A model generated the notes under the pieces. It saw nothing but the letters and a program-made list of their open reading frames with translations, was not told the origin of the DNA and did no database searches. From Ligilactobacillus faecis (lineage in GTDB: Bacteria > Bacillota > Bacilli > Lactobacillales > Lactobacillaceae), in the NCBI RefSeq assembly GCF_029889745.1, contig NZ_CP123639.1:2213501-2277500 (forward strand): a DNA stretch of 64,000 nucleotides. Direction: 5' to 3'. Of this stretch, positions 1-64,000 are shown piece by piece (the stretch's first letter is position 1; the number at the start of each line of letters is the position of its first letter). The position numbers and the translations under genes were made by a program.

Positions 1-894
1 ATTGATTCCCCTAAGATAGACAACATTTTTAGGGTCGATCTCATCAGATTTCTTATGGAATAAACGCCACTGTGATTTGAGAATCTTGTATTCTCGACTA
101 TGCTTATTGAGTGATCTAGTGAGAGCGATTCGACAACTGTCTAAAGCACGTCCGGCTAGCTGAACTATATGAAACCGATCAATAATAATCTTGGCATTCG
201 GGAAAAGTCGGCGAATGAAGCGCTGGTATTGAGCGTTTAAATCAATGACGACTGATTCCACTTGATCACGTTCAAACTTTGAGTAACGATTTTCAAAATA
301 ATTGATAATGGTAGAAGATAGTCTATCTGGGAGTTTAACAACTAACTTATGAGTTTGTGCATCACAACAGATAAAAGAAGTTGTATTTTTAATCGAACGA
401 AATTCATCAAAACAAAGATTCTTGGGCAAAACAGGTACTCGATATTGAGGTTTGATCCGTTCGACAATAGTTCTTCGAACACTACTAGCAGAGCAATGAC
501 AGATGCGAGCGATAAGTTCACCGTTCAAACCTTCCCTAGCTAATAACATGATCTGATTTTTTAGTTTACGAGAAAGAGTTTGATTAGGCTTAGTCAATTC
601 AGAGGTCGCACCGAAAGTTGTGCGACAATTTTTACATTGATAGCGTTGTTTATGAAGGATCATTTCATAACGTATACCGTTTAAACTTGGTAAACGTACG
701 TGAGCTTTAGCGAAACCATTTTTATTAACAGTGGCAAAGCCACAATTTCGACAACGGCTGATAGGATAAGATAGTACAGCTTTGATCAAAACTAATTTCT
801 CTGTGCCATTATTTAAATTATCGATAACATCAATAACTTTGAGATTAGGGTCTTTAATATTTAGAAGTTTTAGTATACAATCGTTATGGGACAT
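1..894 (-). CDS. ISL3-family transposase, 3' part beyond the window
   Basis: The frame is open from an ATG at 894 to the window edge, giving the first 298 residues. Near residues 50-100 there is a zinc-ribbon made of two CxxC pairs (CRNCG and CKNCR), as in the ISL3 N-terminal zinc domain. A helix-turn-helix-like stretch follows, then the start of the DDE transposase domain (VVIDLNAQY, IIDRFHIVQ), where Asp residues are placed as the first two catalytic acids. The missing part would carry the final Glu. The protein would cut and rejoin the element ends. Activity cannot be judged because the other end is not visible. Confidence 0.9.
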   Translation of the reverse strand, partial: MSHNDCILKLLNIKDPNLKVIDVIDNLNNGTEKLVLIKAVLSYPISRCRNCGFATVNKNGFAKAHVRLPSLNGIRYEMILHKQRYQCKNCRTTFGATSELTKPNQTLSRKLKNQIMLLAREGLNGELIARICHCSASSVRRTIVERIKPQYRVPVLPKNLCFDEFRSIKNTTSFICCDAQTHKLVVKLPDRLSSTIINYFENRYSKFERDQVESVVIDLNAQYQRFIRRLFPNAKIIIDRFHIVQLAGRALDSCRIALTRSLNKHSREYKILKSQWRLFHKKSDEIDPKNVVYLRGIN

Positions 895-977
895 TTAAAT
901 TCTCTCCTTTACGTGGTTTGTGGTGAATTCATTGTATAACGAGAGGGCATTAAATGTCCTTTTTTTGCGCAAAAAAA

Positions 978-1018
978 CTGGTATGGAATTTTTCATCCAT
1001 ACCAGAAAGTGTATACCC
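978..1018. repeat. Hairpin and likely outer end of the ISL3 element
   Basis: A 10-bp perfect inverted repeat (CTGGTATGGA at 978-987, its complement at 996-1005) lies 84 bp upstream of the transposase start. It is followed by GTATACCC at 1011-1018 and then AT-rich sequence. I infer that the element end lies near 1018. The matching end is outside the window, so terminal repeats and target duplication cannot be confirmed. Confidence 0.4.
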
Positions 1019-1023
1019 AAATA

Positions 1024-1063
1024 AAAGAGGCAAAACGTTGATATAACAGCGTTTTGCCTCTTC
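1024..1063 (-). terminator. Intrinsic terminator downstream of tRNA-Arg
   Basis: An 11-bp stem (GAGGCAAAACG and its complement) with a 12-nt loop is followed on the minus strand by TTTTAT. It lies 28 bp past the 3' end of the tRNA gene. Confidence 0.75.
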
Positions 1064-1090
1064 TTAACTAGTATTAACTTCATTTAAAAT

Positions 1091-1163
1091 GATTCGGGTG
1101 AGATTCGAACTCACGACCTACGGTTTAGAAGACCGTTGCTCTATCCAACTGAGCTACCGAACC
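1091..1163 (-). tRNA. tRNA-Arg, anticodon TCT
   Basis: The minus strand folds into a full cloverleaf of 73 nt. The acceptor stem GGTTCGG pairs with CCGAATC (one G-U), the D arm is GCTC/GAGC, the anticodon stem is ACGGT/ACCGT with loop CTTCTAA (anticodon TCT, reading AGA), and the T arm is GTGAG-TTCGAAT-CTCAC. CCA is not encoded. An ISL3 element lies immediately downstream, so this may be a preferred insertion neighbourhood. Confidence 0.96.
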
Positions 1164-1247
1164 ATCGCAACGAAATTAATTATACCTTTTAAACTATTCT
1201 ACTGTCAATAATTAGTCTAGAAAAAATTAAGAAATTATCGATAAAGC

Positions 1248-2387
1248 TTATTCATTTTTTAAGCCCTTGAATAAGCGATCTAAAAAGCCGCCTTCTTCTG
1301 TGACTTCATCACCAGACGCTTCAGCAAAAGCCTTCAAAGCGAGTTTTTGTTGCTTATTCAAATTCCTTGGGACTTGAACTTTGACTGTGACCCTTTCATC
1401 ACCGTTTCCAGCTCCATGCAAACGTGGTGCACCTTTGCCACGTAAGCGGAAAGTTGTACCAGTTTGCGTTCCTGCTGGGATCTTTAATTTGACATCCCCA
1501 TGAACAGTCTTCACTTGGATCTCATCCCCTAAAGTTGCTTGCACAAAACTGATCGGTTGTTCAAGATAGATCTCAGAGCCGTCACGCTTGAAGATGTCAC
1601 TTGGAGCTACATTAAAGACGATAAAGAGATCGCCATATGGACCTCCGTTTACTCCAGCTTCACCTTGCCCTTGTAAACGCATTTGGTTACCATCTTCAAC
1701 ACCAGCTGGGACTTTGACTTCCACAACATGTTTTTTCCGCACATGTCCTGAACCATGACACGTTGTACATTTATCTTTGATCTCTTTTCCGGTCCCACCA
1801 CAAACTTCACATTCTTGTTGAGTCATGATCCGACCAAGCGGTGTTTGCCGTTCAACTTGGACAAACCCCCGCCCACCACAGTGCGAACACGTAACTGGAG
1901 ATGTTCCAGGTTTAGCACCTGAACCACCACACGTATCACATTCTTCTTCGCGAGTATATTCGATCTCAGTCGTTTTTCCAAAGATCGCTTCTTCAAAAGT
2001 CAAGTTCATTTCATACTGAAGATCACGCCCTTGACGAGGAGCATTGCGTGTCCGACCACCGCCTGCTCCACCACCAAAAAATGAGCTAAAGATGTCTTCG
2101 AAGCCACCGCCAAAGCCACCATCAAAACCACCAAAACCTTGGCCTGCTCCGCCACCAAAACCTTGAGCACCAGTTGAACCAAATTGGTCATATTGTGCTT
2201 TCTTTTGAGGATCACCTAAGATCTCATAAGCATCATTGACTTCTTTAAAACGTTCTTCTGCTCCTGGTTCATGGTTTAGATCTGGGTGATATTTCTTAGA
2301 AAGCTTGCGATAAGCCTTCTTTATCTCATCAGCAGATGCGTCTTTGGAGACACCCAATACGTCATAAGGATTTTTTTGTTCTGCCAT
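1248..2387 (-). CDS. dnaJ: Chaperone DnaJ (Hsp40)
   Basis: This 379-residue co-chaperone stimulates the ATPase of DnaK and delivers unfolded substrates in the cytoplasm. The J domain carries HPD at residues 34-36. A Gly/Phe-rich linker follows at about 75-120, then four zinc repeats ([32 protein letters not shown]) and the C-terminal substrate-binding domain. It is the last gene of the heat-shock block but is separated from dnaK by a terminator, a promoter-like site and a structured leader. The ATG at 2387 has no adjacent Shine-Dalgarno sequence, which is unusual for this window. Confidence 0.98.
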
Positions 2388-2396
2388 TTTATTTAT

Positions 2397-2523
2397 GCTA
2401 TACCAAATGTGGTAAATACGTCGAGTATTCTAGAAAAATATAGCTTTTCCTTTCATGATTTTATTTACCAACTTACTCCACCTAAAGATCCGCTTTCTGT
2501 GCCACATTTTTCTTCCTAAACAG
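2397..2523 (-). promoter_or_regulatory. Structured leader of dnaJ: candidate split ribosome-binding site
   Basis: Reading 5' to 3' on the minus strand there is a hairpin CTGT/ACAG (2523-2520 with 2500-2497) with ATGTGG in its loop (2507-2502). A GAAAGGAAAA Shine-Dalgarno-like run follows, then GCTATA (2444-2439), a small hairpin AATAC/GTATT, CCACAT (2412-2407), TATAGC (2402-2397), nine bases and the ATG. GCTATA/TATAGC would loop out about 36 nt and bring the Shine-Dalgarno close to the start. ATGTGG/CCACAT would form a pseudoknot. The same order recurs before truB, rbfA, mvaS and gpmB. The folding is inferred by eye. Confidence 0.6.
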
Positions 2524-2573
2524 TAATTGCTTGATCATTTTGGGTAAAGTTTTATTGAGCATATTATGTTTTA

Positions 2574-2579
2574 ATTATA
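2574..2579 (-). promoter_or_regulatory. Probable -10 element for dnaJ
   Basis: TATAAT lies on the minus strand 187 bp upstream of the dnaJ ATG and downstream of the dnaK terminator. No good -35 hexamer is visible at the expected spacing, so the promoter call is moderate. Confidence 0.45.
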
Positions 2580-2624
2580 CAAAATTAATCAAAGCTTATC
2601 TATGCTCGAATGATAAACTTAGGT

Positions 2625-2668
2625 AAAAAAGAAAAGTCAAAGTCCCCACGGGCCTTTGACTTTTCTTT
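2625..2668 (-). terminator. Intrinsic terminator after dnaK
   Basis: An 11-bp stem AAAAGTCAAAG/CTTTGACTTTT with a GC-rich loop is followed by a T run on the minus strand. It separates hrcA-grpE-dnaK from dnaJ. Confidence 0.85.
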
Positions 2669-2682
2669 GTGCCATTTAGTGA

Positions 2683-4521
2683 TTATTTATCGTCTGGATC
2701 GACTTCTTTGAAATCACCATCAACAGTGTTATCATCATTAGCATTTGCGTCTGATGCATCAGCTGTCTGTGCTTGGCCTTGAGCTTCTTGTGCCTGTTGG
2801 TAAAGTTTTACAGACATATCTTGAATGATCTTTGTTAGATCATCTTTTTTAGCTTTCATTTCTTCGATGTTGTTTTCTTCTTGCGCTTTCTTCAATGCAT
2901 CGCGTGCATCAGTTGCTTTTTGAACTTCATCATCAGAAACTTTACCTTTGATCTCTTCTAAAGTCTTATCTGTTTGGAAGAGCAATTGGTCGACTTCATT
3001 ACGAAGATCAACTTCTTCTTTTCGTTTCTTATCTGCTTCTTCGTTTTCTTTAGCTTCTTTGACCATTCGTTCGATCTCTTCGTCAGAAAGACCAGATGAA
3101 CTCTTGATCGTGATCTTTTGTTCTTTATTTGTTCCAAGATCTTTAGCAGAAACATTTACGATACCATTCTTATCGATATCAAATGTAACTTGGATCTGAG
3201 GAACACCACGTGGAGCTGCTGGAATATCTGTCAATTGGAAACGACCTAATGTCTTGTTATCAGCTGCCATTGGACGTTCACCTTGTAAAACATGGATATC
3301 AACAGCAGGTTGGTTATCAGCAGCAGTTGAGAAGACTTGTGATTTAGAGGTTGGGATCGTTGTGTTACGATCGATCAACTTCGTAAATACGCCACCCATC
3401 GTCTCAATACCTAATGATAATGGAGTAACGTCAAGTAAAACGACATCTTTTACATCACCAGTGATGACCCCACCTTGGATCGCAGCCCCTAAAGCAACAG
3501 CTTCATCAGGGTTGACAGATTCGTTTGGTGTATGTCCAGTTTCAGCTTTAACAGCTTCCTTAACTGCTGGGATACGTGTTGACCCACCAACTAAAATAAC
3601 TTCATCGATATCAGCATTTGTTAACCCTGCATCTTTTAAAGCGTTACGAACGGGGATCTTTGTTCGTTCGATCAGATCATGTGTCAATTCATTGAATTTA
3701 GCACGTGTCAATGTTGTTTCCAAATGCAACGGTCCAGCTTCACCTGCTGTGATAAATGGAAGTGAGATCTGTGCTGAAGTTACCCCAGAAAGATCTTTTT
3801 TAGCTTTTTCAGCAGCATCTTTTAGACGTTGCATTGCCATCTTATCGTTTGAAAGATCGATTCCATGTTCTTTTTTGAATTCATCAACTAACCATTCAAT
3901 GATCTTGTTATCAAAGTCATCCCCACCAAGATGTGTGTCTCCGTTTGTCGAAAGCACTTGGAAAACACCATCACCTAATTCAAGGATCGAAACGTCAAAT
4001 GTACCACCACCAAGGTCAAAGACTAAAACTTTTTCGTCTTTATCTTGCTTATCTAAGCCATAAGCTAAAGCAGCAGCTGTTGGTTCGTTGACGATCCGTT
4101 CAACCTTCAAACCAGCGATCTTACCAGCATCTTTTGTTGCTTGACGTTGGGAGTCATTGAAGTAAGCTGGAACTGTGATAACAGCTTGGGTCACTTCTTC
4201 ACCAAGATAATTTTCAGCATATTCTTTGATATATTGTAAGATCATAGCTGAGATCTCTTGTGGTGTATATTCTTTACCGTCAACATCTACTGTATAACCA
4301 GCTTCACCCATGTGACGCTTGATCGAACTGATCGTGTTTGGATTTGTGATCGCTTGACGTTTAGCAACTTCACCTACTTGTGTTTCGCCATTTTTAAAGG
4401 AAACAACAGATGGTGTTGTCCGGTTACCTTCTGGATTTGTGATGATCTTTGCTTCTTTACCTTCAAGAACAGCAACTGCAGAGTTTGTTGTTCCAAGGTC
4501 AATACCAATAATTTTTGACAT
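2683..4521 (-). CDS. dnaK: Chaperone DnaK (Hsp70)
   Basis: This 612-residue ATP-dependent chaperone folds and holds client proteins with DnaJ and GrpE. The ATPase domain starts with the phosphate-1 motif [10 protein letters not shown]. It also has the adenosine motif VGGSTRIP and the phosphate-2 motif [15 protein letters not shown]. The interdomain linker [16 protein letters not shown] precedes the substrate-binding domain, and the tail ends in acidic residues (KEVDPDDK). The length is normal for Gram-positive DnaK, which lacks part of the E. coli subdomain II. It lies 23 bp after grpE in a HrcA/CIRCE-controlled operon. Confidence 0.99.
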
Positions 4522-4544
4522 TAAACTTCCATCCTTTTAAAAAT

Positions 4545-5120
4545 TTATTGTGCTACTACGACCATTGCTGGACGCAAAACGCGATCCTTTAGCATATAGC
4601 CTTCTTGTAAAACTTGAACGATCGTTTCAGGTTCTTGTCCTTCTGTGACCTCAACTGTTTTAACAGCTTGGTGTTTAGTTGGATCAAATGTCTCACCTAA
4701 AGAAGCGATCTTAACGATATCATTACTTGTTAGAGCTTTTTCAAGGTCACGGGCGACGATCTCGATCCCTTGCTTTAATTGCTTAGAGCCTGCATCGTCG
4801 ACCTCTGTTTCAAGTGCACGATTCAAATTATCGATAACCGGCAAAATATCACGTGCTAAAGCTTGACCTTCATATTTTAACAGTTGCTCTTGTTCTTTTT
4901 TGAAGCGTTTAGTCATATTGGCCATTTCCGCTTCAGAACGATAATATCGATCTTCTAATTCATCATACTTCTTTTGTAATGCTTCTAATTTTTCATCAAG
5001 CGTTGGCTCTTCTTCATCAACTGCTGAAGTTGCTTTTGTTTCTTCACTTACAACAGTTTCCTTTGTTTCAGCTTCTTTTTCAGCTTCGTCAGCCATAGCT
5101 TTCTTGATATCTTCTGTCAC
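4545..5120 (-). CDS. grpE: Nucleotide exchange factor GrpE
   Basis: The 191-residue protein releases ADP from DnaK to complete the chaperone cycle. An acidic, low-complexity N-terminus of about 50 residues is followed by a long coiled-coil helix (DEKLEALQKKYDELEDRYYRS) and a beta domain ending in LRPAMVVVAQ, matching the family signature. The start is a GTG with an AAGGGGTG ribosome-binding site. It lies between hrcA and dnaK with short gaps, the canonical order hrcA-grpE-dnaK. Confidence 0.98.
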   Translation of the reverse strand: MTEDIKKAMADEAEKEAETKETVVSEETKATSAVDEEEPTLDEKLEALQKKYDELEDRYYRSEAEMANMTKRFKKEQEQLLKYEGQALARDILPVIDNLNRALETEVDDAGSKQLKQGIEIVARDLEKALTSNDIVKIASLGETFDPTKHQAVKTVEVTEGQEPETIVQVLQEGYMLKDRVLRPAMVVVAQ

Positions 5121-5144
5121 GCCAACACCCCTTTTCTTAATAAT

Positions 5145-6170
5145 TTAAAATCTTTGATAATAATCAGTGATCCGCCTAGTCAATTCATCTCGAAAAACAC
5201 TAACTAGTCCGATCATTTTAGAATACGGCATATTTGTCGGTCCTAAAAGGGCGATCATCCCTTGACCATTATTACCATCATCAAATGTCGCCGAGATCAA
5301 ACTATAATTTTGTAAAAGTTTACTTGGTAGTTCATCACCTAGCTTGACCGAGATCCCGCTCTTAGCTGGTGTTACTAAACTGCCGATCTTTGTCTGATCA
5401 ACTAACGAATAAAGTGACTTTATCTGCTCAAGTGAGGCTCCCTTAGAAAAATCCAACATATTCATCTTCCCACCAATATAGACTTGCTCTTTCAAAGCCT
5501 TATCTAAAATACTACCAAAGACTTCGACAAATCCAGCTGGTTGATGCAAATATCGGCTCAGTAAAGGCAAACAATCATTCAGCCTGACAAGCACTTGACT
5601 TAAAGGAACACCTGCGATCTTATCATCTAAAAGACGCATCGCCACTTCAAGTTCATCGCTACTGATCCCAGCCGGCATCGTAAACGTCTGGCTTTCGACT
5701 GTTCCGTCACTAGTCACTAAGATCCCCATCACTTGTTGATTACCAAGGGGTACGATCCTCAGCCCTTCAACTCTGATATCTTTAGCTTTTGGCTTTAACG
5801 AGATCGCAGTATAACTTGTCAGATCAGAGAGGATCTGGGCTGACGTCGCCACGATCTCATCGACCTTTTGAAATTCGTTACCAAAAGAGCTTCGGATATT
5901 TTTTAGAGATGTTCGGTCAAGCTGACTAGGTTGGACGATATTATCAACATAATAGCGATAACCCTTCAATGAAGGGATCCGTCCTGAACTTGAATGTTCT
6001 TTAGCGATATAGTCTTGTTGTTCTAAGACCGCCATCTCATTGCGAATGGTCGCTGAACTCACATGGACAGGTAATCGTTGCTGTAAAGTCTTCGATCCGA
6101 TCGGCTGACCTGATTCAGTGTAATTACGGATAACAGCCTCTAAGATCAATAATTGCCTCTCAGTCAACAA
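5145..6170 (-). CDS. hrcA: Heat-inducible transcription repressor HrcA
   Basis: HrcA represses class I heat-shock genes by binding CIRCE, and needs GroEL for activity in related bacteria. I start it at a TTG (6168-6170), giving 341 residues beginning MLTERQLLIL. An AGAGGTG site lies 6 nt upstream, and the longer GTG frame from 6191 would begin inside the CIRCE operator. A winged-helix N-terminus (SSATIRNEMAVLE) precedes the GAF-like domain. First gene of the hrcA-grpE-dnaK operon and so autoregulated through the operators just upstream. Confidence 0.97.
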   Translation of the reverse strand: MLTERQLLILEAVIRNYTESGQPIGSKTLQQRLPVHVSSATIRNEMAVLEQQDYIAKEHSSSGRIPSLKGYRYYVDNIVQPSQLDRTSLKNIRSSFGNEFQKVDEIVATSAQILSDLTSYTAISLKPKAKDIRVEGLRIVPLGNQQVMGILVTSDGTVESQTFTMPAGISSDELEVAMRLLDDKIAGVPLSQVLVRLNDCLPLLSRYLHQPAGFVEVFGSILDKALKEQVYIGGKMNMLDFSKGASLEQIKSLYSLVDQTKIGSLVTPAKSGISVKLGDELPSKLLQNYSLISATFDDGNNGQGMIALLGPTNMPYSKMIGLVSVFRDELTRRITDYYQRF

Positions 6171-6184
6171 TACTATCACCTCTT

Positions 6185-6211
6185 TTAGCACTTAACACTT
6201 CTGAGTGCTAA
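6185..6211. promoter_or_regulatory. CIRCE operator 1 (HrcA site)
   Basis: TTAGCACTT-N9-GAGTGCTAA matches the CIRCE consensus TTAGCACTC-N9-GAGTGCTAA at 17 of 18 arm positions. It lies between the -10 hexamer and the hrcA start, where bound HrcA would block transcription. Confidence 0.95.
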
Positions 6212-6221
6212 GTCAATTATT

Positions 6222-6250
6222 AATATACACAACTCTTAGCAATCTGTCAA
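6222..6250 (-). promoter_or_regulatory. hrcA operon promoter
   Basis: TTGACA (6250-6245), a 17-bp spacer and TATATT (6227-6222) form a near-consensus sigma-A promoter. The -35 hexamer lies within the spacer of the upstream CIRCE, and the downstream CIRCE begins about 10 bp past the -10. Confidence 0.9.
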
Positions 6251-6262
6251 GCAGAGTGCTAA
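6236..6262. promoter_or_regulatory. CIRCE operator 2, upstream copy
   Basis: TTAGCAATC-N9-GAGTGCTAA differs from consensus at a single position in the left arm and keeps the 9-bp spacer. It overlaps the last codons of ribF and covers the hrcA -35 hexamer. The centre-to-centre distance to the other copy is 51 bp, about five helical turns. Confidence 0.88.
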
Positions 6263-7206
6263 TTTTTGCGACGGAATATTTTTTCAACATTAGCCTTATC
6301 TTTTTCAAGTTGGGCGACTAGCTCTGCTACCCCTGAAAACTTGACCATTTCACGTATCATTTCTTCCCAAAAGACAGTCACTTTCTTACCATAGACCATT
6401 TGTGAAAAATCAAAAAGATTGACCTCTAACGTTTTAGCAAGATCAGCACCAAAAGTCTCATTATATCCGATCGAAGCCATTCCCATGTATTCTTTAGGAG
6501 TATCAGCTAATTTGACTTTAACAGCATAAACTCCAACAGCTGGTAACTTTTTATTAGCTTTCGTTTCGATATTTAAAGTCGGAAAACCTAATTTTCTTCC
6601 ACGCTCAAAACCATGTACGACAACACCCGTTGTCGTGTAAGGGTGACCTAATTGCCGTGTCACCAACGCTAAGTCACCTTGATCAAGTGCTTTTCTGATC
6701 GCAGTTGATCCGATCTTTGTTTCTTCTTGTAGCAGATCAACTGCGACCACCTCGAAACGCCCTTTAGCATGCAGTGGTAAAGTTTGCATATTGGCTTTTT
6801 CTTTAGGTCCATACGTATAATCTTGGCCAGCAACAACAGCTTTCGCATGTAAACCAACAATGTATTTATCAACAAAAGTTTGCGGACTTAAATAAGCCAG
6901 CTCCTCATCAAATTTAACAATATACGCTATGTCAGCTCCAAGTTCTTCAAAACAAGTTAACTTCTCATCTAAGGTCGTCAAATAGCGTAGGTCTTGGGCT
7001 CTTTTCTTTTGAAAGATCACACTTGGATGCTGATCAAAAGTCATCACAGCCAGTTTTACTCCTAATTGCTGCGCTTTTTTGGCAGCTGTTTTTATCACCG
7101 CTTGATGTCCCCGATGGACTCCGTCAAAAAAGCCCAAGGCTAACACGATCGGCTCTTGCGCGACCGTATTTGTCATATATGGTTCTGCTAGCTCAATAAC
7201 TTTCAT
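6259..7206 (-). CDS. ribF: Bifunctional riboflavin kinase / FAD synthetase
   Basis: The 315-residue enzyme phosphorylates riboflavin to FMN and then adenylates FMN to FAD. The N-terminal nucleotidyltransferase half carries GFFDGVHRGH at about 25-35 and the ISSTAIR-like motif GSTAIRKAL. The C-terminal flavokinase half has GRKLGFPTLNIE and the YNETFG region. It starts 15 bp after truB, with AAGGGA before the ATG, at the end of the rimP-nusA-infB-rbfA-truB cluster as in many Firmicutes. Its stop overlaps a CIRCE operator. Confidence 0.97.
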   Translation of the reverse strand: MKVIELAEPYMTNTVAQEPIVLALGFFDGVHRGHQAVIKTAAKKAQQLGVKLAVMTFDQHPSVIFQKKRAQDLRYLTTLDEKLTCFEELGADIAYIVKFDEELAYLSPQTFVDKYIVGLHAKAVVAGQDYTYGPKEKANMQTLPLHAKGRFEVVAVDLLQEETKIGSTAIRKALDQGDLALVTRQLGHPYTTTGVVVHGFERGRKLGFPTLNIETKANKKLPAVGVYAVKVKLADTPKEYMGMASIGYNETFGADLAKTLEVNLFDFSQMVYGKKVTVFWEEMIREMVKFSGVAELVAQLEKDKANVEKIFRRKN

Positions 7207-7221
7207 TTTTCCCTTACTTTC

Positions 7222-8136
7222 TTACTCTAGATCGATCATCTGTTCTGCTCTAAACAATTTCTTAGTTTTATCATAATAATACAACGCGCGCACTTTACCT
7301 GCATAGTTCAAAACTACTTTATTGGCTGTATTTATATTTTTTAAATATTTAGGGGCTAAAAAACCTCCATTTTTCACAAGCTGCCATTGTTTATCTGAAA
7401 GCTCATATTGTGGATAGCTCGCTAACGCAGTTTGGATCGGTGCAACATATTTTTCCAGGCCATCACTCTTAACTGCTGCTTCTAATTCACTTAAGGTGAC
7501 ACTTTCAGCCAATGTAAAACCACCACTCTTAAGGCGGGTAAGATCAGACATAACTGCTGGTACACCTAAGATCTTCCCTAAATCAAAAGCAAGTGTGCGA
7601 ACGTACGTCCCTTTTCCACAACCAACTTCAAAAAAGAGAGTTTGTTGTTTTTTGAGTGGATCATAAATACTCGCTTTTACTTGTTTAAAATAATCGACTC
7701 TAATTTTTCTTTCCGGTCGTTTAACCGTCTCGTTGTTACGCGCATACTCATAAAGACGTTTACCGTTGACTTTGACAGCTGAATACATCGGTGGGACTTG
7801 GATGATCTCTCCAGTTAAGCGTTCCATCGCTTGCTTGATCTCTTCATCTGAAAATGGTTTTTCGATTTCTTTTGTAGTAACAACTTTTCCATCAAGGTCT
7901 TCTGTTTCAGTTGCAAAACCTAAAATGATCTGTCCCGTATAAACTTTTCCCGATTCCATCAAGTAGTTGACAACTTTTGTTCCTTTACCGATGCAGATCG
8001 GTAAAACACCATCAACATTAGGATCAAGTGTACCACTATGTCCGATCTTACGCGTTCGGAAAAGTTTACGACATTTGACTACTGCATCGTGACTTGTCAT
8101 ACCACGATCTTTATTTAAAGGTAAGATCCCATCCAT
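7222..8136 (-). CDS. truB: tRNA pseudouridine synthase B
   Basis: TruB makes pseudouridine 55 in the T loop of tRNAs. The 304-residue protein opens with GILPLNKDRGMTSHDAV. The catalytic Asp lies in GHSGTLDPNVDGVLPI at about residue 39, followed by the KXYTGQI and GTYVRTLAFDLG motifs, and a C-terminal PUA-like region. The ATG has no Shine-Dalgarno next to it. The candidate site is 55-60 nt upstream in a structured leader. A terminator separates it from rbfA. Confidence 0.97.
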   Translation of the reverse strand: MDGILPLNKDRGMTSHDAVVKCRKLFRTRKIGHSGTLDPNVDGVLPICIGKGTKVVNYLMESGKVYTGQIILGFATETEDLDGKVVTTKEIEKPFSDEEIKQAMERLTGEIIQVPPMYSAVKVNGKRLYEYARNNETVKRPERKIRVDYFKQVKASIYDPLKKQQTLFFEVGCGKGTYVRTLAFDLGKILGVPAVMSDLTRLKSGGFTLAESVTLSELEAAVKSDGLEKYVAPIQTALASYPQYELSDKQWQLVKNGGFLAPKYLKNINTANKVVLNYAGKVRALYYYDKTKKLFRAEQMIDLE

Positions 8137-8146
8137 TGTTATAACT

Positions 8147-8241
8147 GCTATCCAATGTGGAGCTACCCTTGTAGCTTAGAAAAAAGATAGCTTTTCCTTT
8201 CTAAAAAATTGCTATTACCCAGACCACACTTTTCTATCTGG
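8147..8241 (-). promoter_or_regulatory. Structured leader of truB: candidate split ribosome-binding site
   Basis: This is the most compact full copy. Hairpin CCAGA/TCTGG (8241-8237 with 8223-8219) holds GTGTGG in its loop (8229-8224). AGAAAGGAAAA (8202-8192) follows, then GCTATC (8191-8186), hairpin AGCTAC/GTAGCT (8176-8171 with 8166-8161), CCACAT (8160-8155), GATAGC (8152-8147), ten bases and the ATG. GCTATC/GATAGC differs from the dnaJ helix by a compensatory pair. Terminator-to-element distance is about 10 bp, so a promoter inside or upstream of the rbfA terminator must supply the transcript. Confidence 0.6.
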
Positions 8242-8251
8242 ATCTCGATAC

Positions 8252-8284
8252 AAAAAAAGAAGCTAGTTAGACCAGCTTCTTTTT
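8252..8284 (-). terminator. Intrinsic terminator after rbfA
   Basis: AGAAGCT/AGCTTCT with flanking A-T pairs and a 9-nt loop is followed by seven T residues on the minus strand. It sits between rbfA and truB, which are usually cotranscribed. Confidence 0.8.
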
Positions 8285-8295
8285 CTCAAACTAAG

Positions 8296-8658
8296 TTAAC
8301 GATCATTTTCTTGCTGGTGTAGCTTATTTAAAAGCTCATCAATGTGATCACCATAACGAACAGAGCTATCACGCTCAAATTTGATCTCAGGTGTCACATA
8401 GATCCGAAGTCGTTGACCTAATTCACGTCTGATCAAACCTGTTGCTTTATCAAGCCCGATCTGAGTCTTTTCTGCATCAGAAGCGAGATTTGAGAGCGTA
8501 CTGTAATAGATCGTGGCATGCTGTAGATCACCTGTAACTTCGACACCCGTGATCGTTACCCCTTGAACTCGTGGATCACGAACACGCTTTGCTAAAATAT
8601 CGTTGACTTCTTTTTGGATCTCTTGTGATAAGCGACCCACTCGATAATGTTGTGCCAT
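8296..8658 (-). CDS. rbfA: 30S ribosome-binding factor A
   Basis: RbfA binds the 30S subunit and assists 16S rRNA maturation and cold growth. The 120-residue protein has the KH-like fold signature (RVGRLSQEIQKEVNDIL, VTGDLQHATIYYS, IKFERDSSVRYGDHIDELL). It follows infB by 227 bp rather than the few bases common in Firmicutes. The gap holds a structured leader. The ATG at 8658 has only a poor AAGG two bases away. Confidence 0.97.
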   Translation of the reverse strand: MAQHYRVGRLSQEIQKEVNDILAKRVRDPRVQGVTITGVEVTGDLQHATIYYSTLSNLASDAEKTQIGLDKATGLIRRELGQRLRIYVTPEIKFERDSSVRYGDHIDELLNKLHQQENDR

Positions 8659-8667
8659 TGCCTTATC

Positions 8668-8777
8668 GCTATATAAAATGTGAGCAAGTGTAGTTAAAGT
8701 ACATTTGAGAAAGAGATATAGCTTTACCTTTCTTAATTTTATTTACTACCATTTTTACATATCTTGATCAAGGTAGT
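8668..8777 (-). promoter_or_regulatory. Structured leader of rbfA: candidate split ribosome-binding site
   Basis: Hairpin ACTACC/GGTAGT (8777-8772 with 8750-8745) carries AAAAT in its loop. GTAAATAAAATTAAGAAAGG runs into the Shine-Dalgarno-like GAAAGGTAAA, followed by GCTATAT (8722-8716) and a hairpin pairing 8707-8700 with 8692-8685 (seven of eight pairs). ATTTT (8679-8675) follows, then ATATAGC (8674-8668), nine bases and the ATG. The main helix is one pair longer than at dnaJ and is perfectly paired. The loop pseudoknot here is A-T only and weak. Confidence 0.58.
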
Positions 8778-8785
8778 AATAGCGA

Positions 8786-8880
8786 CTAACTTAAATATTT
8801 TAGGGGATATTTAAGACACGCTTAAAAGCTCCCCCCAGGCCATGTTTACTTCACATTCTATCCTTCTAGTAAACATGATC
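8786..8880 (-). other. Two further hairpins in the infB-rbfA gap
   Basis: Just after infB the minus strand has CATGTTTACT paired with AGTAAACATG (8876-8867 with 8850-8841), then GGGGGG near 8831-8836. Next comes CTTAAATAT/ATATTTAAG around 8788-8814 with CCCC in the loop, so G and C runs could also pair. No T run follows the first hairpin, so it is not a clear terminator. Confidence 0.45.
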
Positions 8881-8885
8881 TTTTT

Positions 8886-11174
8886 TTAGTCTTGTGGAAC
8901 TTCTTCCATCACAAAGGCTTCAATACGGTCACCAACCTTGATGTCGTTGTATTTTTCGATCATCAAACCACATTCATAACCTTGTTTGACTTCTTTGACA
9001 TCATCTTTGAAACGCTTCAAGGAAGCTAACTTACCTTCGTAGATAACGATCCCATCTCGGATCACACGCACACCACTATCACGTTTGATATAGCCATCTG
9101 TCACATAGCCACCACCGATCGTCCCAAGTTTAGAAACTTTGTATGTTTCGCGGATCTCAACTTCACCGATGACTTTTTCTTCAAAGACAGGTTCAAGCAT
9201 CCCTTTCATCGCCGTTTCAACTTCATCGATCGCTTTGTAAATGACGTTGTGTAGACGAATATCAACTTGGTCACTTTCAGCTTGGATCTTAGCTTGTGGT
9301 GTTGGGCGTACGTTAAATCCGATAATGATCGCATTTGAAGCTTCAGCTAATGTTACGTCAGATTCATTGATCGCACCAACAGCTTGATGGATGATATTAA
9401 CTCTGACTCCTTCAACATCGATCTTCTTAAAACTTTGGGCTAAAGCTTCAGCAGAACCTTGAACATCTGCTTTGATGATCAGATCAACTTCTTTTAGATC
9501 GCCTTCTTTCAACGTATCAAACAAGTTATCTAACGTTACATGAGTTGTTTGACTACGCTCTTTGATCAAGGCACGTTTAGCACGTTCTTCACCAGCTGCA
9601 CGGGCAGTCTTTTCGTCATCAAAAGTAATGAAGCGATCACCTGAATCAGGAACATCATTTAACCCTGTGATCTCAACTGGTGTAGCTGGTGTGGCTTTCT
9701 TGATCGCGCGTCCTCTAGCATCAGTCATCGTCCGAACACGACCAAAAGTATTTCCGACAACGATCGGATCACCAACATGTAAAGTACCGTGTTGTACAAG
9801 CAAGGAAGCGACTGAGCCTTTACCTTTATCTAGACGAGCTTCAATAACTGAACCAGCTCCATGTTGTTTTGGATTAGCCTTTAACTCAAGCATTTCAGCT
9901 TCTAATAAGATCATATCGAGCAATTCTTCTAAGTTCTTATTAAATTTAGCTGAGATCTCAACAAAAATCGTATCGCCCCCCCAACTTTCAGGGATCAATT
10001 CGTATTCTGTCAATTGTTCCATAACATGATTTGGGTTAGCGCCTGGTTTATCGATCTTATTGACTGCTACAATGATCGGTACGTTAGCTGCCTTAGCATG
10101 GTTGATCGCTTCGATCGTTTGTGGCATCACACCATCATCTGCCGCAACGACTAAAACGGTGATATCTGTAATATCAGCTCCACGCGCCCGCATGTTCGTA
10201 AAGGCCGCGTGTCCTGGTGTATCTAAGAAAGTGATCGTTTTACCTGCATGTCTTACTTGGTAAGCCCCGATATGTTGTGTGATCCCACCTGCTTCACCAG
10301 CAGTAACATTTGTGTGACGCAATTTGTCCAATAAGGTCGTCTTCCCATGGTCAACGTGACCCATGATCGTTACGACTGGTGGCCGCGAAGCAAGATGTTT
10401 TGTATTATTTTGCTCTTCTTCAAAGAATTTATCGATATCAGCCACATCGACTTCAACTTTTTCTTCGGCTTTGATCCCGTAATCAGCTGCTAAGATCTCG
10501 ATCGTATCTTTATCAAGTGATTGGTTTTGGTTGACCATCACACCCATCATAAAGAGTTTTTTAATGATCTCAGCTGGTTCACGGTGGATCTTCTTAGCAA
10601 TATCAGCAACATTCATCCCAACTGTATAAACAAGAACTTCTGGTAATGGCTTGTTCTTTCTTTGAGGAACAGCAGGTTTATTATTTTTTTGGTTGAATTT
10701 ATTGCGCTTATTTTTTTTATTCTTTTTGTTGAACTTATGGTTGTTGTTGCCCCCAAAACGATTATTCCCAAAGCGATTATTTTTTTGGTTATTGTTTTGG
10801 CCATTGCCATGAGCTTTAGTATCACGATTTCTTGTATTGTTATTATTTTCCATTCGACTACCTGAATGCCTTTCGTTGTTTCTTTGAGCAAAAGACTGAG
10901 GTCGCTTGTTTTTTTGAGTTTTATTTTCATTCTCAGCCTTTGAAGCATGATCATTTTTTGGTCGTTTCACTTCAACTTTAGGAGTCTCTTTTTTTACTTT
11001 TTCAGGCATATTTTTAGGTTTACTAAACGAAGCTTTGACTTTAGCCTCTGCTTCTGCATCTAAAGACGACATATGGTTACCTACTTTGTATCCATTTTGT
11101 TTAGCGACTTCGATCACTTCTTTATTGCTAACGTTTAGTTCCTTCGCCAGTTCATAGATCCTTTTTTTACTCAT
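8886..11174 (-). CDS. infB: Translation initiation factor IF-2
   Basis: IF-2 is the GTPase that brings initiator tRNA to the 30S subunit and promotes 70S joining. I start at ATG 11174 (762 residues, [14 protein letters not shown]), preceded by AAGGAG. The N-terminal IF2_N domain is followed by a lysine/asparagine-rich low-complexity stretch at about 55-165, then a second IF2_N domain. The G domain has [14 protein letters not shown] and NKID, and domains II-IV follow. It sits in the nusA-ylxR-ylxQ-infB order. Confidence 0.99.
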
Positions 11175-11248
11175 GACTTCACTCTCCTTATTTTCAAGAA
11201 TACCCATCCTACTCGATCCTTGACCGAATAAGCATTAGCACTCTTCGC

Positions 11249-11563
11249 TCAAGAAAAAAGAAGTTGGCGTATCTTTTTTCCAAAACCAGGATCGGTGATC
11301 GCGATCAAAGATCTTTTCGCTCCGATCGCCCCACTTAGCTCCTGCTTTGTAAATTCTGTTGTCAATGCTACCCCGTAGCTTTTACACTTGTCTGTAAATT
11401 TCTTTTGGGTACTTTTTCCGCAATCATTTGCCATAAAAACGATCTGAGCTTTATTAGCTCGGATCGCACTTAAAACTAGCTCTTGGCCAGTGATCAATTT
11501 GTTGGCGCGTCTAGCCAACCCTAGCATATTCAGAACTTGCTTTTCTTTATTTTTATTTTCCAT
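11249..11563 (-). CDS. ylxQ: L7Ae-family RNA-binding protein YlxQ
   Basis: The 104-residue protein belongs to the L7Ae/L30e/S12e family that binds kink-turn RNA. The start MENKNKEKQVLNMLGL at 11563 overlaps the end of ylxR by 11 nt, implying translational coupling. The residues LARRANKLITGQELV and ANDCGKSTQKK are typical of the family. It sits between ylxR and infB as in Bacillus. Its precise role is unknown. Confidence 0.93.
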   Translation of the reverse strand: MENKNKEKQVLNMLGLARRANKLITGQELVLSAIRANKAQIVFMANDCGKSTQKKFTDKCKSYGVALTTEFTKQELSGAIGAKRSLIAITDPGFGKKIRQLLFS

Positions 11564-11852
11564 TGCCAAATAACTCAGCTCGGGCAACTTGATGATCAAC
11601 GTAAGCTACAAGTTCATCATAGAAACTTGGTTCGATCGTCAGCCCAAAAACTTTATCAAATGTTTTTTCTGTACGAGCTTTTTTTGCAGTCTCAACATCT
11701 AAATGAATGTATGCACCTCGGCCTGCTTTCTTCCCAGTTGGATCGATGCTAACTTCATTTTCTTTGTTTTTCACGACCCGAACAAGCTCTTTTTTTGGTT
11801 TCATTTCACCTGTTACGATGTCTTTTCGCATCGGTATCTTACGCTGTGCCAT
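11553..11852 (-). CDS. ylxR: YlxR (DUF448), RNase P modulator family
   Basis: A 99-residue basic protein with MRKDIVTGEMKPKKELVRV and the GRGAYIHLD motif of the YlxR fold. YlxR homologues are reported to act on RNase P or as nucleoid-associated regulators in Firmicutes. Here that is family knowledge only. Good AGGGGGC and TAGGAG ribosome-binding sequences precede the ATG. It lies 17 bp after nusA and overlaps ylxQ. Confidence 0.93.
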   Translation of the reverse strand: MAQRKIPMRKDIVTGEMKPKKELVRVVKNKENEVSIDPTGKKAGRGAYIHLDVETAKKARTEKTFDKVFGLTIEPSFYDELVAYVDHQVARAELFGNGK

Positions 11853-11869
11853 GCTCCTAGCCCCCTTAT

Positions 11870-13039
11870 TTACTCTGCTGATGTTTCATCTACTTCTTCT
11901 GCAAATGTTTCAGTTTCTTCCAAAACCTCAGTTTCGTTTTCTAAGGCTTCCATATCAGATTCTGACTTGATATCGATCTTGTAACCAGTCAAGTGAGCAG
12001 CTAAACGTGCATTTTGACCGCGCTTTCCAATTGCAAGTGATAATTGATCGTCTGGAACAACAACTGTACAAACACGTTCATTTTCAGGATCAAAAATGAC
12101 ATCTAAAATATTAGCTGGGTTCAAGGCGTTTGAGATATACTTAGCAGGATCTTCATCCCATTCAATGATATCCATTTTTTCACCGTTCAATTCATTAACG
12201 ATCGCTTGCACACGTTCACCACGTGGACCAACACATGTTCCGATCGGATCCACTCCTTCTTCAGCTGAAAAGACAGCTACTTTAGCACGATCGCCAGCCT
12301 CACGTGCGATCGATTTGATCTCGACTGTACCATCAAAGATCTCAGGCACTTCATTTTCAAAAAGACGCTTCAAAAGGTCTGGGTGCGAGCGACTTACATA
12401 AACTTGTGGTCCGCGATTCTTTTTCTTCTTTTTGCCCTCTTTATTTTCAGCTTCAGCTTCATTATTGTTAGCTGATGGGTCAACTACTTTATAAATATAA
12501 ACTTTGATCCGATCATGTGATTTATAAACTTCACCTGGAACTTGATCTTTTTTAGATAAAACAGCTTCAACGTTTCCAAGATTGACGTAAATATAACGAC
12601 TATCGTGACGCTCAACTTCACCTGTCACGATCTCATTTTCATATTTACTATATTGATCATAGATCATTTGGCGTTCTTCTTCACGAACACGTTGCATGAT
12701 CACTTGTTTAGCTGTTTGGGCTGCGATCCGTCCAAAATCACGTGGTGTCACTTCAAAACGAATCGTATCACCAACTTCGTAAGCCTTGTTGATCGCCAAA
12801 GCATCTTCAAGGCTCACTTCTAGACGAGAGTCAAAAACGTTGTTGACGACTTCTTTGACTGAGTAAACTTTGATATCGCCTTTGCGCTTATCAAATTCAA
12901 CTTCAACATTTTGCGCCTTATCATAGTTACGCTTATAAGCTGAGACCAATGCTTGTTCTAAGGCATCGATCACGACTTCTTTTTTGATTCCTTTTTCAGT
13001 TTCAAGTGCATTCAACGCATTAAGTAATTCCTTACTCAT
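11870..13039 (-). CDS. nusA: Transcription termination/antitermination factor NusA
   Basis: NusA binds RNA polymerase and modulates pausing, intrinsic termination and antitermination. The 389-residue protein has the N-terminal RNAP-binding domain, an S1 domain (about 135-200, interrupted by a lysine-rich NKEGKKKKKNRG insert) and KH domains with the RVQAIVNELNGEKMDII and AIGKRGQNARLAAHLTG motifs. An acidic Glu-rich tail follows. It starts 31 bp after rimP with AAGGAG. Confidence 0.98.
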   Translation of the reverse strand: MSKELLNALNALETEKGIKKEVVIDALEQALVSAYKRNYDKAQNVEVEFDKRKGDIKVYSVKEVVNNVFDSRLEVSLEDALAINKAYEVGDTIRFEVTPRDFGRIAAQTAKQVIMQRVREEERQMIYDQYSKYENEIVTGEVERHDSRYIYVNLGNVEAVLSKKDQVPGEVYKSHDRIKVYIYKVVDPSANNNEAEAENKEGKKKKKNRGPQVYVSRSHPDLLKRLFENEVPEIFDGTVEIKSIAREAGDRAKVAVFSAEEGVDPIGTCVGPRGERVQAIVNELNGEKMDIIEWDEDPAKYISNALNPANILDVIFDPENERVCTVVVPDDQLSLAIGKRGQNARLAAHLTGYKIDIKSESDMEALENETEVLEETETFAEEVDETSAE

Positions 13040-13070
13040 CTTTTGCTTCTCCTTAAGTAATAAATAATTC

Positions 13071-13541
13071 TTAAAATTTGATCGCTAAGCGTGCTTTAGC
13101 GATCTGCTTTCTTGGGATCGTAATATTTTTTTGACGCGTCTTATCCATGTACTCCAAGGTCAACTCGTCTTTTGTCAACGCTGTTAACGTCCCTTCATAG
13201 ACTTTTTTGCCTTCAAGTGGTTGATATAAGGAAACATGAATGTAAGAGTTTAATGCTCTTTCATAGTCTTTTTCCTTTTTCAACGGGCGTTCTGCCCCTG
13301 GTGAAGAAACTTCCAAATAGTATGCTTGTGGGATCGGATCTGGATCACATTCATCTAATTTTTCACTTAGTTTATCACTCACAAGTGCACACTCTTCGAT
13401 GTTTATCCCGCCGTCTTTGTCAATAAAGACACGTAAATACCAGCTTTTCCCTTCTTTGACAAATTCGATATCCACTAATTCAAAATGATATTCATCTAAG
13501 ATCGGTGTGACGAGATCAGTTACTGTTTCTACAACACTCAC
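13071..13541 (-). CDS. rimP: Ribosome maturation factor RimP
   Basis: RimP acts in 30S maturation by helping S12 and associated rRNA fold. The 156-residue protein starts at a GTG with a GGGGGC site. It shows [39 protein letters not shown] and the C-terminal SH3-like region ending AKARLAIKF. First gene of the nusA-infB cluster. The upstream AT-rich region holds a TACAAT that may be the -10 element. Confidence 0.96.
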
Positions 13542-13601
13542 GCATTTGCCCCCTCTAAAAAATAACTTGCAACTTCATTGTAACGCATTTTTCATTCCAA
13601 T

Positions 13602-13630
13602 AAAAAGAGTGAGCATCTCTGCTCACTCTT
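13602..13630 (-). terminator. Terminator of the unknown three-gene cassette
   Basis: A perfect AAGAGTGAGCA/TGCTCACTCTT stem with a short loop is followed by TTTTTATT on the minus strand. It insulates rimP from the genes at 13701-16038. Confidence 0.85.
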
Positions 13631-13700
13631 ACGAGTTATCAAAATACACTGTAATTATACTATAAGCTAAAAGATTATTCAAGTTTAGCCTAAAATCACT

Positions 13701-14147
13701 TCATGCATATAACTCATAATATTTTTCTTCGATCTGCTCAGATGTAAATCCGGCTTCGACTAGGCCATATTTGATAAAAATATGCCATGCATGTACCAAT
13801 GGTTCACTTTTACGCTCAAAATAACTTTTATTCACTTGTTGTTGTAAGATCAAATATAAAACGTTGAGTGAACGAGTTTGCCACTTAGTTGAAAATTGAA
13901 CTATTTGTTGTTCATCGAGCAATAACAAATAAAGCCATTTAGTTTCATTTGCGATCGCCAAAAAATCCTTTAATACGATGCAGTAGCGTTTGAGTCGTTC
14001 TTCTTTTGGACTCCTAAAAAAAGTGGCTAGATTTAACTCTAATTCTGCATAAAGGCTAGCCTTCTTTTCATTTAGCGGATCTTTTAATGGCAACAATGGT
14101 AGTGTTTTATCTCGTCGAGCTAGTTCAGCTAATTTTGTGATATCCAT
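13701..14147 (-). CDS. Unrecognised protein, third gene of cassette
   Basis: The 148-residue protein (from ATG 14147, or 151 residues from 14156) is alpha-helical, with no signal peptide or membrane segment and no motif I recognise. Helical blocks such as KASLYAELELNLATFF and RSLNVLYLILQQQVNKSYF dominate. Its upstream ATG overlaps the stop of the preceding gene by 4 bp, and an AAGGGATG ribosome-binding site lies at that junction, so it is likely translated with it. It is followed directly by a terminator. Confidence 0.75.
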   Translation of the reverse strand: MDITKLAELARRDKTLPLLPLKDPLNEKKASLYAELELNLATFFRSPKEERLKRYCIVLKDFLAIANETKWLYLLLLDEQQIVQFSTKWQTRSLNVLYLILQQQVNKSYFERKSEPLVHAWHIFIKYGLVEAGFTSEQIEEKYYELYA

Positions 14148-14152
14148 TACTT

Positions 14153-15157
14153 TCATCCCTTAAAAAAACGTTCATCTGATCTGATCGCTAAGCTATCTAG
14201 ATTATTTAGATACCAATCACGAATAAATTCATAGCGGTACAAGATATCAAACCAAGAAATTTTATGTTCAGCGTCATGAACTTGCAAGACCCACTGTGAG
14301 CTAAGCGTGTCTGGATCTTTTTTTTCAAAAAGAGCAAGCGAGAGATCTTTTTTTAGCTCTAACAAAGCTTGACCTTGCTCACCGTTGAGTAACATATGAC
14401 CAGCTTGAGCACTTATAATAAACAATTTATCTAAGGCATTTCGTGGCTCTTCAGTTGAAGCGATCGGGTAAACTGCACTGTTAGAAACATCAAGTAAATT
14501 GAAATCGACATCAAACCCATAATCTTCTTTGAAATAACGTCCGATCGCAACTAAGTATTGCTCAAAGCGTTTGACCGTTTTATAATCAAATTTCTCGCTA
14601 TAATCAACAACCAGCAATTTAGTCAAAGCTTGACTATTGAAACGGATCAGTTGCCGTTTAAAGTTGATGTAAAATAGCTTGAGTCCTGTATTTTTATCGA
14701 TATAATAAGCCCCTTCGCGCATATTATCATCGATCTTAAAAATAAAGTACCCTTCCATATCGATCCCTGGAAATTCATGGTAAAGTTCATTTCGATGATC
14801 GCTTGACTGTAAAATAACTTGCTCATTTTCATGCAACTGCAATAAACGATTCAAAAAAATCAAATAATAGTCAGCTCGACTATATTGTTGTGGGAAGACT
14901 AAATAAGCTGTATCTAAGCGATAATCAGTCAAAGTCATGATCGCATCTAATAAAGCTTCTTTATCCGTGGTATGGATCAGTTCGTCAATGACTTGGGTAA
15001 AATAGATCCCTCGTTCTAAACTTTCCTTTAATTGATCATTATAAGACATCAAGCGCCCAGTTGTACTCAATGAACCAGCATAGGTACTCTTATCTTGAGC
15101 TTTTTTTGTTTTTTGCGGATAAAATGTTTCCGTTGGCCTTAGATATTTTTTGCTCAT
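14153..15157 (-). CDS. Unrecognised protein, second gene of cassette
   Basis: This 334-residue soluble protein has no recognised domain. It has a basic start, a helical middle and several aromatic strand-like stretches (GYFIFKIDDNMREGAYYID, LFYINFKRQLIRF, YRYEFIRDWYLNNL). Four-base ATGA overlaps join it to both neighbours, the pattern of subunits made together. No catalytic motif, Walker box or metal cluster is evident to me. A role in the same complex as its neighbours is an inference from coupling only. Confidence 0.75.
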   Translation of the reverse strand: MSKKYLRPTETFYPQKTKKAQDKSTYAGSLSTTGRLMSYNDQLKESLERGIYFTQVIDELIHTTDKEALLDAIMTLTDYRLDTAYLVFPQQYSRADYYLIFLNRLLQLHENEQVILQSSDHRNELYHEFPGIDMEGYFIFKIDDNMREGAYYIDKNTGLKLFYINFKRQLIRFNSQALTKLLVVDYSEKFDYKTVKRFEQYLVAIGRYFKEDYGFDVDFNLLDVSNSAVYPIASTEEPRNALDKLFIISAQAGHMLLNGEQGQALLELKKDLSLALFEKKDPDTLSSQWVLQVHDAEHKISWFDILYRYEFIRDWYLNNLDSLAIRSDERFFKG

Positions 15158-16038
15158 TTGTCTTCACCTGCTCTTCTAGCGATCAGATCTGCAATATAAT
15201 TACGGTATAATGAAGCATTATGCGCTTCGAAATTTTCGAAACTACCAAATTTAGCAATAATACTTTGCTTCTCATATCCCATCAAAGTATCCTCTTTAGA
15301 AAGAGCCAAAACTTTTTCTTCATTTTCCCTGATCTTTCGATATGCTTTACCAGCTTGTTCATCTAACTCCGTCAAATAAGTCAACTCTTCAACTAAACGT
15401 TGTTTTGATTCCTTTAACTTAGAAGTTTCCCATGGCATAACTTTTTCTTGAGCGATCTGTTTTAACTCTTGACGTAATTCATCTTTTCGAGCATCACGTT
15501 CATCTTGTTGATCGATCAGTTCTTGCCAATCATCAGATTCGCGTGAGAGTTCTTCGATCGCATCGCTGTTCAAACGCTTATTTTGAGCTTCAAGTTCAAA
15601 AGCTTTAGCTAGCTTATGATATTCTGCTTCATTGAATTCAAATTTCACGTTTAAAACATCTAACGTTCCAAAAAGTCTTCTACCCCACCAATTTCCAAAA
15701 TAAAATTGGAAATATCCTAACGAAACTTCTTCGAAATAAAAAAACGGATACATTTCACGCAAATAATCGACTAAGTTTTCACTTAAATACGCACTTAGTT
15801 TAGGGTAAATATCAACGATCAATTTTTCATTTGCTAAGTCTAACTCAGCCTCTTTATCTTGTAAGATCTCACGTGCATACCTTTTGGCATCGATCAATTG
15901 ATATACTTGACGATCATCTTGTTTTTTGACCGCTTCTTCGAGCGTATTTAAATACGTAACTTTAGCTAGGATCGCCTGAGTTAGATTTTCAGTTGCTTCT
16001 TTGTGGTCTAGCGAACTAAGTTGGTTTGAATTGGCCAT
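15154..16038 (-). CDS. Unrecognised coiled-coil protein, first gene of cassette
   Basis: The 294-residue protein starts with ATG after GAGGAG. The middle is aromatic and Gly-rich (FFYFEEVSLGYFQFYFGNWWGRRLFG). Residues 160-260 are heavily charged and look coiled-coil (DERDARKDELRQELKQIAQ). Such proteins are sometimes auto-annotated as SbcC-like because of the coiled coil, but no Walker A or signature motif is present, so I do not call a nuclease. It heads a three-gene unit with ATGA overlaps. Confidence 0.75.
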   Translation of the reverse strand: MANSNQLSSLDHKEATENLTQAILAKVTYLNTLEEAVKKQDDRQVYQLIDAKRYAREILQDKEAELDLANEKLIVDIYPKLSAYLSENLVDYLREMYPFFYFEEVSLGYFQFYFGNWWGRRLFGTLDVLNVKFEFNEAEYHKLAKAFELEAQNKRLNSDAIEELSRESDDWQELIDQQDERDARKDELRQELKQIAQEKVMPWETSKLKESKQRLVEELTYLTELDEQAGKAYRKIRENEEKVLALSKEDTLMGYEKQSIIAKFGSFENFEAHNASLYRNYIADLIARRAGEDK

Positions 16039-16140
16039 AAAAATCTCCTCTATTTCTTAGTGCTCAAAATACTTTTGAGCAAGATGTTCATAGCTCTATT
16101 GTGACAAAAAAACTTAAAATTATCAATTATTATCTTAGTT

Positions 16141-16851
16141 TCACTTGGATAGTGGCCAATGTTCTTCTAAAAGGTCTACCAACTGTTCACGTTCTCGTAA
16201 ATAACTCCCTTTGACTTTCTCTGCATAGGTGACCGTCAGTTCTTGAGGCGTTTTGCGCATGATCTGCTTACAAATAAATTCATGGTAGGCTCGATACGGA
16301 TCTTTGTTCCTGCGAAAAAACTGTTGTTGTTTCTTACTCAATCTTTTGAAATAGTCAAAACGAACTCCATCACTTAAAAGCAAAAGCTTATTTTCAGCAA
16401 ATGATAGCTCTAACTTAGGATGGTTAGGATAAATAAAACTCTTTTGTTTAAAAAAACATAAATAGTAAGTTTCAAAACTTTGATAGATCATAAAATATTC
16501 ATGTTTTTTTGCCTCTTGTTTTGAGATCAGATCGTATTTTAATAAAAAATCAACTTTACCACTACAGATCCCTCTAAGCATCCAATGCGAAAAATGGCGC
16601 TTTTGATAAAAAATCTGTTGTAATAGTAAGAGTGTCTGTTCAAGAGTGTGTTTGAACAAAGGTTCCTCTGTGTTTTTAGCTCGAATATAATATTTAGTTG
16701 CTAAACAATTATAGCCATACTCAAAAGGAACATCAAAATAATCATCGATGTATTCTCCGATCACATTATGGCTAAGCTGTAAATACCGTCTCACGATCGC
16801 AAGTGGTGCTTGCGGTAAAACGATCTGCCGTTCTTTTGTTAATAATTCCAT
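16141..16851 (-). CDS. Unrecognised basic protein, 236 residues
   Basis: A single gene with GAGGT before the ATG. The protein is rich in Lys, Phe and Tyr (HEYFMIYQSFETYYLCFF, FRRNKDPYRAYHEF), with no signal peptide or membrane segment. I recognise no family. It lies 102 bp upstream of the three-gene cassette and could share its transcript, since no terminator is visible between them. Function unknown. Confidence 0.7.
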   Translation of the reverse strand: MELLTKERQIVLPQAPLAIVRRYLQLSHNVIGEYIDDYFDVPFEYGYNCLATKYYIRAKNTEEPLFKHTLEQTLLLLQQIFYQKRHFSHWMLRGICSGKVDFLLKYDLISKQEAKKHEYFMIYQSFETYYLCFFKQKSFIYPNHPKLELSFAENKLLLLSDGVRFDYFKRLSKKQQQFFRRNKDPYRAYHEFICKQIMRKTPQELTVTYAEKVKGSYLREREQLVDLLEEHWPLSK

Positions 16852-16908
16852 AAAAAAACCTCACTTTCTGCTTATACTATATAGATACGCAAAAAGTGAA
16901 GTCATTTC

Positions 16909-18066
16909 TTATTGTTTTATATATTGTCGTTTATTTTCTTTTACACCTGCTAAAACAAACTGCGCTGGGTCACTTGTAATATCCAATTCACGATCGCTTT
17001 CATGCTTTAAATTACTTTCAAAAATTTTTTCATATTCTAAAACATCGACTTCTTTTCTATGAGCTAATAATTTAGTATGATCTCCTAATGCTTCTTTAAA
17101 TTTTGGTTGTAAGATTCCTGAATAAAATTCGGCTTGTGCTCCTGAGCCATAACTAAATAATCCTAGTCGATCACCTGGGCAAAGTGAAGTACTATTTTCT
17201 AAAAGTGATAGTAAACTCAAATATAAAGAACCCGTATAAAGATTTCCCGTCACTTTACTGTATTGCTTACTTGCCTCAAATTCCGCCAAGAGCTGAGCTT
17301 GCTTAGTTGGATCAAGTGAAGCGATCGCTACACGCAAAGCCTTCAATCCTTGTTTGGTATACGGTAAATGGAATAAGAGAGCTTTAAAATCATTAGCAGT
17401 CAACCCCGTTTTTTGCTGATAGCGGGCAAAGACTTTTGCAAAAAAGTCTAGATAGATACCAGCTGAGTATTTTCCATCGACTAATGCTTCCGTTGCTGCT
17501 AACGGACGCCAAAAGTCCATGATATCATCAGCATAATAAACACTATCATCTTGTAAAGCTAAGATCTGTGGATCGTTTGCGACTAACATCGCAACTGCCC
17601 CACCGCCTTGCGTTGGCTCACCAGCAGTTTTCAACCCATAGCGTGCAATATCTGCCCCGATCACTAAGGCCTTTTTATCTGGATGAAGTGCAATATGCCC
17701 TTTCGCCAGCTGAAGACCAGCTGTGGCTGCATAGCAAGCTTGTTTTAGTTCAAGGACTCGGATATCTTTTCGCAGTCCCAATAGTCGACTGACATAAGCA
17801 GCCACTGATTTAGAATTATCAACACCTGATTCAGTGGCTACGATCACAAGATCGATCTTTTCCATATCTTCTTTAGTTATGATCGAAGCTGCTGCATTAG
17901 CTGCTAAAGTCACTGCATCTTGTGTTGGCGGGATCACTGCCATTTTTTCTTGTCCGATCCCGATCAAATATTTATTAGGGTCAACCTCCCGCGCTTTTGC
18001 TAATTTTGCCATCTCAACATACAAATGTGAAGTATAAAAACCTAACTTATCAATCCCGATATTCAT
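16909..18066 (-). CDS. mvaS: Hydroxymethylglutaryl-CoA synthase
   Basis: MvaS condenses acetyl-CoA with acetoacetyl-CoA to HMG-CoA, the first committed step of the mevalonate route to isoprenoids. The 385-residue protein has the general-base Glu in VIVATESGVDNSKS, the nucleophilic Cys in ELKQACYAATAGLQLA (about residue 111) and the His in LLFHLPYTKQGLKAL. Mevalonate use fits lactobacilli. The ATG overlaps the stop of a 6-codon leader peptide and has no Shine-Dalgarno of its own. Confidence 0.97.
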   Translation of the reverse strand: MNIGIDKLGFYTSHLYVEMAKLAKAREVDPNKYLIGIGQEKMAVIPPTQDAVTLAANAAASIITKEDMEKIDLVIVATESGVDNSKSVAAYVSRLLGLRKDIRVLELKQACYAATAGLQLAKGHIALHPDKKALVIGADIARYGLKTAGEPTQGGGAVAMLVANDPQILALQDDSVYYADDIMDFWRPLAATEALVDGKYSAGIYLDFFAKVFARYQQKTGLTANDFKALLFHLPYTKQGLKALRVAIASLDPTKQAQLLAEFEASKQYSKVTGNLYTGSLYLSLLSLLENSTSLCPGDRLGLFSYGSGAQAEFYSGILQPKFKEALGDHTKLLAHRKEVDVLEYEKIFESNLKHESDRELDITSDPAQFVLAGVKENKRQYIKQ

Positions 18067-18086
18067 TATTTTTTTAGATCAAACAA
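18066..18086 (-). CDS. Candidate leader peptide MFDLKK coupled to mvaS
   Basis: TTG at 18086 opens a six-codon frame that ends in TAA at 18068-18066. Its last base is the first base of the mvaS ATG (TAATG). GAAGGT lies 4-5 nt before the TTG, and the leader helix CTATAGC ends exactly 10 nt before it. Stop-start overlap suggests that ribosomes finishing the peptide re-initiate at mvaS. Translation of the peptide is inferred. Confidence 0.5.
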   Translation of the reverse strand: MFDLKK

Positions 18087-18096
18087 GCTGACCTTC

Positions 18097-18216
18097 GCTA
18101 TAGTAAGCACAAATACAAATTTATATATTTTGGAAGACTATAGCATTTCCTTTCTCTATTACTCACTATTATCAAGAAGAGTCGTTGCGAGCTCCTTTAT
18201 GCTTAAACTTCCTAGT
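18097..18216 (-). promoter_or_regulatory. Structured leader of mvaS: candidate split ribosome-binding site
   Basis: The minus strand has ACTA-GGAAG pairing with CTTCT-TAGT around a large loop that contains AAGCATA (18204-18198). GAGAAAGGAAAT follows, then GCTATAG (18144-18138), a weak AAATA/TATTT hairpin, TGTGCTT (18111-18105), CTATAGC (18103-18097), ten bases and the leader-peptide TTG. AAGCATA pairs with TGTGCTT over seven positions including one wobble, replacing the ATGTGG/CCACAT pair seen at dnaJ. That is covariation across loci. Confidence 0.58.
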
Positions 18217-18299
18217 ATTTATGACAATAGCTTTCCTGTACGCTAAAATTATACCACATGATCTGAGAGCTCAAAACTGACCGCTTTCCAAAAACGTAG

Positions 18300-18305
18300 T
18301 ATACT
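18300..18305 (+). promoter_or_regulatory. Probable -10 element for acyP
   Basis: TATACT lies 31 bp before the GTG start. CTGACC at a 17-bp spacing would be a moderate -35. Confidence 0.45.
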
Positions 18306-18336
18306 AAAAACAGATATGAAATTAGAGGTGATCAAC

Positions 18337-18612
18337 GTGGCTGCTATTAGTTTAGAAGTTTACGGTATCGTGCAAGGAGTAGGTTTTCGCTATACTACTA
18401 AAATGTTAGCTGACCAGATCGGGATCGTTGGTAAAGTCGAAAACCGCAATGACGGATCTGTCTATATCGAAGCTCAAGGTGATTCAGAAAAGTTATCTGC
18501 CTTCATCGATGGCATCAAAGCTTCACCTACTCCAGCTGGTAGAGTCGACCGTGTTATTTTGAATTCGATCCCAGAAACAAACTATACACGTTTTAATGTC
18601 ACTTACCTTTGA
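18337..18612 (+). CDS. acyP: Acylphosphatase
   Basis: This small enzyme hydrolyses carboxyl-phosphate bonds such as those in acetyl phosphate. I start it at GTG 18337 (91 residues), preceded by AGAGGTG, rather than at the in-frame ATG 18316. The signature VYGIVQGVGFRYTTKMLA contains the phosphate-binding loop and catalytic Arg, and VENRNDGSVYIEAQG contains the catalytic Asn. Monocistronic, followed by a terminator. Confidence 0.95.
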   Translation: MAAISLEVYGIVQGVGFRYTTKMLADQIGIVGKVENRNDGSVYIEAQGDSEKLSAFIDGIKASPTPAGRVDRVILNSIPETNYTRFNVTYL

Positions 18613-18709
18613 TACGATGGGACTGTCTTCGTTATTTTGATCATGAACGTAGTAGACACCACCAACTATATGATCTTTTTACTTGATCAAGACATCGATA
18701 TTGCAGTCT

Positions 18710-18749
18710 AGATAGAGCTTACATCAGCATAAGTTCTATCTATTTTTTT
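18710..18749 (+). terminator. Terminator after acyP
   Basis: AGATAGA-CTTA pairs with TAAG-TCTATCT, with one unpaired base on each side, and is followed by a run of T residues. About 95 bp of sequence without a recognised gene lies between the acyP stop and this hairpin. Confidence 0.8.
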
Positions 18750-18773
18750 GTGTCTTTTTCGCTCGAGCTATCA

Positions 18774-18802
18774 TTGAAAAAAGAGTACTTTTACAGTATA
18801 GT
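18774..18802 (+). promoter_or_regulatory. yidC promoter
   Basis: TTGAAA (18774-18779), a 17-bp spacer and TATAGT (18797-18802) lie 43 bp before the yidC ATG. Confidence 0.75.
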
Positions 18803-18844
18803 AATAAGCGATACCGCAATTCATTGAAAGGAATTTTATCAATT

Positions 18845-19762
18845 ATGAAAAATAAAAAACTGTTTGCAGTTTTGTCGACGCTCTTAGTCACAACTTTATT
18901 TTTAAGTGGCTGTGTCCAAAGAACTGCTTCTGGTAAACCATACGGTTGGGTCTACGATAATATGGCTGTCCCAACACAACATGTTTTAGTTTGGCTTTCT
19001 CAGATCTTTGGAAATAGCCTTGGTTGGGCGATCATCGTGATCACTTTTATCGTACGGATGATCTTGATGCCAGTTATGATCAAACAATCCAAAAATGCTA
19101 CGATCCAACAAGAAAAGATCGCACACATCAGACCTTTGATGGAGGATATCACTAAACGCCAAAAAGAAGCAAGTAGTGAAGAAGAGCGCATGGCGATCAG
19201 CCAAGAAATGATGCAACTTTATCGCGATAACAACATTTCAATGACTGGTGGGATCGGTTGTTTACCTCTTCTGATCCAAATGCCGATCTTTGCTGCGTTA
19301 TATGCTGCGATCCAATACTCACCTGAGTTATCACGTTCATACTTTTATGGGATCAACCTTGGGCAAAGAAGCTTTATCTTAGTCATTTTATCTTTTCTCG
19401 TCTATGCTCTTCAAGGTTGGTTATCGACTCTTAGTGTACCAGAAGCCCAACGTGCACAAATGCAACAGATGATGATCATCAGTCCTTTGATGATCACATT
19501 TATGACTTACATCTCACCAGCTGGTCTAGGGCTATACTTCTTTGTTGGTGGGATCTTTGCTTGTTTGCAAACTTTGATCATCAACTACATGCGCCCACGG
19601 ATCAGAGAAGAAGTCATCGCCGAAATGAAGAAAAATCCCCCTAAAAAAACGACCTCGACTACTAAAACAGCGATCGAAACCAGTTCAAAAATTGACCATA
19701 CACCTAAAAAATCGACTATTAAAAAACGAAATGCTGGTAAGCAACGTTCAAAACATAAATAG
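18845..19762 (+). CDS. yidC: Membrane protein insertase YidC (YidC2 type)
   Basis: This Oxa1-family insertase places membrane proteins in the bilayer, alone or with SecYEG. I start at ATG 18845 (305 residues), preceded by AAAGGA. A lipoprotein signal with lipobox LSGC (Cys at about 24) is followed by about five membrane segments and the hydrophilic-groove region. The C-terminal tail is long and basic (PKKTTSTTKTA, KKRNAGKQRSKHK), the hallmark of YidC2, which can contact ribosomes. Lactobacilli normally have a second copy near rnpA, outside this window. Confidence 0.96.
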   Translation: MKNKKLFAVLSTLLVTTLFLSGCVQRTASGKPYGWVYDNMAVPTQHVLVWLSQIFGNSLGWAIIVITFIVRMILMPVMIKQSKNATIQQEKIAHIRPLMEDITKRQKEASSEEERMAISQEMMQLYRDNNISMTGGIGCLPLLIQMPIFAALYAAIQYSPELSRSYFYGINLGQRSFILVILSFLVYALQGWLSTLSVPEAQRAQMQQMMIISPLMITFMTYISPAGLGLYFFVGGIFACLQTLIINYMRPRIREEVIAEMKKNPPKKTTSTTKTAIETSSKIDHTPKKSTIKKRNAGKQRSKHK

Positions 19763-19766
19763 TAAG

Positions 19767-19802
19767 AAAGCCTTGGGATGAAGTGGACCCAAGGCTTTTT
19801 TA
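19767..19802 (+). terminator. Terminator after yidC
   Basis: AAGCCTTGGG/CCCAAGGCTT stem with a 10-nt loop and a T run on the plus strand. Confidence 0.88.
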
Positions 19803-19821
19803 TATTAGTCGTATCTTTTTA

Positions 19822-19853
19822 TAAAAAAAGAGTCACTATTTAGCGACTCTTTC
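19822..19853 (-). terminator. Terminator of the two-component operon
   Basis: AAAGAGTCGCTA pairs imperfectly with TAGTGACTCTTT and is followed by seven T residues on the minus strand, directly after the kinase stop codon. Confidence 0.85.
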
Positions 19854-21401
19854 TTATATAGTTTGCGTTGGATCTTTTCCAGTTCGTTTATTAGTACTGT
19901 CAACTATCGGTAAGGAGATCTTAAAAAGTGATCCTTGTCCAACAGCACTTTCAACGATCAATTTACCTCGATAGCCTTCGATCAAGCGACGAGCGATCGA
20001 AAGTCCAAGACCGTTACCACCTTTATCGCGACTTCGCGCTTTATCCACACGATAGAAACGATCAAAGATCCGTTCGATATTTTCTTGTGAGATCCCTTCG
20101 CCAAAATCTTGGATCACGATATCAACATCATGGATATTTTTTGAGAGCGTCATATGCACTTCCTTGCGATCACGAGAATATTTGACTGCATTATCCATCA
20201 AAATGATCAAAACTTGCTCTAAGTGATTACGATAGATCTGAACATTGACTGGTCCTTTTAGATCATCGTCTAAAACAAAAGTAAAATCTGGATGGATCAT
20301 CTGAAAATTATTGAAAACTTGAAGCCCAACTTCTTGAGCATCAGTGATCTCTTTGCCAAATTGGATCTCAACTTGTTCTGCTCGTGATAGATCGAGCATT
20401 TCTTGAACTAAACTCTTCATCCGTGTGATCTCCTGCATTGAAGCATCGATCGATTCTGCTAAAACTTTAGGATCATCTTTACCCCAACGTTGCAGCAAAG
20501 AAAGATGGCCTTGGATGATCGCTACGGGCGTCCTTAGTTCATGCGAAACATCTTCAACAAACTGTTGTTGCTGTTCAACATAACGTTGCATCCGGTCGAG
20601 CATTTTATTAAATAAACGCCCTAATTCGGAAAGCTCATCTTTATGCTTGAACTCGGGAACACGCACATGAGCTAAAGCATCACTCTCATCATCACCATTG
20701 ATCTTTCCGATCGTATCATTGATCAGATCGATCGGACGTAAAAGCCAAGAAGATAGTCCATAACTCAATAGTGCGATCCCGATCGCAGCGATCAAACAAA
20801 AGACTAAAAAGATCAAGACTAATTTTCGCCTTGTCTGATCATAATTGATCAGATCATTTGTGATCTGGACATAACCGATCGTTTTATGAGTCCTTTCAGA
20901 AATGATCCGGCTCCCCATTACTAAAACAGTAACGCCACCAACTTTACGGATCGTACTATTATCCAGTTGCTTTTGATCAAAATCAACTGGTACTTCACGT
21001 GAAGCAAAAACTCGTTGATTGGAAAGATCATAAACACTAACACTGATATTTTCACGCGTCAGTGTTGTATAAAATGAACTTGAATATAAAGTTTTTAGAT
21101 CTTTTAGATTATGATCGTTGCGAACTTTCAAACTCAGTGAATGTTCTGCTGCTTCTTTAGTCAACTCATCTCTATTAGTGGCTAAACTATCAAGAGCAGT
21201 CGTCAATGCAGCTTGCGCGTATTGGCGCTCTTGATTCATCAATAAACTTGAAAGACTTTGAAACAGCAAAGCTGAAAAGACCGCAAAGATAAGTAAAACG
21301 CCGATCCCAGTTCCTACCGACCATTTTAACTTGAGCGAAAAAAAGCGTCTTTCTTTCTCTGGGGACTTTAATTTATCACGGTTACACTTAAATATGCACA
21401 T
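19854..21401 (-). CDS. arlS: Sensor histidine kinase, ArlS-like
   Basis: The 515-residue membrane kinase has two membrane segments (about 30-50 and 190-215) flanking an extracellular sensor region of about 140 residues. A HAMP domain follows, then the phosphoacceptor H-box FVEDVSHELRTPVAIIQGH, and the ATP-binding N box DNAVKYS, G1 DFGEGIS and G2 GNGLGLSIA. Its ATG overlaps the stop of the response regulator (TAATG). The pair resembles S. aureus ArlRS by sequence memory. The signal is unknown, so the symbol is tentative. Confidence 0.85.
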   Translation of the reverse strand: MCIFKCNRDKLKSPEKERRFFSLKLKWSVGTGIGVLLIFAVFSALLFQSLSSLLMNQERQYAQAALTTALDSLATNRDELTKEAAEHSLSLKVRNDHNLKDLKTLYSSSFYTTLTRENISVSVYDLSNQRVFASREVPVDFDQKQLDNSTIRKVGGVTVLVMGSRIISERTHKTIGYVQITNDLINYDQTRRKLVLIFLVFCLIAAIGIALLSYGLSSWLLRPIDLINDTIGKINGDDESDALAHVRVPEFKHKDELSELGRLFNKMLDRMQRYVEQQQQFVEDVSHELRTPVAIIQGHLSLLQRWGKDDPKVLAESIDASMQEITRMKSLVQEMLDLSRAEQVEIQFGKEITDAQEVGLQVFNNFQMIHPDFTFVLDDDLKGPVNVQIYRNHLEQVLIILMDNAVKYSRDRKEVHMTLSKNIHDVDIVIQDFGEGISQENIERIFDRFYRVDKARSRDKGGNGLGLSIARRLIEGYRGKLIVESAVGQGSLFKISLPIVDSTNKRTGKDPTQTI

Positions 21402-22087
21402 TAGGAGCGCATGACATAGCCGGTACCACGCACAGTTTGGATATAGCTATCTTCACCTGGGCGATCGATCTTATTACGTAAATAACGAATGTACACATCA
21501 ACAACATTCGTTTCGATCTGTGACTCATAGCCCCAAACTTCTTTTAACAACACATCACGAGCTAAAACAACATTGACATTTTCCATCAAAGTCAAAAGCA
21601 GTTCATATTCACGTTTTGTTAATTCGATGATCTCATCTCCTCGACGGACAACACGATTTTCTTTTTCGATCACAAGATCACGGTAACTAACTGTTGTTTG
21701 TTTTGATGAATTATATTCACTTTCAAGATCTACTCGGCGCAATACAGCACGTAAGCGTGCAAGTAATTCCTCGATCGCAAATGGTTTGATCACATAATCA
21801 TCGGCCCCATGATCAAGTCCTGAAACACGATCGATCACAGAATCACGAGCTGTCATCATAATGATCGGCGTATTTTTAACTTGGCGTACACGGCGGCAAA
21901 CTTCAAGCCCATTTAGATCTGGTAGCATCAGATCTAACAAGATCGCATCCCAATCTTCACTAAGTGCTGCTTCGAGTCCTGTTCGACCACTTTCACATAC
22001 AAACGTTTCATAACCCTCATGCTTTAGTTCCAGCTCTACAAAGTGAGACAAATTTACCTCGTCTTCGATGATAAGTATCTTACTCAT
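21401..22087 (-). CDS. arlR: Response regulator, OmpR family, ArlR-like
   Basis: The 228-residue regulator has a receiver domain with acidic pocket IEDE, phosphoacceptor Asp in ILLDLMLPDLNGLEVC (about residue 53), the conserved TA at MMTARDS and Lys in YVIKPF. A winged-helix DNA-binding domain follows with the OmpR signature TKREYELLLTLMEN and YIRYLRNKID. The LELKHEGYE and GADDYVIKPFAIEELLARLRA segments closely resemble ArlR. It precedes its kinase with overlapping codons. Confidence 0.88.
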   Translation of the reverse strand: MSKILIIEDEVNLSHFVELELKHEGYETFVCESGRTGLEAALSEDWDAILLDLMLPDLNGLEVCRRVRQVKNTPIIMMTARDSVIDRVSGLDHGADDYVIKPFAIEELLARLRAVLRRVDLESEYNSSKQTTVSYRDLVIEKENRVVRRGDEIIELTKREYELLLTLMENVNVVLARDVLLKEVWGYESQIETNVVDVYIRYLRNKIDRPGEDSYIQTVRGTGYVMRS

Positions 22088-22345
22088 TTTGACACACTCC
22101 TATTTATTGTTGTTGTTAAATTTTTATTATTTACTTTAATGATAACATATCTAATTTTAACATTGACACTATCAATAAGTACATACGTAATTTAAATTAA
22201 GAAAAAAACATTATAGCATATATATCATTTTCTTGCCACTTTGCCTATCAGATAGGGTACTCAAGATCTTATTTTAAAATAATATATCAATAATTTTAAT
22301 TATATTTGATGAAATTTATTTTTATAAACAAAAATAGCCTCAAGC
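22088..22345. promoter_or_regulatory. AT-rich intergenic region with arlR promoter
   Basis: No gene is seen in this region. An extended -10 (TGCTATAAT, 22218-22210 on the minus strand) lies about 123 bp upstream of the arlR ATG. The rest is strongly AT-rich up to the IS3 element, and includes the left half of a terminator at 22330-22342. Confidence 0.6.
22330..22342. terminator. Left arm of a terminator split by the IS3 element
   Basis: AAAAATAGCCTCA at 22330-22342 is the exact complement of TGAGGCTATTTTT at 23819-23831. Without the element and one copy of its 4-bp duplication, the arms would close a 13-bp stem over a 9-nt loop, an intrinsic terminator lying between gnd and arlR that could work in both directions. 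Confidence 0.85.
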
Positions 22346-22377
22346 TGAAGTGAACCCTGTAAGTTGGACACTTTAGT

Positions 22378-23301
22378 TTAGGCAATTTTTCCTAAGGCAA
22401 GATTCCGATATTCAATCGGCGTCTTGCCTTTTAATTTGTGCCTTATTCGATATTGGTTGTAATATACGATCCACTCCTTCATTGCTTTGATCAATTCTTG
22501 TTTGGTCTGATAATGATGATCATAATACAATTCAGTTTTCATGGTATGAAAGAAGCTCTCCATTGATGCATTGTCTAAACAAGTTGCCCGTCGTGACATG
22601 CTTTGGAAAATATGGTGCTTCTTTAGTGTCTGGCGCCATATATTTGTTTGATATTGGATGCCTTGGTCACTATGAACAGTCATGCGGTAGTCAAGCGTGG
22701 GCCGCTTATTAATTAGCTCGATCAATGGTTTCATCACAAAATCAGTAGTCGGGTGATCGCTAATATTATAACTAACGATTTCACCAGTACACAGGTCTTT
22801 AATTGGCGAAAGATAAACCTTTTCATCCTGGCTCATATTACCATAGCGATATTCACTCACATCAGTTACCATTTTCTGATAAGGACGATCAGTGTTAAAA
22901 CGTCGATTTAACCGATTCATGGCCTTCTTACCTTGAGGGCCGATCGATGAATCGTATTTACGGGTTTGACGATTATACATTAGTGACAACAGCCCATTTT
23001 CACGCATCAGACGGCTAACTCGTTTATGATTAGCTTTGATTCCACGGCGGTGTAGCTCATCTGTCACTGGTCGATATCCATAGCCAGGATTATGTTGTTT
23101 GATGTTCTTAATGACTTGAAGTAATTCTTGATTATCTTTATTTTCATGACGATGTGCTTGGTAATAGAACGTACTCCGCTTGATGGTGGTGTATGGTAAG
23201 ATCTCCGTTAAGCTAAATCCGAATTCGTGCCTTAGTTCTTTGATGATTTGATATTCTTCTTTGACTGTCCGCGACGTTGAACTAAGGCTTCGAGTTTTTT
23301 T
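22378..23301 (-). CDS. IS3 transposase OrfB (as OrfAB by -1 frameshift)
   Basis: The frame is open from the slippery site at 23301 down to the TAA at 22378. The integrase core carries the DDE residues: D in MVTDVSEYRYG, D in MTVHSDQGIQYQ and E in NASMESFFHTMKTE. The N-terminal part contains the HTH_21 region (HRRGIKANHKRVSRLMRENGL). No start codon with a ribosome-binding site is evident at the beginning of the frame, so it is most likely made as OrfAB after a -1 shift on the A7 run at 23295-23301. Confidence 0.92.
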   Translation of the reverse strand, partial: KKTRSLSSTSRTVKEEYQIIKELRHEFGFSLTEILPYTTIKRSTFYYQAHRHENKDNQELLQVIKNIKQHNPGYGYRPVTDELHRRGIKANHKRVSRLMRENGLLSLMYNRQTRKYDSSIGPQGKKAMNRLNRRFNTDRPYQKMVTDVSEYRYGNMSQDEKVYLSPIKDLCTGEIVSYNISDHPTTDFVMKPLIELINKRPTLDYRMTVHSDQGIQYQTNIWRQTLKKHHIFQSMSRRATCLDNASMESFFHTMKTELYYDHHYQTKQELIKAMKEWIVYYNQYRIRHKLKGKTPIEYRNLALGKIA

Positions 23302-23756
23302 AGATATTCGTTCTCCACTTTCAAAGCCCGATTCTCAGCCTTTAAGCGCTCTAATTCTGATAATTGTTTCCTAGCTTGTTGATTATGGTTGGTAGTCATG
23401 TGGTTTGCCCGTCCTCTTCTAGTAAACAAGGCCTCAATACCACGTTCATTAAGCTTTCTCTGCCAATTAGCGATTGTCCCGGGATTACTAATATCAAATT
23501 GGAGTGCTGTTTGTGGATACGAGGCTTTGTGTTGTTTTCTCCAGTTTAAGACTTTCAGCTTAAAATTACCATCATAATCAAATTTTGGTGAACGAATTTC
23601 TAAGCCTTGAATCCCATATTTTCGATAACGAGCAACCCATGTCTGTACAGACATTTTCCTTTTAATACCTAATCTTCGAGCAATAGTCGCTGAACCAATT
23701 CCAGCTAAATACATTTGAACAGCTTTAAGTTTAACTTCAAAACTAAATTTAGTCAT
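23232..23756 (-). CDS. IS3 transposase OrfA
   Basis: Helix-turn-helix protein of 174 residues starting MTKFSFEVKLKAVQMYLAG at ATG 23756, with an AGGGGG site 7 nt upstream. It carries two helix-turn-helix repeats, a pattern of IS150-like OrfA, and a leucine-zipper-like end (ELERLKAENRALKVENEYLKKLEAL). The zipper region contains the codons cta-aaa-aaa, where ribosomes are expected to slip into orfB. OrfA alone usually regulates transposition. Confidence 0.92.
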   Translation of the reverse strand: MTKFSFEVKLKAVQMYLAGIGSATIARRLGIKRKMSVQTWVARYRKYGIQGLEIRSPKFDYDGNFKLKVLNWRKQHKASYPQTALQFDISNPGTIANWQRKLNERGIEALFTRRGRANHMTTNHNQQARKQLSELERLKAENRALKVENEYLKKLEALVQRRGQSKKNIKSSKN

Positions 23757-23861
23757 AGCAAAACCCCCTAAGTTAGATTCTTTTGTCCAACTTAGGGGGT
23801 TCACTTCAAAGCTTTACCTGAGGCTATTTTTTTACTCTATTACAAATCAAAGGTAGGCATC

Positions 23862-25286
23862 TTACTCTTCGTCATACCACTCATAGTGATAAGAACCTTC
23901 ACGGTCAACACGCTCATATGTGTGAGCCCCAAAGTAGTCACGTTGAGCTTGGATCAAGCTTGCTGGTAACACAGCTGAACGATACTGATCATAGTAGGTG
24001 ATCGCACTTGTAAAGCCAGGACATGGAACACCTGCTTGGATCGCCAATGCTGCAACTTCACGGACAGCCGCTTGATATTTAGCAGTTACATCTGTGAAAT
24101 ATGGATCAAGTAGTAAGTTCTTTAATTCTGGTTCTTTATCAAAAGCATCAGTGATCTTTTGTAAGAATTGAGCACGAATGATGCATCCTTCACGCCAGAT
24201 CTTAGCTAATGAACCGTATTCTAGATCCCAACCATATTTTTCAGAGGCAAAACGCATTTGCTCAAATCCTTGTGCATAACTAACGATCTTGCTAAAGTAA
24301 AGAGCTTGACGGATCTTTTCGATCACTTCAGCCTTATTGAGCTTAGAAGCATCAAACTGAGCTGGTTTAGCTAAAACTTTACTTGCAGCTACCCGTTCAT
24401 CTTTCAAAGCAGAGATATAACGAGCATAAACCGATTCTGTGATCAAAGATTGTGGGACTCCTAATTCTAAGGCACTTTCCGAACTCCATTTACCAGTACC
24501 TTTATTACCAGCACGATCTAAAATGACATCTACAACAGGTTTACCAGTTGAAAGATCATCTTTTCTCGTCAAGATATCGGCAGTGATATCGATCAAATAA
24601 CTATCTAATTCGCCTTTCTTCCAATCTTGGAAAATATCGGCAATTTCTTCAACTGAAAGACCTAAGAGATTGCGCAAAAGATCATAGCTTTCAGCGATCA
24701 ATTCCATATCTCCATATTCGATCCCGTTGTGGACCATTTTAACATAATGACCTGCACCATTTGGTCCGATATAAGTTACACACGGTTCACCATCAGTAGC
24801 TTTAGCTGCGATTTGTTCAAGGATCGGAGCTACAAGATCATAAGCTTCTTTTTGGCCACCTGGCATCAAAGAAGGTCCTTCCAAAGCACCTTTTTCACCA
24901 CCAGAAACACCCATACCGATAAAGTTGATATCAGAATCATCAAGTTGTGCGTTGCGTCGCATCGTATCTTCAAAGAAAGTATTCCCACCATCGATCAAAA
25001 CATCACCCTTATCAAGGTAAGGCAACAAACTCTTGATCGTTGCATCTGTTGGTGCTCCAGCTTTGACCATCAAAATGATCCGCCGCGGTTTTTCTAACGA
25101 GTTTACGAAGTCTTCGATCGTATAACTTGGAACTAATTTTTTATCTGGATGATCTGAAACGACTTGTTCAGTCTTAGAACCTGTTCGGTTATAGATCGCT
25201 ACCGTGTAACCTCGACTTTCGATGTTAAGTGCTAAATTTTTGCCCATTACGGCCATACCAACTACACCGATCTGTGCTTTATCCAT
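23862..25286 (-). CDS. gnd: 6-phosphogluconate dehydrogenase, decarboxylating
   Basis: This pentose-phosphate enzyme oxidises 6-phosphogluconate to ribulose 5-phosphate and CO2, and makes NADPH. The 474-residue protein starts at ATG 25286 after AGGAGGG. The Rossmann motif is [15 protein letters not shown], then [21 protein letters not shown], the catalytic Lys in [18 protein letters not shown], and the C-terminal [14 protein letters not shown]. Its natural terminator has been split by the IS3 element 54 bp downstream. Confidence 0.98.
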
Positions 25287-25349
25287 CAATTGACCCTCCT
25301 AAAATAATTATCGCGTTTAATTTTACCAAAAGTTAGCAAAAAATTAAAG

Positions 25350-26585
25350 CTATGCCTTTGTAACGATCTCAGGTTCTTTTTTTCCTAAGACCGTATCTTT
25401 GGTGATCACGACTTTTTCAATATCTTTATTGCTTGGAACTTCAAACATAATGTCGCGCATCGTTGCTTCGATGATCGAACGAAGTCCACGTGCCCCAGTA
25501 TTGCGTGCGATCGCTAGATGTGCAACTTCACGTAAAGCGTCTTCTTTAAATTCCAATTTGACACCGTCAAATTCAAGTAACTTACCATACTGCTTGACTA
25601 AAGCATTCTTTGGTTCAGTCAAGATCCGCACAAGGTCATCTTCGGTCAATTTTTCAAGTGCTGTCAAGATCGGTAAACGTCCAATGAATTCAGGGATCAA
25701 GCCAAATTTAAGCAGATCTTCTGGAATGATCTGTTGCATCAAACTCTTCGATTCATCATAATTTTGGTTGCTATCTACTCCAAAACCGATCGTCTTATCA
25801 CCAAGACGATTCTTAACGATATTTTCGATCCCATCAAAAGCTCCACCCACAATAAATAAAATATTTGTTGTATCGATCTGGATGAATTCTTGTTGCGGAT
25901 GCTTCCTTCCGCCTTGCGGAGGAACATTAGCGATCGTTCCTTCTAAGATCTTGAGTAGCGATTGTTGGACCCCTTCACCAGAAACATCACGTGTGATCGA
26001 AACGTTCTCACTTTTTTTAGCGATCTTATCGATCTCATCGATATACACGATCCCACGTTGTGCTCGTTCAACGTCATAATCAGCATTTTGTAAAAGTTTT
26101 AACAAGATATTCTCGACATCTTCACCAACATAACCTGCTTCAGTCAAGGTCGTTGCATCAGCGATCGTAAATGGGACATTTAAGATCTTCGCTAAGCTTT
26201 GAGCTAAGAAAGTCTTACCTGAACCAGTTGGACCAACAAGACAGATATTACTCTTTTGAAGTTCAGTGTCATCCGTCTTCTCATCCAAAGCTGCACTGAT
26301 CCGTTTATAGTGGTTATAAACTGCGACTGCTAGTGTTTTCTTAGCTTGCTCTTGTCCGATCACATATTGGTTTAAAATATCAACGATCTCTTTTGGTGTT
26401 GGAACATCATTGAATTCACTTTGCACAACTGCCTTATTTTCTTCGTTGATGATCGTCTGGGCCAACTCAACACATTCATTGCAAATGTAAACACCTGGAC
26501 CAGAGATCATACTTTTGACTTGCCGTTCAGATTTGCCACAAAAAGAGCATACTGCCGGTTCGTTTTGGTCTGTATTTTCGTACAT
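25350..26585 (-). CDS. clpX: ATP-dependent Clp protease ATP-binding subunit ClpX
   Basis: ClpX is the hexameric AAA+ unfoldase that feeds substrates to ClpP. The 411-residue protein begins with the C4 zinc-binding domain (CSFCGKS...CNEC). Walker A is GPTGSGKT, the pore loop GYVGEDVEN, Walker [11 protein letters not shown], and the ClpP-binding IGF loop is present as KTIGFGVD. It lies downstream of tig in the usual tig-clpX order, with its own promoter-like TTTACA-N17-TATAGG upstream. Confidence 0.98.
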
Positions 26586-26742
26586 TCTGAATCACCTTTA
26601 TTTTACTGATTACCTATATTCTATCAAACATTACATGTAAACACTACATAGTTGTATTTTATTTGTAGATAAACTTAGGGATCGTAACGGATAAAAGCGC
26701 TACGATCCCTAATAAATTCTATTTATCAGTAAGCCACTAAGC

Positions 26743-28029
26743 TTAGACTTGCTTTGCAGAATCTGTCATTTCTTTAACGACTTTTCTGATAGCAATATCA
26801 TGGTTCAACATGTCATCTGAAAGTGCTGAACGTACAGCATTTTCTTCCATACCGTATTGTGCAGCTAAATTCTTGATCTCTTCATTGATCTCTTCTTCTG
26901 AAGCTTTGATATCTTCTTTAGCTACGATAGCTTCAAGGACAAGATTTGTCTTAACGCGCTTTGCAGCTCCGTCTTCAAATTGCTTGTGTAAGTCTTCTTC
27001 AGAAGATCCTGTGATCTTGTAGTACATATCTGCACTGATCCCTTGTTGTTGGAGACCAGCTAAATATTGATCCATTTGACGATGAACGTCTTCTTCGATC
27101 ATTGCTCCTGGGATCTCACCGATCTCAGCATTTTCAACTGCCTTATCGATAACTTCATCTTGAATAGCTTCTTTAGCAGCATTTTGTTTTTGTGTTTCAA
27201 GACGTTCGCGTGTCTTAGCTTTCAATTCAACTAAAGTATCGACTTCTTCGTCAACATCCTTAGCAAATTCATCGTCAAGTTCTGGTAATTCTTTTGTTTT
27301 GACTTCATGGATCGTTGTTTCAAAGACAGCATCTTTACCCTTAAGATCTTCTGCATGGTATTCTTCTGGGAAAGTTACTTTGACTTCAACTGTTTCACCT
27401 GCTTTGTGACCAACTAATTGGTCTTCAAAGCCTGGGATAAATGTGTTTGAACCAAGTTCAAGTGAGTAGTTTTCACCTTTACCACCATCAAAAGCAACAC
27501 CGTCAACTTTACCTTCAAAGTCGATCACAACTGTATCACCATTTTCAGCTGGTTGATCTTCTTTTAAAACTAACTCTGCTTGTTGTTCTTGAAGTTTTTT
27601 GATCTCTGCGTCAACTTCTTCATCTGTAACTTCTGTTGATTGTGCTTTCACTTCAAGATCTTTGTATTGACCAAGTTTAACTTCTGGTTCAACAGTCACT
27701 TTGGCTGTTAAGACCCATGTAGAATCTTTTTCCATTGATTCAACATTGATCTCTGGTTGAGCAACTGGCTTGATATTTGTTTCAGAAACAGCGTTTGCGT
27801 ATGCTTCTGGTAAAACTGCATTCAATGCATCTTGATAAAGTGATTCTTCACCAAACATTTTGTTGAAGATCTGACGAGGAACTTTACCTTTACGGAAGCC
27901 AGGAACATTTAACGTCTTTTTAACACGGTTAAATGCTGTGTCTAAACCTTCCTTGATTTTTGCAGGTTCGATTTCAAAGGTCAACTTACCGTTGTTTGTA
28001 CCTTCTTCTTTTTCCCATTTTACAGACAT
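26743..28029 (-). CDS. tig: Trigger factor
   Basis: A ribosome-bound chaperone with peptidyl-prolyl isomerase activity. The 428-residue protein has the ribosome-docking motif GFRKGKVPR at about 44-52, a central FKBP domain ([20 protein letters not shown]) and a helical C-terminal chaperone domain. GGAGGG precedes the ATG. It lies between tuf and clpX and has a promoter of its own after the tuf terminator. Confidence 0.98.
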
Positions 28030-28087
28030 TATTTTCCCTCCGAGTAAAATAGTTTCTACAATTTACTGAGTAATTGCATACTAAATA

Positions 28088-28116
28088 ATTTTAACGTAGA
28101 ACATCCTAAATGTAAA
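28088..28116 (-). promoter_or_regulatory. tig promoter
   Basis: TTTACA (28116-28111), a 17-bp spacer and TAAAAT (28093-28088) lie 59 bp upstream of the tig ATG. Confidence 0.7.
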
Positions 28117-28148
28117 TGTTTTATCAAATTAAAAAGGTGTTTTTCAAC

Positions 28149-28182
28149 AAAAAAGACTTGAAGGCGGACCTCCAAGTCTTTC
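28149..28182 (-). terminator. Terminator after tuf
   Basis: AAAGACTTG/CAAGTCTTT with further partial pairing inside the loop is followed by a T run on the minus strand. Confidence 0.88.
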
Positions 28183-28248
28183 TTTCGAAACGATAAAGCA
28201 AAAATCAAGCAAAGCTGATCATTTAAATACCGTTTCAACAATAACATA

Positions 28249-29436
28249 TTAGTCGTCGATTTCAGAAACGACACCAGCACCAACTGTACGGCCACCTTCA
28301 CGAACTGTGAACTTAAGACCTTTTTCGATAGCAACTGGAGCGATCAATTCAACAGAGAATGTTACGTTATCGCCAGGCATAACCATTTCTACACCTTCAG
28401 GCAATTCGATAACACCTGTAACGTCTGTTGTGTGGAAATAGAATTGTGGACGGTAGTTTGAGAAGAATGGTGTATGACGGCCACCTTCTTCTTTTGTCAA
28501 GACGTAAACTTCACCCTTGAATTTCTTGTGTGTTTGGATAGAACCTGGTTTTGCAAGAACTTGACCACGTTCGATTTGTGTACGGTCAACACCACGAAGC
28601 AATGCACCGATGTTATCGCCGGCTTCACCTTCGTCAAGTGTCTTACGGAACATTTCAACACCTGTGACAGTTGTCTTAAGAATATCGTCTTTCAAACCAA
28701 CGATTTCAACTTCGTCACCAACTTTAACAACACCACGGTCGATACGACCAGAAGCAACTGTACCACGACCTGTGATCGTAAATACGTCTTCAACTGGCAT
28801 CAAGAATGGCTTGTCTGTTGGACGTTCTGGTGTTGGGATGTATTCGTCAACTGTATCCATTAATTCAAGGATCTTCTTCTTAGCATCTTCATCATCTTCC
28901 AATGCTTTAAGAGCAGAACCACGGATAACAGGAATGTCATCACCAGGGAAGTCGTATTCGCTCAATAAGTCACGAACTTCCATTTCAACTAAGTCTAACA
29001 ATTCTTCATCGTCAACTAAGTCGCACTTGTTCAAGAATACAACGATGTATTCAACACCAACTTGGCGAGCAAGCAAGATGTGTTCACGAGTTTGTGGCAT
29101 AGGACCATCTGTTGCAGCAACAACTAAGATAGCACCGTCCATTTGAGCAGCACCAGTGATCATGTTTTTAACGTAGTCGGCGTGTCCTGGAGCATCGATG
29201 TGAGCATAGTGACGGCCTTCTGTTTCGTATTCAACGTGTGCTGTGTTGATTGTGATACCACGTTCACGTTCTTCTGGAGCAGCATCGATAGAAGCGTAAT
29301 CTTCAGCTTTAGCTAAACCTTTTTCAGATAAAACCTTTGTGATAGCTGCTGTTAAAGTTGTCTTCCCATGGTCAACGTGTCCAATTGTACCGATGTTTAC
29401 ATGGGGTTTTGTTCTTTCGTAATGTTCTTTTGCCAT
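28249..29436 (-). CDS. tuf: Translation elongation factor Tu
   Basis: EF-Tu carries aminoacyl-tRNA to the ribosome. The 395-residue GTPase has G1 GHVDHGKTT, the effector region [15 protein letters not shown]3 DAPGHADYV and G4 NKCDLVDD, followed by the two beta-barrel domains. The ribosome-binding site is ACAGGAGG. Codon use is clearly biased, and GATC is scarce compared with the surrounding genes, as expected for a very highly expressed gene. Confidence 0.99.
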
Positions 29437-29500
29437 TAATAGAACCTCCTGTAATTTTCAAAGAAAATCTGCAGATCCTGCCGATAATCCTTTAATTTTT

Positions 29501-29529
29501 ATTATACTACTTTCAGTAAAGAATGCCAA
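29501..29529 (-). promoter_or_regulatory. tuf promoter
   Basis: TTGGCA (29529-29524), exactly 17 bp, and TATAAT (29506-29501) form a strong sigma-A promoter 64 bp before the tuf start. Confidence 0.88.
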
Positions 29530-29640
29530 GCAAATTATCAACTGGGTCCTTCCTAAACTGAAAACCTTGAATTATTATATAGCCCTGATTGATTTTTGTA
29601 AATACTAAAATTTATTTTTTTAAAAAAATCTTTATAGCGC

Positions 29641-30522
29641 TTAAATTTCCCAAGCTTGTAAACTTTTCTCAAGTTCAGCAGCAAATTCTTTTTCCTTTTC
29701 ATCCTCATCTGGGCGATCCATTAAAACGCGATAAAGCTTTTCTGGTTCTGGAAAAGGTCGTGTCAATTGCGGATATAATAATTGGAGTTTTAATGTCATT
29801 TCTGCTAAAGCAGCCTCTTTAAGATCAGGGGTGATCGCACTATCTGTAGCTAATAGTTGGGTCAATCGTTGATACATCAAATAATCATTAAGTTCTTTCA
29901 GTGCGGCTGGTATAAACGAACGCACTTCTTTAGTAAATGACAGATACTCTACTTCACGTTCACTACCTAGATAACGCAACTCATCTAAGATCGCTGAGCG
30001 CAATAAAACATGTACATCTGGATCAAGGAGCGGTCCTTGAGAAATTTCCTCAAATTCTTTGATCGTCAACGATTTAGTTTTTTCAAAGACCTCTCTTTGC
30101 CCAATAACATCATTTGCACCTAAATACTTAAACTGCTTTTTGAGTGTTTCGATTTCTTCTTGTGATCTAACTTCTGCTAAAGTTTTTTCAAACTGAACCT
30201 GAAGCCGTTTTGTTTGTGGCTCAGAAAAAAAGGCCTGAACGAGCTCTAATGTCATTTCGATCTTTCTGATCTGTCCTGCCAAGACCATCACTTTAACATA
30301 CTCTAAAAATTTAGCCTCATCTTTTAAGTAATCCGTCACATAATCGTCAGCTATTTGAGCTGCATTATCATATCGTTCAGCTTTTTCTAATGTCTCAAAT
30401 AATAAATAGTTCACTTTAAAAGTTTTCTTAGCTTGATAAGCAGCCATAAAACAATTGATAGCCTCGTCTAGATCACCTTTTTCAAGTGCTGCTAAACCTG
30501 CTTGATAAGTATTTTCTTGCAT
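29641..30522 (-). CDS. Tetratricopeptide-repeat-type protein, function unknown
   Basis: The 293-residue soluble protein starts with TPR-like helices (YQAGLAALEKGDLDEAINCFMAAYQAKK) and continues as an all-helical, acidic protein ending in EFAAELEKSLQAWEI. AAGGGG precedes the ATG. It follows rnjB by 58 bp and may be cotranscribed. The gap contains a stable hairpin. TPR proteins usually serve as interaction scaffolds. No specific partner can be read from the sequence. Confidence 0.85.
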   Translation of the reverse strand: MQENTYQAGLAALEKGDLDEAINCFMAAYQAKKTFKVNYLLFETLEKAERYDNAAQIADDYVTDYLKDEAKFLEYVKVMVLAGQIRKIEMTLELVQAFFSEPQTKRLQVQFEKTLAEVRSQEEIETLKKQFKYLGANDVIGQREVFEKTKSLTIKEFEEISQGPLLDPDVHVLLRSAILDELRYLGSEREVEYLSFTKEVRSFIPAALKELNDYLMYQRLTQLLATDSAITPDLKEAALAEMTLKLQLLYPQLTRPFPEPEKLYRVLMDRPDEDEKEKEFAAELEKSLQAWEI

Positions 30523-30551
30523 TATTCAAAACCCCTTAACTATGATAAATA

Positions 30552-30573
30552 GGACTGCAGTTCCCTACAGCCC
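30552..30573 (-). other. Hairpin with GGAA tetraloop between rnjB and the TPR gene
   Basis: On the minus strand GGGCTGTAG and CTGCAGTCC form nine pairs (two wobbles) closed by GGAA, a GNRA tetraloop. No T run follows in that direction, so it is not a normal terminator. Confidence 0.5.
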
Positions 30574-30580
30574 CATTTTT

Positions 30581-32299
30581 TTATTTATGCGCCTCATCTG
30601 AATTCTTTTTGCGCTTTTTATTATTATGGTTATGATACTGATTGATCTCCATGATCACAGGTAAGATCACTGGATGACGCTTTGTTTGTTCATATAAGAA
30701 GTGATTCAACTGTTCACGGACATCTTGTTTTAGATGACTCCAATCAAATTCTTTATTATCAAGATTATCTTGGACTGTTTTTTTGATGATCTCAGCACTT
30801 TCAGCGATCAAATCACGACTTGTTTTGACATAAACGAATCCTCGCGAGGTGATCTTTGGTTTGTCAATGATCTTCTTTTTCTTTCGGTCGATCGTAACTA
30901 CTGCGATAAAGATCCCATCTTCTGATAAGATCTTCCGATCGCGCAAGACGATATTTCCGATATCGCCAACTCCGATCCCATCGATCATTGTATTACCAAC
31001 TTCGACCGAAGATGCAACTAGCATCTTATCATGGGTATATTCGACCACATCTCCTTTATCAAGAAGAATAATATTTTCGGCCGAGATCCCAACTTCTTTT
31101 GCACTGCGCGCATTAGCCGCTAAGAGGCGATACTCTCCTTGAACAGGGATCACATAGCGTGGTTTTAAAAGATTCATCATCAACTGAAGATCATTTTTGC
31201 TTGCATGTCCTGAAGAATTTAATTCATCTGAGATCGATTTGACATCTGCGCCAGAGCGATAGATCATATCGCGCGTTTTAGCAACATTTGTTTCCATCGC
31301 ATGCGATGGTGTCGTTGTGATAAAGACTAGATCGCCTTCATGTAAAGAGACAAAACGATGGCGCTTCAAAGCCATTTTTTGAAGTGACTTCAAGGGTTCA
31401 CCTGAGCGTCCGGCTTCTAAGACAACGATCTGATCATCAGCATAGCGATCGATATCTTTGATCGGGATCAAAATATCATCACTTGGCAAATGAAGTTTGT
31501 TTAACTTCATCGCTGTACGTACGATCTTTTCAACATCGTGTCCTGTTAAGGCAACTTTACGATCATTAGCATAAGCCGCATTCAAAACTTGTTGAACACG
31601 TGCAATATTAGACGCAACGCAGGCAACGATGATCCGGCCATTTCGATATTCAAAAGTCTCACTGATAAAATCATAGATCTCTCGTTCATTAACAGTCTCA
31701 TTAGGATTTTCAGCATTTGCCGAATCGCTCAATAATGCTAAAACACCTTCATTTCCTAATTCAGCCAAACGAGCTAGATCTGTTTGATATTGCACTGTTG
31801 CTGTTTGATCAAACTTAAAATCACCAGTATAGACGATCGTTCCTTCATCAGTCTTTAATGCGACCCCTAAACTTTCTGGGATCGAGTGAGTCGTTTTGAA
31901 AAATGAAACTGTTGCACTCGGAAAATCGATCTCGGTTTTCTCATCAATAACATGAAAATCTTTGAATTTCTTAGCAACTTCTTCATTTTCACAAGCGATC
32001 TTAGCTAATGCGATCGTTAATTCAGAACCAAAAACTGGTACATCAAATTCACTTACAAAATAAGGTAAAGCCCCGATCGCATCGGCGTGACCGTGTGTCA
32101 AAAAGACCCCCACGATCCGGCGTGCGTTTTGACGTAAATATTCAAAATTAGGGATCACGATATCGATACCTAGCAACTCATTTTCTGGGTACTTCAAACC
32201 ACAATCTAAAATATAGATATCTTCATCCACTTCGACGGCGTACATATTTTTAGCATTTTCACGTACACCACCAAGTGAAATGATTTTTATCTCACTCAT
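30581..32299 (-). CDS. rnjB: Ribonuclease J2
   Basis: A metallo-beta-lactamase/beta-CASP ribonuclease that pairs with RNase J1 in mRNA turnover and rRNA processing. The 572-residue protein has motif I THGHADAIGA, where J1 has HGHEDHIG, so the third metal-ligand His is replaced by Ala. This fits J2 as the less active, structural partner. The beta-CASP region and the C-terminal domain (DIGNIVLRDRKILSEDGIF) are complete. A long leader with its own promoter precedes it. Confidence 0.93.
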   Translation of the reverse strand: MSEIKIISLGGVRENAKNMYAVEVDEDIYILDCGLKYPENELLGIDIVIPNFEYLRQNARRIVGVFLTHGHADAIGALPYFVSEFDVPVFGSELTIALAKIACENEEVAKKFKDFHVIDEKTEIDFPSATVSFFKTTHSIPESLGVALKTDEGTIVYTGDFKFDQTATVQYQTDLARLAELGNEGVLALLSDSANAENPNETVNEREIYDFISETFEYRNGRIIVACVASNIARVQQVLNAAYANDRKVALTGHDVEKIVRTAMKLNKLHLPSDDILIPIKDIDRYADDQIVVLEAGRSGEPLKSLQKMALKRHRFVSLHEGDLVFITTTPSHAMETNVAKTRDMIYRSGADVKSISDELNSSGHASKNDLQLMMNLLKPRYVIPVQGEYRLLAANARSAKEVGISAENIILLDKGDVVEYTHDKMLVASSVEVGNTMIDGIGVGDIGNIVLRDRKILSEDGIFIAVVTIDRKKKKIIDKPKITSRGFVYVKTSRDLIAESAEIIKKTVQDNLDNKEFDWSHLKQDVREQLNHFLYEQTKRHPVILPVIMEINQYHNHNNKKRKKNSDEAHK

Positions 32300-32606
32300 A
32301 TTTTCACCTCGGTTTTAAAATTTTTATCTGATAATATCTTTAAATCGACGCAATAAACACTCTCACCTAAGAAAGGATCATACCTTTGCGTCAAATAATT
32401 CCTTATCCTGATGTATATAAATAGCTAAGGGACTATAAAAATATCCTATCGTCATTAGATCCAGGTCCAAAAGACCTATCAACATAAAATTATATCACAA
32501 AACCGTACAGACTTGAACTACTCTCACTTAGCTAAGTTCCTAGCCCGCACACACAAAAATATGTAAAAAAAAGCAACGAGACTAGATCTCGTTGCTAAAA
32601 AAACTA
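32300..32606 (-). promoter_or_regulatory. rnjB leader and promoter region (307 bp)
   Basis: No gene is seen here. An extended -10 TGATATAAT (TATAAT 32494-32489) with TTCAAG 17 bp upstream would start a leader of about 180 nt. Within it GACGCAA pairs with TTGCGTC across 33 nt, enclosing AAAGG/CCTTT, and a short AGGTC/GACCT hairpin lies near the 5' end. The rpsO terminator occupies 32565-32600. Autocontrol of rnjB through the leader is possible but unproven. Confidence 0.5.
32565..32600 (-). terminator. Terminator after rpsO
   Basis: AGCAACGAG/CTCGTTGCT with a 7-nt loop, flanked by A and T runs on the minus strand. Confidence 0.88.
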
Positions 32607-32876
32607 TTAACGACGCAAGCCTAAGCTCTTGATCAATTCACGGTAACGTTGAACATCTTTGTTACGTAAGTATGCTAACAAGTTACGACGGTGACCGATC
32701 TTCTTCATCAAACCACGTTGTGAAGCAAAGTCTTTTTTATGGTTACGAACATGTTCGTTAAGTTCGTTGATATCTGCCGTCAAAACAGCGATTTGCACTT
32801 CAGCAGAACCTGTATCGCCTTCATGACGTGCATATTTTTTCATGATCTCGTTTTTCTTTTCGTTTGAAATAGCCAT
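32607..32876 (-). CDS. rpsO: 30S ribosomal protein S15
   Basis: S15 binds the central domain three-way junction of 16S rRNA early in 30S assembly. I start at ATG 32876 (89 residues, the family length), preceded by AAAGGTGG. The longer in-frame start lies in the leader. Signature residues are [25 protein letters not shown] and [12 protein letters not shown]. Monocistronic. Confidence 0.98.
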
Positions 32877-32906
32877 TATTGTATTTCCACCTTTCAAAAA
32901 ATGCTG

Positions 32907-32955
32907 CCCAAAGACCGAGTAAGTCGTCGGTGTCGTCGCCAAACTAAGTCTTGGG
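32907..32955 (-). promoter_or_regulatory. rpsO leader stem, possible S15 autoregulatory site
   Basis: CCCAAGAC (32955-32948) pairs with GTCTTTGGG (32915-32907) with one bulged base. It encloses about 32 nt with repeated GACGAC motifs and ends about 31 nt before the ATG. S15 represses its own translation through leader structures in several bacteria. Placing this leader in that group is an inference. Confidence 0.4.
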
Positions 32956-33059
32956 TCTGGTACATCCGTACTCTATATAATCTACTAAATTTTAAATAAA
33001 AAAGCAAGTTAAAAATTCTGTGTCAAGGAAAATTTCTTGACATCATTTTTATTTTTTTA

Positions 33060-33088
33060 TTGCATTGTTCAAAGCGCTCTTGTATAAT
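33060..33088 (+). promoter_or_regulatory. rpsT promoter
   Basis: TTGCAT (33060-33065), a 17-bp spacer and TATAAT (33083-33088), 60 bp upstream of the rpsT ATG. Confidence 0.85.
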
Positions 33089-33147
33089 GGGGTATGTTGA
33101 AAAATTAGATGATACCGTTACGGATCATGCAGGTGGAGGTGACTATT

Positions 33148-33402
33148 ATGCCAATTATCAAATCCGCAATCGAACGTGTTAAAACAAACGAAAAAGCTAA
33201 TGCTCGTAATTCTGCTGAATTGAGCAAGATGCGTACAGCAATCAAAAAATTTGAAAAAGCTAAAACTGCTGGTGCTGACAACGTTGAAACACTTTACCGT
33301 GAAGCTGTTTCTGCTGTTGATCGTGCACACTCAAAAGGCTTGATCAAAGCTAACAAAGCTGCTCGTGATAAGTCACGCATGGCCGCACGCTTAGCTAAGT
33401 AA
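33148..33402 (+). CDS. rpsT: 30S ribosomal protein S20
   Basis: S20 is a helical primary binder of 16S rRNA. The start at ATG 33148 (84 residues, [21 protein letters not shown]) follows a strong GGTGGAGGTG site. An earlier in-frame ATG at 33109 lies in the leader. The protein is rich in Ala, Lys and Arg and ends in RMAARLAK. It is divergent from rpsO and convergent with holA. Confidence 0.97.
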
Positions 33403-33403
33403 T

Positions 33404-33437
33404 AAAAAGAGGTAGGCAAAAACCTACCTCTTTTTTA
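33404..33437. terminator. Bidirectional terminator between rpsT and holA
   Basis: AAAAGAGGTAGG and CCTACCTCTTTT form a near-perfect stem with A and T runs on both sides. It overlaps the end of holA. Confidence 0.9.
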
Positions 33438-34463
33438 TGCTCTTTTTTGTGTAAAATTCAACATGAAAAGTTGAAATAACAATTCCGGATCTTGCGAAGA
33501 GCCTTTGAGCCGTTCTTCAATATGGATCAAACCCAAATAAGCATCTTTTAGATCTTCACGTTTGAAAAAGCGCGTCTTTTGTAAAGCTAACTTGACTCGA
33601 TACGGGTGGACCTTTAATGTGCTCGCGATATTCCCTTGTGCATAGCCATGGCGTTTCAACACTTCAACTTGCAAAAGGAGCCGAAATTGCCCCTCCAAGA
33701 TCGCATTGATCTTTAGCGGCTCTTCTTTTTGTTGTAACAGATCATGATATAATTCAAGCGCCTTAGCTGTCTTTCTTCTTAAAACTAAGTCAACTAGATC
33801 AAAGACATTTTGTTCTAAAGAACGCGAGACCATTAAAGTCACAAGCTGCTCTGTGATCTTCTTTTCTTCTTTAGCAGCCAATAACAATTTTGGTAACTCA
33901 CTTGCGACCATCGTCAAATTAGCATCTGTTCTTTGTAGCAAGATCTCTAAAGCTGTCGGCTCGATCGTATAACCTTTAGCTTTTAGGTCGTCTAAGATCG
34001 TTTTGCGAACTGCAGCTTCATTTAGCGGACTGTTATCAACTACGACTGCCTTTTGCTTTAATTGCTTGACTGCTTTTTTTCTCTCATCTAATTTAGCGTA
34101 TGGTGCTAAAATAACTAGCGTTGTCGTTGGCTCTGGGTCATCCAAATAAGCGCTCAATTCATTTGTATCATGCTCGATCTTTACTTTCTTGTTTTCACCT
34201 GTTAGAAAATAAGGCCGCGTGATAAAAACTAAACGTTTATCACCAAAAAAAGGCACCGACATTGCATCGGCGATCGCATTGGCCAATGACACATCTTCCA
34301 TATCATAGATCCCTACATTAAATTCACGTTCTTCTTCTGGAAAGTTAGCTAATAATTTTTGTTTGATCTTTTCAGCATTGACTTGTTCTTCACCTAAAAT
34401 TAGATAAACTGGGGCCAATTGATCATTTTCAATATCCTTTAAGACCTTATCTACTGTTATCAT
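33435..34463 (-). CDS. holA: DNA polymerase III, delta subunit
   Basis: Delta opens the beta clamp within the clamp loader. The 342-residue protein has the N-terminal NTPase-like fold (PVYLILGEEQVNAEKIKQKLL), a middle domain and the helical C-terminal collar (LLFQLFMLNFTQKRA). I prefer ATG 34463, with a TTG at 34472 as an alternative. The Shine-Dalgarno AAGGGA lies about 29 nt upstream of the ATG, with a small hairpin between. It follows comEC, as in Bacillus (comEC-yqeN order). Confidence 0.92.
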   Translation of the reverse strand: MITVDKVLKDIENDQLAPVYLILGEEQVNAEKIKQKLLANFPEEEREFNVGIYDMEDVSLANAIADAMSVPFFGDKRLVFITRPYFLTGENKKVKIEHDTNELSAYLDDPEPTTTLVILAPYAKLDERKKAVKQLKQKAVVVDNSPLNEAAVRKTILDDLKAKGYTIEPTALEILLQRTDANLTMVASELPKLLLAAKEEKKITEQLVTLMVSRSLEQNVFDLVDLVLRRKTAKALELYHDLLQQKEEPLKINAILEGQFRLLLQVEVLKRHGYAQGNIASTLKVHPYRVKLALQKTRFFKREDLKDAYLGLIHIEERLKGSSQDPELLFQLFMLNFTQKRA

Positions 34464-34473
34464 TTTAATCAAC

Positions 34474-34495
34474 GTAGCGCTACGGCTACTTGTCC
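34474..34495 (-). promoter_or_regulatory. Minimal split ribosome-binding site candidate before holA
   Basis: On the minus strand AGAAGGGA, then CAA, then GTAGC-CGTAGC-GCTAC (a 5-bp hairpin), then ten bases, then the ATG. The 3-nt gap before the stem and the 10-nt gap after it are the same as in the longer leaders of truB and mvaS. There is no upstream pseudoknot partner. Confidence 0.45.
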
Positions 34496-34516
34496 CTTCT
34501 TTCTACATTAAATACG

Positions 34517-36758
34517 TTACTGGCTTATTTGTTTGAAATACCACACTTTGACTTGACCAGCCTCTTTTTTTAATTTGATCATCCCATCACGAGCAGTTAA
34601 AAGATATGGAATCTTTTGGTGCGCCAAAGTCTTTAACGTCAACGGATCTGGGTGACCATAGCGATTATTTCGTCCAGCGGATATGACCGCAAGCTGTGGC
34701 TTGATCTTTTGGACAAATGTGGGATCGCTAGCCGTCTTACTGCCATGATGACCTGTTTTTAAAATGTCGACATGCAAATTGGGATATTTTGCTAAAACTT
34801 TTAGCTCATTTGTGCGATCAAGATCTCCAGTAAACAGACATTGCATATCCCCAAAAGCTAACCATAGTACGAGCGAATCTGCATTTGTTCCCTGACCTGC
34901 TCGAAAAGGATGAAGTAATTTTAAATCAGGATCATTAAAACTATTCTTATCTGTTACAGGTAAAACATCTTGCTGACGATTAGCCGAGTGAGCTAAGCGT
35001 CGCTTAAAACTCGGGAGCTTTTCCATCCCAGCAGGCACAATGATTTTTTTGATCTTTATTACTTTGCTTAAACTTGGAAAATTTCCAACATGGTCTGCAT
35101 CTTGATGCGTTAAGTAGAGTCGGTCGATCTGCGCGATCCCCTTACTTAGTAAATAATTGGCCACGATCGTTTCGCCACTTGTCACTTCATGGCGCTTTTT
35201 TTGCCAGTCTTTTTGTTTAAAATGGACTTTTCCACCTGTATCGATCAATACAACTTCATTTTTAGCAAGTCGATCGATCAAAGTACAGTCTCCTTGACCA
35301 ACATCAAAGTAAACCACTTCATCTGTAAGTGGAAAATGGATCACCAAAAAACACAAGAGATATGTTCCTGCTAACAGCCAATAGTAGCGCATTTTTTTAC
35401 GACTTATCTGGATATAAAAAAGCGCGCCGAGCCAAAAAACCACAAGCCAGAGAGGTGGTTTTCCAAAAACAACTGTTCCTGGGATCTTTGCTAAAAAGCT
35501 AAAAAAATCGGAGAACAACTGCAAAACTAAAGCTAGATCTCGACTAAAGAGTGGCACAAAGACACCTACAAGAGTCAAAGGTAATAATAAATATTCAAAC
35601 AAAGGTGTGACTAAAAAAGCATAAAAAGCTGTCCAGACATTCCATTGATAAGTCGTATATAAAACAAGTGGCAAACTAAATAAATTCAATTTGACATTCA
35701 ATTTAAAATTTGATCTTGATTTTTCAAATAACAACACTAACGTCAATAAATAGCTTAAACTTGCACCTAGATCGGTCAATAACAAAGGTGACCAAAAAAG
35801 CTCACCTAATAAAACTAGCCCCCAGATCGTTAAGCTATCAAACTTTTTGCCTAACACATCTACCTAAAATAAGTATCCAATTCATCAAAACGGCTCTTAC
35901 TAAGCTAAAAGATCCACCTCCTAAAAAGCCATAAAATGGTAAACAAAATAATAACATGAGATCTCTGCTTCTTTCAGAGCAAATTCTTTTCGTTACCACT
36001 CTAAAAAAGGTGATCAAGTAAAAGACGTGCATCCCCGATAAACTAAATAAATATAATATCCCTGTCTGTTTTAAAGCCTCCAACGTCTCTAAAAAGCTCA
36101 CTTCGTGGATCCCTAAAAATAATGCTTCGCCGTATTCAGCTAATGGTTTAGGTAAAGTTTTGAGATGCAGCACCATTTCTTGGCGAAGTTGATGCACCCA
36201 GATCAAAAAATATTGTTTTAACGGTAATGAGACTTGGACTTTCTGCCACTCAGACACTTTAAAGCGAGTAAATATTTTGCGAGCATAGTAGTGAGAACGT
36301 TGATCGAATTGATTTTCATTTGTCGGACTTTCAAATTTTGATTCTATCCCCTTACTTCGCCAAACTATCGCCTGTTGAGCATTTAAAAATGCACGTTTTT
36401 CTTGATAAGAATGCAAATAGGTCGTTACTAATAGCTTTTTTCCACTTTGAAGGTCAAATGCTTCCGTTTGAAAACTTGCACCATCGATCTTAACTTTATC
36501 AGGATAGATCAAAAGATAATGGATCGCTTTAGTTGCTAGTGGTTCTTTGATAATTTGACCAAAAAGAAGCATTCGCCCATAAAAAATCATCATTAAACCT
36601 ACAACAACGGCACTCACTTTAAAACAACGACCAAAAAAGAGGCGTAAAGCTAACAAAAGCAAACAAATGATCCAAACTAAAGTTGGTTTGAAAACTAAAA
36701 AACTTAAACAACTGACTCCAACAACTGCTAACAAGATCGTTGCCCGAAAGATCGTCAC
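34517..36758 (-). pseudogene. comEC: comEC, DNA-uptake channel, split by a frameshift
   Basis: Two overlapping frames together cover a normal ComEC. Residues 1-306 (36758-35838) hold the N-terminal membrane and OB-like part and end ILILGRCVRQKV. Then 446 residues (35857-34517) continue KFDSLTIWG and include the C-terminal metallo-beta-lactamase domain (LTHQDADHVGN, KTGHHGSKTASD). Removing one A from the A5 run at 35844-35848 joins them as RQKFDSLT. ComEC forms the inner-membrane pore for transforming DNA. A single-base insertion, or a sequencing error, explains the break. Confidence 0.9.
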
Positions 36759-37244
36759 TCACTTCCCTTTATCGATCAGTTCTTTGATAAATGTAGTTGC
36801 CATATACTTTTCGTCGATCTTAACTTGAGAAACAGTCACATCTTTTAGCTCTAAAAGTGAGACTGCATAAGGATCGTTATGATAGTTTCTTAAATAATGG
36901 ATCTTTTTGATCCCTGCCTGCAATAGCATTTTCGTGCATTGTAAACAAGGAAAATCAGTCACATAGATCTCAGCATCTTCTGTTGGAATACCAAATTTAG
37001 CACACTGTAAGATCGCGTTCATCTCAGCATGGATCGTTCGCAAGCAATGCCCATCGACCATGTAACACCCATCATCGATACAATGTTTATCACCTGCAAC
37101 TGAGCCGTTATATCCTCCAGCAATGATCCGTTGATCACGCACTAAGATCGCTCCAACTGCTAAACGATTACATGTACTCCTTAATGACAATAGGACCGCT
37201 TGTAACATGAAATATTGGTCCCACGGGATCCTCTTTTGGTTCAT
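36759..37244 (-). CDS. comEB: ComEB, deoxycytidylate deaminase family
   Basis: A zinc deaminase of 161 residues expected to convert dCMP to dUMP. The zinc ligands are HAEMNAI (proton-shuttle Glu) and PCLQC. An extra Cys/His-rich loop (CIDDGCYMVDGHC) is typical of dCMP deaminases. It is located between comEA and comEC in the standard operon order. ComEB is not needed for transformation in Bacillus. Its stop codon abuts the comEC start. Confidence 0.94.
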   Translation of the reverse strand: MNQKRIPWDQYFMLQAVLLSLRSTCNRLAVGAILVRDQRIIAGGYNGSVAGDKHCIDDGCYMVDGHCLRTIHAEMNAILQCAKFGIPTEDAEIYVTDFPCLQCTKMLLQAGIKKIHYLRNYHNDPYAVSLLELKDVTVSQVKIDEKYMATTFIKELIDKGK

Positions 37245-37300
37245 ATCTTTACCTCAATTTACAAATTTAGTAACAGTATAACAAATGTCCTGTTGGCTGA

Positions 37301-37969
37301 CTACACCTTCAAACGGCTACTTAAAACTTGATACAACTTTTCACCGATCCCGGTGACATTCTTTAACTCAGCTAATTGTTTGAAACCTTGATGTTGTTTG
37401 CGATATAAAATGATCTGCTCTGCTTTCTTCTCACCGATCCCATCGATCTGCATCAGTTGCTGTTTATCGACTTGATTTAGATCAAATTTAGTTTGATCAT
37501 CTTCACTTGTTGATGACTCTAGGGTGGTTGAGGCTGGCGCTTGTTTAGTAGGATCAGTTGTTTGTGCTGTTTGTTCTCCTTGTTTACTTACATAGATCAC
37601 CATCTGATCGCTCAACTTTTTAGCAAAGTTTACTTGTGAACTATCAGCTTCAGCGTTGACTCCACCAGCTAACGCGATCGCATCTCCCACACGTTTAGAT
37701 GCTAAGATCTTATATAAGCCAGGAACTTTGACAGCGCCTTTGACATCAACAAAAATATACTTTGCCTTCGTAGCAATACGATGATGTTCGATTTTGGTCG
37801 TTTGCGTCGGTCCAAGAAAGTTCTCTTTTGGCACTGGTTTATTCCACCATACAAAAGCGAGCCCACTGAGCACCACCATCAAAACACTTCCTAAACTCAA
37901 CAAGAAAACCTTATGCTTCGTTATGAAATTTTGCCAAAGTTCATTTATCATGTCTTTTTTTCGATACAT
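37301..37969 (-). CDS. comEA: ComEA, competence DNA receptor
   Basis: A membrane-anchored double-stranded DNA receptor that hands DNA to ComEC. The 222-residue protein has one N-terminal membrane segment (VFLLSLGSVLMVVLSGLAFVWW), a SLBB-like domain (VDVKGAVKVPGLYKI), a Ser/Thr/Glu linker and two C-terminal helix-hairpin-helix motifs (LMQIDGIGEKKAEQII, LKNVTGIGEKLYQVL). It is intact although comEC is broken. The nearest Shine-Dalgarno (AAGGAG) is about 28 nt before the ATG. Confidence 0.94.
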   Translation of the reverse strand: MYRKKDMINELWQNFITKHKVFLLSLGSVLMVVLSGLAFVWWNKPVPKENFLGPTQTTKIEHHRIATKAKYIFVDVKGAVKVPGLYKILASKRVGDAIALAGGVNAEADSSQVNFAKKLSDQMVIYVSKQGEQTAQTTDPTKQAPASTTLESSTSEDDQTKFDLNQVDKQQLMQIDGIGEKKAEQIILYRKQHQGFKQLAELKNVTGIGEKLYQVLSSRLKV

Positions 37970-38098
37970 AAAATAGCTAGCTACTTTAGGAAAAGTTCTC
38001 TCCTTATCTCTTTTTTAAAGGTCACTGTTCATACCGTACACTTTTCCAACAGCTTTGTTTCCTTCACTATATACATACGAAAAAAAACTCTATTTTTC

Positions 38099-38575
38099 TT
38101 ATTTATTTTTTTGGGCTAAAGCGAGCGCTACATTGGGAGGAACTAGCTCAGAAAAATCGCCCCCGAACTGCGCAACTTCTTTGACTAGTGTCGAAGATAA
38201 ATGACTATACTTAGGATCAGTCATCAGTAAGATCGTTTCTAACTTAGGCGCTAAAGTTTTATTCATCTGAGCAATATTTCGCTCATATTCAAGATCGAGC
38301 GCATTTCTTACAGCACGAACGATAACTCCTGCATTTAATGCTTCAGCAACATTGACTGTTAGATCAGCATCTTTAACTTGCACAACAACATTTTTTAAGT
38401 TTTTCGTTGCTTCTTCAAGCATTACTAAGCGTTCCGTCGCGGTAAATAATGGCGTTTTACTTGTATTTGTCAAAATCACAACAAATACTTCATCAAAGAG
38501 TCTTGCTGCACGCGCAATGACATCTAAATGCCCATTTGTTACAGGATCAAAACTTCCTGGAAAGATCGCTCTCAT
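38099..38575 (-). CDS. coaD: Phosphopantetheine adenylyltransferase
   Basis: CoaD transfers AMP to 4-phosphopantetheine, the penultimate step of coenzyme A synthesis. The 158-residue protein has the nucleotidyltransferase motif FPGSFDPVTNGHLDV, conserved RAVRNALDLEYE and the ISSTLVKEVA-like motif as LSSTLVKEVAQFGGD. It overlaps the end of rsmD by 4 bp, and the rsmD-coaD order is standard in Firmicutes. Confidence 0.97.
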   Translation of the reverse strand: MRAIFPGSFDPVTNGHLDVIARAARLFDEVFVVILTNTSKTPLFTATERLVMLEEATKNLKNVVVQVKDADLTVNVAEALNAGVIVRAVRNALDLEYERNIAQMNKTLAPKLETILLMTDPKYSHLSSTLVKEVAQFGGDFSELVPPNVALALAQKNK

Positions 38576-39138
38576 CTGTTCTCCCTTCCTTGATACCGAT
38601 AAAACGTCAGCTCCGTGATCCCATAATCAGCCTGCTTGATGAAAGTGAAATCAGGGAGTTCTTCTGGTAATTTAGCTTGCTGGTCAGTTTCACAAATAAT
38701 TAAAGCATCAGCATTCAATAGTGCTAGATCACTCAATTTTTGCATCAATTCAATGATCTGTTGTTCTTTATAAGGAGGATCTAAAAAAATGTAATCAAAA
38801 CTCCGCTTAGCTTTAGCTAATTTAAGCACCATCTTATTGGCGTCTCCTTTGAGTACTTCAAAACGCTCTGTTTCTTTTGTTACTGCGATATTTTCTTTGA
38901 TCGTTTTGATCGCTTGATACTGTCGGTCGATCAAAGTCGCTTTTTTGGCGCCTCTTGAGACTGCTTCGATACTAAGACCACCAGATCCGGCAAAGAGATC
39001 TAAAACTTCGCCTCCATCAAAGTAGGGGCCGATGATATTAAACATCGCTTCTTTAACTTTGTCAGTCGTAGGTCGAGTCTTCATCCCTGGAACAGCTTTT
39101 AATCTTCTCCCACCATAATCACCTGCTACGATCCTCAT
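38572..39138 (-). CDS. rsmD: 16S rRNA (guanine966-N2)-methyltransferase RsmD
   Basis: RsmD methylates G966 of 16S rRNA. The 188-residue SAM-dependent enzyme has the SAM motif VLDLFAGSGGLSIEAVSRGA and the catalytic DPPY in YIFLDPPYKEQ. It begins RIVAGDYGGRRLKAVPG, typical of the family. AAGGT precedes the ATG by about nine bases. It is translationally coupled to coaD through a 4-bp overlap. Confidence 0.97.
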   Translation of the reverse strand: MRIVAGDYGGRRLKAVPGMKTRPTTDKVKEAMFNIIGPYFDGGEVLDLFAGSGGLSIEAVSRGAKKATLIDRQYQAIKTIKENIAVTKETERFEVLKGDANKMVLKLAKAKRSFDYIFLDPPYKEQQIIELMQKLSDLALLNADALIICETDQQAKLPEELPDFTFIKQADYGITELTFYRYQGRENR

Positions 39139-39225
39139 CTATCGATACCTTCTTTACTAAAAATTCTCTTGATACTAGCTTATCGTATCAGCAGAATAGT
39201 TACAACTATCTATCCGATCCAAAAC

Positions 39226-39252
39226 AAAAAAGCCATGCTTCTGCATGACCTT
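39226..39252 (-). terminator. Terminator after ylbG
   Basis: GTCATGC/GCATGGC (one wobble) closes an AGAA loop and is followed by TTTTTTG on the minus strand. Confidence 0.75.
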
Positions 39253-39267
39253 TAAGGCGTTAGATTA

Positions 39268-39558
39268 TTAACGATCAAATTTTTCTTGATCTTCTTCCGT
39301 TAATTTATACGCTTTTTTTCCTTGTTCATCAAACTCTGTTTTAAGTTCTGGTCTTTGTGAAAGTTCAACACGTTTGACAAATCTCAATTGTTTCAACTTA
39401 GCCACTGTTTTTTCAACATCTACTTCATCCATGTAAAGTAATGCATACTTCATCTTTCGTGAAACATACTGAATACTACCGTAACGTCGTAATTGCTTAC
39501 TTTGTCGTAAATGATGTAAGTAAACAATAACACCACGTCGCTGCTTTATTTCAAACAT
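39268..39558 (-). CDS. ylbG: YlbG family protein (DUF2129)
   Basis: A 96-residue protein. I prefer the start MFEIKQRRGVIVYLH at 39558, matching Bacillus YlbG. The alternating strand-helix pattern (RRYGSIQYVSRKMKYALLYMD, KLKQLRFVKRVELSQRPEL) is the DUF2129 signature. It sits upstream of rsmD-coaD, as in Bacillus (ylbG-ylbH-ylbI). The biochemical function is not known. Confidence 0.9.
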   Translation of the reverse strand: MFEIKQRRGVIVYLHHLRQSKQLRRYGSIQYVSRKMKYALLYMDEVDVEKTVAKLKQLRFVKRVELSQRPELKTEFDEQGKKAYKLTEEDQEKFDR

Positions 39559-39642
39559 CATAACCACTTCTTACTATATCTTAGCTTCCTAACATTTAGC
39601 GCTATTTTTTATTATACAAAAACTTGAGCTAGTTATCTATGC

Positions 39643-40743
39643 TTACTTTTCAAGCACGACTACAAGCAAGCCATGGTCATATTTCAAACCTAGATGCTCA
39701 CTTTTGCTAGTCACTATTCCTTGCCAAAAAGTGTGTTCTTTTCCCGTAGAGGCAACAGCAAGTTGTGCAGGATCAAGCACAGGCATTCCTAAATAGATCT
39801 CATACTCATTTTGATCGACCCCAGCATCTTTCAAAAGCTTAGGTGCGATCTCTTTTGGCATTAAAAATAAACTTTTAGTATCTGCAAAGCGTTCATTTTC
39901 TAACCGCTGATAACGTTTAGCTTGTTTTTCACTTAAATACTTCTTTGGCGCTTGCGACAAGGTCGTTATGACCCTTGTCGCAACTTGCTCAGCGGCTTCA
40001 CTTTCAATAAAGATCCCTTGTTTTCGTTCAAAAGATAAAAGTTCAAAAGTACTTTGTTCTAAAGCTATTTGTTCATCTTCCCATGTTATCATCCCACTAT
40101 AACGAACAGGTAATGGAGTTTTTGAGCGAACTTTATATGTTTGACTTCGTAAAAGTTCATTTTTATCTAAATACTGGATCGCCTTGATCTTACCAGCTTC
40201 AAAATAGCAGATCGCATAACTACCATTCTTAAAAGCAAGTAGCGGTCTTTTGACTAGATCAGCTTCTGTCAAACTGAGCTGAACTGGTTGCTCATTTAAA
40301 GTTAATCTAAAATCAGTTGATAGAGCAACTAATTTTAATAATTGAGGCATTGACATCCCAACATGGAGCTTGGCTGTTTGCTCAAAAGCACCAAATTGAT
40401 AAAGTGAGCAGATCCGATCATCATAATTATTGACACCAACTAAAAGCAAACTATCATTATCGGGCTGATACTGATACCATGTAATATTTTCAACGCTTCT
40501 AAAACTCTGACTTGGTTCGCCAAATCGTGCTTTAAAAGAAGAGTTCGGTGCACCGATATAGCGCACCAAACCCTTTGTTGGCAATTTATCTATTTTAGGT
40601 GAAGTCGCTTTGCGATCTGTTTTGGGTGCCGTTTGAAGATCGACTTGTTCTTTAGGTCGATCAAAAAGTGCTACCCCGTAGCATATACTCAACGTTAGCA
40701 CAAAAATAAGCACAAAACGTCCTAAAAATCGCTTACTTACCAT
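39643..40743 (-). CDS. Membrane-anchored CAP-associated domain protein
   Basis: A 366-residue protein with an N-terminal membrane anchor (FVLIFVLTLSICYGVAL) and an extracytoplasmic part. The segment FGEPSQSFRSVENITWYQYQPDNDSLLLVGVNNYD resembles the CAP-associated N-terminal domain found in Bacillus YlbC. I do not see a convincing SCP/CAP domain after it. The ATG overlaps the pyc stop (TAATG), so it is likely cotranscribed with pyc. Function unknown. A cell-envelope role is an inference from topology. Confidence 0.75.
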   Translation of the reverse strand: MVSKRFLGRFVLIFVLTLSICYGVALFDRPKEQVDLQTAPKTDRKATSPKIDKLPTKGLVRYIGAPNSSFKARFGEPSQSFRSVENITWYQYQPDNDSLLLVGVNNYDDRICSLYQFGAFEQTAKLHVGMSMPQLLKLVALSTDFRLTLNEQPVQLSLTEADLVKRPLLAFKNGSYAICYFEAGKIKAIQYLDKNELLRSQTYKVRSKTPLPVRYSGMITWEDEQIALEQSTFELLSFERKQGIFIESEAAEQVATRVITTLSQAPKKYLSEKQAKRYQRLENERFADTKSLFLMPKEIAPKLLKDAGVDQNEYEIYLGMPVLDPAQLAVASTGKEHTFWQGIVTSKSEHLGLKYDHGLLVVVLEK

Positions 40744-43700
40744 TATTTTTCTTTGACTGGTTCTAATTCAAGAAGCAAGTCTTGACTCGCTAAAACATCG
40801 CCATCTTTGACATAAATATGCGTGACTTTACCATCAAATGGTGCTTTGATCGTTGTTTCCATCTTCATCGCTTCGGTAACGATCAAAGGCTCACCTTTTT
40901 TAACGACTTGATCTTTACTTACTAATACATTCAAGACCGAGCCACTAAGCGTTGCGCCAATATGATTTGGATTAGTTGGTTCTGCTTTCGGGATCGCATT
41001 GACTTTAGCTTCTTTGCTCTTGTCATGGATCACGATCTGCAAGTTCTGTCCGTTGACTGAGAAGAATAGACTTCGGTTACCATCTTCATCAGCTTCCGAG
41101 ATCGAATCTAAGCGGATGATCGAAGAACGTCCTGGTCTAAATTTAACGCGGATCGTCTCTCCTGGACGCATCCCTTGATAGAATGTCGTTGTGTCCAAAA
41201 CGTTCATCGAACCAAAACGTTTAGTATTTTCTTCATAACCTAAGAAAACATCTGGATATAAAATATAACTCAAAACTTCTTCTTGGGTCGGCTTGCGTTT
41301 GATCTTCTCTGTCAACTCAAGTTCCTTTTTCTCAAAGTCAACTGGTTTCGCTAAACTACCTGGTCGAACAGTGATCGCCTTTTTGTCTTTTAAGACGACT
41401 TTTTGTAATTCTGTTGGAAAACCACCATATGGCTGACCTAGATCTCCTGCAAAGAAATCCACGACTGATTCTGGAAAATCAAGAGTTTTTCCACGCTCCA
41501 AAATATTTTCTTTTGTTAATTCATTTTGGATCATGAAGATCGCAAAATCCCCAACGACTTTAGAACTTGGAGTTACTTTGATGATATCGCCCAATAACTC
41601 ATTGACGATCCGATAAGTCTTTTTCACTAGTTCAAAATCGTCGATCCCCAATGCTTTAGCTTGTTGTTGTAAATTAGAATACTGTCCACCTGGCATCCCA
41701 GTTTGATAAATATCTGTTTGCGGTGAAGTCATCCCATTCATAAAGTCTTGATAGAATGGTTTGACTCCTTGCCAATAACGGTTGACCTTTTCAGCATTTT
41801 CTATATTTACTTTTGGCTGCCGTGGATCTTCTTCAAGTGCATAGTAAAAACTTCCTAAACTTGGTTGACTCGTTGTTCCTGAAAGTGAGCTCATCGCTAC
41901 ATCGACGATATCAACTCCCGCTTTAGTAGCGGCGACATAAGTCGAGACGCCATTTCCAGTCGTATCATGCGTATGCAAATGGATCGGAACGGCGACCTTT
42001 TCTTTCAACGCTCCTACTAACTCATAAGCAGCTTTTGGTTTCAAAAGGCCTGCCATGTCTTTGATACCGATCATTTGTGCCCCAGCATCAACGAGCTGTT
42101 TTGCTAATTTTTCATAATATGCCAAAGTATATTTTGTTTCATCTTTAGCCAAAATATCCCCAGTGTAACACATCGTTCCTTCCGCGATCTTACCAGTTTC
42201 TCGGACATACTGGATACTTTTTTCCATTTGTTCGATCCAGTTCAAACTATCAAAGATCCGAAAAACATCGATCCCGTTAGTAGCACTTTTCTCAATAAAG
42301 GCTTTCAAAACATTATCAGGATAATTTTGATAACCAACAGCGTTTGACCCTCGCAGTAACATTTGCAATAACGTATGTGGCATCTTTTCACGCATATAAC
42401 GTAATCTTTCCCATGGATCCTCATTCAAGAAACGATAAGCCACATCAAAAGTCGCTCCGCCCCAAACTTCGGCTGAAAAGAGATCAGGTAAAGCTTTATC
42501 GTAAACTTCGATCACAGGTGCCATATCTTTTGTCCGCATACGCGTTGCAAATAAACTCTGGTGCGCATCACGCATAGAAGTATCTGTCAATAAAACTTCT
42601 TTTTGATCTTTGACCCATTTCATCGTTGCCTCAACACCAAGGTCATCGAAAACTTGTTTAGCGTTGATCGTTTCAGTTGGTGTAAATGTATCTGTTAATT
42701 TGATATCTGGCACAAACACTTTTTTATGCTGTTTAACCCCTGGGAAACCATTGACTGTTACATCTCCGATATATTTCAAAAGTTGGTTAGTCGTTTTTGG
42801 TTTACGCTCAAAAGCAAAAAGTTCTGGTGTCTTATCGATAAAAGTCGTATTGGCTTGCCCAGCATCAAACAGCGGATGGTTGATAACATTCCGCATAAAA
42901 TCAATATTCGTTTTTACGCCTCGGATCTTGAATTCTCGTAAGACCCGATCCATCTTAGCAACAGCTTCACTAAAACTTCGAGCTTGAACACAAGTTTTAA
43001 CTAATAATGAATCATAAAATGGAGTCACTACTGCTCCAGCATAAGCGTTCCCACCATCTAGACGCACACCAAAGCCACCAGGAGAACGATATGTCTCGAT
43101 CTTTCCTGTATCAGGCATGAAGTTGTTTTCAGGATCTTCAGTCGTGATCCGACATTGGATCGCACATCCATGATAAGTCAACTCATCTTGTTTCGGTAAT
43201 TTTAAGTCTTTAAAAAGATCTTTGCCAGCCGCGATCAAGAGCTGAGATTGAACGATATCGATCTCAGTGATCATTTCTGTTACTGTATGTTCGACTTGGA
43301 CACGTGGATTGACTTCAATAAAATAAAAATCATCGTCTGTCACTAAGAATTCAACGGTCCCTGCATTTTGGTAATTGACACTTTTGGCTAATCTAACTGC
43401 TGCATCGCAGATCTCTTTTCGACGTGCATCATCTAACGTAATACTTGGGGCAAATTCGATCACCTTTTGATGACGTCTTTGAACAGAACAATCTCTTTCA
43501 AATAAATGCAAGATATTTCCATGTTGGTCGCCTAAGATCTGAACTTCGATATGTTTAGGTCCTTGCAAATATTTTTCAACATAGAGTTCATCATCCCCAA
43601 AAGATTGCATCGCTTCACTGCGAGCTCGGTTATAAGCTTCTTCGAGCTCATCAGCACTATAAACGATCCGCATTCCACGACCACCACCACCTAAAGCAGC

Positions 43701-44174
43701 CTTGACCATGATCGGATACCCGTATTTATCAGCAAAATCACGCACTTCTGTGATCGAACGAACTGGGTCTTCTGTCCCAGGGATCGTTTTTAAGCCAGCT
43801 GCGTGGGCAACTTCTTTTGCTTCGATCTTATCACCAAACATTTGTAACTGTTCAACTGTCGGTCCAATAAAGGTAATATCAGCATCAGCACATTTTTGGG
43901 CAAACACTTCATTTTCAGATAAAAAGCCATAGCCTGGATGGATCGCATCAGCTCCAGTTTTCTTAGCGATCCGAATGATATCATCCATATCAAGATAAGC
44001 TTCGATCGGTTTTTTACCCGCACCAACAAGATAAGATTCATCGGCCCGAAAACGATGAACACCATATTCATCTTCTTTAGCATAGATCGCAACTGTTTCT
44101 AAATTCAGTTCGTGACAAGCACGAATGATCCGGATCGCGATCTCGCCCCGATTAGCGACTAAGATTTTTTTCAT
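40743..44174 (-). CDS. pyc: Pyruvate carboxylase
   Basis: Pyc makes oxaloacetate from pyruvate, bicarbonate and ATP, feeding aspartate synthesis. The 1143-residue single-chain enzyme starts at ATG 44174 with AAGTGGTG upstream. It contains the biotin carboxylase domain (ATP loop GGGGRGMRIV), the carboxyltransferase domain (LTDTSMRDAHQSLFATRMRT, IKDMAGLLKP) and a C-terminal biotinyl domain with the biotin Lys in TEAMKMET. It lies behind ylaN and ftsW. The frame is intact. Confidence 0.98.
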   Translation of the reverse strand: MKKILVANRGEIAIRIIRACHELNLETVAIYAKEDEYGVHRFRADESYLVGAGKKPIEAYLDMDDIIRIAKKTGADAIHPGYGFLSENEVFAQKCADADITFIGPTVEQLQMFGDKIEAKEVAHAAGLKTIPGTEDPVRSITEVRDFADKYGYPIMVKAALGGGGRGMRIVYSADELEEAYNRARSEAMQSFGDDELYVEKYLQGPKHIEVQILGDQHGNILHLFERDCSVQRRHQKVIEFAPSITLDDARRKEICDAAVRLAKSVNYQNAGTVEFLVTDDDFYFIEVNPRVQVEHTVTEMITEIDIVQSQLLIAAGKDLFKDLKLPKQDELTYHGCAIQCRITTEDPENNFMPDTGKIETYRSPGGFGVRLDGGNAYAGAVVTPFYDSLLVKTCVQARSFSEAVAKMDRVLREFKIRGVKTNIDFMRNVINHPLFDAGQANTTFIDKTPELFAFERKPKTTNQLLKYIGDVTVNGFPGVKQHKKVFVPDIKLTDTFTPTETINAKQVFDDLGVEATMKWVKDQKEVLLTDTSMRDAHQSLFATRMRTKDMAPVIEVYDKALPDLFSAEVWGGATFDVAYRFLNEDPWERLRYMREKMPHTLLQMLLRGSNAVGYQNYPDNVLKAFIEKSATNGIDVFRIFDSLNWIEQMEKSIQYVRETGKIAEGTMCYTGDILAKDETKYTLAYYEKLAKQLVDAGAQMIGIKDMAGLLKPKAAYELVGALKEKVAVPIHLHTHDTTGNGVSTYVAATKAGVDIVDVAMSSLSGTTSQPSLGSFYYALEEDPRQPKVNIENAEKVNRYWQGVKPFYQDFMNGMTSPQTDIYQTGMPGGQYSNLQQQAKALGIDDFELVKKTYRIVNELLGDIIKVTPSSKVVGDFAIFMIQNELTKENILERGKTLDFPESVVDFFAGDLGQPYGGFPTELQKVVLKDKKAITVRPGSLAKPVDFEKKELELTEKIKRKPTQEEVLSYILYPDVFLGYEENTKRFGSMNVLDTTTFYQGMRPGETIRVKFRPGRSSIIRLDSISEADEDGNRSLFFSVNGQNLQIVIHDKSKEAKVNAIPKAEPTNPNHIGATLSGSVLNVLVSKDQVVKKGEPLIVTEAMKMETTIKAPFDGKVTHIYVKDGDVLASQDLLLELEPVKEK

Positions 44175-44251
44175 TAAAAGCACCACTTTCTCATAATAGT
44201 ATCGTTAGACTTGATGTTTAAAATGCATAAATAATTAAACTAAAGCTCTCT

Positions 44252-45487
44252 CTACTTACCAAAGATCTCGATCTCAGTCCCCCGCTTTTGCCGGGCAGAA
44301 ATATTCATGACCATCCCTAAAGCAATCGCTAAGACGATCATACTCGAGCCCCCGTAGGAGATAAAAGGTAGAGTAACGCCGGTCAAAGGCATCAGACCGA
44401 TCGCCCCCCCAACATTAAAGAAGGTCTCGACAGCAAAAAAAGTTCCGATCCCATAACAAAAATACATTGCATATGTACTTTTAGCACGGATCCCGATCAA
44501 AAAGATCCGCAAGATCATCCAAGCTAATAAACATAAAACGACTGTTACGCCGATAACGCCCAATTCTTCTGAAATGATCGATAAAATAAAGTCCGTATAT
44601 GGTTCTGGAAGATACCCTCTTTTTTGGATACTTTCACCGATCCCTCTACCAAAGAGTCCTCCATTGCTAACTGCATAAAAAGAGTTGACAAGCTGTTTAC
44701 CAGATGAATTTTCGTATTTGAACGGATCAAACACAGCAGTGAAACGCCGAATGATATAGCCGATCCTCGAGTTGTTCAGAAAAGTTGTAAACTGCATAAA
44801 ATAAGCAACGATCCCGGCAAAAGTAACTCCACCGATGATCAAAGTGACATTAAAACGGTAATTATAATTGGCGTAGGCTAAAAACATTACTAAGACGATC
44901 ATGAAATTGATCCCCAGACCGCCAAAGTCTGGCGCACTTCCGATCATCCCAAGCATTGCCAATACGGCAAATGAGATGACCATTTCCGGAACAAACAAAT
45001 TGAGCCTCTCAAGGAAGTTTAGATCTTTTATTGCCCATTTACGGCGCAAGATGTGTCCACCTTTTTCCGTATAGATCGTAAAAACTTTGGCTAAAAGTAA
45101 GACTAAGTATAGTTTACAGATCTCAGAAGGTTGGATACTGATGACTTTTAAGTTGATCCAACCGTTAGCACCGTTGACCGCATCTGTAAAAAACTTAGCT
45201 ACGACTAACAAGCCCATTAAAATAAACCAACCACCGACCAAAACGTACAAACTCCACCAATGCTTAGGTCTACTATGAGCCATAGTCAAAACTAAGCCCG
45301 TCCCTAAAAGAGCATAGATCAACTGGCGAATGAAATACTTCATCGTATTGCCAGTCACGTAAGATAAATTGATCGAACTCGCAGAATAAACCATTACGAC
45401 CCCGATGAGCGCTAATAGGATAAAGGGGATAAAAAGCCCATAATCGAAGTATTTCAATTGATTTTGTAACTTTTTAATCATCAGCAA
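44252..45487 (-). CDS. ftsW: SEDS peptidoglycan polymerase, FtsW type
   Basis: A polytopic membrane glycosyltransferase that polymerises lipid II, working with a class B penicillin-binding protein. The 411-residue protein has about ten membrane segments and the SEDS motifs GGVTFAG, PEPYTDFILSIISEELG and TLPFISYGGSS. FtsW is preferred over RodA because the ylaN-ftsW-pyc order is that seen around ftsW in Firmicutes. The start is TTG 45487 (GAGG six bases before) or ATG 45481. It overlaps ylaN by 14 bp. Confidence 0.92.
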   Translation of the reverse strand: MLMIKKLQNQLKYFDYGLFIPFILLALIGVVMVYSASSINLSYVTGNTMKYFIRQLIYALLGTGLVLTMAHSRPKHWWSLYVLVGGWFILMGLLVVAKFFTDAVNGANGWINLKVISIQPSEICKLYLVLLLAKVFTIYTEKGGHILRRKWAIKDLNFLERLNLFVPEMVISFAVLAMLGMIGSAPDFGGLGINFMIVLVMFLAYANYNYRFNVTLIIGGVTFAGIVAYFMQFTTFLNNSRIGYIIRRFTAVFDPFKYENSSGKQLVNSFYAVSNGGLFGRGIGESIQKRGYLPEPYTDFILSIISEELGVIGVTVVLCLLAWMILRIFLIGIRAKSTYAMYFCYGIGTFFAVETFFNVGGAIGLMPLTGVTLPFISYGGSSMIVLAIALGMVMNISARQKRGTEIEIFGK

Positions 45488-45764
45488 CGCCAGCCTCTCT
45501 TACTGTTTTAGCCTGGATCGCTCCTAATTTTTCCTCTAACGCTCTGATCAAAGCATTTCCTTCATTTTTAGATAATAAGCCTGCGCGCTCTAAAAATTTG
45601 ACTTCACATGAAAAACCATAGATCCTTGTATCAGCCACTTCCTCAAATGCCGGACAAGCAGTTCGACAAAGGAGATTTCTTTGTTTGCCTAAAAGCTGAC
45701 AGATCTCAGTCGCATCTTTTTCCAAAATACTTAGAGCATTTTGCTTTGAAATAACTTTTTCCAT
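45474..45764 (-). CDS. ylaN: YlaN family protein (DUF1507)
   Basis: A small helical protein of 96 residues from ATG 45764. The signature CPAFEEVADTRIYGFSCEVKFLERAGLL matches YlaN. In Bacillus and Staphylococcus YlaN is linked to iron homeostasis and Fur. AGGTGG lies six bases before the ATG. The first A of that ATG is the last base of the TGA ending a nine-codon upstream frame, so the gene is probably translationally coupled. A long structured leader precedes that frame. Confidence 0.9.
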   Translation of the reverse strand: MEKVISKQNALSILEKDATEICQLLGKQRNLLCRTACPAFEEVADTRIYGFSCEVKFLERAGLLSKNEGNALIRALEEKLGAIQAKTVREAGVADD

Positions 45765-45793
45765 CAATAGCCACCTACTGCTATATGACACAT
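45764..45793 (-). CDS. Candidate leader peptide MCHIAVGGY coupled to ylaN
   Basis: ATG at 45793 opens a nine-codon frame that ends TGA at 45766-45764, overlapping the ylaN ATG (TGATG). No local Shine-Dalgarno precedes it. A helix closing a 207-base structured leader ends exactly ten bases upstream. Translation is inferred from coupling and from the same layout at mvaS. Confidence 0.5.
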   Translation of the reverse strand: MCHIAVGGY

Positions 45794-45803
45794 GATCAAA
45801 AAG

Positions 45804-46000
45804 ACTATCGCTCCTTATTTGAACTTATGAGCTACCGGCAACATCAGCTAACGGGTCACGCCTTAGCTGAGCATGGTAGCCTAAGGACTAGTCTTCCCAT
45901 TATTTAAAGCCCTTTTAGGGTTTAAATAGACGTATCTGCACCGCTACATCTAGATGCTATGCCAGATACCCCGATAGCAGTTGGTTCCTCCTCTCGTACT
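45804..46000 (-). ncRNA. Large structured leader RNA of ylaN-ftsW-pyc
   Basis: An extended -10 (TGTTATAAT) predicts a start near 46000. The RNA has GAGGAGG (45993-45987), then GCTATCG (45978-45972) pairing with CGATAGT (45810-45804). Inside lie GTATCTG/CAGATAC around 45967-45932, an 11-bp bulged stem TATTTAAACCCT/AGGGCTTTAAATA at 45928-45901, and CTTAGGCTACC/GGTAGCTCATAAG enclosing AGCTAA/TTAGCT at about 45893-45825. This is a multi-branched fold closed by the outer helix. I do not recognise a known riboswitch or T-box. It may be a large form of the split ribosome-binding site. Confidence 0.6.
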
Positions 46001-46006
46001 TTCGCA

Positions 46007-46015
46007 ATTATAACA
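46007..46015 (-). promoter_or_regulatory. Extended -10 promoter for ylaN operon
   Basis: TGTTATAAT (TATAAT 46012-46007) lacks a good -35 at 16-18 bp, as usual for extended -10 promoters. Confidence 0.6.
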
Positions 46016-46053
46016 TAAATCTAGTGCAACAATCTCTTTTCAAGCGTTACGAA

Positions 46054-46078
46054 CTAGCACACTTCTGAAAGTGCCTAG
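46054..46078. repeat. Inverted repeat upstream of the ylaN promoter
   Basis: CTAGCACACTT (46054-46064) and AAAGTGCCTAG (46068-46078) are complementary except for one pair, with a 3-bp centre. It sits about 45 bp upstream of the -10 and has no T run, so it could be an operator. No regulator is suggested. Confidence 0.4.
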
Positions 46079-46116
46079 CTAAATTATCTCATATTAGTTA
46101 AAAAACTCAAAGCGCC

Positions 46117-46162
46117 TAAAAAAGAGTCAGCGACATTTTTTGAACATCAACTGACTCTTTTC
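46117..46162 (-). terminator. Terminator after typA
   Basis: AAAAGAGTCAG and CTGACTCTTTT form an 11-bp stem with a 20-nt loop, followed by further T residues on the minus strand. Confidence 0.85.
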
Positions 46163-46165
46163 TAA

Positions 46166-48007
46166 TTATTTTGTTGCTTTAGCTGCTTTTTTAGCTGCTT
46201 TTTCACGGGCATTTGTCTCTAAAATACGTTTACGTAAACGAATGTTATCTGGTGTGATCTCAAGCAGTTCATCTTCATTCAAGAATTCAAGTGACTCTTC
46301 AAGTGTCAAGTGAGTTGGCTTTTTGATCGTTGCAGTTTGATCTTTGTTGGAAGAACGAACGTTAGTCATGTTCTTACCTTTTGTAACATTGACTGAGATA
46401 TCACGTTCACGTGAAGATTGTCCAACGATCATACCTTCGTAAACTTCTGTTCCTGGATCAACAAAGATCGTCCCACGACCTTCGACCCCCATGATCGCAT
46501 ATGTTGTTGCTTTACCTTGATTGATCGAAACTAAAGCACCATTACGACGACCTGGTTCCCAGTTACGGATCACTGGCTTATATTCAGCAAATGTATGGTT
46601 CAAGATCCCATAACCACGTGTCATTGAAAGGAATTGTGAATCGTAACCGATCAAACCACGAGTTGGCGTTGAAAAGACTAAACGAGTTTGTCCATTCAAT
46701 CCAGTTTCCATATTCAACATTTCACCTTTACGTTGTGCCATCGAATCGATCACAGAACCAGAATATTCATCTGGAGTATCTATGATCACATTTTCAAATG
46801 GCTCACATAATTGACCGTCGATCTCACGATAAATAACTTTTGGACGAGAAACAGCCAATTCAAAACCTTCACGCCGTAAGTTTTCGATCAAGATCGATAA
46901 GTGTAACTCACCACGTCCTGAAACAGTCCAAGCATCAGGAGAATCTGTATCTTCAACTTTCAAAGAAACATCTGTGTGCAATTGAAGTTTCAAACGATCT
47001 TCCAATTTACGCGCCGTGACTTGGTCACCATCACGTCCCACAAAAGGTGAATCATTTGTCATAAATGTCATTTGTAATGTTGGTGGATCGATCCGAAGCA
47101 ATGGTAAAGCTTCTGGTTTATCTGCTGGACAAACTGTTTCGCCAACAAAGATATCATCCATCCCTGAAACTGCGATCAGATCACCCGCTTTAGCCTCATC
47201 GATCTCCAAGCGATTCAAACCAAAGAAACCAAAGAGTTTTGTTACACGGAAGTTCTTTTGAGTCCCATCAAGTTTCATAACTGTAACTTGATCGCCAACT
47301 TTGATCTTGCCACGGAAAACACGTCCGATCCCAACACGACCGACAAAATCGTTATAATCTAACATCGATACTTGGAATTGGAGTGGTTCATCTGAATTGT
47401 CAACTGGAGCTGGGATCGTGTCTAAGATCGTATTAAAGATCGGATCCATCGTATGTTCTTGTTTAGCTGGATCTGGATCAAAAGAAGATGTTCCGTTCAT
47501 CGCCGAAGCATAGATGACTGGGAATTCTAATTGATCTTCATCTGCCCCAAGTTCGATAAAGAGGTCTAACACTTCATCTACGACTTCTTCTGGTCGAGCA
47601 CCTGGACGGTCGATCTTGTTGATGATCACGATCGGTGTTAAATGTTGTTCTAAAGCTTTTTTCAACACAAAACGTGTTTGTGGCATCGTTCCTTCAAAAG
47701 CATCAACGATCAATAAAACACCATCGACCATTTTCATGATACGCTCAACTTCACCACCAAAATCGGCATGTCCTGGTGTATCTAAAATGTTGATCTGTTT
47801 ACCATTATATTTAACGGCCGTATTCTTTGAAAGGATCGTGATCCCGCGTTCCTTTTCAATATCGTTTGAATCCATCGCACGATCGCCGATCTCCGTATGT
47901 TCATCAAGTGTATCTGATTGTTTTAATAATTCGTTAACTAACGTTGTTTTACCATGGTCGACATGGGCGATAATAGCAACGTTGCGAATATCATCACGTG
48001 TTTTCAA
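46166..48007 (-). CDS. typA: Ribosome-associated GTPase TypA/BipA
   Basis: A translational GTPase used in 50S assembly and stress or cold growth. The 613-residue protein has G1 [10 protein letters not shown]2 ERGITI, G3 DTPGHADFGGEVE and G4 NKID, EF-G-like domains II, III and V, and the TypA-specific C-terminal domain (VEGRGTIFVDPGTEVYEGMIVG). The start is TTG at 48007, with AAGGAAG upstream. A very stable hairpin lies about 60-110 bp upstream. Confidence 0.97.
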   Translation of the reverse strand: MKTRDDIRNVAIIAHVDHGKTTLVNELLKQSDTLDEHTEIGDRAMDSNDIEKERGITILSKNTAVKYNGKQINILDTPGHADFGGEVERIMKMVDGVLLIVDAFEGTMPQTRFVLKKALEQHLTPIVIINKIDRPGARPEEVVDEVLDLFIELGADEDQLEFPVIYASAMNGTSSFDPDPAKQEHTMDPIFNTILDTIPAPVDNSDEPLQFQVSMLDYNDFVGRVGIGRVFRGKIKVGDQVTVMKLDGTQKNFRVTKLFGFFGLNRLEIDEAKAGDLIAVSGMDDIFVGETVCPADKPEALPLLRIDPPTLQMTFMTNDSPFVGRDGDQVTARKLEDRLKLQLHTDVSLKVEDTDSPDAWTVSGRGELHLSILIENLRREGFELAVSRPKVIYREIDGQLCEPFENVIIDTPDEYSGSVIDSMAQRKGEMLNMETGLNGQTRLVFSTPTRGLIGYDSQFLSMTRGYGILNHTFAEYKPVIRNWEPGRRNGALVSINQGKATTYAIMGVEGRGTIFVDPGTEVYEGMIVGQSSRERDISVNVTKGKNMTNVRSSNKDQTATIKKPTHLTLEESLEFLNEDELLEITPDNIRLRKRILETNAREKAAKKAAKATK

Positions 48008-48068
48008 AGTTCTTTCTTCCTTTCAAGAATCTGTTGCTTGAGAAATGCTCGACTTGACTTAAAGTGTG

Positions 48069-48119
48069 CTCAGTTTCAGCCTATATTTTCATGAAAAAAA
48101 TATAGGCATTTTCACTGAG
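48069..48119. repeat. Stable 17-bp hairpin upstream of typA
   Basis: GCCTATATTTT (48079-48089) and AAAATATAGGC (48097-48107) are perfectly complementary over a 7-nt loop. They are enclosed by CTCAGT (48069-48074) and ACTGAG (48114-48119). It lies between the preceding gene's terminator and the typA start. There is no T run directly after it in either direction, so it is not a plain terminator. Confidence 0.6.
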
Positions 48120-48124
48120 TGCCA

Positions 48125-48154
48125 TAAAAAAACTGTGACTTAGTCGCCACAGTT
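48125..48154 (-). terminator. Terminator overlapping the end of the inositol phosphatase gene
   Basis: AACTGTG/CACAGTT with a 10-nt loop and seven T residues on the minus strand. The stem includes the last codons of the gene. Confidence 0.8.
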
Positions 48155-48940
48155 CCAAACATTCGGTCGATCCAACTGTTTGAGAATATCTTTTTCAGCA
48201 TTTTTCGTCGCTACTAATACATCGTTTGATGATAACATATCAAACGGGCGTCCGTCAATCGTTTCCACGACTAAACCTTGAACATGCGCCAAGATCTTTC
48301 CAGCTGCATAATCCCACGGATGTAAATGTGACAGATACCCCAGTGTCTTACCAGTCAAAACATGGATGAAGCCAAGCCCCGCACTACCATAGACACGGAT
48401 CCCCAAACTTGCTTTGACAGCTTTTTTTACATGACAATAATCTTCTACGAGCATCCGACCGCTGATATCTAGCAGACCTTCACTCAAGGGGAGATCTTTT
48501 GGCGGAGCAAGTTTCTCATCATTACAGTAAACACCGCATTCTGGTCCGCCCCAATAAAGTTTATTAGCAGTGACATCTAAAATATAACCTAATTTTTCAT
48601 GCCCATTTTCATAAACAGCTAACATACTTGCAAAGTGATCTCTTTGTTTGACATAGTTCATCGTTCCGTCAACTGGATCGATGACCCAGACTAGACCTGG
48701 ATAAGTTGTTAAACCGTTGTCTTTATCGCCCTCTTCGCCTAAGATCTTTGAATCAGGAAAAGTTGTTTTGATCTGCTTTACAAAGTAAGCTTCGATCTCT
48801 TGATCAACGTTTGTCACTAAGTCGGTCCGGTCACTTTTTTGTTTGATCTCAAGTGGCTTTTGATCACTTGTCCGCAATTTTTGTTGGACAACAGTGAACC
48901 ACTCAGTGATCGCTTCATTTAATTTTGTCCATTCTGTCAT
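48140..48940 (-). CDS. Inositol monophosphatase family protein
   Basis: A Mg-dependent sugar phosphatase of 266 residues. The metal-binding motifs are ILGEEGD, WVIDPVDGTMNYVKQ and HPWDYAAGKILA, all complete. Family members dephosphorylate inositol phosphate, fructose 1,6-bisphosphate or 3',5'-bisphosphate nucleosides, and the substrate cannot be chosen from sequence alone. AAAGGT precedes the ATG. It follows the YktA-family gene by 15 bp, a neighbourhood also seen in Bacillus (yktA, yktC). Confidence 0.9.
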   Translation of the reverse strand: MTEWTKLNEAITEWFTVVQQKLRTSDQKPLEIKQKSDRTDLVTNVDQEIEAYFVKQIKTTFPDSKILGEEGDKDNGLTTYPGLVWVIDPVDGTMNYVKQRDHFASMLAVYENGHEKLGYILDVTANKLYWGGPECGVYCNDEKLAPPKDLPLSEGLLDISGRMLVEDYCHVKKAVKASLGIRVYGSAGLGFIHVLTGKTLGYLSHLHPWDYAAGKILAHVQGLVVETIDGRPFDMLSSNDVLVATKNAEKDILKQLDRPNVWNCGD

Positions 48941-48955
48941 CTCAAATCAGACCTT

Positions 48956-49237
48956 TTAACTATATTTAATGTATTTCTTATTGCTTTCTTTAACATATTT
49001 TATCGCTTGATATAGGCTTAGACCACTTGCCCGTTTAAAGTCACGATCGAGTTGCTTTTGTGCCATGATCGCAGGTTCCATTTTCAAGAAACGCTCATAT
49101 TTTGCTAAAAATTCATCGCGAGCGATCCCAGAAGTATAAACTTTTTCAACTGCTTCATAAAATTCACTAGCGATAATGATCTCTGCCGTTGACCATTCTG
49201 GCATCAATGGATATTCAAAATTTTCTGTTATCTTCAT
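48956..49237 (-). CDS. yktA: UPF0223 family protein (YktA)
   Basis: A 93-residue protein with the UPF0223 pattern YPLMPEWSTAEIIIASEFYEAVEKVYTSGI and a C-terminal EPAIMAQKQLDRDFKRASGLSLYQAIKYVKE. AGGGGA precedes the ATG. It sits directly upstream of the inositol phosphatase gene as in Bacillus. Function unknown. Confidence 0.88.
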   Translation of the reverse strand: MKITENFEYPLMPEWSTAEIIIASEFYEAVEKVYTSGIARDEFLAKYERFLKMEPAIMAQKQLDRDFKRASGLSLYQAIKYVKESNKKYIKYS

Positions 49238-49248
49238 TACTGTATCCC

Positions 49249-50151
49249 CTAATTTTTTCGTAATCGTTCTAATTCCTCAACGACTTTTTGTTTAGTTGCT
49301 AAATATGTTTGTTTTTCTTCTTCTGATAAATTCAATTTAGCCATATGTTTGATCCCTTGCTTGGCGATCACAACTGGTTCACTAAGCGCGATCTTTTGCG
49401 TCGCAAATTCCACTTCGTGTGTCAGTGGTACTAAGATCGGGTGGTTGAAAAATAATGCTTTGATAACGCGTCGCAAACACCGAGTCGTCATCATCGTGTG
49501 CATCAAGCGTTCTTTTTCTTGATACGTCTTTTCGATCTCATCTAAGTTAGCTTGCCCAAATAAGCTCTTATCTTGTGCAACTAAGCTCAAAATGAGGTTA
49601 CCTGCGATCTGAGCACGACTCCAAGTGATCAAAGAATCGCTTGTCGTTCCAATGACGTTTGCATAGATCGGATCACTCCCAAGATCTAATTGTCGTCCAA
49701 GTAGCAACGCCACTACTTCAGATAACGGCATCGTACCCAAACCAAAAACATCACTTGCAGGCAGACCAGAAAAACGTAACGCTGAATAGACCCACAAATG
49801 ATCATCAGGAGTCACAAAACAGATCTTGCCTTTAAATCCATTTGCCATCGCTTGATTGATGATCAATTGCGTCCACTTTCTTTGGGTATTTTTTTCATTT
49901 TCTTTAACAAATTCGATCGGTGCAGGTCCGATCAATAAAAGCTCTAATTTATCCCATTTTGGATGCATCGTTGCTTCTAAAGTAAAATTATCAGCTAACT
50001 CTGCGTTGGCCAATAATGTCTGCATCTGTTCTGAAATGTGATCAGAAATTTGAAATAAATATCCATGTAGTTGATCGTCGTGTAAAATACAGGAGTTTAA
50101 AAACAAGGTCAATTCATCACTTATACCACACACCATCAAATTATTCTCCAC
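49249..50151 (-). CDS. Degenerate lactate/malate dehydrogenase-like protein
   Basis: The 300-residue protein starts at GTG 50151, after GGAGGGA. The segment from KLELLLIGPAP to TWSRAQIAGNLI aligns by eye with LDH. FVTPDDHLWVYSALRFSGLPASDVFGLGT stands where LDH has the NPVD...SG...GSGT region. The catalytic His motif GEHGD has become GTTSD, and the substrate Arg of the DTARFR motif is absent (PLSEVV). The N-terminal GxGxxG is also lost. I infer a catalytically dead paralogue kept for binding or regulation. Confidence 0.78.
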   Translation of the reverse strand: MENNLMVCGISDELTLFLNSCILHDDQLHGYLFQISDHISEQMQTLLANAELADNFTLEATMHPKWDKLELLLIGPAPIEFVKENEKNTQRKWTQLIINQAMANGFKGKICFVTPDDHLWVYSALRFSGLPASDVFGLGTMPLSEVVALLLGRQLDLGSDPIYANVIGTTSDSLITWSRAQIAGNLILSLVAQDKSLFGQANLDEIEKTYQEKERLMHTMMTTRCLRRVIKALFFNHPILVPLTHEVEFATQKIALSEPVVIAKQGIKHMAKLNLSEEEKQTYLATKQKVVEELERLRKN

Positions 50152-50257
50152 TATGATCCCTCCGTTATCGTTGACCGAGCTTAACAAAGAACATAAGTAT
50201 AACTTTTTAGCGCCAAAAATGCAAACATATTTTCGAAGACCATTAGATCATAGGCTT

Positions 50258-50266
50258 ATTATAGCA
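50258..50266 (-). promoter_or_regulatory. Extended -10 promoter of the LDH-like gene
   Basis: TGCTATAAT on the minus strand (TATAAT 50263-50258) lies 107 bp upstream of the GTG start, in the region divergent to def. Confidence 0.6.
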
Positions 50267-50385
50267 TAAACTTGTTCTACGTCCGTTTACTTTTTCCGCA
50301 TTAAAAATCGCTAAATTCTTTTTCGTCCAAAACTATAAAAATGTGCTAAGATGGAGAAGAAAGTACAAATGAAGGGATGATAATA

Positions 50386-50940
50386 TTGCTTACGATGCAT
50401 GATATTATCCGCGAAGATCATCCAACTTTGCGGGCACGAGCAGAAAAATTCGAATTTCCATTGACTGCAGAAGAAAAAGAAACAGCACAAAAGATGATGG
50501 AATTTCTTGAAAATAGTCAAGATGAAAAGATCGCTGAAAAATATAATCTCCGCGCTGGCGTTGGTTTAGCGGCTCCACAGATCAACGTTTCTAAACGAAT
50601 GACTGCCGTCCTTGTTCCAGGTGAAGAAGGTGCCGAACCGATCTTTAAAGAGATCTTGATCAACCCAACGATCTTGAGCGAATCAGTTCAAATGGCTGCA
50701 CTCTCTGAAGGCGAAGGCTGCCTTTCCGTTGACCGTGATGTGCCTGGTTATGTACCTCGTCACGCTCGCATCAAACTTCGCTGGTACGATCTCGATGGGA
50801 ATGAACATATCAAACGTTTACGCGATTACCCTGCGATCGTTGTGCAACATGAGATCGATCACTTGAATGGTATCCTTTTCTTCGATCATATCAATGAAAA
50901 AGAACCTTTTGCTACGACTGAAGGAATGATCTTACTTTAG
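50386..50940 (+). CDS. def: Peptide deformylase
   Basis: Def removes the formyl group from new proteins. I start it at TTG 50386 (184 residues, [16 protein letters not shown]), with AAGGGA eight bases upstream, rather than at the ATG inside that site. The three metalloenzyme motifs are [16 protein letters not shown] (metal Cys) and QHEIDHLNG (HExxH). The insertion around [12 protein letters not shown] marks the type II class of Gram-positives. It is followed by a long bidirectional terminator. Confidence 0.97.
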
Positions 50941-50942
50941 TC

Positions 50943-50995
50943 AAAGATAGATCCACTAAAATCTTCTAAAAGAAGACTTTAGTGGATCTATCTTT
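50943..50995. terminator. Bidirectional terminator between def and the next gene
   Basis: An 18-bp perfect stem (50943-50960 with 50978-50995) with an additional inner TCTTCT/AGAAGA pairing is flanked by T-rich sequence on the def side. It separates convergent genes and overlaps the stop of the minus-strand gene. Confidence 0.92.
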
Positions 50996-51461
50996 ATTTT
51001 CCATCTAATTGACTGACATCGCGAATGTAACTTGCAGTCGCACGATTGATCACATAAGCAAGATCTATGTGTAACGTTTTTTCTTTTAACCACAGATCAG
51101 AGATCACAAAAACTTGTTCACTGTACTCTGAGGTCAAGTGCTCTTCTTTGGCAAAGAGCTTTAGCTGGAGCGTTAATGCTTGCCGAAGAGCATTTAGATC
51201 CAAGTTATCTGGTCGTTGTAAGTATCCTTGGTATTCAAAAGCTAAAACTCCTTTTCCCCAAATATCTGCGATCGGTCTAGGCGAACTGAGCTCCAACGGT
51301 TGCTTTAAAACTAAAGGCAAACACTTTTTTACGGCTTTCTCTGTTAGCTTTTGACTATCAGCTTGTAAGATCGTCAAAGCTTTTTTTTGACGCCAAATAT
51401 GACCAAACATGAGCGCTCCTCCGATCAAAATAGCGCCAATCAAGATATATACTATCTCCAA
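50994..51461 (-). CDS. Small membrane-anchored protein of unknown function
   Basis: A 155-residue protein with one N-terminal membrane segment (EIVYILIGAILIGGALMFGHIW) and a soluble remainder (KAVKKCLPLVLKQPLELSS, LDLNALRQALTLQLKLF, TLHIDLAYVINRA). No family is recognised. It appears to be a single-gene unit, convergent with def and divergent from rpoY. Confidence 0.7.
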   Translation of the reverse strand: MEIVYILIGAILIGGALMFGHIWRQKKALTILQADSQKLTEKAVKKCLPLVLKQPLELSSPRPIADIWGKGVLAFEYQGYLQRPDNLDLNALRQALTLQLKLFAKEEHLTSEYSEQVFVISDLWLKEKTLHIDLAYVINRATASYIRDVSQLDGK

Positions 51462-51703
51462 AATCTCACCTACTTAAAGTTCAACTACTCTTAATTATGG
51501 CACAGACTTTAAATTTTTCCAAAAACAAACATTTTAAGCGCCATCTAGACGCGTTCCAAGCTCTCTTTATATACTTAACTTCCAAACTATGGTAAAATAG
51601 ACTTAATTATTGTGCAAACAATCCTTGTTCGGAAGTTTATTTTTTGCTGAAATGTACTTTCAAGTGCAAATTATTAAAAATCTATATTTAAGGAGGATCA
51701 TTA

Positions 51704-51916
51704 ATGATCTTTAAAGTTTATTATCAACCATCTAAAAAAATCAATCCTCGACGTGAAAACACGTTATCACTATATTTAGAAGCAGACTCAGAACCAGAAG
51801 CAAGAATCTTAGTTGAATCAAATACAGAATACAATGTAGAATTTATCGAAAAACTTGATGACGCAGCTTTAGCTTATGAAAAAGAGAGTCCAGCTTTTAA
51901 ATTGACGGAGTTCTAA
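51704..51916 (+). CDS. rpoY: RNA polymerase epsilon subunit RpoY (YkzG)
   Basis: A 70-residue small subunit of Firmicute RNA polymerase. [28 protein letters not shown] and [18 protein letters not shown] fit the family, which folds like the phage T7 Gp2 inhibitor. It precedes rnjA by 3 bp, the conserved rpoY-rnjA pair. AAGGAGG precedes the ATG. An extended -10 (TGGTAAAAT, 51590-51598) lies about 105 bp upstream. Confidence 0.95.
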
Positions 51917-51919
51917 AAA

Positions 51920-53596
51920 ATGAAGAAGCTAAACGTCAAAAATAACGAGACTGCCGTTTTTGCACTCGGTGGTCTAGGTGAGATTGGGAAAAATACTTAT
52001 GGTATCCAATTTCAAGACGAGATCATCGTTGTTGACGCTGGAATCAAATTCCCCGAAGATGATCTCCTTGGTATTGATTACGTCATTCCTGACTATCAAT
52101 ACTTAGTTGCAAATCAGCAAAAAATCAAAGCTTTAGTAATTACCCACGGACATGAAGATCATATCGGCGGGATCCCTTACCTCTTAAAACAAGTCAATGT
52201 ACCGATCTATGCTGGACCTTTAGCTTTGGCATTGATCAAAAGCAAACTTGAAGAGCATGGGCTTTTGAACTCGACTGAGTTACATGAGATCAACGAAGAT
52301 ACCGTCTTACGTTTTCGCAAGACAAGCGTTTCTTTCTTTCGTACGACGCACTCGATCCCTGATACTTTAGGGGTCGCTGTTAAAACTCCTTCAGGTACGA
52401 TCGTATGTACTGGTGATTATAAATTCGACTTGACTCCGATCACCAATCAGCCCCCTAACCTCCAAAAGATGGCTCGGCTAGGTGAGGAAGGCGTTTTATG
52501 TCTACTCTCTGATAGCACGAATGCTGAAGTTCCAAACTTCACTAAATCAGAACGTTGGGTCGGTAAATCGATCAAGCGGATCTTTGAACAAGTCGAAGGA
52601 CGGATCATCTTTGCAACTTTTGCTTCCAACATCTCTCGTGTTCAACAAGCAGCAGCAGCAGCAATCGCTAAAGGTCGCAAGATCGCTGTCTTTGGGCGAA
52701 GCATGGAAGCAGCGATCGTCAACGGGCGAGAACTTGGTTATCTTGACATTCCTGACGATTCACTCGTTGATGCTCGTGAGATCAATAGCCTACCGGCAAA
52801 TAAAGTAATGATCTTATGTACGGGGTCTCAAGGAGAACCGATGGCTGCTTTGAGTCGGATCGCTAACGGAACTCACCGTCAAGTTGCGATCCAACCTGGA
52901 GATACAGTTGTCTTTTCAAGTTCACCGATCCCTGGTAATACTTTAAGTGTCAATAAAGTCATCAATGAACTTGAAGAAGCTGGAGCAACAGTGATCCACG
53001 GTAAAGTCAATAATATTCACGCCTCTGGCCACGGTGGTCAAGAAGAACAAAAACTGATGTTGCGTTTACTCAAGCCCAAGTTCTTCATGCCAGTCCACGG
53101 TGAATATCGCATGCTAAAGATCCATACTGAATTAGCTGAAAAATGCGATGTACCTGTTGAAAATTCTTTTATCTTAGAAAATGGCGATGTCTTAGCTTTG
53201 ACTAAAGATTCGGCTCGTTATGCCGGTCATTTCAATGCCGAAGATGTTTATGTCGATGGTTCTGGGATCGGAGATATCGGTAATGTCGTCTTACGTGATC
53301 GTCGCATTTTATCTGAAGAAGGACTAGTCGTTGTCGTTGCCACGATCGATATGCAAAGACGTGAGATCTTAGCAGGTCCTGACTTACTTTCACGCGGTTT
53401 CATCTATATGCGCGAATCAGGCGAACTGATCAAACAAGGACGACGTCGTGTCTACCGAACGATCAAACAAACGTTGAAAAATGAAAAGGTGACTGAAGCG
53501 ATGCTACGGGAAAATATCATTGCTGAACTCCAAACATTCTTGTTCGAGCAGACCGAACGGCATCCGATGATCTTACCAATGTTTGTCACAGTTTAA
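51920..53596 (+). CDS. rnjA: Ribonuclease J1
   Basis: A 5'-3' exonuclease and endonuclease that drives mRNA decay and 16S maturation. The 558-residue protein has intact zinc motif [25 protein letters not shown], the beta-CASP motifs, and [10 protein letters not shown] and PVHGEYRML in the later region. It contrasts with the J2 paralogue at 30581-32299, which lacks the third His of motif I. It is cotranscribed with rpoY and followed by a terminator. Confidence 0.97.
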
Positions 53597-53608
53597 GATT
53601 TATCTTTT

Positions 53609-53646
53609 AAGGAAAACAAGCTAAATAAGTTTGTTTTCCTTTTTTA
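53609..53646 (+). terminator. Terminator after rnjA
   Basis: AAGGAAAACAA/TTGTTTTCCTT with an 11-nt loop and a T run. Confidence 0.88.
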
Positions 53647-53660
53647 ATGCGTACGTTATC

Positions 53661-53689
53661 TTGTCGCTCACCTAAATATTAGCTATAAT
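53661..53689 (+). promoter_or_regulatory. Promoter of the diacylglycerol kinase family gene
   Basis: TTGTCG (53661-53666), a 17-bp spacer and TATAAT (53684-53689). Confidence 0.78.
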
Positions 53690-53727
53690 TATTTAGTAGC
53701 GCCTTTTTTGCGCTGAGACTATCTTTA

Positions 53728-53782
53728 AAGAAAGGAATTATATGCTAAAGCTCTAGGACCTCTGGCATATTTGGATAGCAGA
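53728..53782 (+). promoter_or_regulatory. Possible split ribosome-binding site before dagK
   Basis: AAAGAAAGGA is followed by three bases, ATATGC (53740-53745), about 19 nt, GCATAT (53765-53770), 12 bases and TTG 53783. A hairpin AGCGC/GCGCT lies just upstream. Alternatively the same Shine-Dalgarno serves an ATG at 53741 that opens a five-codon frame (MLKL and stop). Confidence 0.35.
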
Positions 53783-54745
53783 TTGAGATCTTTCTTTATT
53801 ATTATCAATCCACAAGCAAACGATGCAAAAGCTACAAAAGTCTGGGAAAAAGTACGTCCAATTTTAGATTCACGTCAGATCGATTACGCTTTTCGTTTGA
53901 CTGATCATCCTGGCCATGCAACGCAACATGTTCGCTTATTTTTCAATAAACTAACAACTACTGAAGCTAAAAAATATATTACCCTTGTGATCGGTGGCGA
54001 TGGAACTTTAAATGAAGTTTTGAATGCTTTGAAAAAAGAAGTTTCACCTGAGATCCCCCTGGCTTTTCTCCCTGCTGGCAAAAATAATAACTTTGCTAAA
54101 GGGATCGGATTAGCTGAGGACCCATTGATCGCATTAGAACAGATCTTAGCTACGACTGATCCAGTTTACTACGATATCGGTGAATACCAAGAAACGACCC
54201 ATAGTGAACAAGGGTATTTTTTGAATGATTTTGGGATCGGGCTTGATGCTTATATGCTCAGTCTAAATAAAAGTCAAACTAAATATCCGCGTCTAAGAAA
54301 AATTTTGACAAAGCTCCATTTGCACTTTCTTGTTTATCTCTTAAATGTCGTAACCGCCTTTTTAAATCAAGAAGCTTTTGCTCTTACTTTACGCATCGGT
54401 GAGAAGTACCACTTTTTTAAACATGCACGCTTAGTCAATATCGCTAATCATCCTTATTTTGAAAAAGGAGTCGTGCTCTCACCTAAAGCTGACGTTTCAG
54501 ATCATAAACTTGATCTGATCATTGCAGATAATCTAGGCTTTTTTAGGTCTGTGCTCCTTGGTTTGGCGATCTATTTCAAAAAACAACTCAAGCTCCCTTA
54601 CCTTCACCACTATAAAGATCAACAGATCCATTTGATCATCAATTCACTTGAATTTGGTCAGATCGATGGTGAAGATATGGGGAGTAAATATTACAACATT
54701 TTCTTCAGTTCAACGCAATATCCTTTTTGGATCAAGTTAAATTAA
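53783..54745 (+). CDS. Diacylglycerol/lipid kinase family protein
   Basis: A DAGK-catalytic-domain protein of about 320 residues. I prefer TTG 53783 (MRSFFIIINPQAND); TTG 53771 is also open. The nucleotide-binding motif is LVIGGDGTLNEVLNAL, followed by PLAFLPAGKNNNFAKGIGL and the C-terminal IDGEDM. Family members phosphorylate diacylglycerol or related lipids (DgkB, YegS), and the substrate is not determined here. Neither TTG has an adjacent Shine-Dalgarno. Confidence 0.88.
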   Translation: MRSFFIIINPQANDAKATKVWEKVRPILDSRQIDYAFRLTDHPGHATQHVRLFFNKLTTTEAKKYITLVIGGDGTLNEVLNALKKEVSPEIPLAFLPAGKNNNFAKGIGLAEDPLIALEQILATTDPVYYDIGEYQETTHSEQGYFLNDFGIGLDAYMLSLNKSQTKYPRLRKILTKLHLHFLVYLLNVVTAFLNQEAFALTLRIGEKYHFFKHARLVNIANHPYFEKGVVLSPKADVSDHKLDLIIADNLGFFRSVLLGLAIYFKKQLKLPYLHHYKDQQIHLIINSLEFGQIDGEDMGSKYYNIFFSSTQYPFWIKLN

Positions 54746-54779
54746 AAGGATCCGCCTGAAAAAACAGGTGGATCCTTTT
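54744..54779. terminator. Bidirectional terminator between dagK-family gene and recD2
   Basis: AAAAGGATCCGCCTG/CAGGTGGATCCTTTT, 15 pairs with one wobble, over a loop of six A residues, between convergent genes. Confidence 0.92.
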
Positions 54780-57159
54780 AATTTAGAAAATCATACGGCG
54801 AGAACTCGTTCATTCCGATCATCGGATCGATCTGCTCTACTAGTTCAGCAGTTAAAATAAACTTAGGCGTCTTAGGGCGCGTTTTTTTATCCATAGAGTT
54901 TGAAGTGACCTCGAATAATTCTTGCAGTCGGTTTTTCAAAGTCGTTTTACGGTTCAAAGCCACGGTTTGGATACAATCGGCAAAAGCTTTCGGTTCGCCT
55001 AATAAGATCAACTTATCTTTAGCACGAGTCAAAGCAGTGTATAAAAGATTACGCGCAAACATCCGTGAATACTGTCTTACAAACGGTAAGATCACGATCG
55101 GAAACTCACTGCCTTGTGATTTATGGATCGACATACAATAGGCTAATGTCAAATTACGTAGATCTTTCCGAGCAAATTCAACTTCTTGTTCATCAAACGC
55201 TACGACCAATTTATCCTTTGCTTGACCAGTCTTACTTTTTTCGATCCCGACAACTTTTCCGATATCACCATTGAAAATATTATTTTCAGGGTCATTAACT
55301 AAATGTAAGACTCGATCATTGATCCGAAAAATAGTCTCCCCACTTACGATCTCTTTAGTATTCGCTTTTTTAGGGTTGAGCAAGTCTTGTAATAATAAAT
55401 TGAGTTGATCGATCCCCGCCTCGCCCCGATACATTGGAGCGAGGAGCTGGATATCATCTTTTTTATTTTGCTTTTTTAAAGCCGCCAAAACGACTTTTTG
55501 GACAACATCTTTGACTTGGTGAGCTTGACACGAAATAAACGAGCGATCACTTGTTTTTTGCAACAGATCTTTTGAAACTTCGCCGTTTTTGACTTCATGA
55601 GCCAACGAAATGATCGTTGAACCATCACCTTGACGGTAGATCTTTTCCAGTTCTTTTTTGGGTAAAGCCTCACTTGCTAACATATCTGAAAAAACTTGCC
55701 CTGGGCCAACCGAAGGTAATTGATTTTTATCCCCTACAAAAATAACTTGCATTTGATCAGGAATGCTTTGCAATAAAAGATGTAATAGCGTCGTATCGAC
55801 CATTGAAGTCTCATCAACGATCAAAAGCGCACCTTCGAGTTCTTTAGCTTCTTCACTTGATTGCTCTTCACGTCCGTTCAAGCCTAATAAGCGATGGATC
55901 GTTGAGGCGTAAAGCCCTGTCGCTTCACTCATCTTTTTAGCTGCCCGCCCAGTTGGTGCAGCTAGCAAGATCGGTACTTGCCGTTGCTCTGAAAGATCAA
56001 GCTCATGGATCTCAGCAAAAAGTTGAACGATCCCATTGATGATCGTCGTTTTACCTGTTCCTGGTCCACCAGTCAACAAAAAGACAGGCGAAACGACAGC
56101 TTGTAAGATCGCTTCTTTTTGAGACTTACCGTAAGTTATTCCTTCTTCAGCTTCGATCTGAGCTAAAGCTTTTTTTAACTCTGCTTCAGTCACTGCTTTT
56201 AGTTTAGGTCGTTCCATCAACCGCTGGAGCTCTTTAGCACTTTCGTACTCAGCATAGTAATAACGCTTTAAGTAGATCCGTCCATCTTCTGAGATCACTT
56301 GGCCTGCTTCACCGAGCTGTAAGAGCTGATCGGCAATAAGTTCAGGTTCGATCTTTTCAGAACGACTATGCTCTAATAATTCAAGAGTTCTTTGTAAAAG
56401 TTCTTTACCATTTGTATACGTATTCCCCTCTTGCAAGCTCAATTGTAAGATACTTTCAAAAAGAGCACCTTTCAAACGAACAGGATCAGTTGCACCAAAG
56501 CCTAATTCATGTGCGATCTGATCTGCACGAACAAAGCCGATCCCTTCGATCTCATACGCTAAACGATAAGGATCTTGATGTAAAATGTCGAGCGTTTTTT
56601 CATGATATTTTTCAAAGATCTTTGCAGCCATGTTATCTGAAAAGCCTAAGCTACCTAGTCCGATCAAAGTCTGTTCTGTTCCGTTATCTTCTTTTAAACC
56701 GACAAGTAAACTTTCTTTTTGTTTAGCTGTCAGATCTAACTCCTCGGCTTTAGTTGGATCTTTCAACAAGATCTCGATCGCATTCTCACCTAGTTGCGTA
56801 ACGATCTTTTGGGCTGTCTTTTCGCCGATCCCAGAAAAATGATCACTCGCTAAATAGGCAACGACACCTTTTTTCGACGCTAAAACAGCTGGTTTATAAC
56901 TTAAAACTTGGAATTGCTGCCCATATTTTGGATGAGTCACGATCTTTCCTTTGAAATAATAGCTGTTTCCTTCAACTAACTCAGGGAAATTACCTGTGAT
57001 CGTTACTTCTGCGCCTAATTCAAGATCGGTCTGTTCGATCGAAACAACGGCAACTTTATAAAAGCTAGCAGGAGCCTCAAAAAAGATGCTTTGCACCATT
57101 CCTGTCAAATGACCTTGTTTTTCATCTTCATCAAATAATGCTAATTCTTCTTGTTGCAT
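54778..57159 (-). CDS. recD2: ATP-dependent DNA helicase RecD2
   Basis: A 5'-3' superfamily 1B helicase of 793 residues involved in DNA repair and replication-fork maintenance without RecBC. An N-terminal OB-like domain and helix-hairpin-helix region (HFSGIGEKTAQKIV, GLGSLGFSDNMAAKI) precede the motor. Walker A is TGGPGTGKTTII, motif II VDETSMVD, and the C-terminal motifs include YCMSIHKSQGSEFP and YTALTRAKDKL. GAGG lies before the ATG. It follows a TPR gene. Confidence 0.97.
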   Translation of the reverse strand: MQQEELALFDEDEKQGHLTGMVQSIFFEAPASFYKVAVVSIEQTDLELGAEVTITGNFPELVEGNSYYFKGKIVTHPKYGQQFQVLSYKPAVLASKKGVVAYLASDHFSGIGEKTAQKIVTQLGENAIEILLKDPTKAEELDLTAKQKESLLVGLKEDNGTEQTLIGLGSLGFSDNMAAKIFEKYHEKTLDILHQDPYRLAYEIEGIGFVRADQIAHELGFGATDPVRLKGALFESILQLSLQEGNTYTNGKELLQRTLELLEHSRSEKIEPELIADQLLQLGEAGQVISEDGRIYLKRYYYAEYESAKELQRLMERPKLKAVTEAELKKALAQIEAEEGITYGKSQKEAILQAVVSPVFLLTGGPGTGKTTIINGIVQLFAEIHELDLSEQRQVPILLAAPTGRAAKKMSEATGLYASTIHRLLGLNGREEQSSEEAKELEGALLIVDETSMVDTTLLHLLLQSIPDQMQVIFVGDKNQLPSVGPGQVFSDMLASEALPKKELEKIYRQGDGSTIISLAHEVKNGEVSKDLLQKTSDRSFISCQAHQVKDVVQKVVLAALKKQNKKDDIQLLAPMYRGEAGIDQLNLLLQDLLNPKKANTKEIVSGETIFRINDRVLHLVNDPENNIFNGDIGKVVGIEKSKTGQAKDKLVVAFDEQEVEFARKDLRNLTLAYCMSIHKSQGSEFPIVILPFVRQYSRMFARNLLYTALTRAKDKLILLGEPKAFADCIQTVALNRKTTLKNRLQELFEVTSNSMDKKTRPKTPKFILTAELVEQIDPMIGMNEFSPYDFLN

Positions 57160-57187
57160 CTTCTACCTCGCTTCCTGCTTTAATACA

Positions 57188-57847
57188 CTATTGTTTTTTC
57201 TTATTTTGGAGCAATTTTTCAATATCGCCTAAACGCGTCTGTAAACGTTCGTATAATTTAGGATCAGCTTGTTTAGCTCTTTCAAAGTAAACTTTAGGAT
57301 CTGCGCCTAAAACAACAGCTAGTACGCCCAACTGAAAATTAACATTAGCATCACCAGCTTTAAAACTCAAGGCTTGTTCATACATCTGTCTAGCCTTTTC
57401 AAAACTCCCCACGGCTAGCAAACAATCACCTAAAAGTCGTTTTGTCTCAAAAGAAGCCTTTGATTCGTCAGCTGTTAATGCAAACGCTAAAGCTTTTTGG
57501 TGTTCACCTTTGGCATAATAAGTTTGGGCTAGCATTAGATAAGCTTCAGCCTTTAATTTATCATCTTTGACTAAACTAAATTCTTTAAGCGCTTCGTCAT
57601 ATAAAGCACTTGCATAATAAACATTTCCTAAACCATAGTGGAGCAATCCTAATTTTTGTGGTTGCTCTTTCAAGGCATTCAAAGCTCGCTTGAAAAGCTC
57701 TTCTGCTTGCTCGAAGCTCTTTTTTTCTGTCAAAGCAACTCCTAAAGCATAGTAACTCTCTTCATCATAAGGATCAGCATCGATCTTTTTGATCAGCTTT
57801 TGAATGATCGCATCCAATTTAGCTGCTTCTTTTTGCCGTTTTTCCAT
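57188..57847 (-). CDS. Tetratricopeptide repeat protein
   Basis: The 219-residue protein is built of TPR units. DPYDEESYYALGVALTEKKSFEQAEELFKRAL, LGLLHYGLGNVYYASALYDEALKEF, AEAYLMLAQTYYAKGEHQKALAFAL and the next unit each show the W/G/Y/A TPR spacing. It lies 28 bp upstream of recD2 and 27 bp after the gpmB-like gene, the same neighbour (a YrrB-like TPR protein) found beside recD2 in Bacillus. Likely an adaptor. Partner unknown. Confidence 0.88.
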   Translation of the reverse strand: MEKRQKEAAKLDAIIQKLIKKIDADPYDEESYYALGVALTEKKSFEQAEELFKRALNALKEQPQKLGLLHYGLGNVYYASALYDEALKEFSLVKDDKLKAEAYLMLAQTYYAKGEHQKALAFALTADESKASFETKRLLGDCLLAVGSFEKARQMYEQALSFKAGDANVNFQLGVLAVVLGADPKVYFERAKQADPKLYERLQTRLGDIEKLLQNKKKQ

Positions 57848-57874
57848 TTTACATTTGACTCTTTTCTTTTAAAA

Positions 57875-58528
57875 TTAAACAACGTCAGTCGGATCAAGGT
57901 CTTTTTTTAGATAATCCGTTTTATTCCACGCTAAGCACTTAAAATTTTCACCATCTTTTGTCTCTAAGATCGTCGTACTTGTATTAGCAAGACCACCTTG
58001 ATCACGTAATTTAGCTAATGGTACTCCCAATAAATGCCGGATCTCAGCACAAAGCGCTGCCCCATGGCTAACGATCAAAACATTTTCTTTTGGATAGCGA
58101 GCACAGATCGCTTTGATCTTTGGCGTCATCCGCGCAAACAATTCTGGAAAGGATTCACCGGCGATCGCACTTGGATCGTAACGCTCAGGATGATAGCGAA
58201 AAGCATCGAGTTCAGCTGGATATTTCTCAGCAACTTCCGTAAATTTCATCCCTTCCATCTTTCCAAGATCAAATTCTTGTAAAGCTACATCAGCTTCAAG
58301 TTTTACGGGACGGTCCAGTTGTTTGATCAATTCTTTAGCGGTCGTCTTTGCTCGCTTGATCGGACTACAATAAACTTTTGCAAAAGCAATTGGGGCTAAA
58401 TATTTTGCTAGTAGTTCGATCTCATGGTAACTTTCTGGTAATAATGGTGAATCACCTTTAGCCCCTTGATAACGCCCTTCCAAGTTCCATTCAGTCTTAC
58501 CATGACGTACAAAATATAGTCTTGTCAA
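57875..58528 (-). CDS. Histidine phosphatase superfamily protein, GpmB-like
   Basis: The 217-residue enzyme has the phosphohistidine motif LYFVRHGKTEWN near the N-terminus and the second His in VLIVSHGAALCAE. The family includes cofactor-dependent phosphoglycerate mutases and broad phosphatases, and this branch is usually a phosphatase. The start is TTG 58528. No Shine-Dalgarno is adjacent, and a GAAAGGAAAGGG run 60-75 nt upstream lies in a structured leader. Confidence 0.88.
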   Translation of the reverse strand: MTRLYFVRHGKTEWNLEGRYQGAKGDSPLLPESYHEIELLAKYLAPIAFAKVYCSPIKRAKTTAKELIKQLDRPVKLEADVALQEFDLGKMEGMKFTEVAEKYPAELDAFRYHPERYDPSAIAGESFPELFARMTPKIKAICARYPKENVLIVSHGAALCAEIRHLLGVPLAKLRDQGGLANTSTTILETKDGENFKCLAWNKTDYLKKDLDPTDVV

Positions 58529-58538
58529 ATTTCGCGTA

Positions 58539-58659
58539 GCTATATAAATGTAGGATCATATAGTTCAATATGATCAGAAAGAACTATAGTTTCCCTTTCC
58601 TTTCTTTTATCTACACTGGTCGTCTATTTATCCACCCCACATTTTTTCTTTCTAGTGAA
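58539..58659 (-). promoter_or_regulatory. Structured leader of the gpmB-like gene: candidate split ribosome-binding site
   Basis: Hairpin TTCAC/GTGGA (58659-58655 with 58635-58631) has ATGTGG in its loop (58642-58637). AAGAAAGGAAAGGGAAA follows, then CTATA (58589-58585), CTACAT (58553-58548), TATAG (58544-58540), then C, ten bases and the TTG. ATGTGG can pair with CTACAT. A local helix TATAGTTC/GAACTATA (58588-58581 with 58566-58559) uses the same CTATA bases, so two alternative folds are possible. Confidence 0.58.
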
Positions 58660-58703
58660 TAAGTAATGACTAGCGACCTCTTAACTAGAAATAATCAACT
58701 ATT

Positions 58704-58732
58704 ATTATATAATTTGCATTTAGATCAAGCAA
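58704..58732 (-). promoter_or_regulatory. Promoter of the gpmB-like gene
   Basis: TTGCTT (58732-58727), a 17-bp spacer and TATAAT (58709-58704) predict a leader of about 170 nt. Confidence 0.82.
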
Positions 58733-58739
58733 GGAGCAC

Positions 58740-58777
58740 AAAAAAGACTACCTGAAAGACTAAGCTTTCAGGTAGTC
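58740..58777 (-). terminator. Terminator after mnmA
   Basis: GACTACCTGAAAG/CTTTCAGGTAGTC, 13 perfect pairs, followed by six T residues on the minus strand. Confidence 0.93.
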
Positions 58778-58799
58778 TCAGGATCTTACGTGTTAAAGA

Positions 58800-59933
<1,134 letters not shown>

Positions 59934-59998
59934 TCACCATCATTTCATTTAGATTCTGAATCTTTACGATTTGAAGGTCGTTTTATTCAGTAGCTCCC

Positions 59999-60027
59999 AT
60001 TATAACGAGTATTTTAACTTTTGACAA
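59999..60027 (-). promoter_or_regulatory. mnmA promoter
   Basis: TTGTCA (60027-60022), a 17-bp spacer and TATAAT (60004-59999), 72 bp upstream of the ATG. Confidence 0.85.
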
Positions 60028-60056
60028 GAGACTCTTACTTACTTTTTTATATTAAA

Positions 60057-60398
60057 TTATTGTACCTTTTCTAAGATCTGGCGTGAAATAAGATCTTCTA
60101 AAATATAGTTCAATTGTTCAACATTAGCTGTTGCATCCTTACCGTTGAAGATATTGACTTCTTTTAGACCGTTAGCTGTTGTTGTCACTAATTTAAATGA
60201 CTTTAGATCAGCCGAAACGACAACTTTTAATTTAAAACCCTTAAAAGGAGAGGCTGGATCTAAAGAGCGTTCCAATTGAAATTTTCCCCCCTTTGTTTCA
60301 ATAAAACCTGTATCACGTAAAGCATATTTTTTTACATTATCAGATAAACGATAAGTCGTTTGATCACCTAAGATCTTTGCTGTTTTTTGATAAGCCAT
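60057..60398 (-). CDS. DUF1831 family protein
   Basis: A 113-residue protein from ATG 60398, with GAGGTG seven bases upstream. The pattern AYQKTAKILGDQTTYRLSDNVKKYALRDTGF and FKLKVVVSADLKSFKLVTTTANGLKEVNIF fits DUF1831, a family known mainly from lactobacilli. It lies 20 bp after the cysteine desulfurase and upstream of mnmA, so a role in tRNA thiolation or sulfur transfer is plausible from position only. Confidence 0.82.
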   Translation of the reverse strand: MAYQKTAKILGDQTTYRLSDNVKKYALRDTGFIETKGGKFQLERSLDPASPFKGFKLKVVVSADLKSFKLVTTTANGLKEVNIFNGKDATANVEQLNYILEDLISRQILEKVQ

Positions 60399-60418
60399 TT
60401 TGATCACCTCAGTTAAAT

Positions 60419-61567
60419 TTATTTTTTAAGTCGCTGGCAGAGCTCGGCTAATTTATCAGCTACTGTTTCGATCTCTGCTAACGTATTATAACGTCCAAAA
60501 CTAAACCGTAATGTTTCACTGATCCGCGGATCATCTGCACCATACATCGCTTGCAAAACGTGGGAAGGTTCTAAAGAACCGGCAGTACAGGCTGAACCAG
60601 CAGCCGCTGCGATCCCTGCTAGATCAAGATTGGTCAATAAAGCATCGCTGGCACACCCTTTGAACCACAAACTGATGACTTGAGGCAGTTCATCTGCACC
60701 ATGTTTGCCATTGACCTCAAAATCAACGCCTTTTTGACGTAAACGCGTGATCAGATGAGTTTTGAAACTTTGATATCTTTCTTGGAGAAGCTCGCGCTCA
60801 TTTTGTTCTAATTCGACCGCTTTAGCAAAACCAGCGATCCCTGCAATGTTTTCTGTTCCTGCCCGACGTTTTAATTCTTGCTCGCCTCCTAAGATCAAAG
60901 GCTCTAGCTCTAGACCTGCTCTTTCATATAAAAAGCCGACCATTTTAGGTCCGTTGAGCTTATGCGCTGTTGTTGACAAAAGATCGATCTGATCGCGTTT
61001 GACATCGATCTCAGTGATCCCGTAAGCTTGGACTGCATCTGTATGGAACCACGCATTACTTTGAGCTACGATCTCACCGATCTCGTGGATCGGCATATGA
61101 CTTCCGACCTCATTATTACCAGTCATGATCGAAACTAAGATCGTATCTGGTCGTAAAGCTTGTTTAAGTTCGTCAAGTGAGATCAAACCATTTTGATCCA
61201 CATCAAGATAAGTCACTTCATAGCCATTTTTCTCTAAGTATTCCATCGGTTTTAAAACTGCTTCGTGTTCGATCTTAGTCGTGATCAAATGGCGGCCTTC
61301 ATTTTTACGTTTTTTAGCTGTCATGAGGATCGCCGTATTATCACTTTCAGTTCCACCACTAGTGAAGATGATCTCATTTGCTTGTGCAGCATTGATCGAA
61401 TCTGCGATCACTTGGCGACTTGCTTGTAAAACTTGGCGTGCTTTACGTCCAAATGAATTTGTCGCCGAAGCATTGCCAAAAACATCGCGCATCGTTTGAC
61501 TCATTACTTCGATAACTTCGGGTGCCATGGGCGTTGTTCCTGCGTTATCAACATATATCTTTTCCAC
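60419..61567 (-). CDS. Cysteine desulfurase (YrvO/IscS family)
   Basis: A PLP enzyme that takes sulfur from cysteine as a persulfide. The 382-residue protein starts at GTG after AGGATAAGA. It has YVDNAGTTPMAPEV, FTSGGTESDNTAI, the PLP Lys in STTAHKLNGPKMVGF and the active Cys in AAGSACTAGSLEPSH. No Fe-S assembly genes are nearby. The mnmA neighbour suggests the sulfur goes to tRNA. Confidence 0.94.
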   Translation of the reverse strand: MEKIYVDNAGTTPMAPEVIEVMSQTMRDVFGNASATNSFGRKARQVLQASRQVIADSINAAQANEIIFTSGGTESDNTAILMTAKKRKNEGRHLITTKIEHEAVLKPMEYLEKNGYEVTYLDVDQNGLISLDELKQALRPDTILVSIMTGNNEVGSHMPIHEIGEIVAQSNAWFHTDAVQAYGITEIDVKRDQIDLLSTTAHKLNGPKMVGFLYERAGLELEPLILGGEQELKRRAGTENIAGIAGFAKAVELEQNERELLQERYQSFKTHLITRLRQKGVDFEVNGKHGADELPQVISLWFKGCASDALLTNLDLAGIAAAAGSACTAGSLEPSHVLQAMYGADDPRISETLRFSFGRYNTLAEIETVADKLAELCQRLKK

Positions 61568-61591
61568 TCTTATCCTACTTTCTTACCATAA

Positions 61592-62278
61592 TTAAGCTTG
61601 AGCCCAATTCAAGATCATTTGAGCTGAGCGCTTACCTGCTTCGATGATAAACTCATCAAATGTTTGTCCAGCCTCTTCGTCACCAACATCAGACATAGCC
61701 CGAACGATCACAAAAGGTACTTTGAATTGATAGGCAACTTGAGCGATCGCCCCGCCTTCCATTTCGCAACAAAGTGCAGCTGGATAGATCTCCTTGATCG
61801 CTTGGATCTTTTCTTTAGAAGCAACGAATTGATCGCCCGTAACGATCAGACCTTCTTTCGTCGCCAATTTGGCTTTAGTAGCTGCTTTTGTCAGTTCCGC
61901 TAATAAAGCTTGATCGGCTGGATAGATCTGTGGCTGTTGTGGTAGTTGTCCTGGCTTATATCCAAAAGCAGTTGCATCGGCATCATGATAAGCAGCGCCA
62001 GTCGAAAAAACAACATCCCCAACATGAAGCCCAGTACCGATCCCCCCAGCAGAACCAGAGTTGATCACAGCTGTGACCCCAAATTCAACGATCAAAAGAG
62101 CTGTGGTCACCCCAGCTTGGACTTTACCGATCCCAGAACGAACTAACACAACAGGTTTTTTAGCTAATTTTCCTTCATAAAAATCGATCCCACCGATCGT
62201 TTTTTCAGTTCGATCTTCAAGTTTAGCTAAAAGTTCTTTCAACTCTTCTTCCATTGCACAAATAATTCCATATTTCAT
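61592..62278 (-). CDS. mtnN: 5'-methylthioadenosine/S-adenosylhomocysteine nucleosidase
   Basis: This enzyme (Pfs) cleaves MTA and SAH and supports methyl recycling and AI-2 precursor formation. The 228-residue protein has IICAMEEEL, VINSGSAGGIGTGLHVGDVV, the substrate Glu in CEMEGGAIAQVAY and the catalytic Asp in RAMSDVGDEEA. AAGGGA lies about 15 bases from the ATG, a rather long spacing. It is upstream of the cysteine desulfurase by 24 bp. Confidence 0.97.
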   Translation of the reverse strand: MKYGIICAMEEELKELLAKLEDRTEKTIGGIDFYEGKLAKKPVVLVRSGIGKVQAGVTTALLIVEFGVTAVINSGSAGGIGTGLHVGDVVFSTGAAYHDADATAFGYKPGQLPQQPQIYPADQALLAELTKAATKAKLATKEGLIVTGDQFVASKEKIQAIKEIYPAALCCEMEGGAIAQVAYQFKVPFVIVRAMSDVGDEEAGQTFDEFIIEAGKRSAQMILNWAQA

Positions 62279-62301
62279 CTGACGCTATTGTCCCTTCTAC
62301 T

Positions 62302-62526
62302 TTAAAAATTTACAAAACGCATAAACAAGAAAACTAAAACCAGTAAAACACACAAGATCCCGATCGTAATATTCAACCGCTTTGCTAAACGCTTAGTTTT
62401 TTGTGCTTCAGTCTCGGCTTTTTGCCTTTTTTTAGCTTCCGTACGACTATGACCTTGTGCCTCAACATTCGCATTTTTACTTCGGCGCAAAGGACGTTCA
62501 TTTGTCGTTTCGTTTTTTTCTTCCAT
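62302..62526 (-). CDS. Small basic protein with C-terminal membrane segment
   Basis: A 74-residue protein. The N-terminal 45 residues are very charged (RPLRRSKNANVEAQ, EAKKRQKAETEAQKTKRLAKR), followed by one membrane segment (LNITIGILCVLLVLVFLFMRFV). It lies between nudF and mtnN with short gaps, so is probably cotranscribed. No family recognised. A tail-anchored inner-face protein is the simplest reading. Confidence 0.75.
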   Translation of the reverse strand: MEEKNETTNERPLRRSKNANVEAQGHSRTEAKKRQKAETEAQKTKRLAKRLNITIGILCVLLVLVFLFMRFVNF

Positions 62527-62541
62527 CGTATTTCACCTATT

Positions 62542-63084
62542 TTAACGCATCAACTGCCAAAACATGACTGCCATGATCGTCTTACTATCACAGATCAAAC
62601 CTGACTGCATTGCTTTTAACGCTTCAGCTTGCGTTAATTCGACTTTTTCTAGAAATTCATCTTCGTCTTGGGGCAGTTCTTCTTTGACTGGTGTCAGACC
62701 ACTAGCATGATAAAGATAGATCTTTTCATCTGCAAAACCAGGTGAAGTGTAAAATGGCATGATCAACTCAAGCTTTTCTGCTTGATAGCGTGCTTCTTCA
62801 TTTAATTCACGCATCGCAGTCTCGAGCGGACTATTTTGTTCATTTGGTTCGATCTTACCAGCTGGGATCTCTAACGTAACTTGACCAAGTGGGGCGCGCC
62901 ACTGCTTGATAAAAACCATCTTATCAGCTGGTGTGATCGCGATCACACCTACAGCACCATGATGTCGCACGATCTCACGATATGATGTTTTACCATTTGG
63001 CAACTGGACTGTTTCGCGATCAAGATCGATCACTGTCCCATCAAAAAGATGTTCAACTGCGGTAACTTTTTCTTCAAATTCCAT
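62542..63084 (-). CDS. nudF: ADP-ribose pyrophosphatase, NUDIX family
   Basis: The enzyme splits ADP-ribose to AMP and ribose 5-phosphate. I start at ATG 63084 (180 residues, MEFEEKVTAVEHLF), preceded by AAAGGG. The NUDIX box is present: GKIEPNEQNSPLETAMRELNEEARY, i.e. Gx5Ex7REUxEE with one extra residue spacing. The ADPR subclass proline follows (TSPGFADEKIYLY). First gene of a run with the small membrane protein and mtnN. Confidence 0.93.
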   Translation of the reverse strand: MEFEEKVTAVEHLFDGTVIDLDRETVQLPNGKTSYREIVRHHGAVGVIAITPADKMVFIKQWRAPLGQVTLEIPAGKIEPNEQNSPLETAMRELNEEARYQAEKLELIMPFYTSPGFADEKIYLYHASGLTPVKEELPQDEDEFLEKVELTQAEALKAMQSGLICDSKTIMAVMFWQLMR

Positions 63085-63119
63085 TACACTCGCCCTTTCA
63101 AGCAAAATTTAACAGTTTA

Positions 63120-63128
63120 ATTATAACA
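63120..63128 (-). promoter_or_regulatory. Extended -10 promoter of nudF
   Basis: TGTTATAAT (TATAAT 63125-63120) with TTTGGA at 17 bp, 36 bp upstream of the ATG. Confidence 0.6.
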
Positions 63129-63152
63129 TATCTCATTTTCGGTCCAAACGAC

Positions 63153-63200
63153 AACAAGTTGTACTTGGAGCCTATCTCAGATCCAAATACAACTTGCTGG
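63153..63200 (-). terminator. Hairpin after ileS
   Basis: CAAGTTGTA-TTTGG pairs with CCAAG-TACAACTTG over a 15-nt loop. The sequence after it is TTGTCG rather than a clean T run, so it is a probable rather than a typical terminator. Confidence 0.55.
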
Positions 63201-63207
63201 TTAATTA

Positions 63208-64000
63208 TTATTTTTCAAGACCTTCGCTAACTGCTTCAGGGAAGTTAGTTGCAACGATCTGGGCACAAGAAGCACAAAGTTCAGGGAAGCGTTCGTCACT
63301 GCCAACATCTAAAGTGATGCGACGACAACGTGGACAAACATCACCTTCTGCATGTTTGACAACGACTTTGACTGCACCATAATCATCTGCGTCGGCAGGC
63401 GCTTCTTCTAACGGTAAAACATCAAGTTCAGAAACGATCAAAGCTTGGCGGATATCAGCATCTAAACTGTCAAGTTCGGCTTTGACACCTTCAGAAACAT
63501 ATAAGAAGACATGCGCTTCAAATGATTTACCGATCAATTTAGCATTCCGTGCTTCTTCTAAACTCTTCAAAACGTGCGAACGTAATTTCATGAAACGCGT
63601 CCAGTTTTGTGTGATCTGATCTTCATGATCAAAATGTTCGACTGCTGGCATCTCTGCTAGTTGGACATAATCTTCTGGTTCTTTTAAGAAGTTCCAAACT
63701 TCTTCAGTCGTATGTGGCATAACTGGCGTCATCAATTTAGCTAGACGCACGACTGTATCATAAAGAACTGTTTGCATCGAACGACGTTTCTTAGCGTCTT
63801 TTGCTTCCACGTAAACAACATCTTTAGCAACTGCCAAGTAGAAAGCAGAAAGATCGGTCGTGACAAAATTGATCAATTTCTTGTAGATGTCCATGAAATT
63901 ATAATTAGCGTAGTCATCTAAGATCTCTTTTGTGAATTTATTGACTGCGATCTGCATATATTGATCGATCGCTTCAAGTTCTTCAAATGCGACCTTATCC
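63208..64000 (-). CDS. ileS: Isoleucyl-tRNA synthetase, C-terminal part
   Basis: The frame is open to the window edge, and the ATG at 63957 is internal. The 264 visible residues are the anticodon-binding domain ([48 protein letters not shown]) and the zinc-finger tail with paired Cys ([11 protein letters not shown] and [10 protein letters not shown]). The enzyme charges tRNA-Ile. The catalytic core and any T-box leader lie outside the window. Confidence 0.96.

Follow-up and report, generated by a model that had tools for sequence, protein, structure and literature searches.

The reRNA end of an IS607-type TnpB transposon as a probable translation leader in Ligilactobacillus faecis

Our results suggest that one end of a mobile element has become a leader of ordinary bacterial genes in Ligilactobacillus faecis. 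This end encodes the reRNA of an IS607-family TnpB transposon, and it has probably been reused as a translation leader that carries a substitute Shine-Dalgarno sequence (SD). As far as the DNA alone can tell, the case is made by the reRNA identity of the scaffold, a GGAG at the left ends of the elements, a near-fixed distance to the start codon, and covariation between paired strands.

Five leaders in the window

The window is a stretch of 64,000 nucleotides (contig NZ_CP123639.1, positions 2,213,501 to 2,277,500). It contains the following features.

2574..2579, minus strand: probable -10 element (TATAAT) of the dnaJ leader promoter, read from the sequence
2502..2509, minus strand: dnaJ leader, loop AAATGTGG, 5' strand of the pseudoknot (read from the sequence; pairing test)
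2445..2454, minus strand: dnaJ leader, SD run GAAAGGAAAA, best anti-SD duplex -9.6 kcal/mol
2438..2444, minus strand: dnaJ leader, 5' arm of helix P3, GCTATAT (sequence, folding, pairing test)
about 2414..2430, minus strand: dnaJ leader, small hairpin inside P3 (folding)
2405..2412, minus strand: dnaJ leader, loop partner CCACATTT, 3' strand of the pseudoknot (sequence, pairing test)
2397..2403, minus strand: dnaJ leader, 3' arm of P3, GTATAGC, followed by 9 nt and the ATG at 2387
8147..8241, minus strand: truB leader, arms GCTATC/GATAGC, ATG at 8136 (model match, pairing test)
8668..8878, minus strand: rbfA leader, a left-end-type hairpin and then the right-end scaffold, ATG at 8658
18097..18230 (5' limit approximate), minus strand: mvaS leader (model match)
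58539..58690 (5' limit approximate), minus strand: leader of a gpmB-like gene (His_Phos_1), TTG at 58528

Pfam confirmed the products of the leader genes as DnaJ, TruB, RbfA, HMG-CoA synthase (mvaS) and a histidine phosphatase (gpmB-like). Every part of the dnaJ leader lies where the initial annotation had put it, including the SD run on the far side of a helix from the ATG, and reading each leader showed the same order of parts before truB, rbfA, mvaS and the gpmB-like gene. That annotation had counted five to eight copies in the window: five hold (all E<1e-7), but eight do not, the next matches having E=2.6 and 9.8. Its statement that the arms differ at every locus and still pair was right about complementarity but not about the main helix, where one form, GCTATAT/ATATAGC, is commoner than any other. 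It does hold for the upstream hairpin, whose stems differ among the 14 examples listed. All five copies are solo, with tnpB upstream of none of them.

Two leaders have details of their own. At rbfA, the left-end-type hairpin (stem TCATGTTTACT/AGTAAACATGG, loop AGAAGGATAGAATGTGA) is followed by ATGG, in the same place as the tnpA start in the elements. At mvaS, a TTG at the usual distance opens a frame of six codons, the TAA of which overlaps the mvaS ATG at 18066 (TAATG); translational coupling through this mini-frame (18066-18097) is possible.

General searches of the window were of little help. At the Rfam gathering threshold a tRNA is the sole match in the window and no leader is matched, while at E<=10 the dnaJ leader gives seven matches, all far under their gathering scores. 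An unselective scan for complementarity was swamped by chance matches. The motif GAAAGGAAA on its own says little, since it was seen 4 times against 1.7 expected and 4 of 100 shuffles reach 4. The window also begins inside an ISL3-family transposase gene (1-894, minus strand; Pfam DDE_Tnp_ISL3), which runs past the window start.

Copies in the genome and in relatives

The annotation expected many more copies in the genome and proposed a covariance-model search, which indeed yields about 80. Our model (R1) describes the 3' half of the leader and was built from 7 sequences, 5 of them window copies. Scoring 150 of 1711 first-look candidates in the 2.38 Mb genome gave at least 94 matches at E<=10, at least 82 of them below 1. 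We read 71 of the 94, leaving out the 23 with E>0.262. Copies were split by one rule throughout: a copy counts as tnpB-linked if tblastn finds tnpB sequence within 600 nt upstream, and as solo otherwise. By this rule the genome has 59 solo and 12 linked copies among the 71 read, and its relatives have 51 and 15 among 66, so that tnpB sequence lies upstream of 27 of all 137. Two solos (own53 and own69), in which the model misplaced an arm, were excluded from the statistics, leaving n=57 (n=55 under an earlier, cruder rule).

R1 matches at E<=0.01 occur in at least 11 of 60 genomes, our own included, with at most the best 70 candidates scored per genome. Besides our own, these are at least 9 of 25 genomes of the same genus and at least 1 of 11 from other genera of the family. 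None was seen in 23 genomes from other families of the order, among at most 70 candidates per genome. One genome of another genus (G030) has a single solo leader (L038) and no other match; the gene behind it is 32% identical to a P-type ATPase (L055).

Many of the leader genes have housekeeping functions. NCBIfam models identify radA, adk, murA, cdaA, coaBC and cshA over their cut-offs. gyrA, clpB (cut by the end of the locus) and thiol peroxidase score below theirs, and rodA exceeds the cut-off of a single subfamily model.

The scaffold is a TnpB reRNA

Near-identical copies of the scaffold lie directly 3' of tnpB, at the right end of the element, right behind a frame whose last residues, CYECGAIMDRDENAVANLLALLN, are those of the TnpB zinc ribbon. 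Of the 20 TnpB genes in the genome, 7 have the scaffold by position, and five of these seven elements are alike end to end over about 2.03 kb (tnpA region, tnpB and scaffold). The TnpBs have OrfB_IS605 and Cas12f1-like_TNB domains (Pfam); all seven scaffold-linked ones have open frames and, judged by eye in an alignment to solved TnpBs, RuvC motifs. In keeping with a serine recombinase, TnpA has Resolvase and MerR domains in a related element of another genus, where its frame is open (L287), and a Resolvase domain in a piece from our genome (L122). The tnpA frame of our genome is interrupted in all 5 copies (of the 7) whose tnpA start was found.

The Rfam family Transposase-1 (RF03014) matches a tnpB-linked copy at 72.4 bits. 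It covers the 5' part of the scaffold in linked copies, where it is over its cut-off, and 8 of the 9 own-genome matches listed exceed the gathering cut-off, whereas the window leaders all fall below it. At E<=1e-5 it is found in at least 8 of 295 genomes of the order. Because the RNA adjoins the 3' end of tnpB and matches RF03014, we identify the scaffold, judging by sequence and position, as the reRNA (omega-RNA) of an IS607-type TnpB transposon. We take the solo copies to derive from the tnpB-linked scaffold.

Hence the suggestion that these leaders belong to no described class does not stand: the class is known as the IS607 TnpB reRNA scaffold, and RF03014 matches its tnpB-linked copies. 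What appears to be new is the place, since a known kind of RNA is found here in mRNA leaders. In the non-subscription literature that we searched, we found no report of a TnpB or IS607 reRNA as a leader, SD or start-codon element, and only one paper has AGGAG together with TnpB (PMC11061315). Two papers contain both "tnpb" and "shine-dalgarno". In PMC13418256 that SD, in a figure legend, belongs to fliC; the other, PMC12857756, is a review.

Lacto-rpoB (RF01709) was rejected as an identity, its one genome match being below the cut-off and outside the window; this weak match (L003, 28.2 bits) lies at 376372-376429 of the genome. The genome also has 13 more TnpB genes (L100-L112), 12 of which are of another type of about 416 aa (one shortened), and no listed R1 match lies within 1.5 kb of them.

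Elements insert behind a GGAG motif

Thirteen Ligilactobacillus elements were looked at, and all 10 that have a recognisable left end are flanked there by GGAG. In another genus, where 12 elements were fetched, the left flank is AGGAG in 4 of 4 recognisable left ends, which represent 3 independent sites because L289 and L290 are one insertion in two species. A fifth match to the left-end pattern (L293) was excluded because it lies inside tnpB. Genes at the AGGAG-flanked elements include those for a glycerol-3-phosphate cytidylyltransferase and an ECF transporter.

One insertion is particularly clear. The left flank of L124 ends in GTGGGAGGAG and its right flank is AAACAATG of scpB; judged by these flanks, the element is placed between the SD and the start codon of scpB. 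The gene upstream is presumably scpA. Another linked element of our genome (L125) sits at the 3' end of an ORF.

The flanks agree with published work. The target-adjacent motif (TAM) reported for IS607 TnpB is AGGAG in 18 of 22 strains (PMC11061315), and IS607 has been reported to insert at (G)GG with no target duplication (PMC6188088). In this family of RNA-guided nucleases the TAM is thus also an SD, and, going by the layout of the copies, it is the start of the gene that takes the guide position of the reRNA.

Start codons and Shine-Dalgarno sequences

A start codon at a near-fixed short distance was claimed for the window, and it is found well beyond it. In 54 of the 57 own solos, a start codon (frame of at least 50 codons) lies 7-15 nt past the helix, the commonest distance being 11. 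The three others are mvaS with its six-codon TTG frame, own38 (nothing) and own55 (39 codons). The same holds for 44 of 51 solos in relatives, 10 of 15 tnpB-linked copies in Ligilactobacillus relatives, and 11 of 14 elements from other genera (9 of 12 independent ones, as there are two ortholog pairs). Four of these 14 have tnpB by frames, two of them broken; L269 has no detectable scaffold end and was excluded. Linked copies in our genome have such a start codon less often (4 of 12, and 2 of the 7 intact elements). As a control, 1674 of 20000 random window positions have a start codon at this distance, and 2559 of 20000 on the gene-rich strand.

The 16S tail CCTCCTTTCT is found in the genome. 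Pairing with it has a mean energy of -10.4 kcal/mol for the scaffold SD run of the own solos and -5.0 kcal/mol for shuffled scaffold, although the search model rewards GAAAGG plus helix and so favours both this result and the pairing results below. The 20 nt before the starts of leader genes reach a mean of -4.0 kcal/mol, with 18 of 54 at or below -5, so that some ordinary SD is present in these 18; in dnaJ, the segment between P3 and the ATG has +2.0 kcal/mol. For 27 hand-picked ordinary genes of the window the mean is -8.7 kcal/mol, with 22 of 27 at or below -5. GAAAGGA is hence a strong match to the 16S tail across the helix from the start codon, as proposed, and most leader genes lack a good ordinary SD.

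Most simply, the ribosome would use the SD on the far side, with the helix taking the intervening RNA away. Initiation that depends on the fold would fit the sequence data. Alternatives to use of the far-side SD are entry at an AU-rich standby site or control by TnpB.

Paired strands covary

Across the 57 solos, the arms of P3 pair better with each other than when swapped (6.18 versus 5.63), and 0 of 5000 permutations reach this value, although P3 is part of the search model and the test therefore leans towards pairing. The pseudoknot lies outside the model; its own strands score 8.21 versus 7.09 when swapped, again reached by 0 of 5000 permutations. The 55 solos of the cruder rule give the same outcome (0 of 5000 for the helix and 0 of 5000 for the pseudoknot), and in all cases common ancestry of sub-families can inflate the test. 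These permutations support the view of a recurring pseudoknotted leader whose pairing is preserved by compensatory change. Plain minimum free energy folding, which leaves out the pseudoknot, is unimpressive (z from -1.75 to +0.11).

Many solo leaders have a pyrimidine run, TTCTTTCT, behind the 5' helix arm (e.g., window 2432-2437), which is complementary both to the SD and to the run of purines in the upstream loop. Pairing of this run with the SD could mask the latter, so that an on/off switch in the leaders is possible.

Leaders differ between species, and some are conserved

In L. murinus, L. apodemi and L. animalis there is no scaffold match at truB or rbfA; both genes have ordinary SDs there, such as TGAGGAGGAATTTGA before the rbfA ATG. 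These two leaders are therefore not common to the sister species, as is expected of a mobile source. The genomes that we take to be L. apodemi and L. animalis (G021 and G022) carry other leaders, and a few of our own are common to several species, for example the one at an Asp23-family gene (own56, L170, L175).

Genome G014 has at least 17 scaffold matches, none of them tnpB-linked. No such TnpB was found in it at E<=1e-20, which in a draft of about 140 contigs does not prove absence; its sole PF07282 gene is a TnpB of another type. G022 has TnpB pieces at contig ends. Between 14 G014/G022 leader pairs, the helix arms changed at 3 of 196 sites and the other sites at 189 of 2304 (Fisher p=2e-4). 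The pseudoknot loop has 1 change in 120 sites, plus 10 gaps. The partner strand (10 of 120, a count raised by the poorly aligned pair L148/L147) and the SD strand (9 of 137) are not slower than other sites. Leaders are thus conserved, at the level of sequence, between two species, in one of which no such TnpB was found. Since G022 has TnpB pieces, the constraint belongs to both branches together and not to a TnpB-free branch alone.

From element to solo leader

In 31 of 55 solos we recognised a hairpin with a loop of the type AGAAAGnnAAAATGTGR, the stem of which varies from locus to locus. Several intact elements have the same hairpin at their left end, immediately ahead of tnpA. With a left-end hairpin joined to a right-end scaffold, many solo leaders look like internally deleted elements, and remnants with broken or partial tnpB exist as well. 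The hairpin is unrecognised in 24 of 55 solos, including dnaJ, truB and mvaS; in dnaJ the loop AAATGTGG resembles the left-end loop by eye, and the stem rule misses the hairpin.

The native SD has left little trace. Of 39 copies, only 3 (own26, own29 and own65) have a GGAG-type motif within the 75 nt that precede the hairpin, which is no enrichment, and the anti-SD energy upstream of solo hairpins equals that of control windows (-5.96 versus -5.95). Because there is no recognisable native SD to the left of most solos, we infer, rather than observe, their decay from insertions.

Discussion

The following scenario would connect these observations. An element inserts directly on the 3' side of GGAG. 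At a gene start this motif would be the SD, and the native SD would thereby be cut off from its start codon. The 3' end of the scaffold would then bring its own SD (GAAAGGA), followed by the helix and the pseudoknot. About 7-15 nt separate the 3' arm of the helix from the start codon, and folding would put GAAAGGA near the start. The leader would be retained once translation relies on it, and tnpA and tnpB would be free to decay. The route to solo copies by decay, the use of the far-side SD by the ribosome, and the dependence on the fold are what we infer here.

If this is correct, a guide-RNA scaffold apparently doubles as a replacement ribosome-binding site. It would then be understandable that these elements occupy gene starts and leave the genes active, and that a genome comes to translate genes such as dnaJ, gyrA, adk, murA and cdaA from transposon-derived leaders. 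It would also provide dozens of natural, divergent examples of an SD across a pseudoknotted helix, in which structure-dependent initiation could be tested.

One could also argue that the leaders are still live guides. TnpB would load host mRNAs with the gene's own start region as guide, and incoming alleles that lack the leader, in which the SD would act as TAM ahead of the start region, would be cut and replaced by the allele with the leader. We consider this unlikely. If it were true, a homing system would have converted dozens of ribosome-binding sites, and TnpB would possibly also tune the translation of those genes. A related argument gives the leaders a different selected function: wherever TnpB is present, it would bind them in trans and repress or process the mRNAs. 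TnpB has been reported to process its own mRNA (PMC10278001), the leaders retain reRNA features, and the seven scaffold-linked TnpBs of our genome have open frames and RuvC motifs. G014 nevertheless retains its 17 or more leaders with no such TnpB found in the draft, and we regard the argument as improbable.

Another reading would make the leaders a regulatory RNA class of the host, of the riboswitch or the protein-binding type, from which a TnpB transposon later took its reRNA; we think it quite improbable. Strong covariation, housekeeping targets and the 59 of 71 copies read that have no tnpB upstream would all suit such a class, but TnpB elements of other genera have a similar 3' scaffold, the truB and rbfA leaders are absent from the named sister species, and the downstream genes have no visible common pathway. 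At the other extreme, the solos could be neutral transposon remnants whose position before start codons mirrors nothing but the GGAG insertion preference. The preference of the left flank would by itself account for the distance, and broken or partial tnpB remnants do occur. Neutral remnants should not, however, show a helix and a pseudoknot that covary, nor helix arms and a pseudoknot loop that are conserved between G014 and G022 relative to other sites, nor should most leader genes lack another good SD. We think this explanation very improbable. Reuse of the reRNA end as a translation leader remains the reading that we prefer.

Phage T4 gene 25 has a hairpin-spanned SD, which the intervening helix brings closer to the start codon. 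The leaders are alike in that a helix lies between SD and start codon, and their geometry and covariation fit this arrangement. They differ in being a many-copy family that is pseudoknotted and derived from a transposon.

The closest relatives of the RNA itself are IS607 TnpB reRNA systems, namely ISFba1 and its relatives with their RAGATH-18 reRNA (Ren et al. 2024; PMC11061315). They share with our elements an IS607 TnpA and TnpB, a TnpB of about 385 aa, a non-coding reRNA 3' of tnpB, a pseudoknot from the apical loop to the 3' end, and an AGGAG-type TAM, so that both topology and flank agree. In contrast to them, the Rfam match here is Transposase-1, with RAGATH-18 absent among the matches, and most of our copies are solo leaders. 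The terms "shine", "ribosom" and "start codon" are absent from the main text of that paper.

Reuse of TnpB-type parts by the host is known from TldRs, which are described as exapted, TnpB-like RNA-guided repressors (PMC13418256). There, protein and guide are reused for transcription; here it is the RNA scaffold that is reused, apparently for translation.
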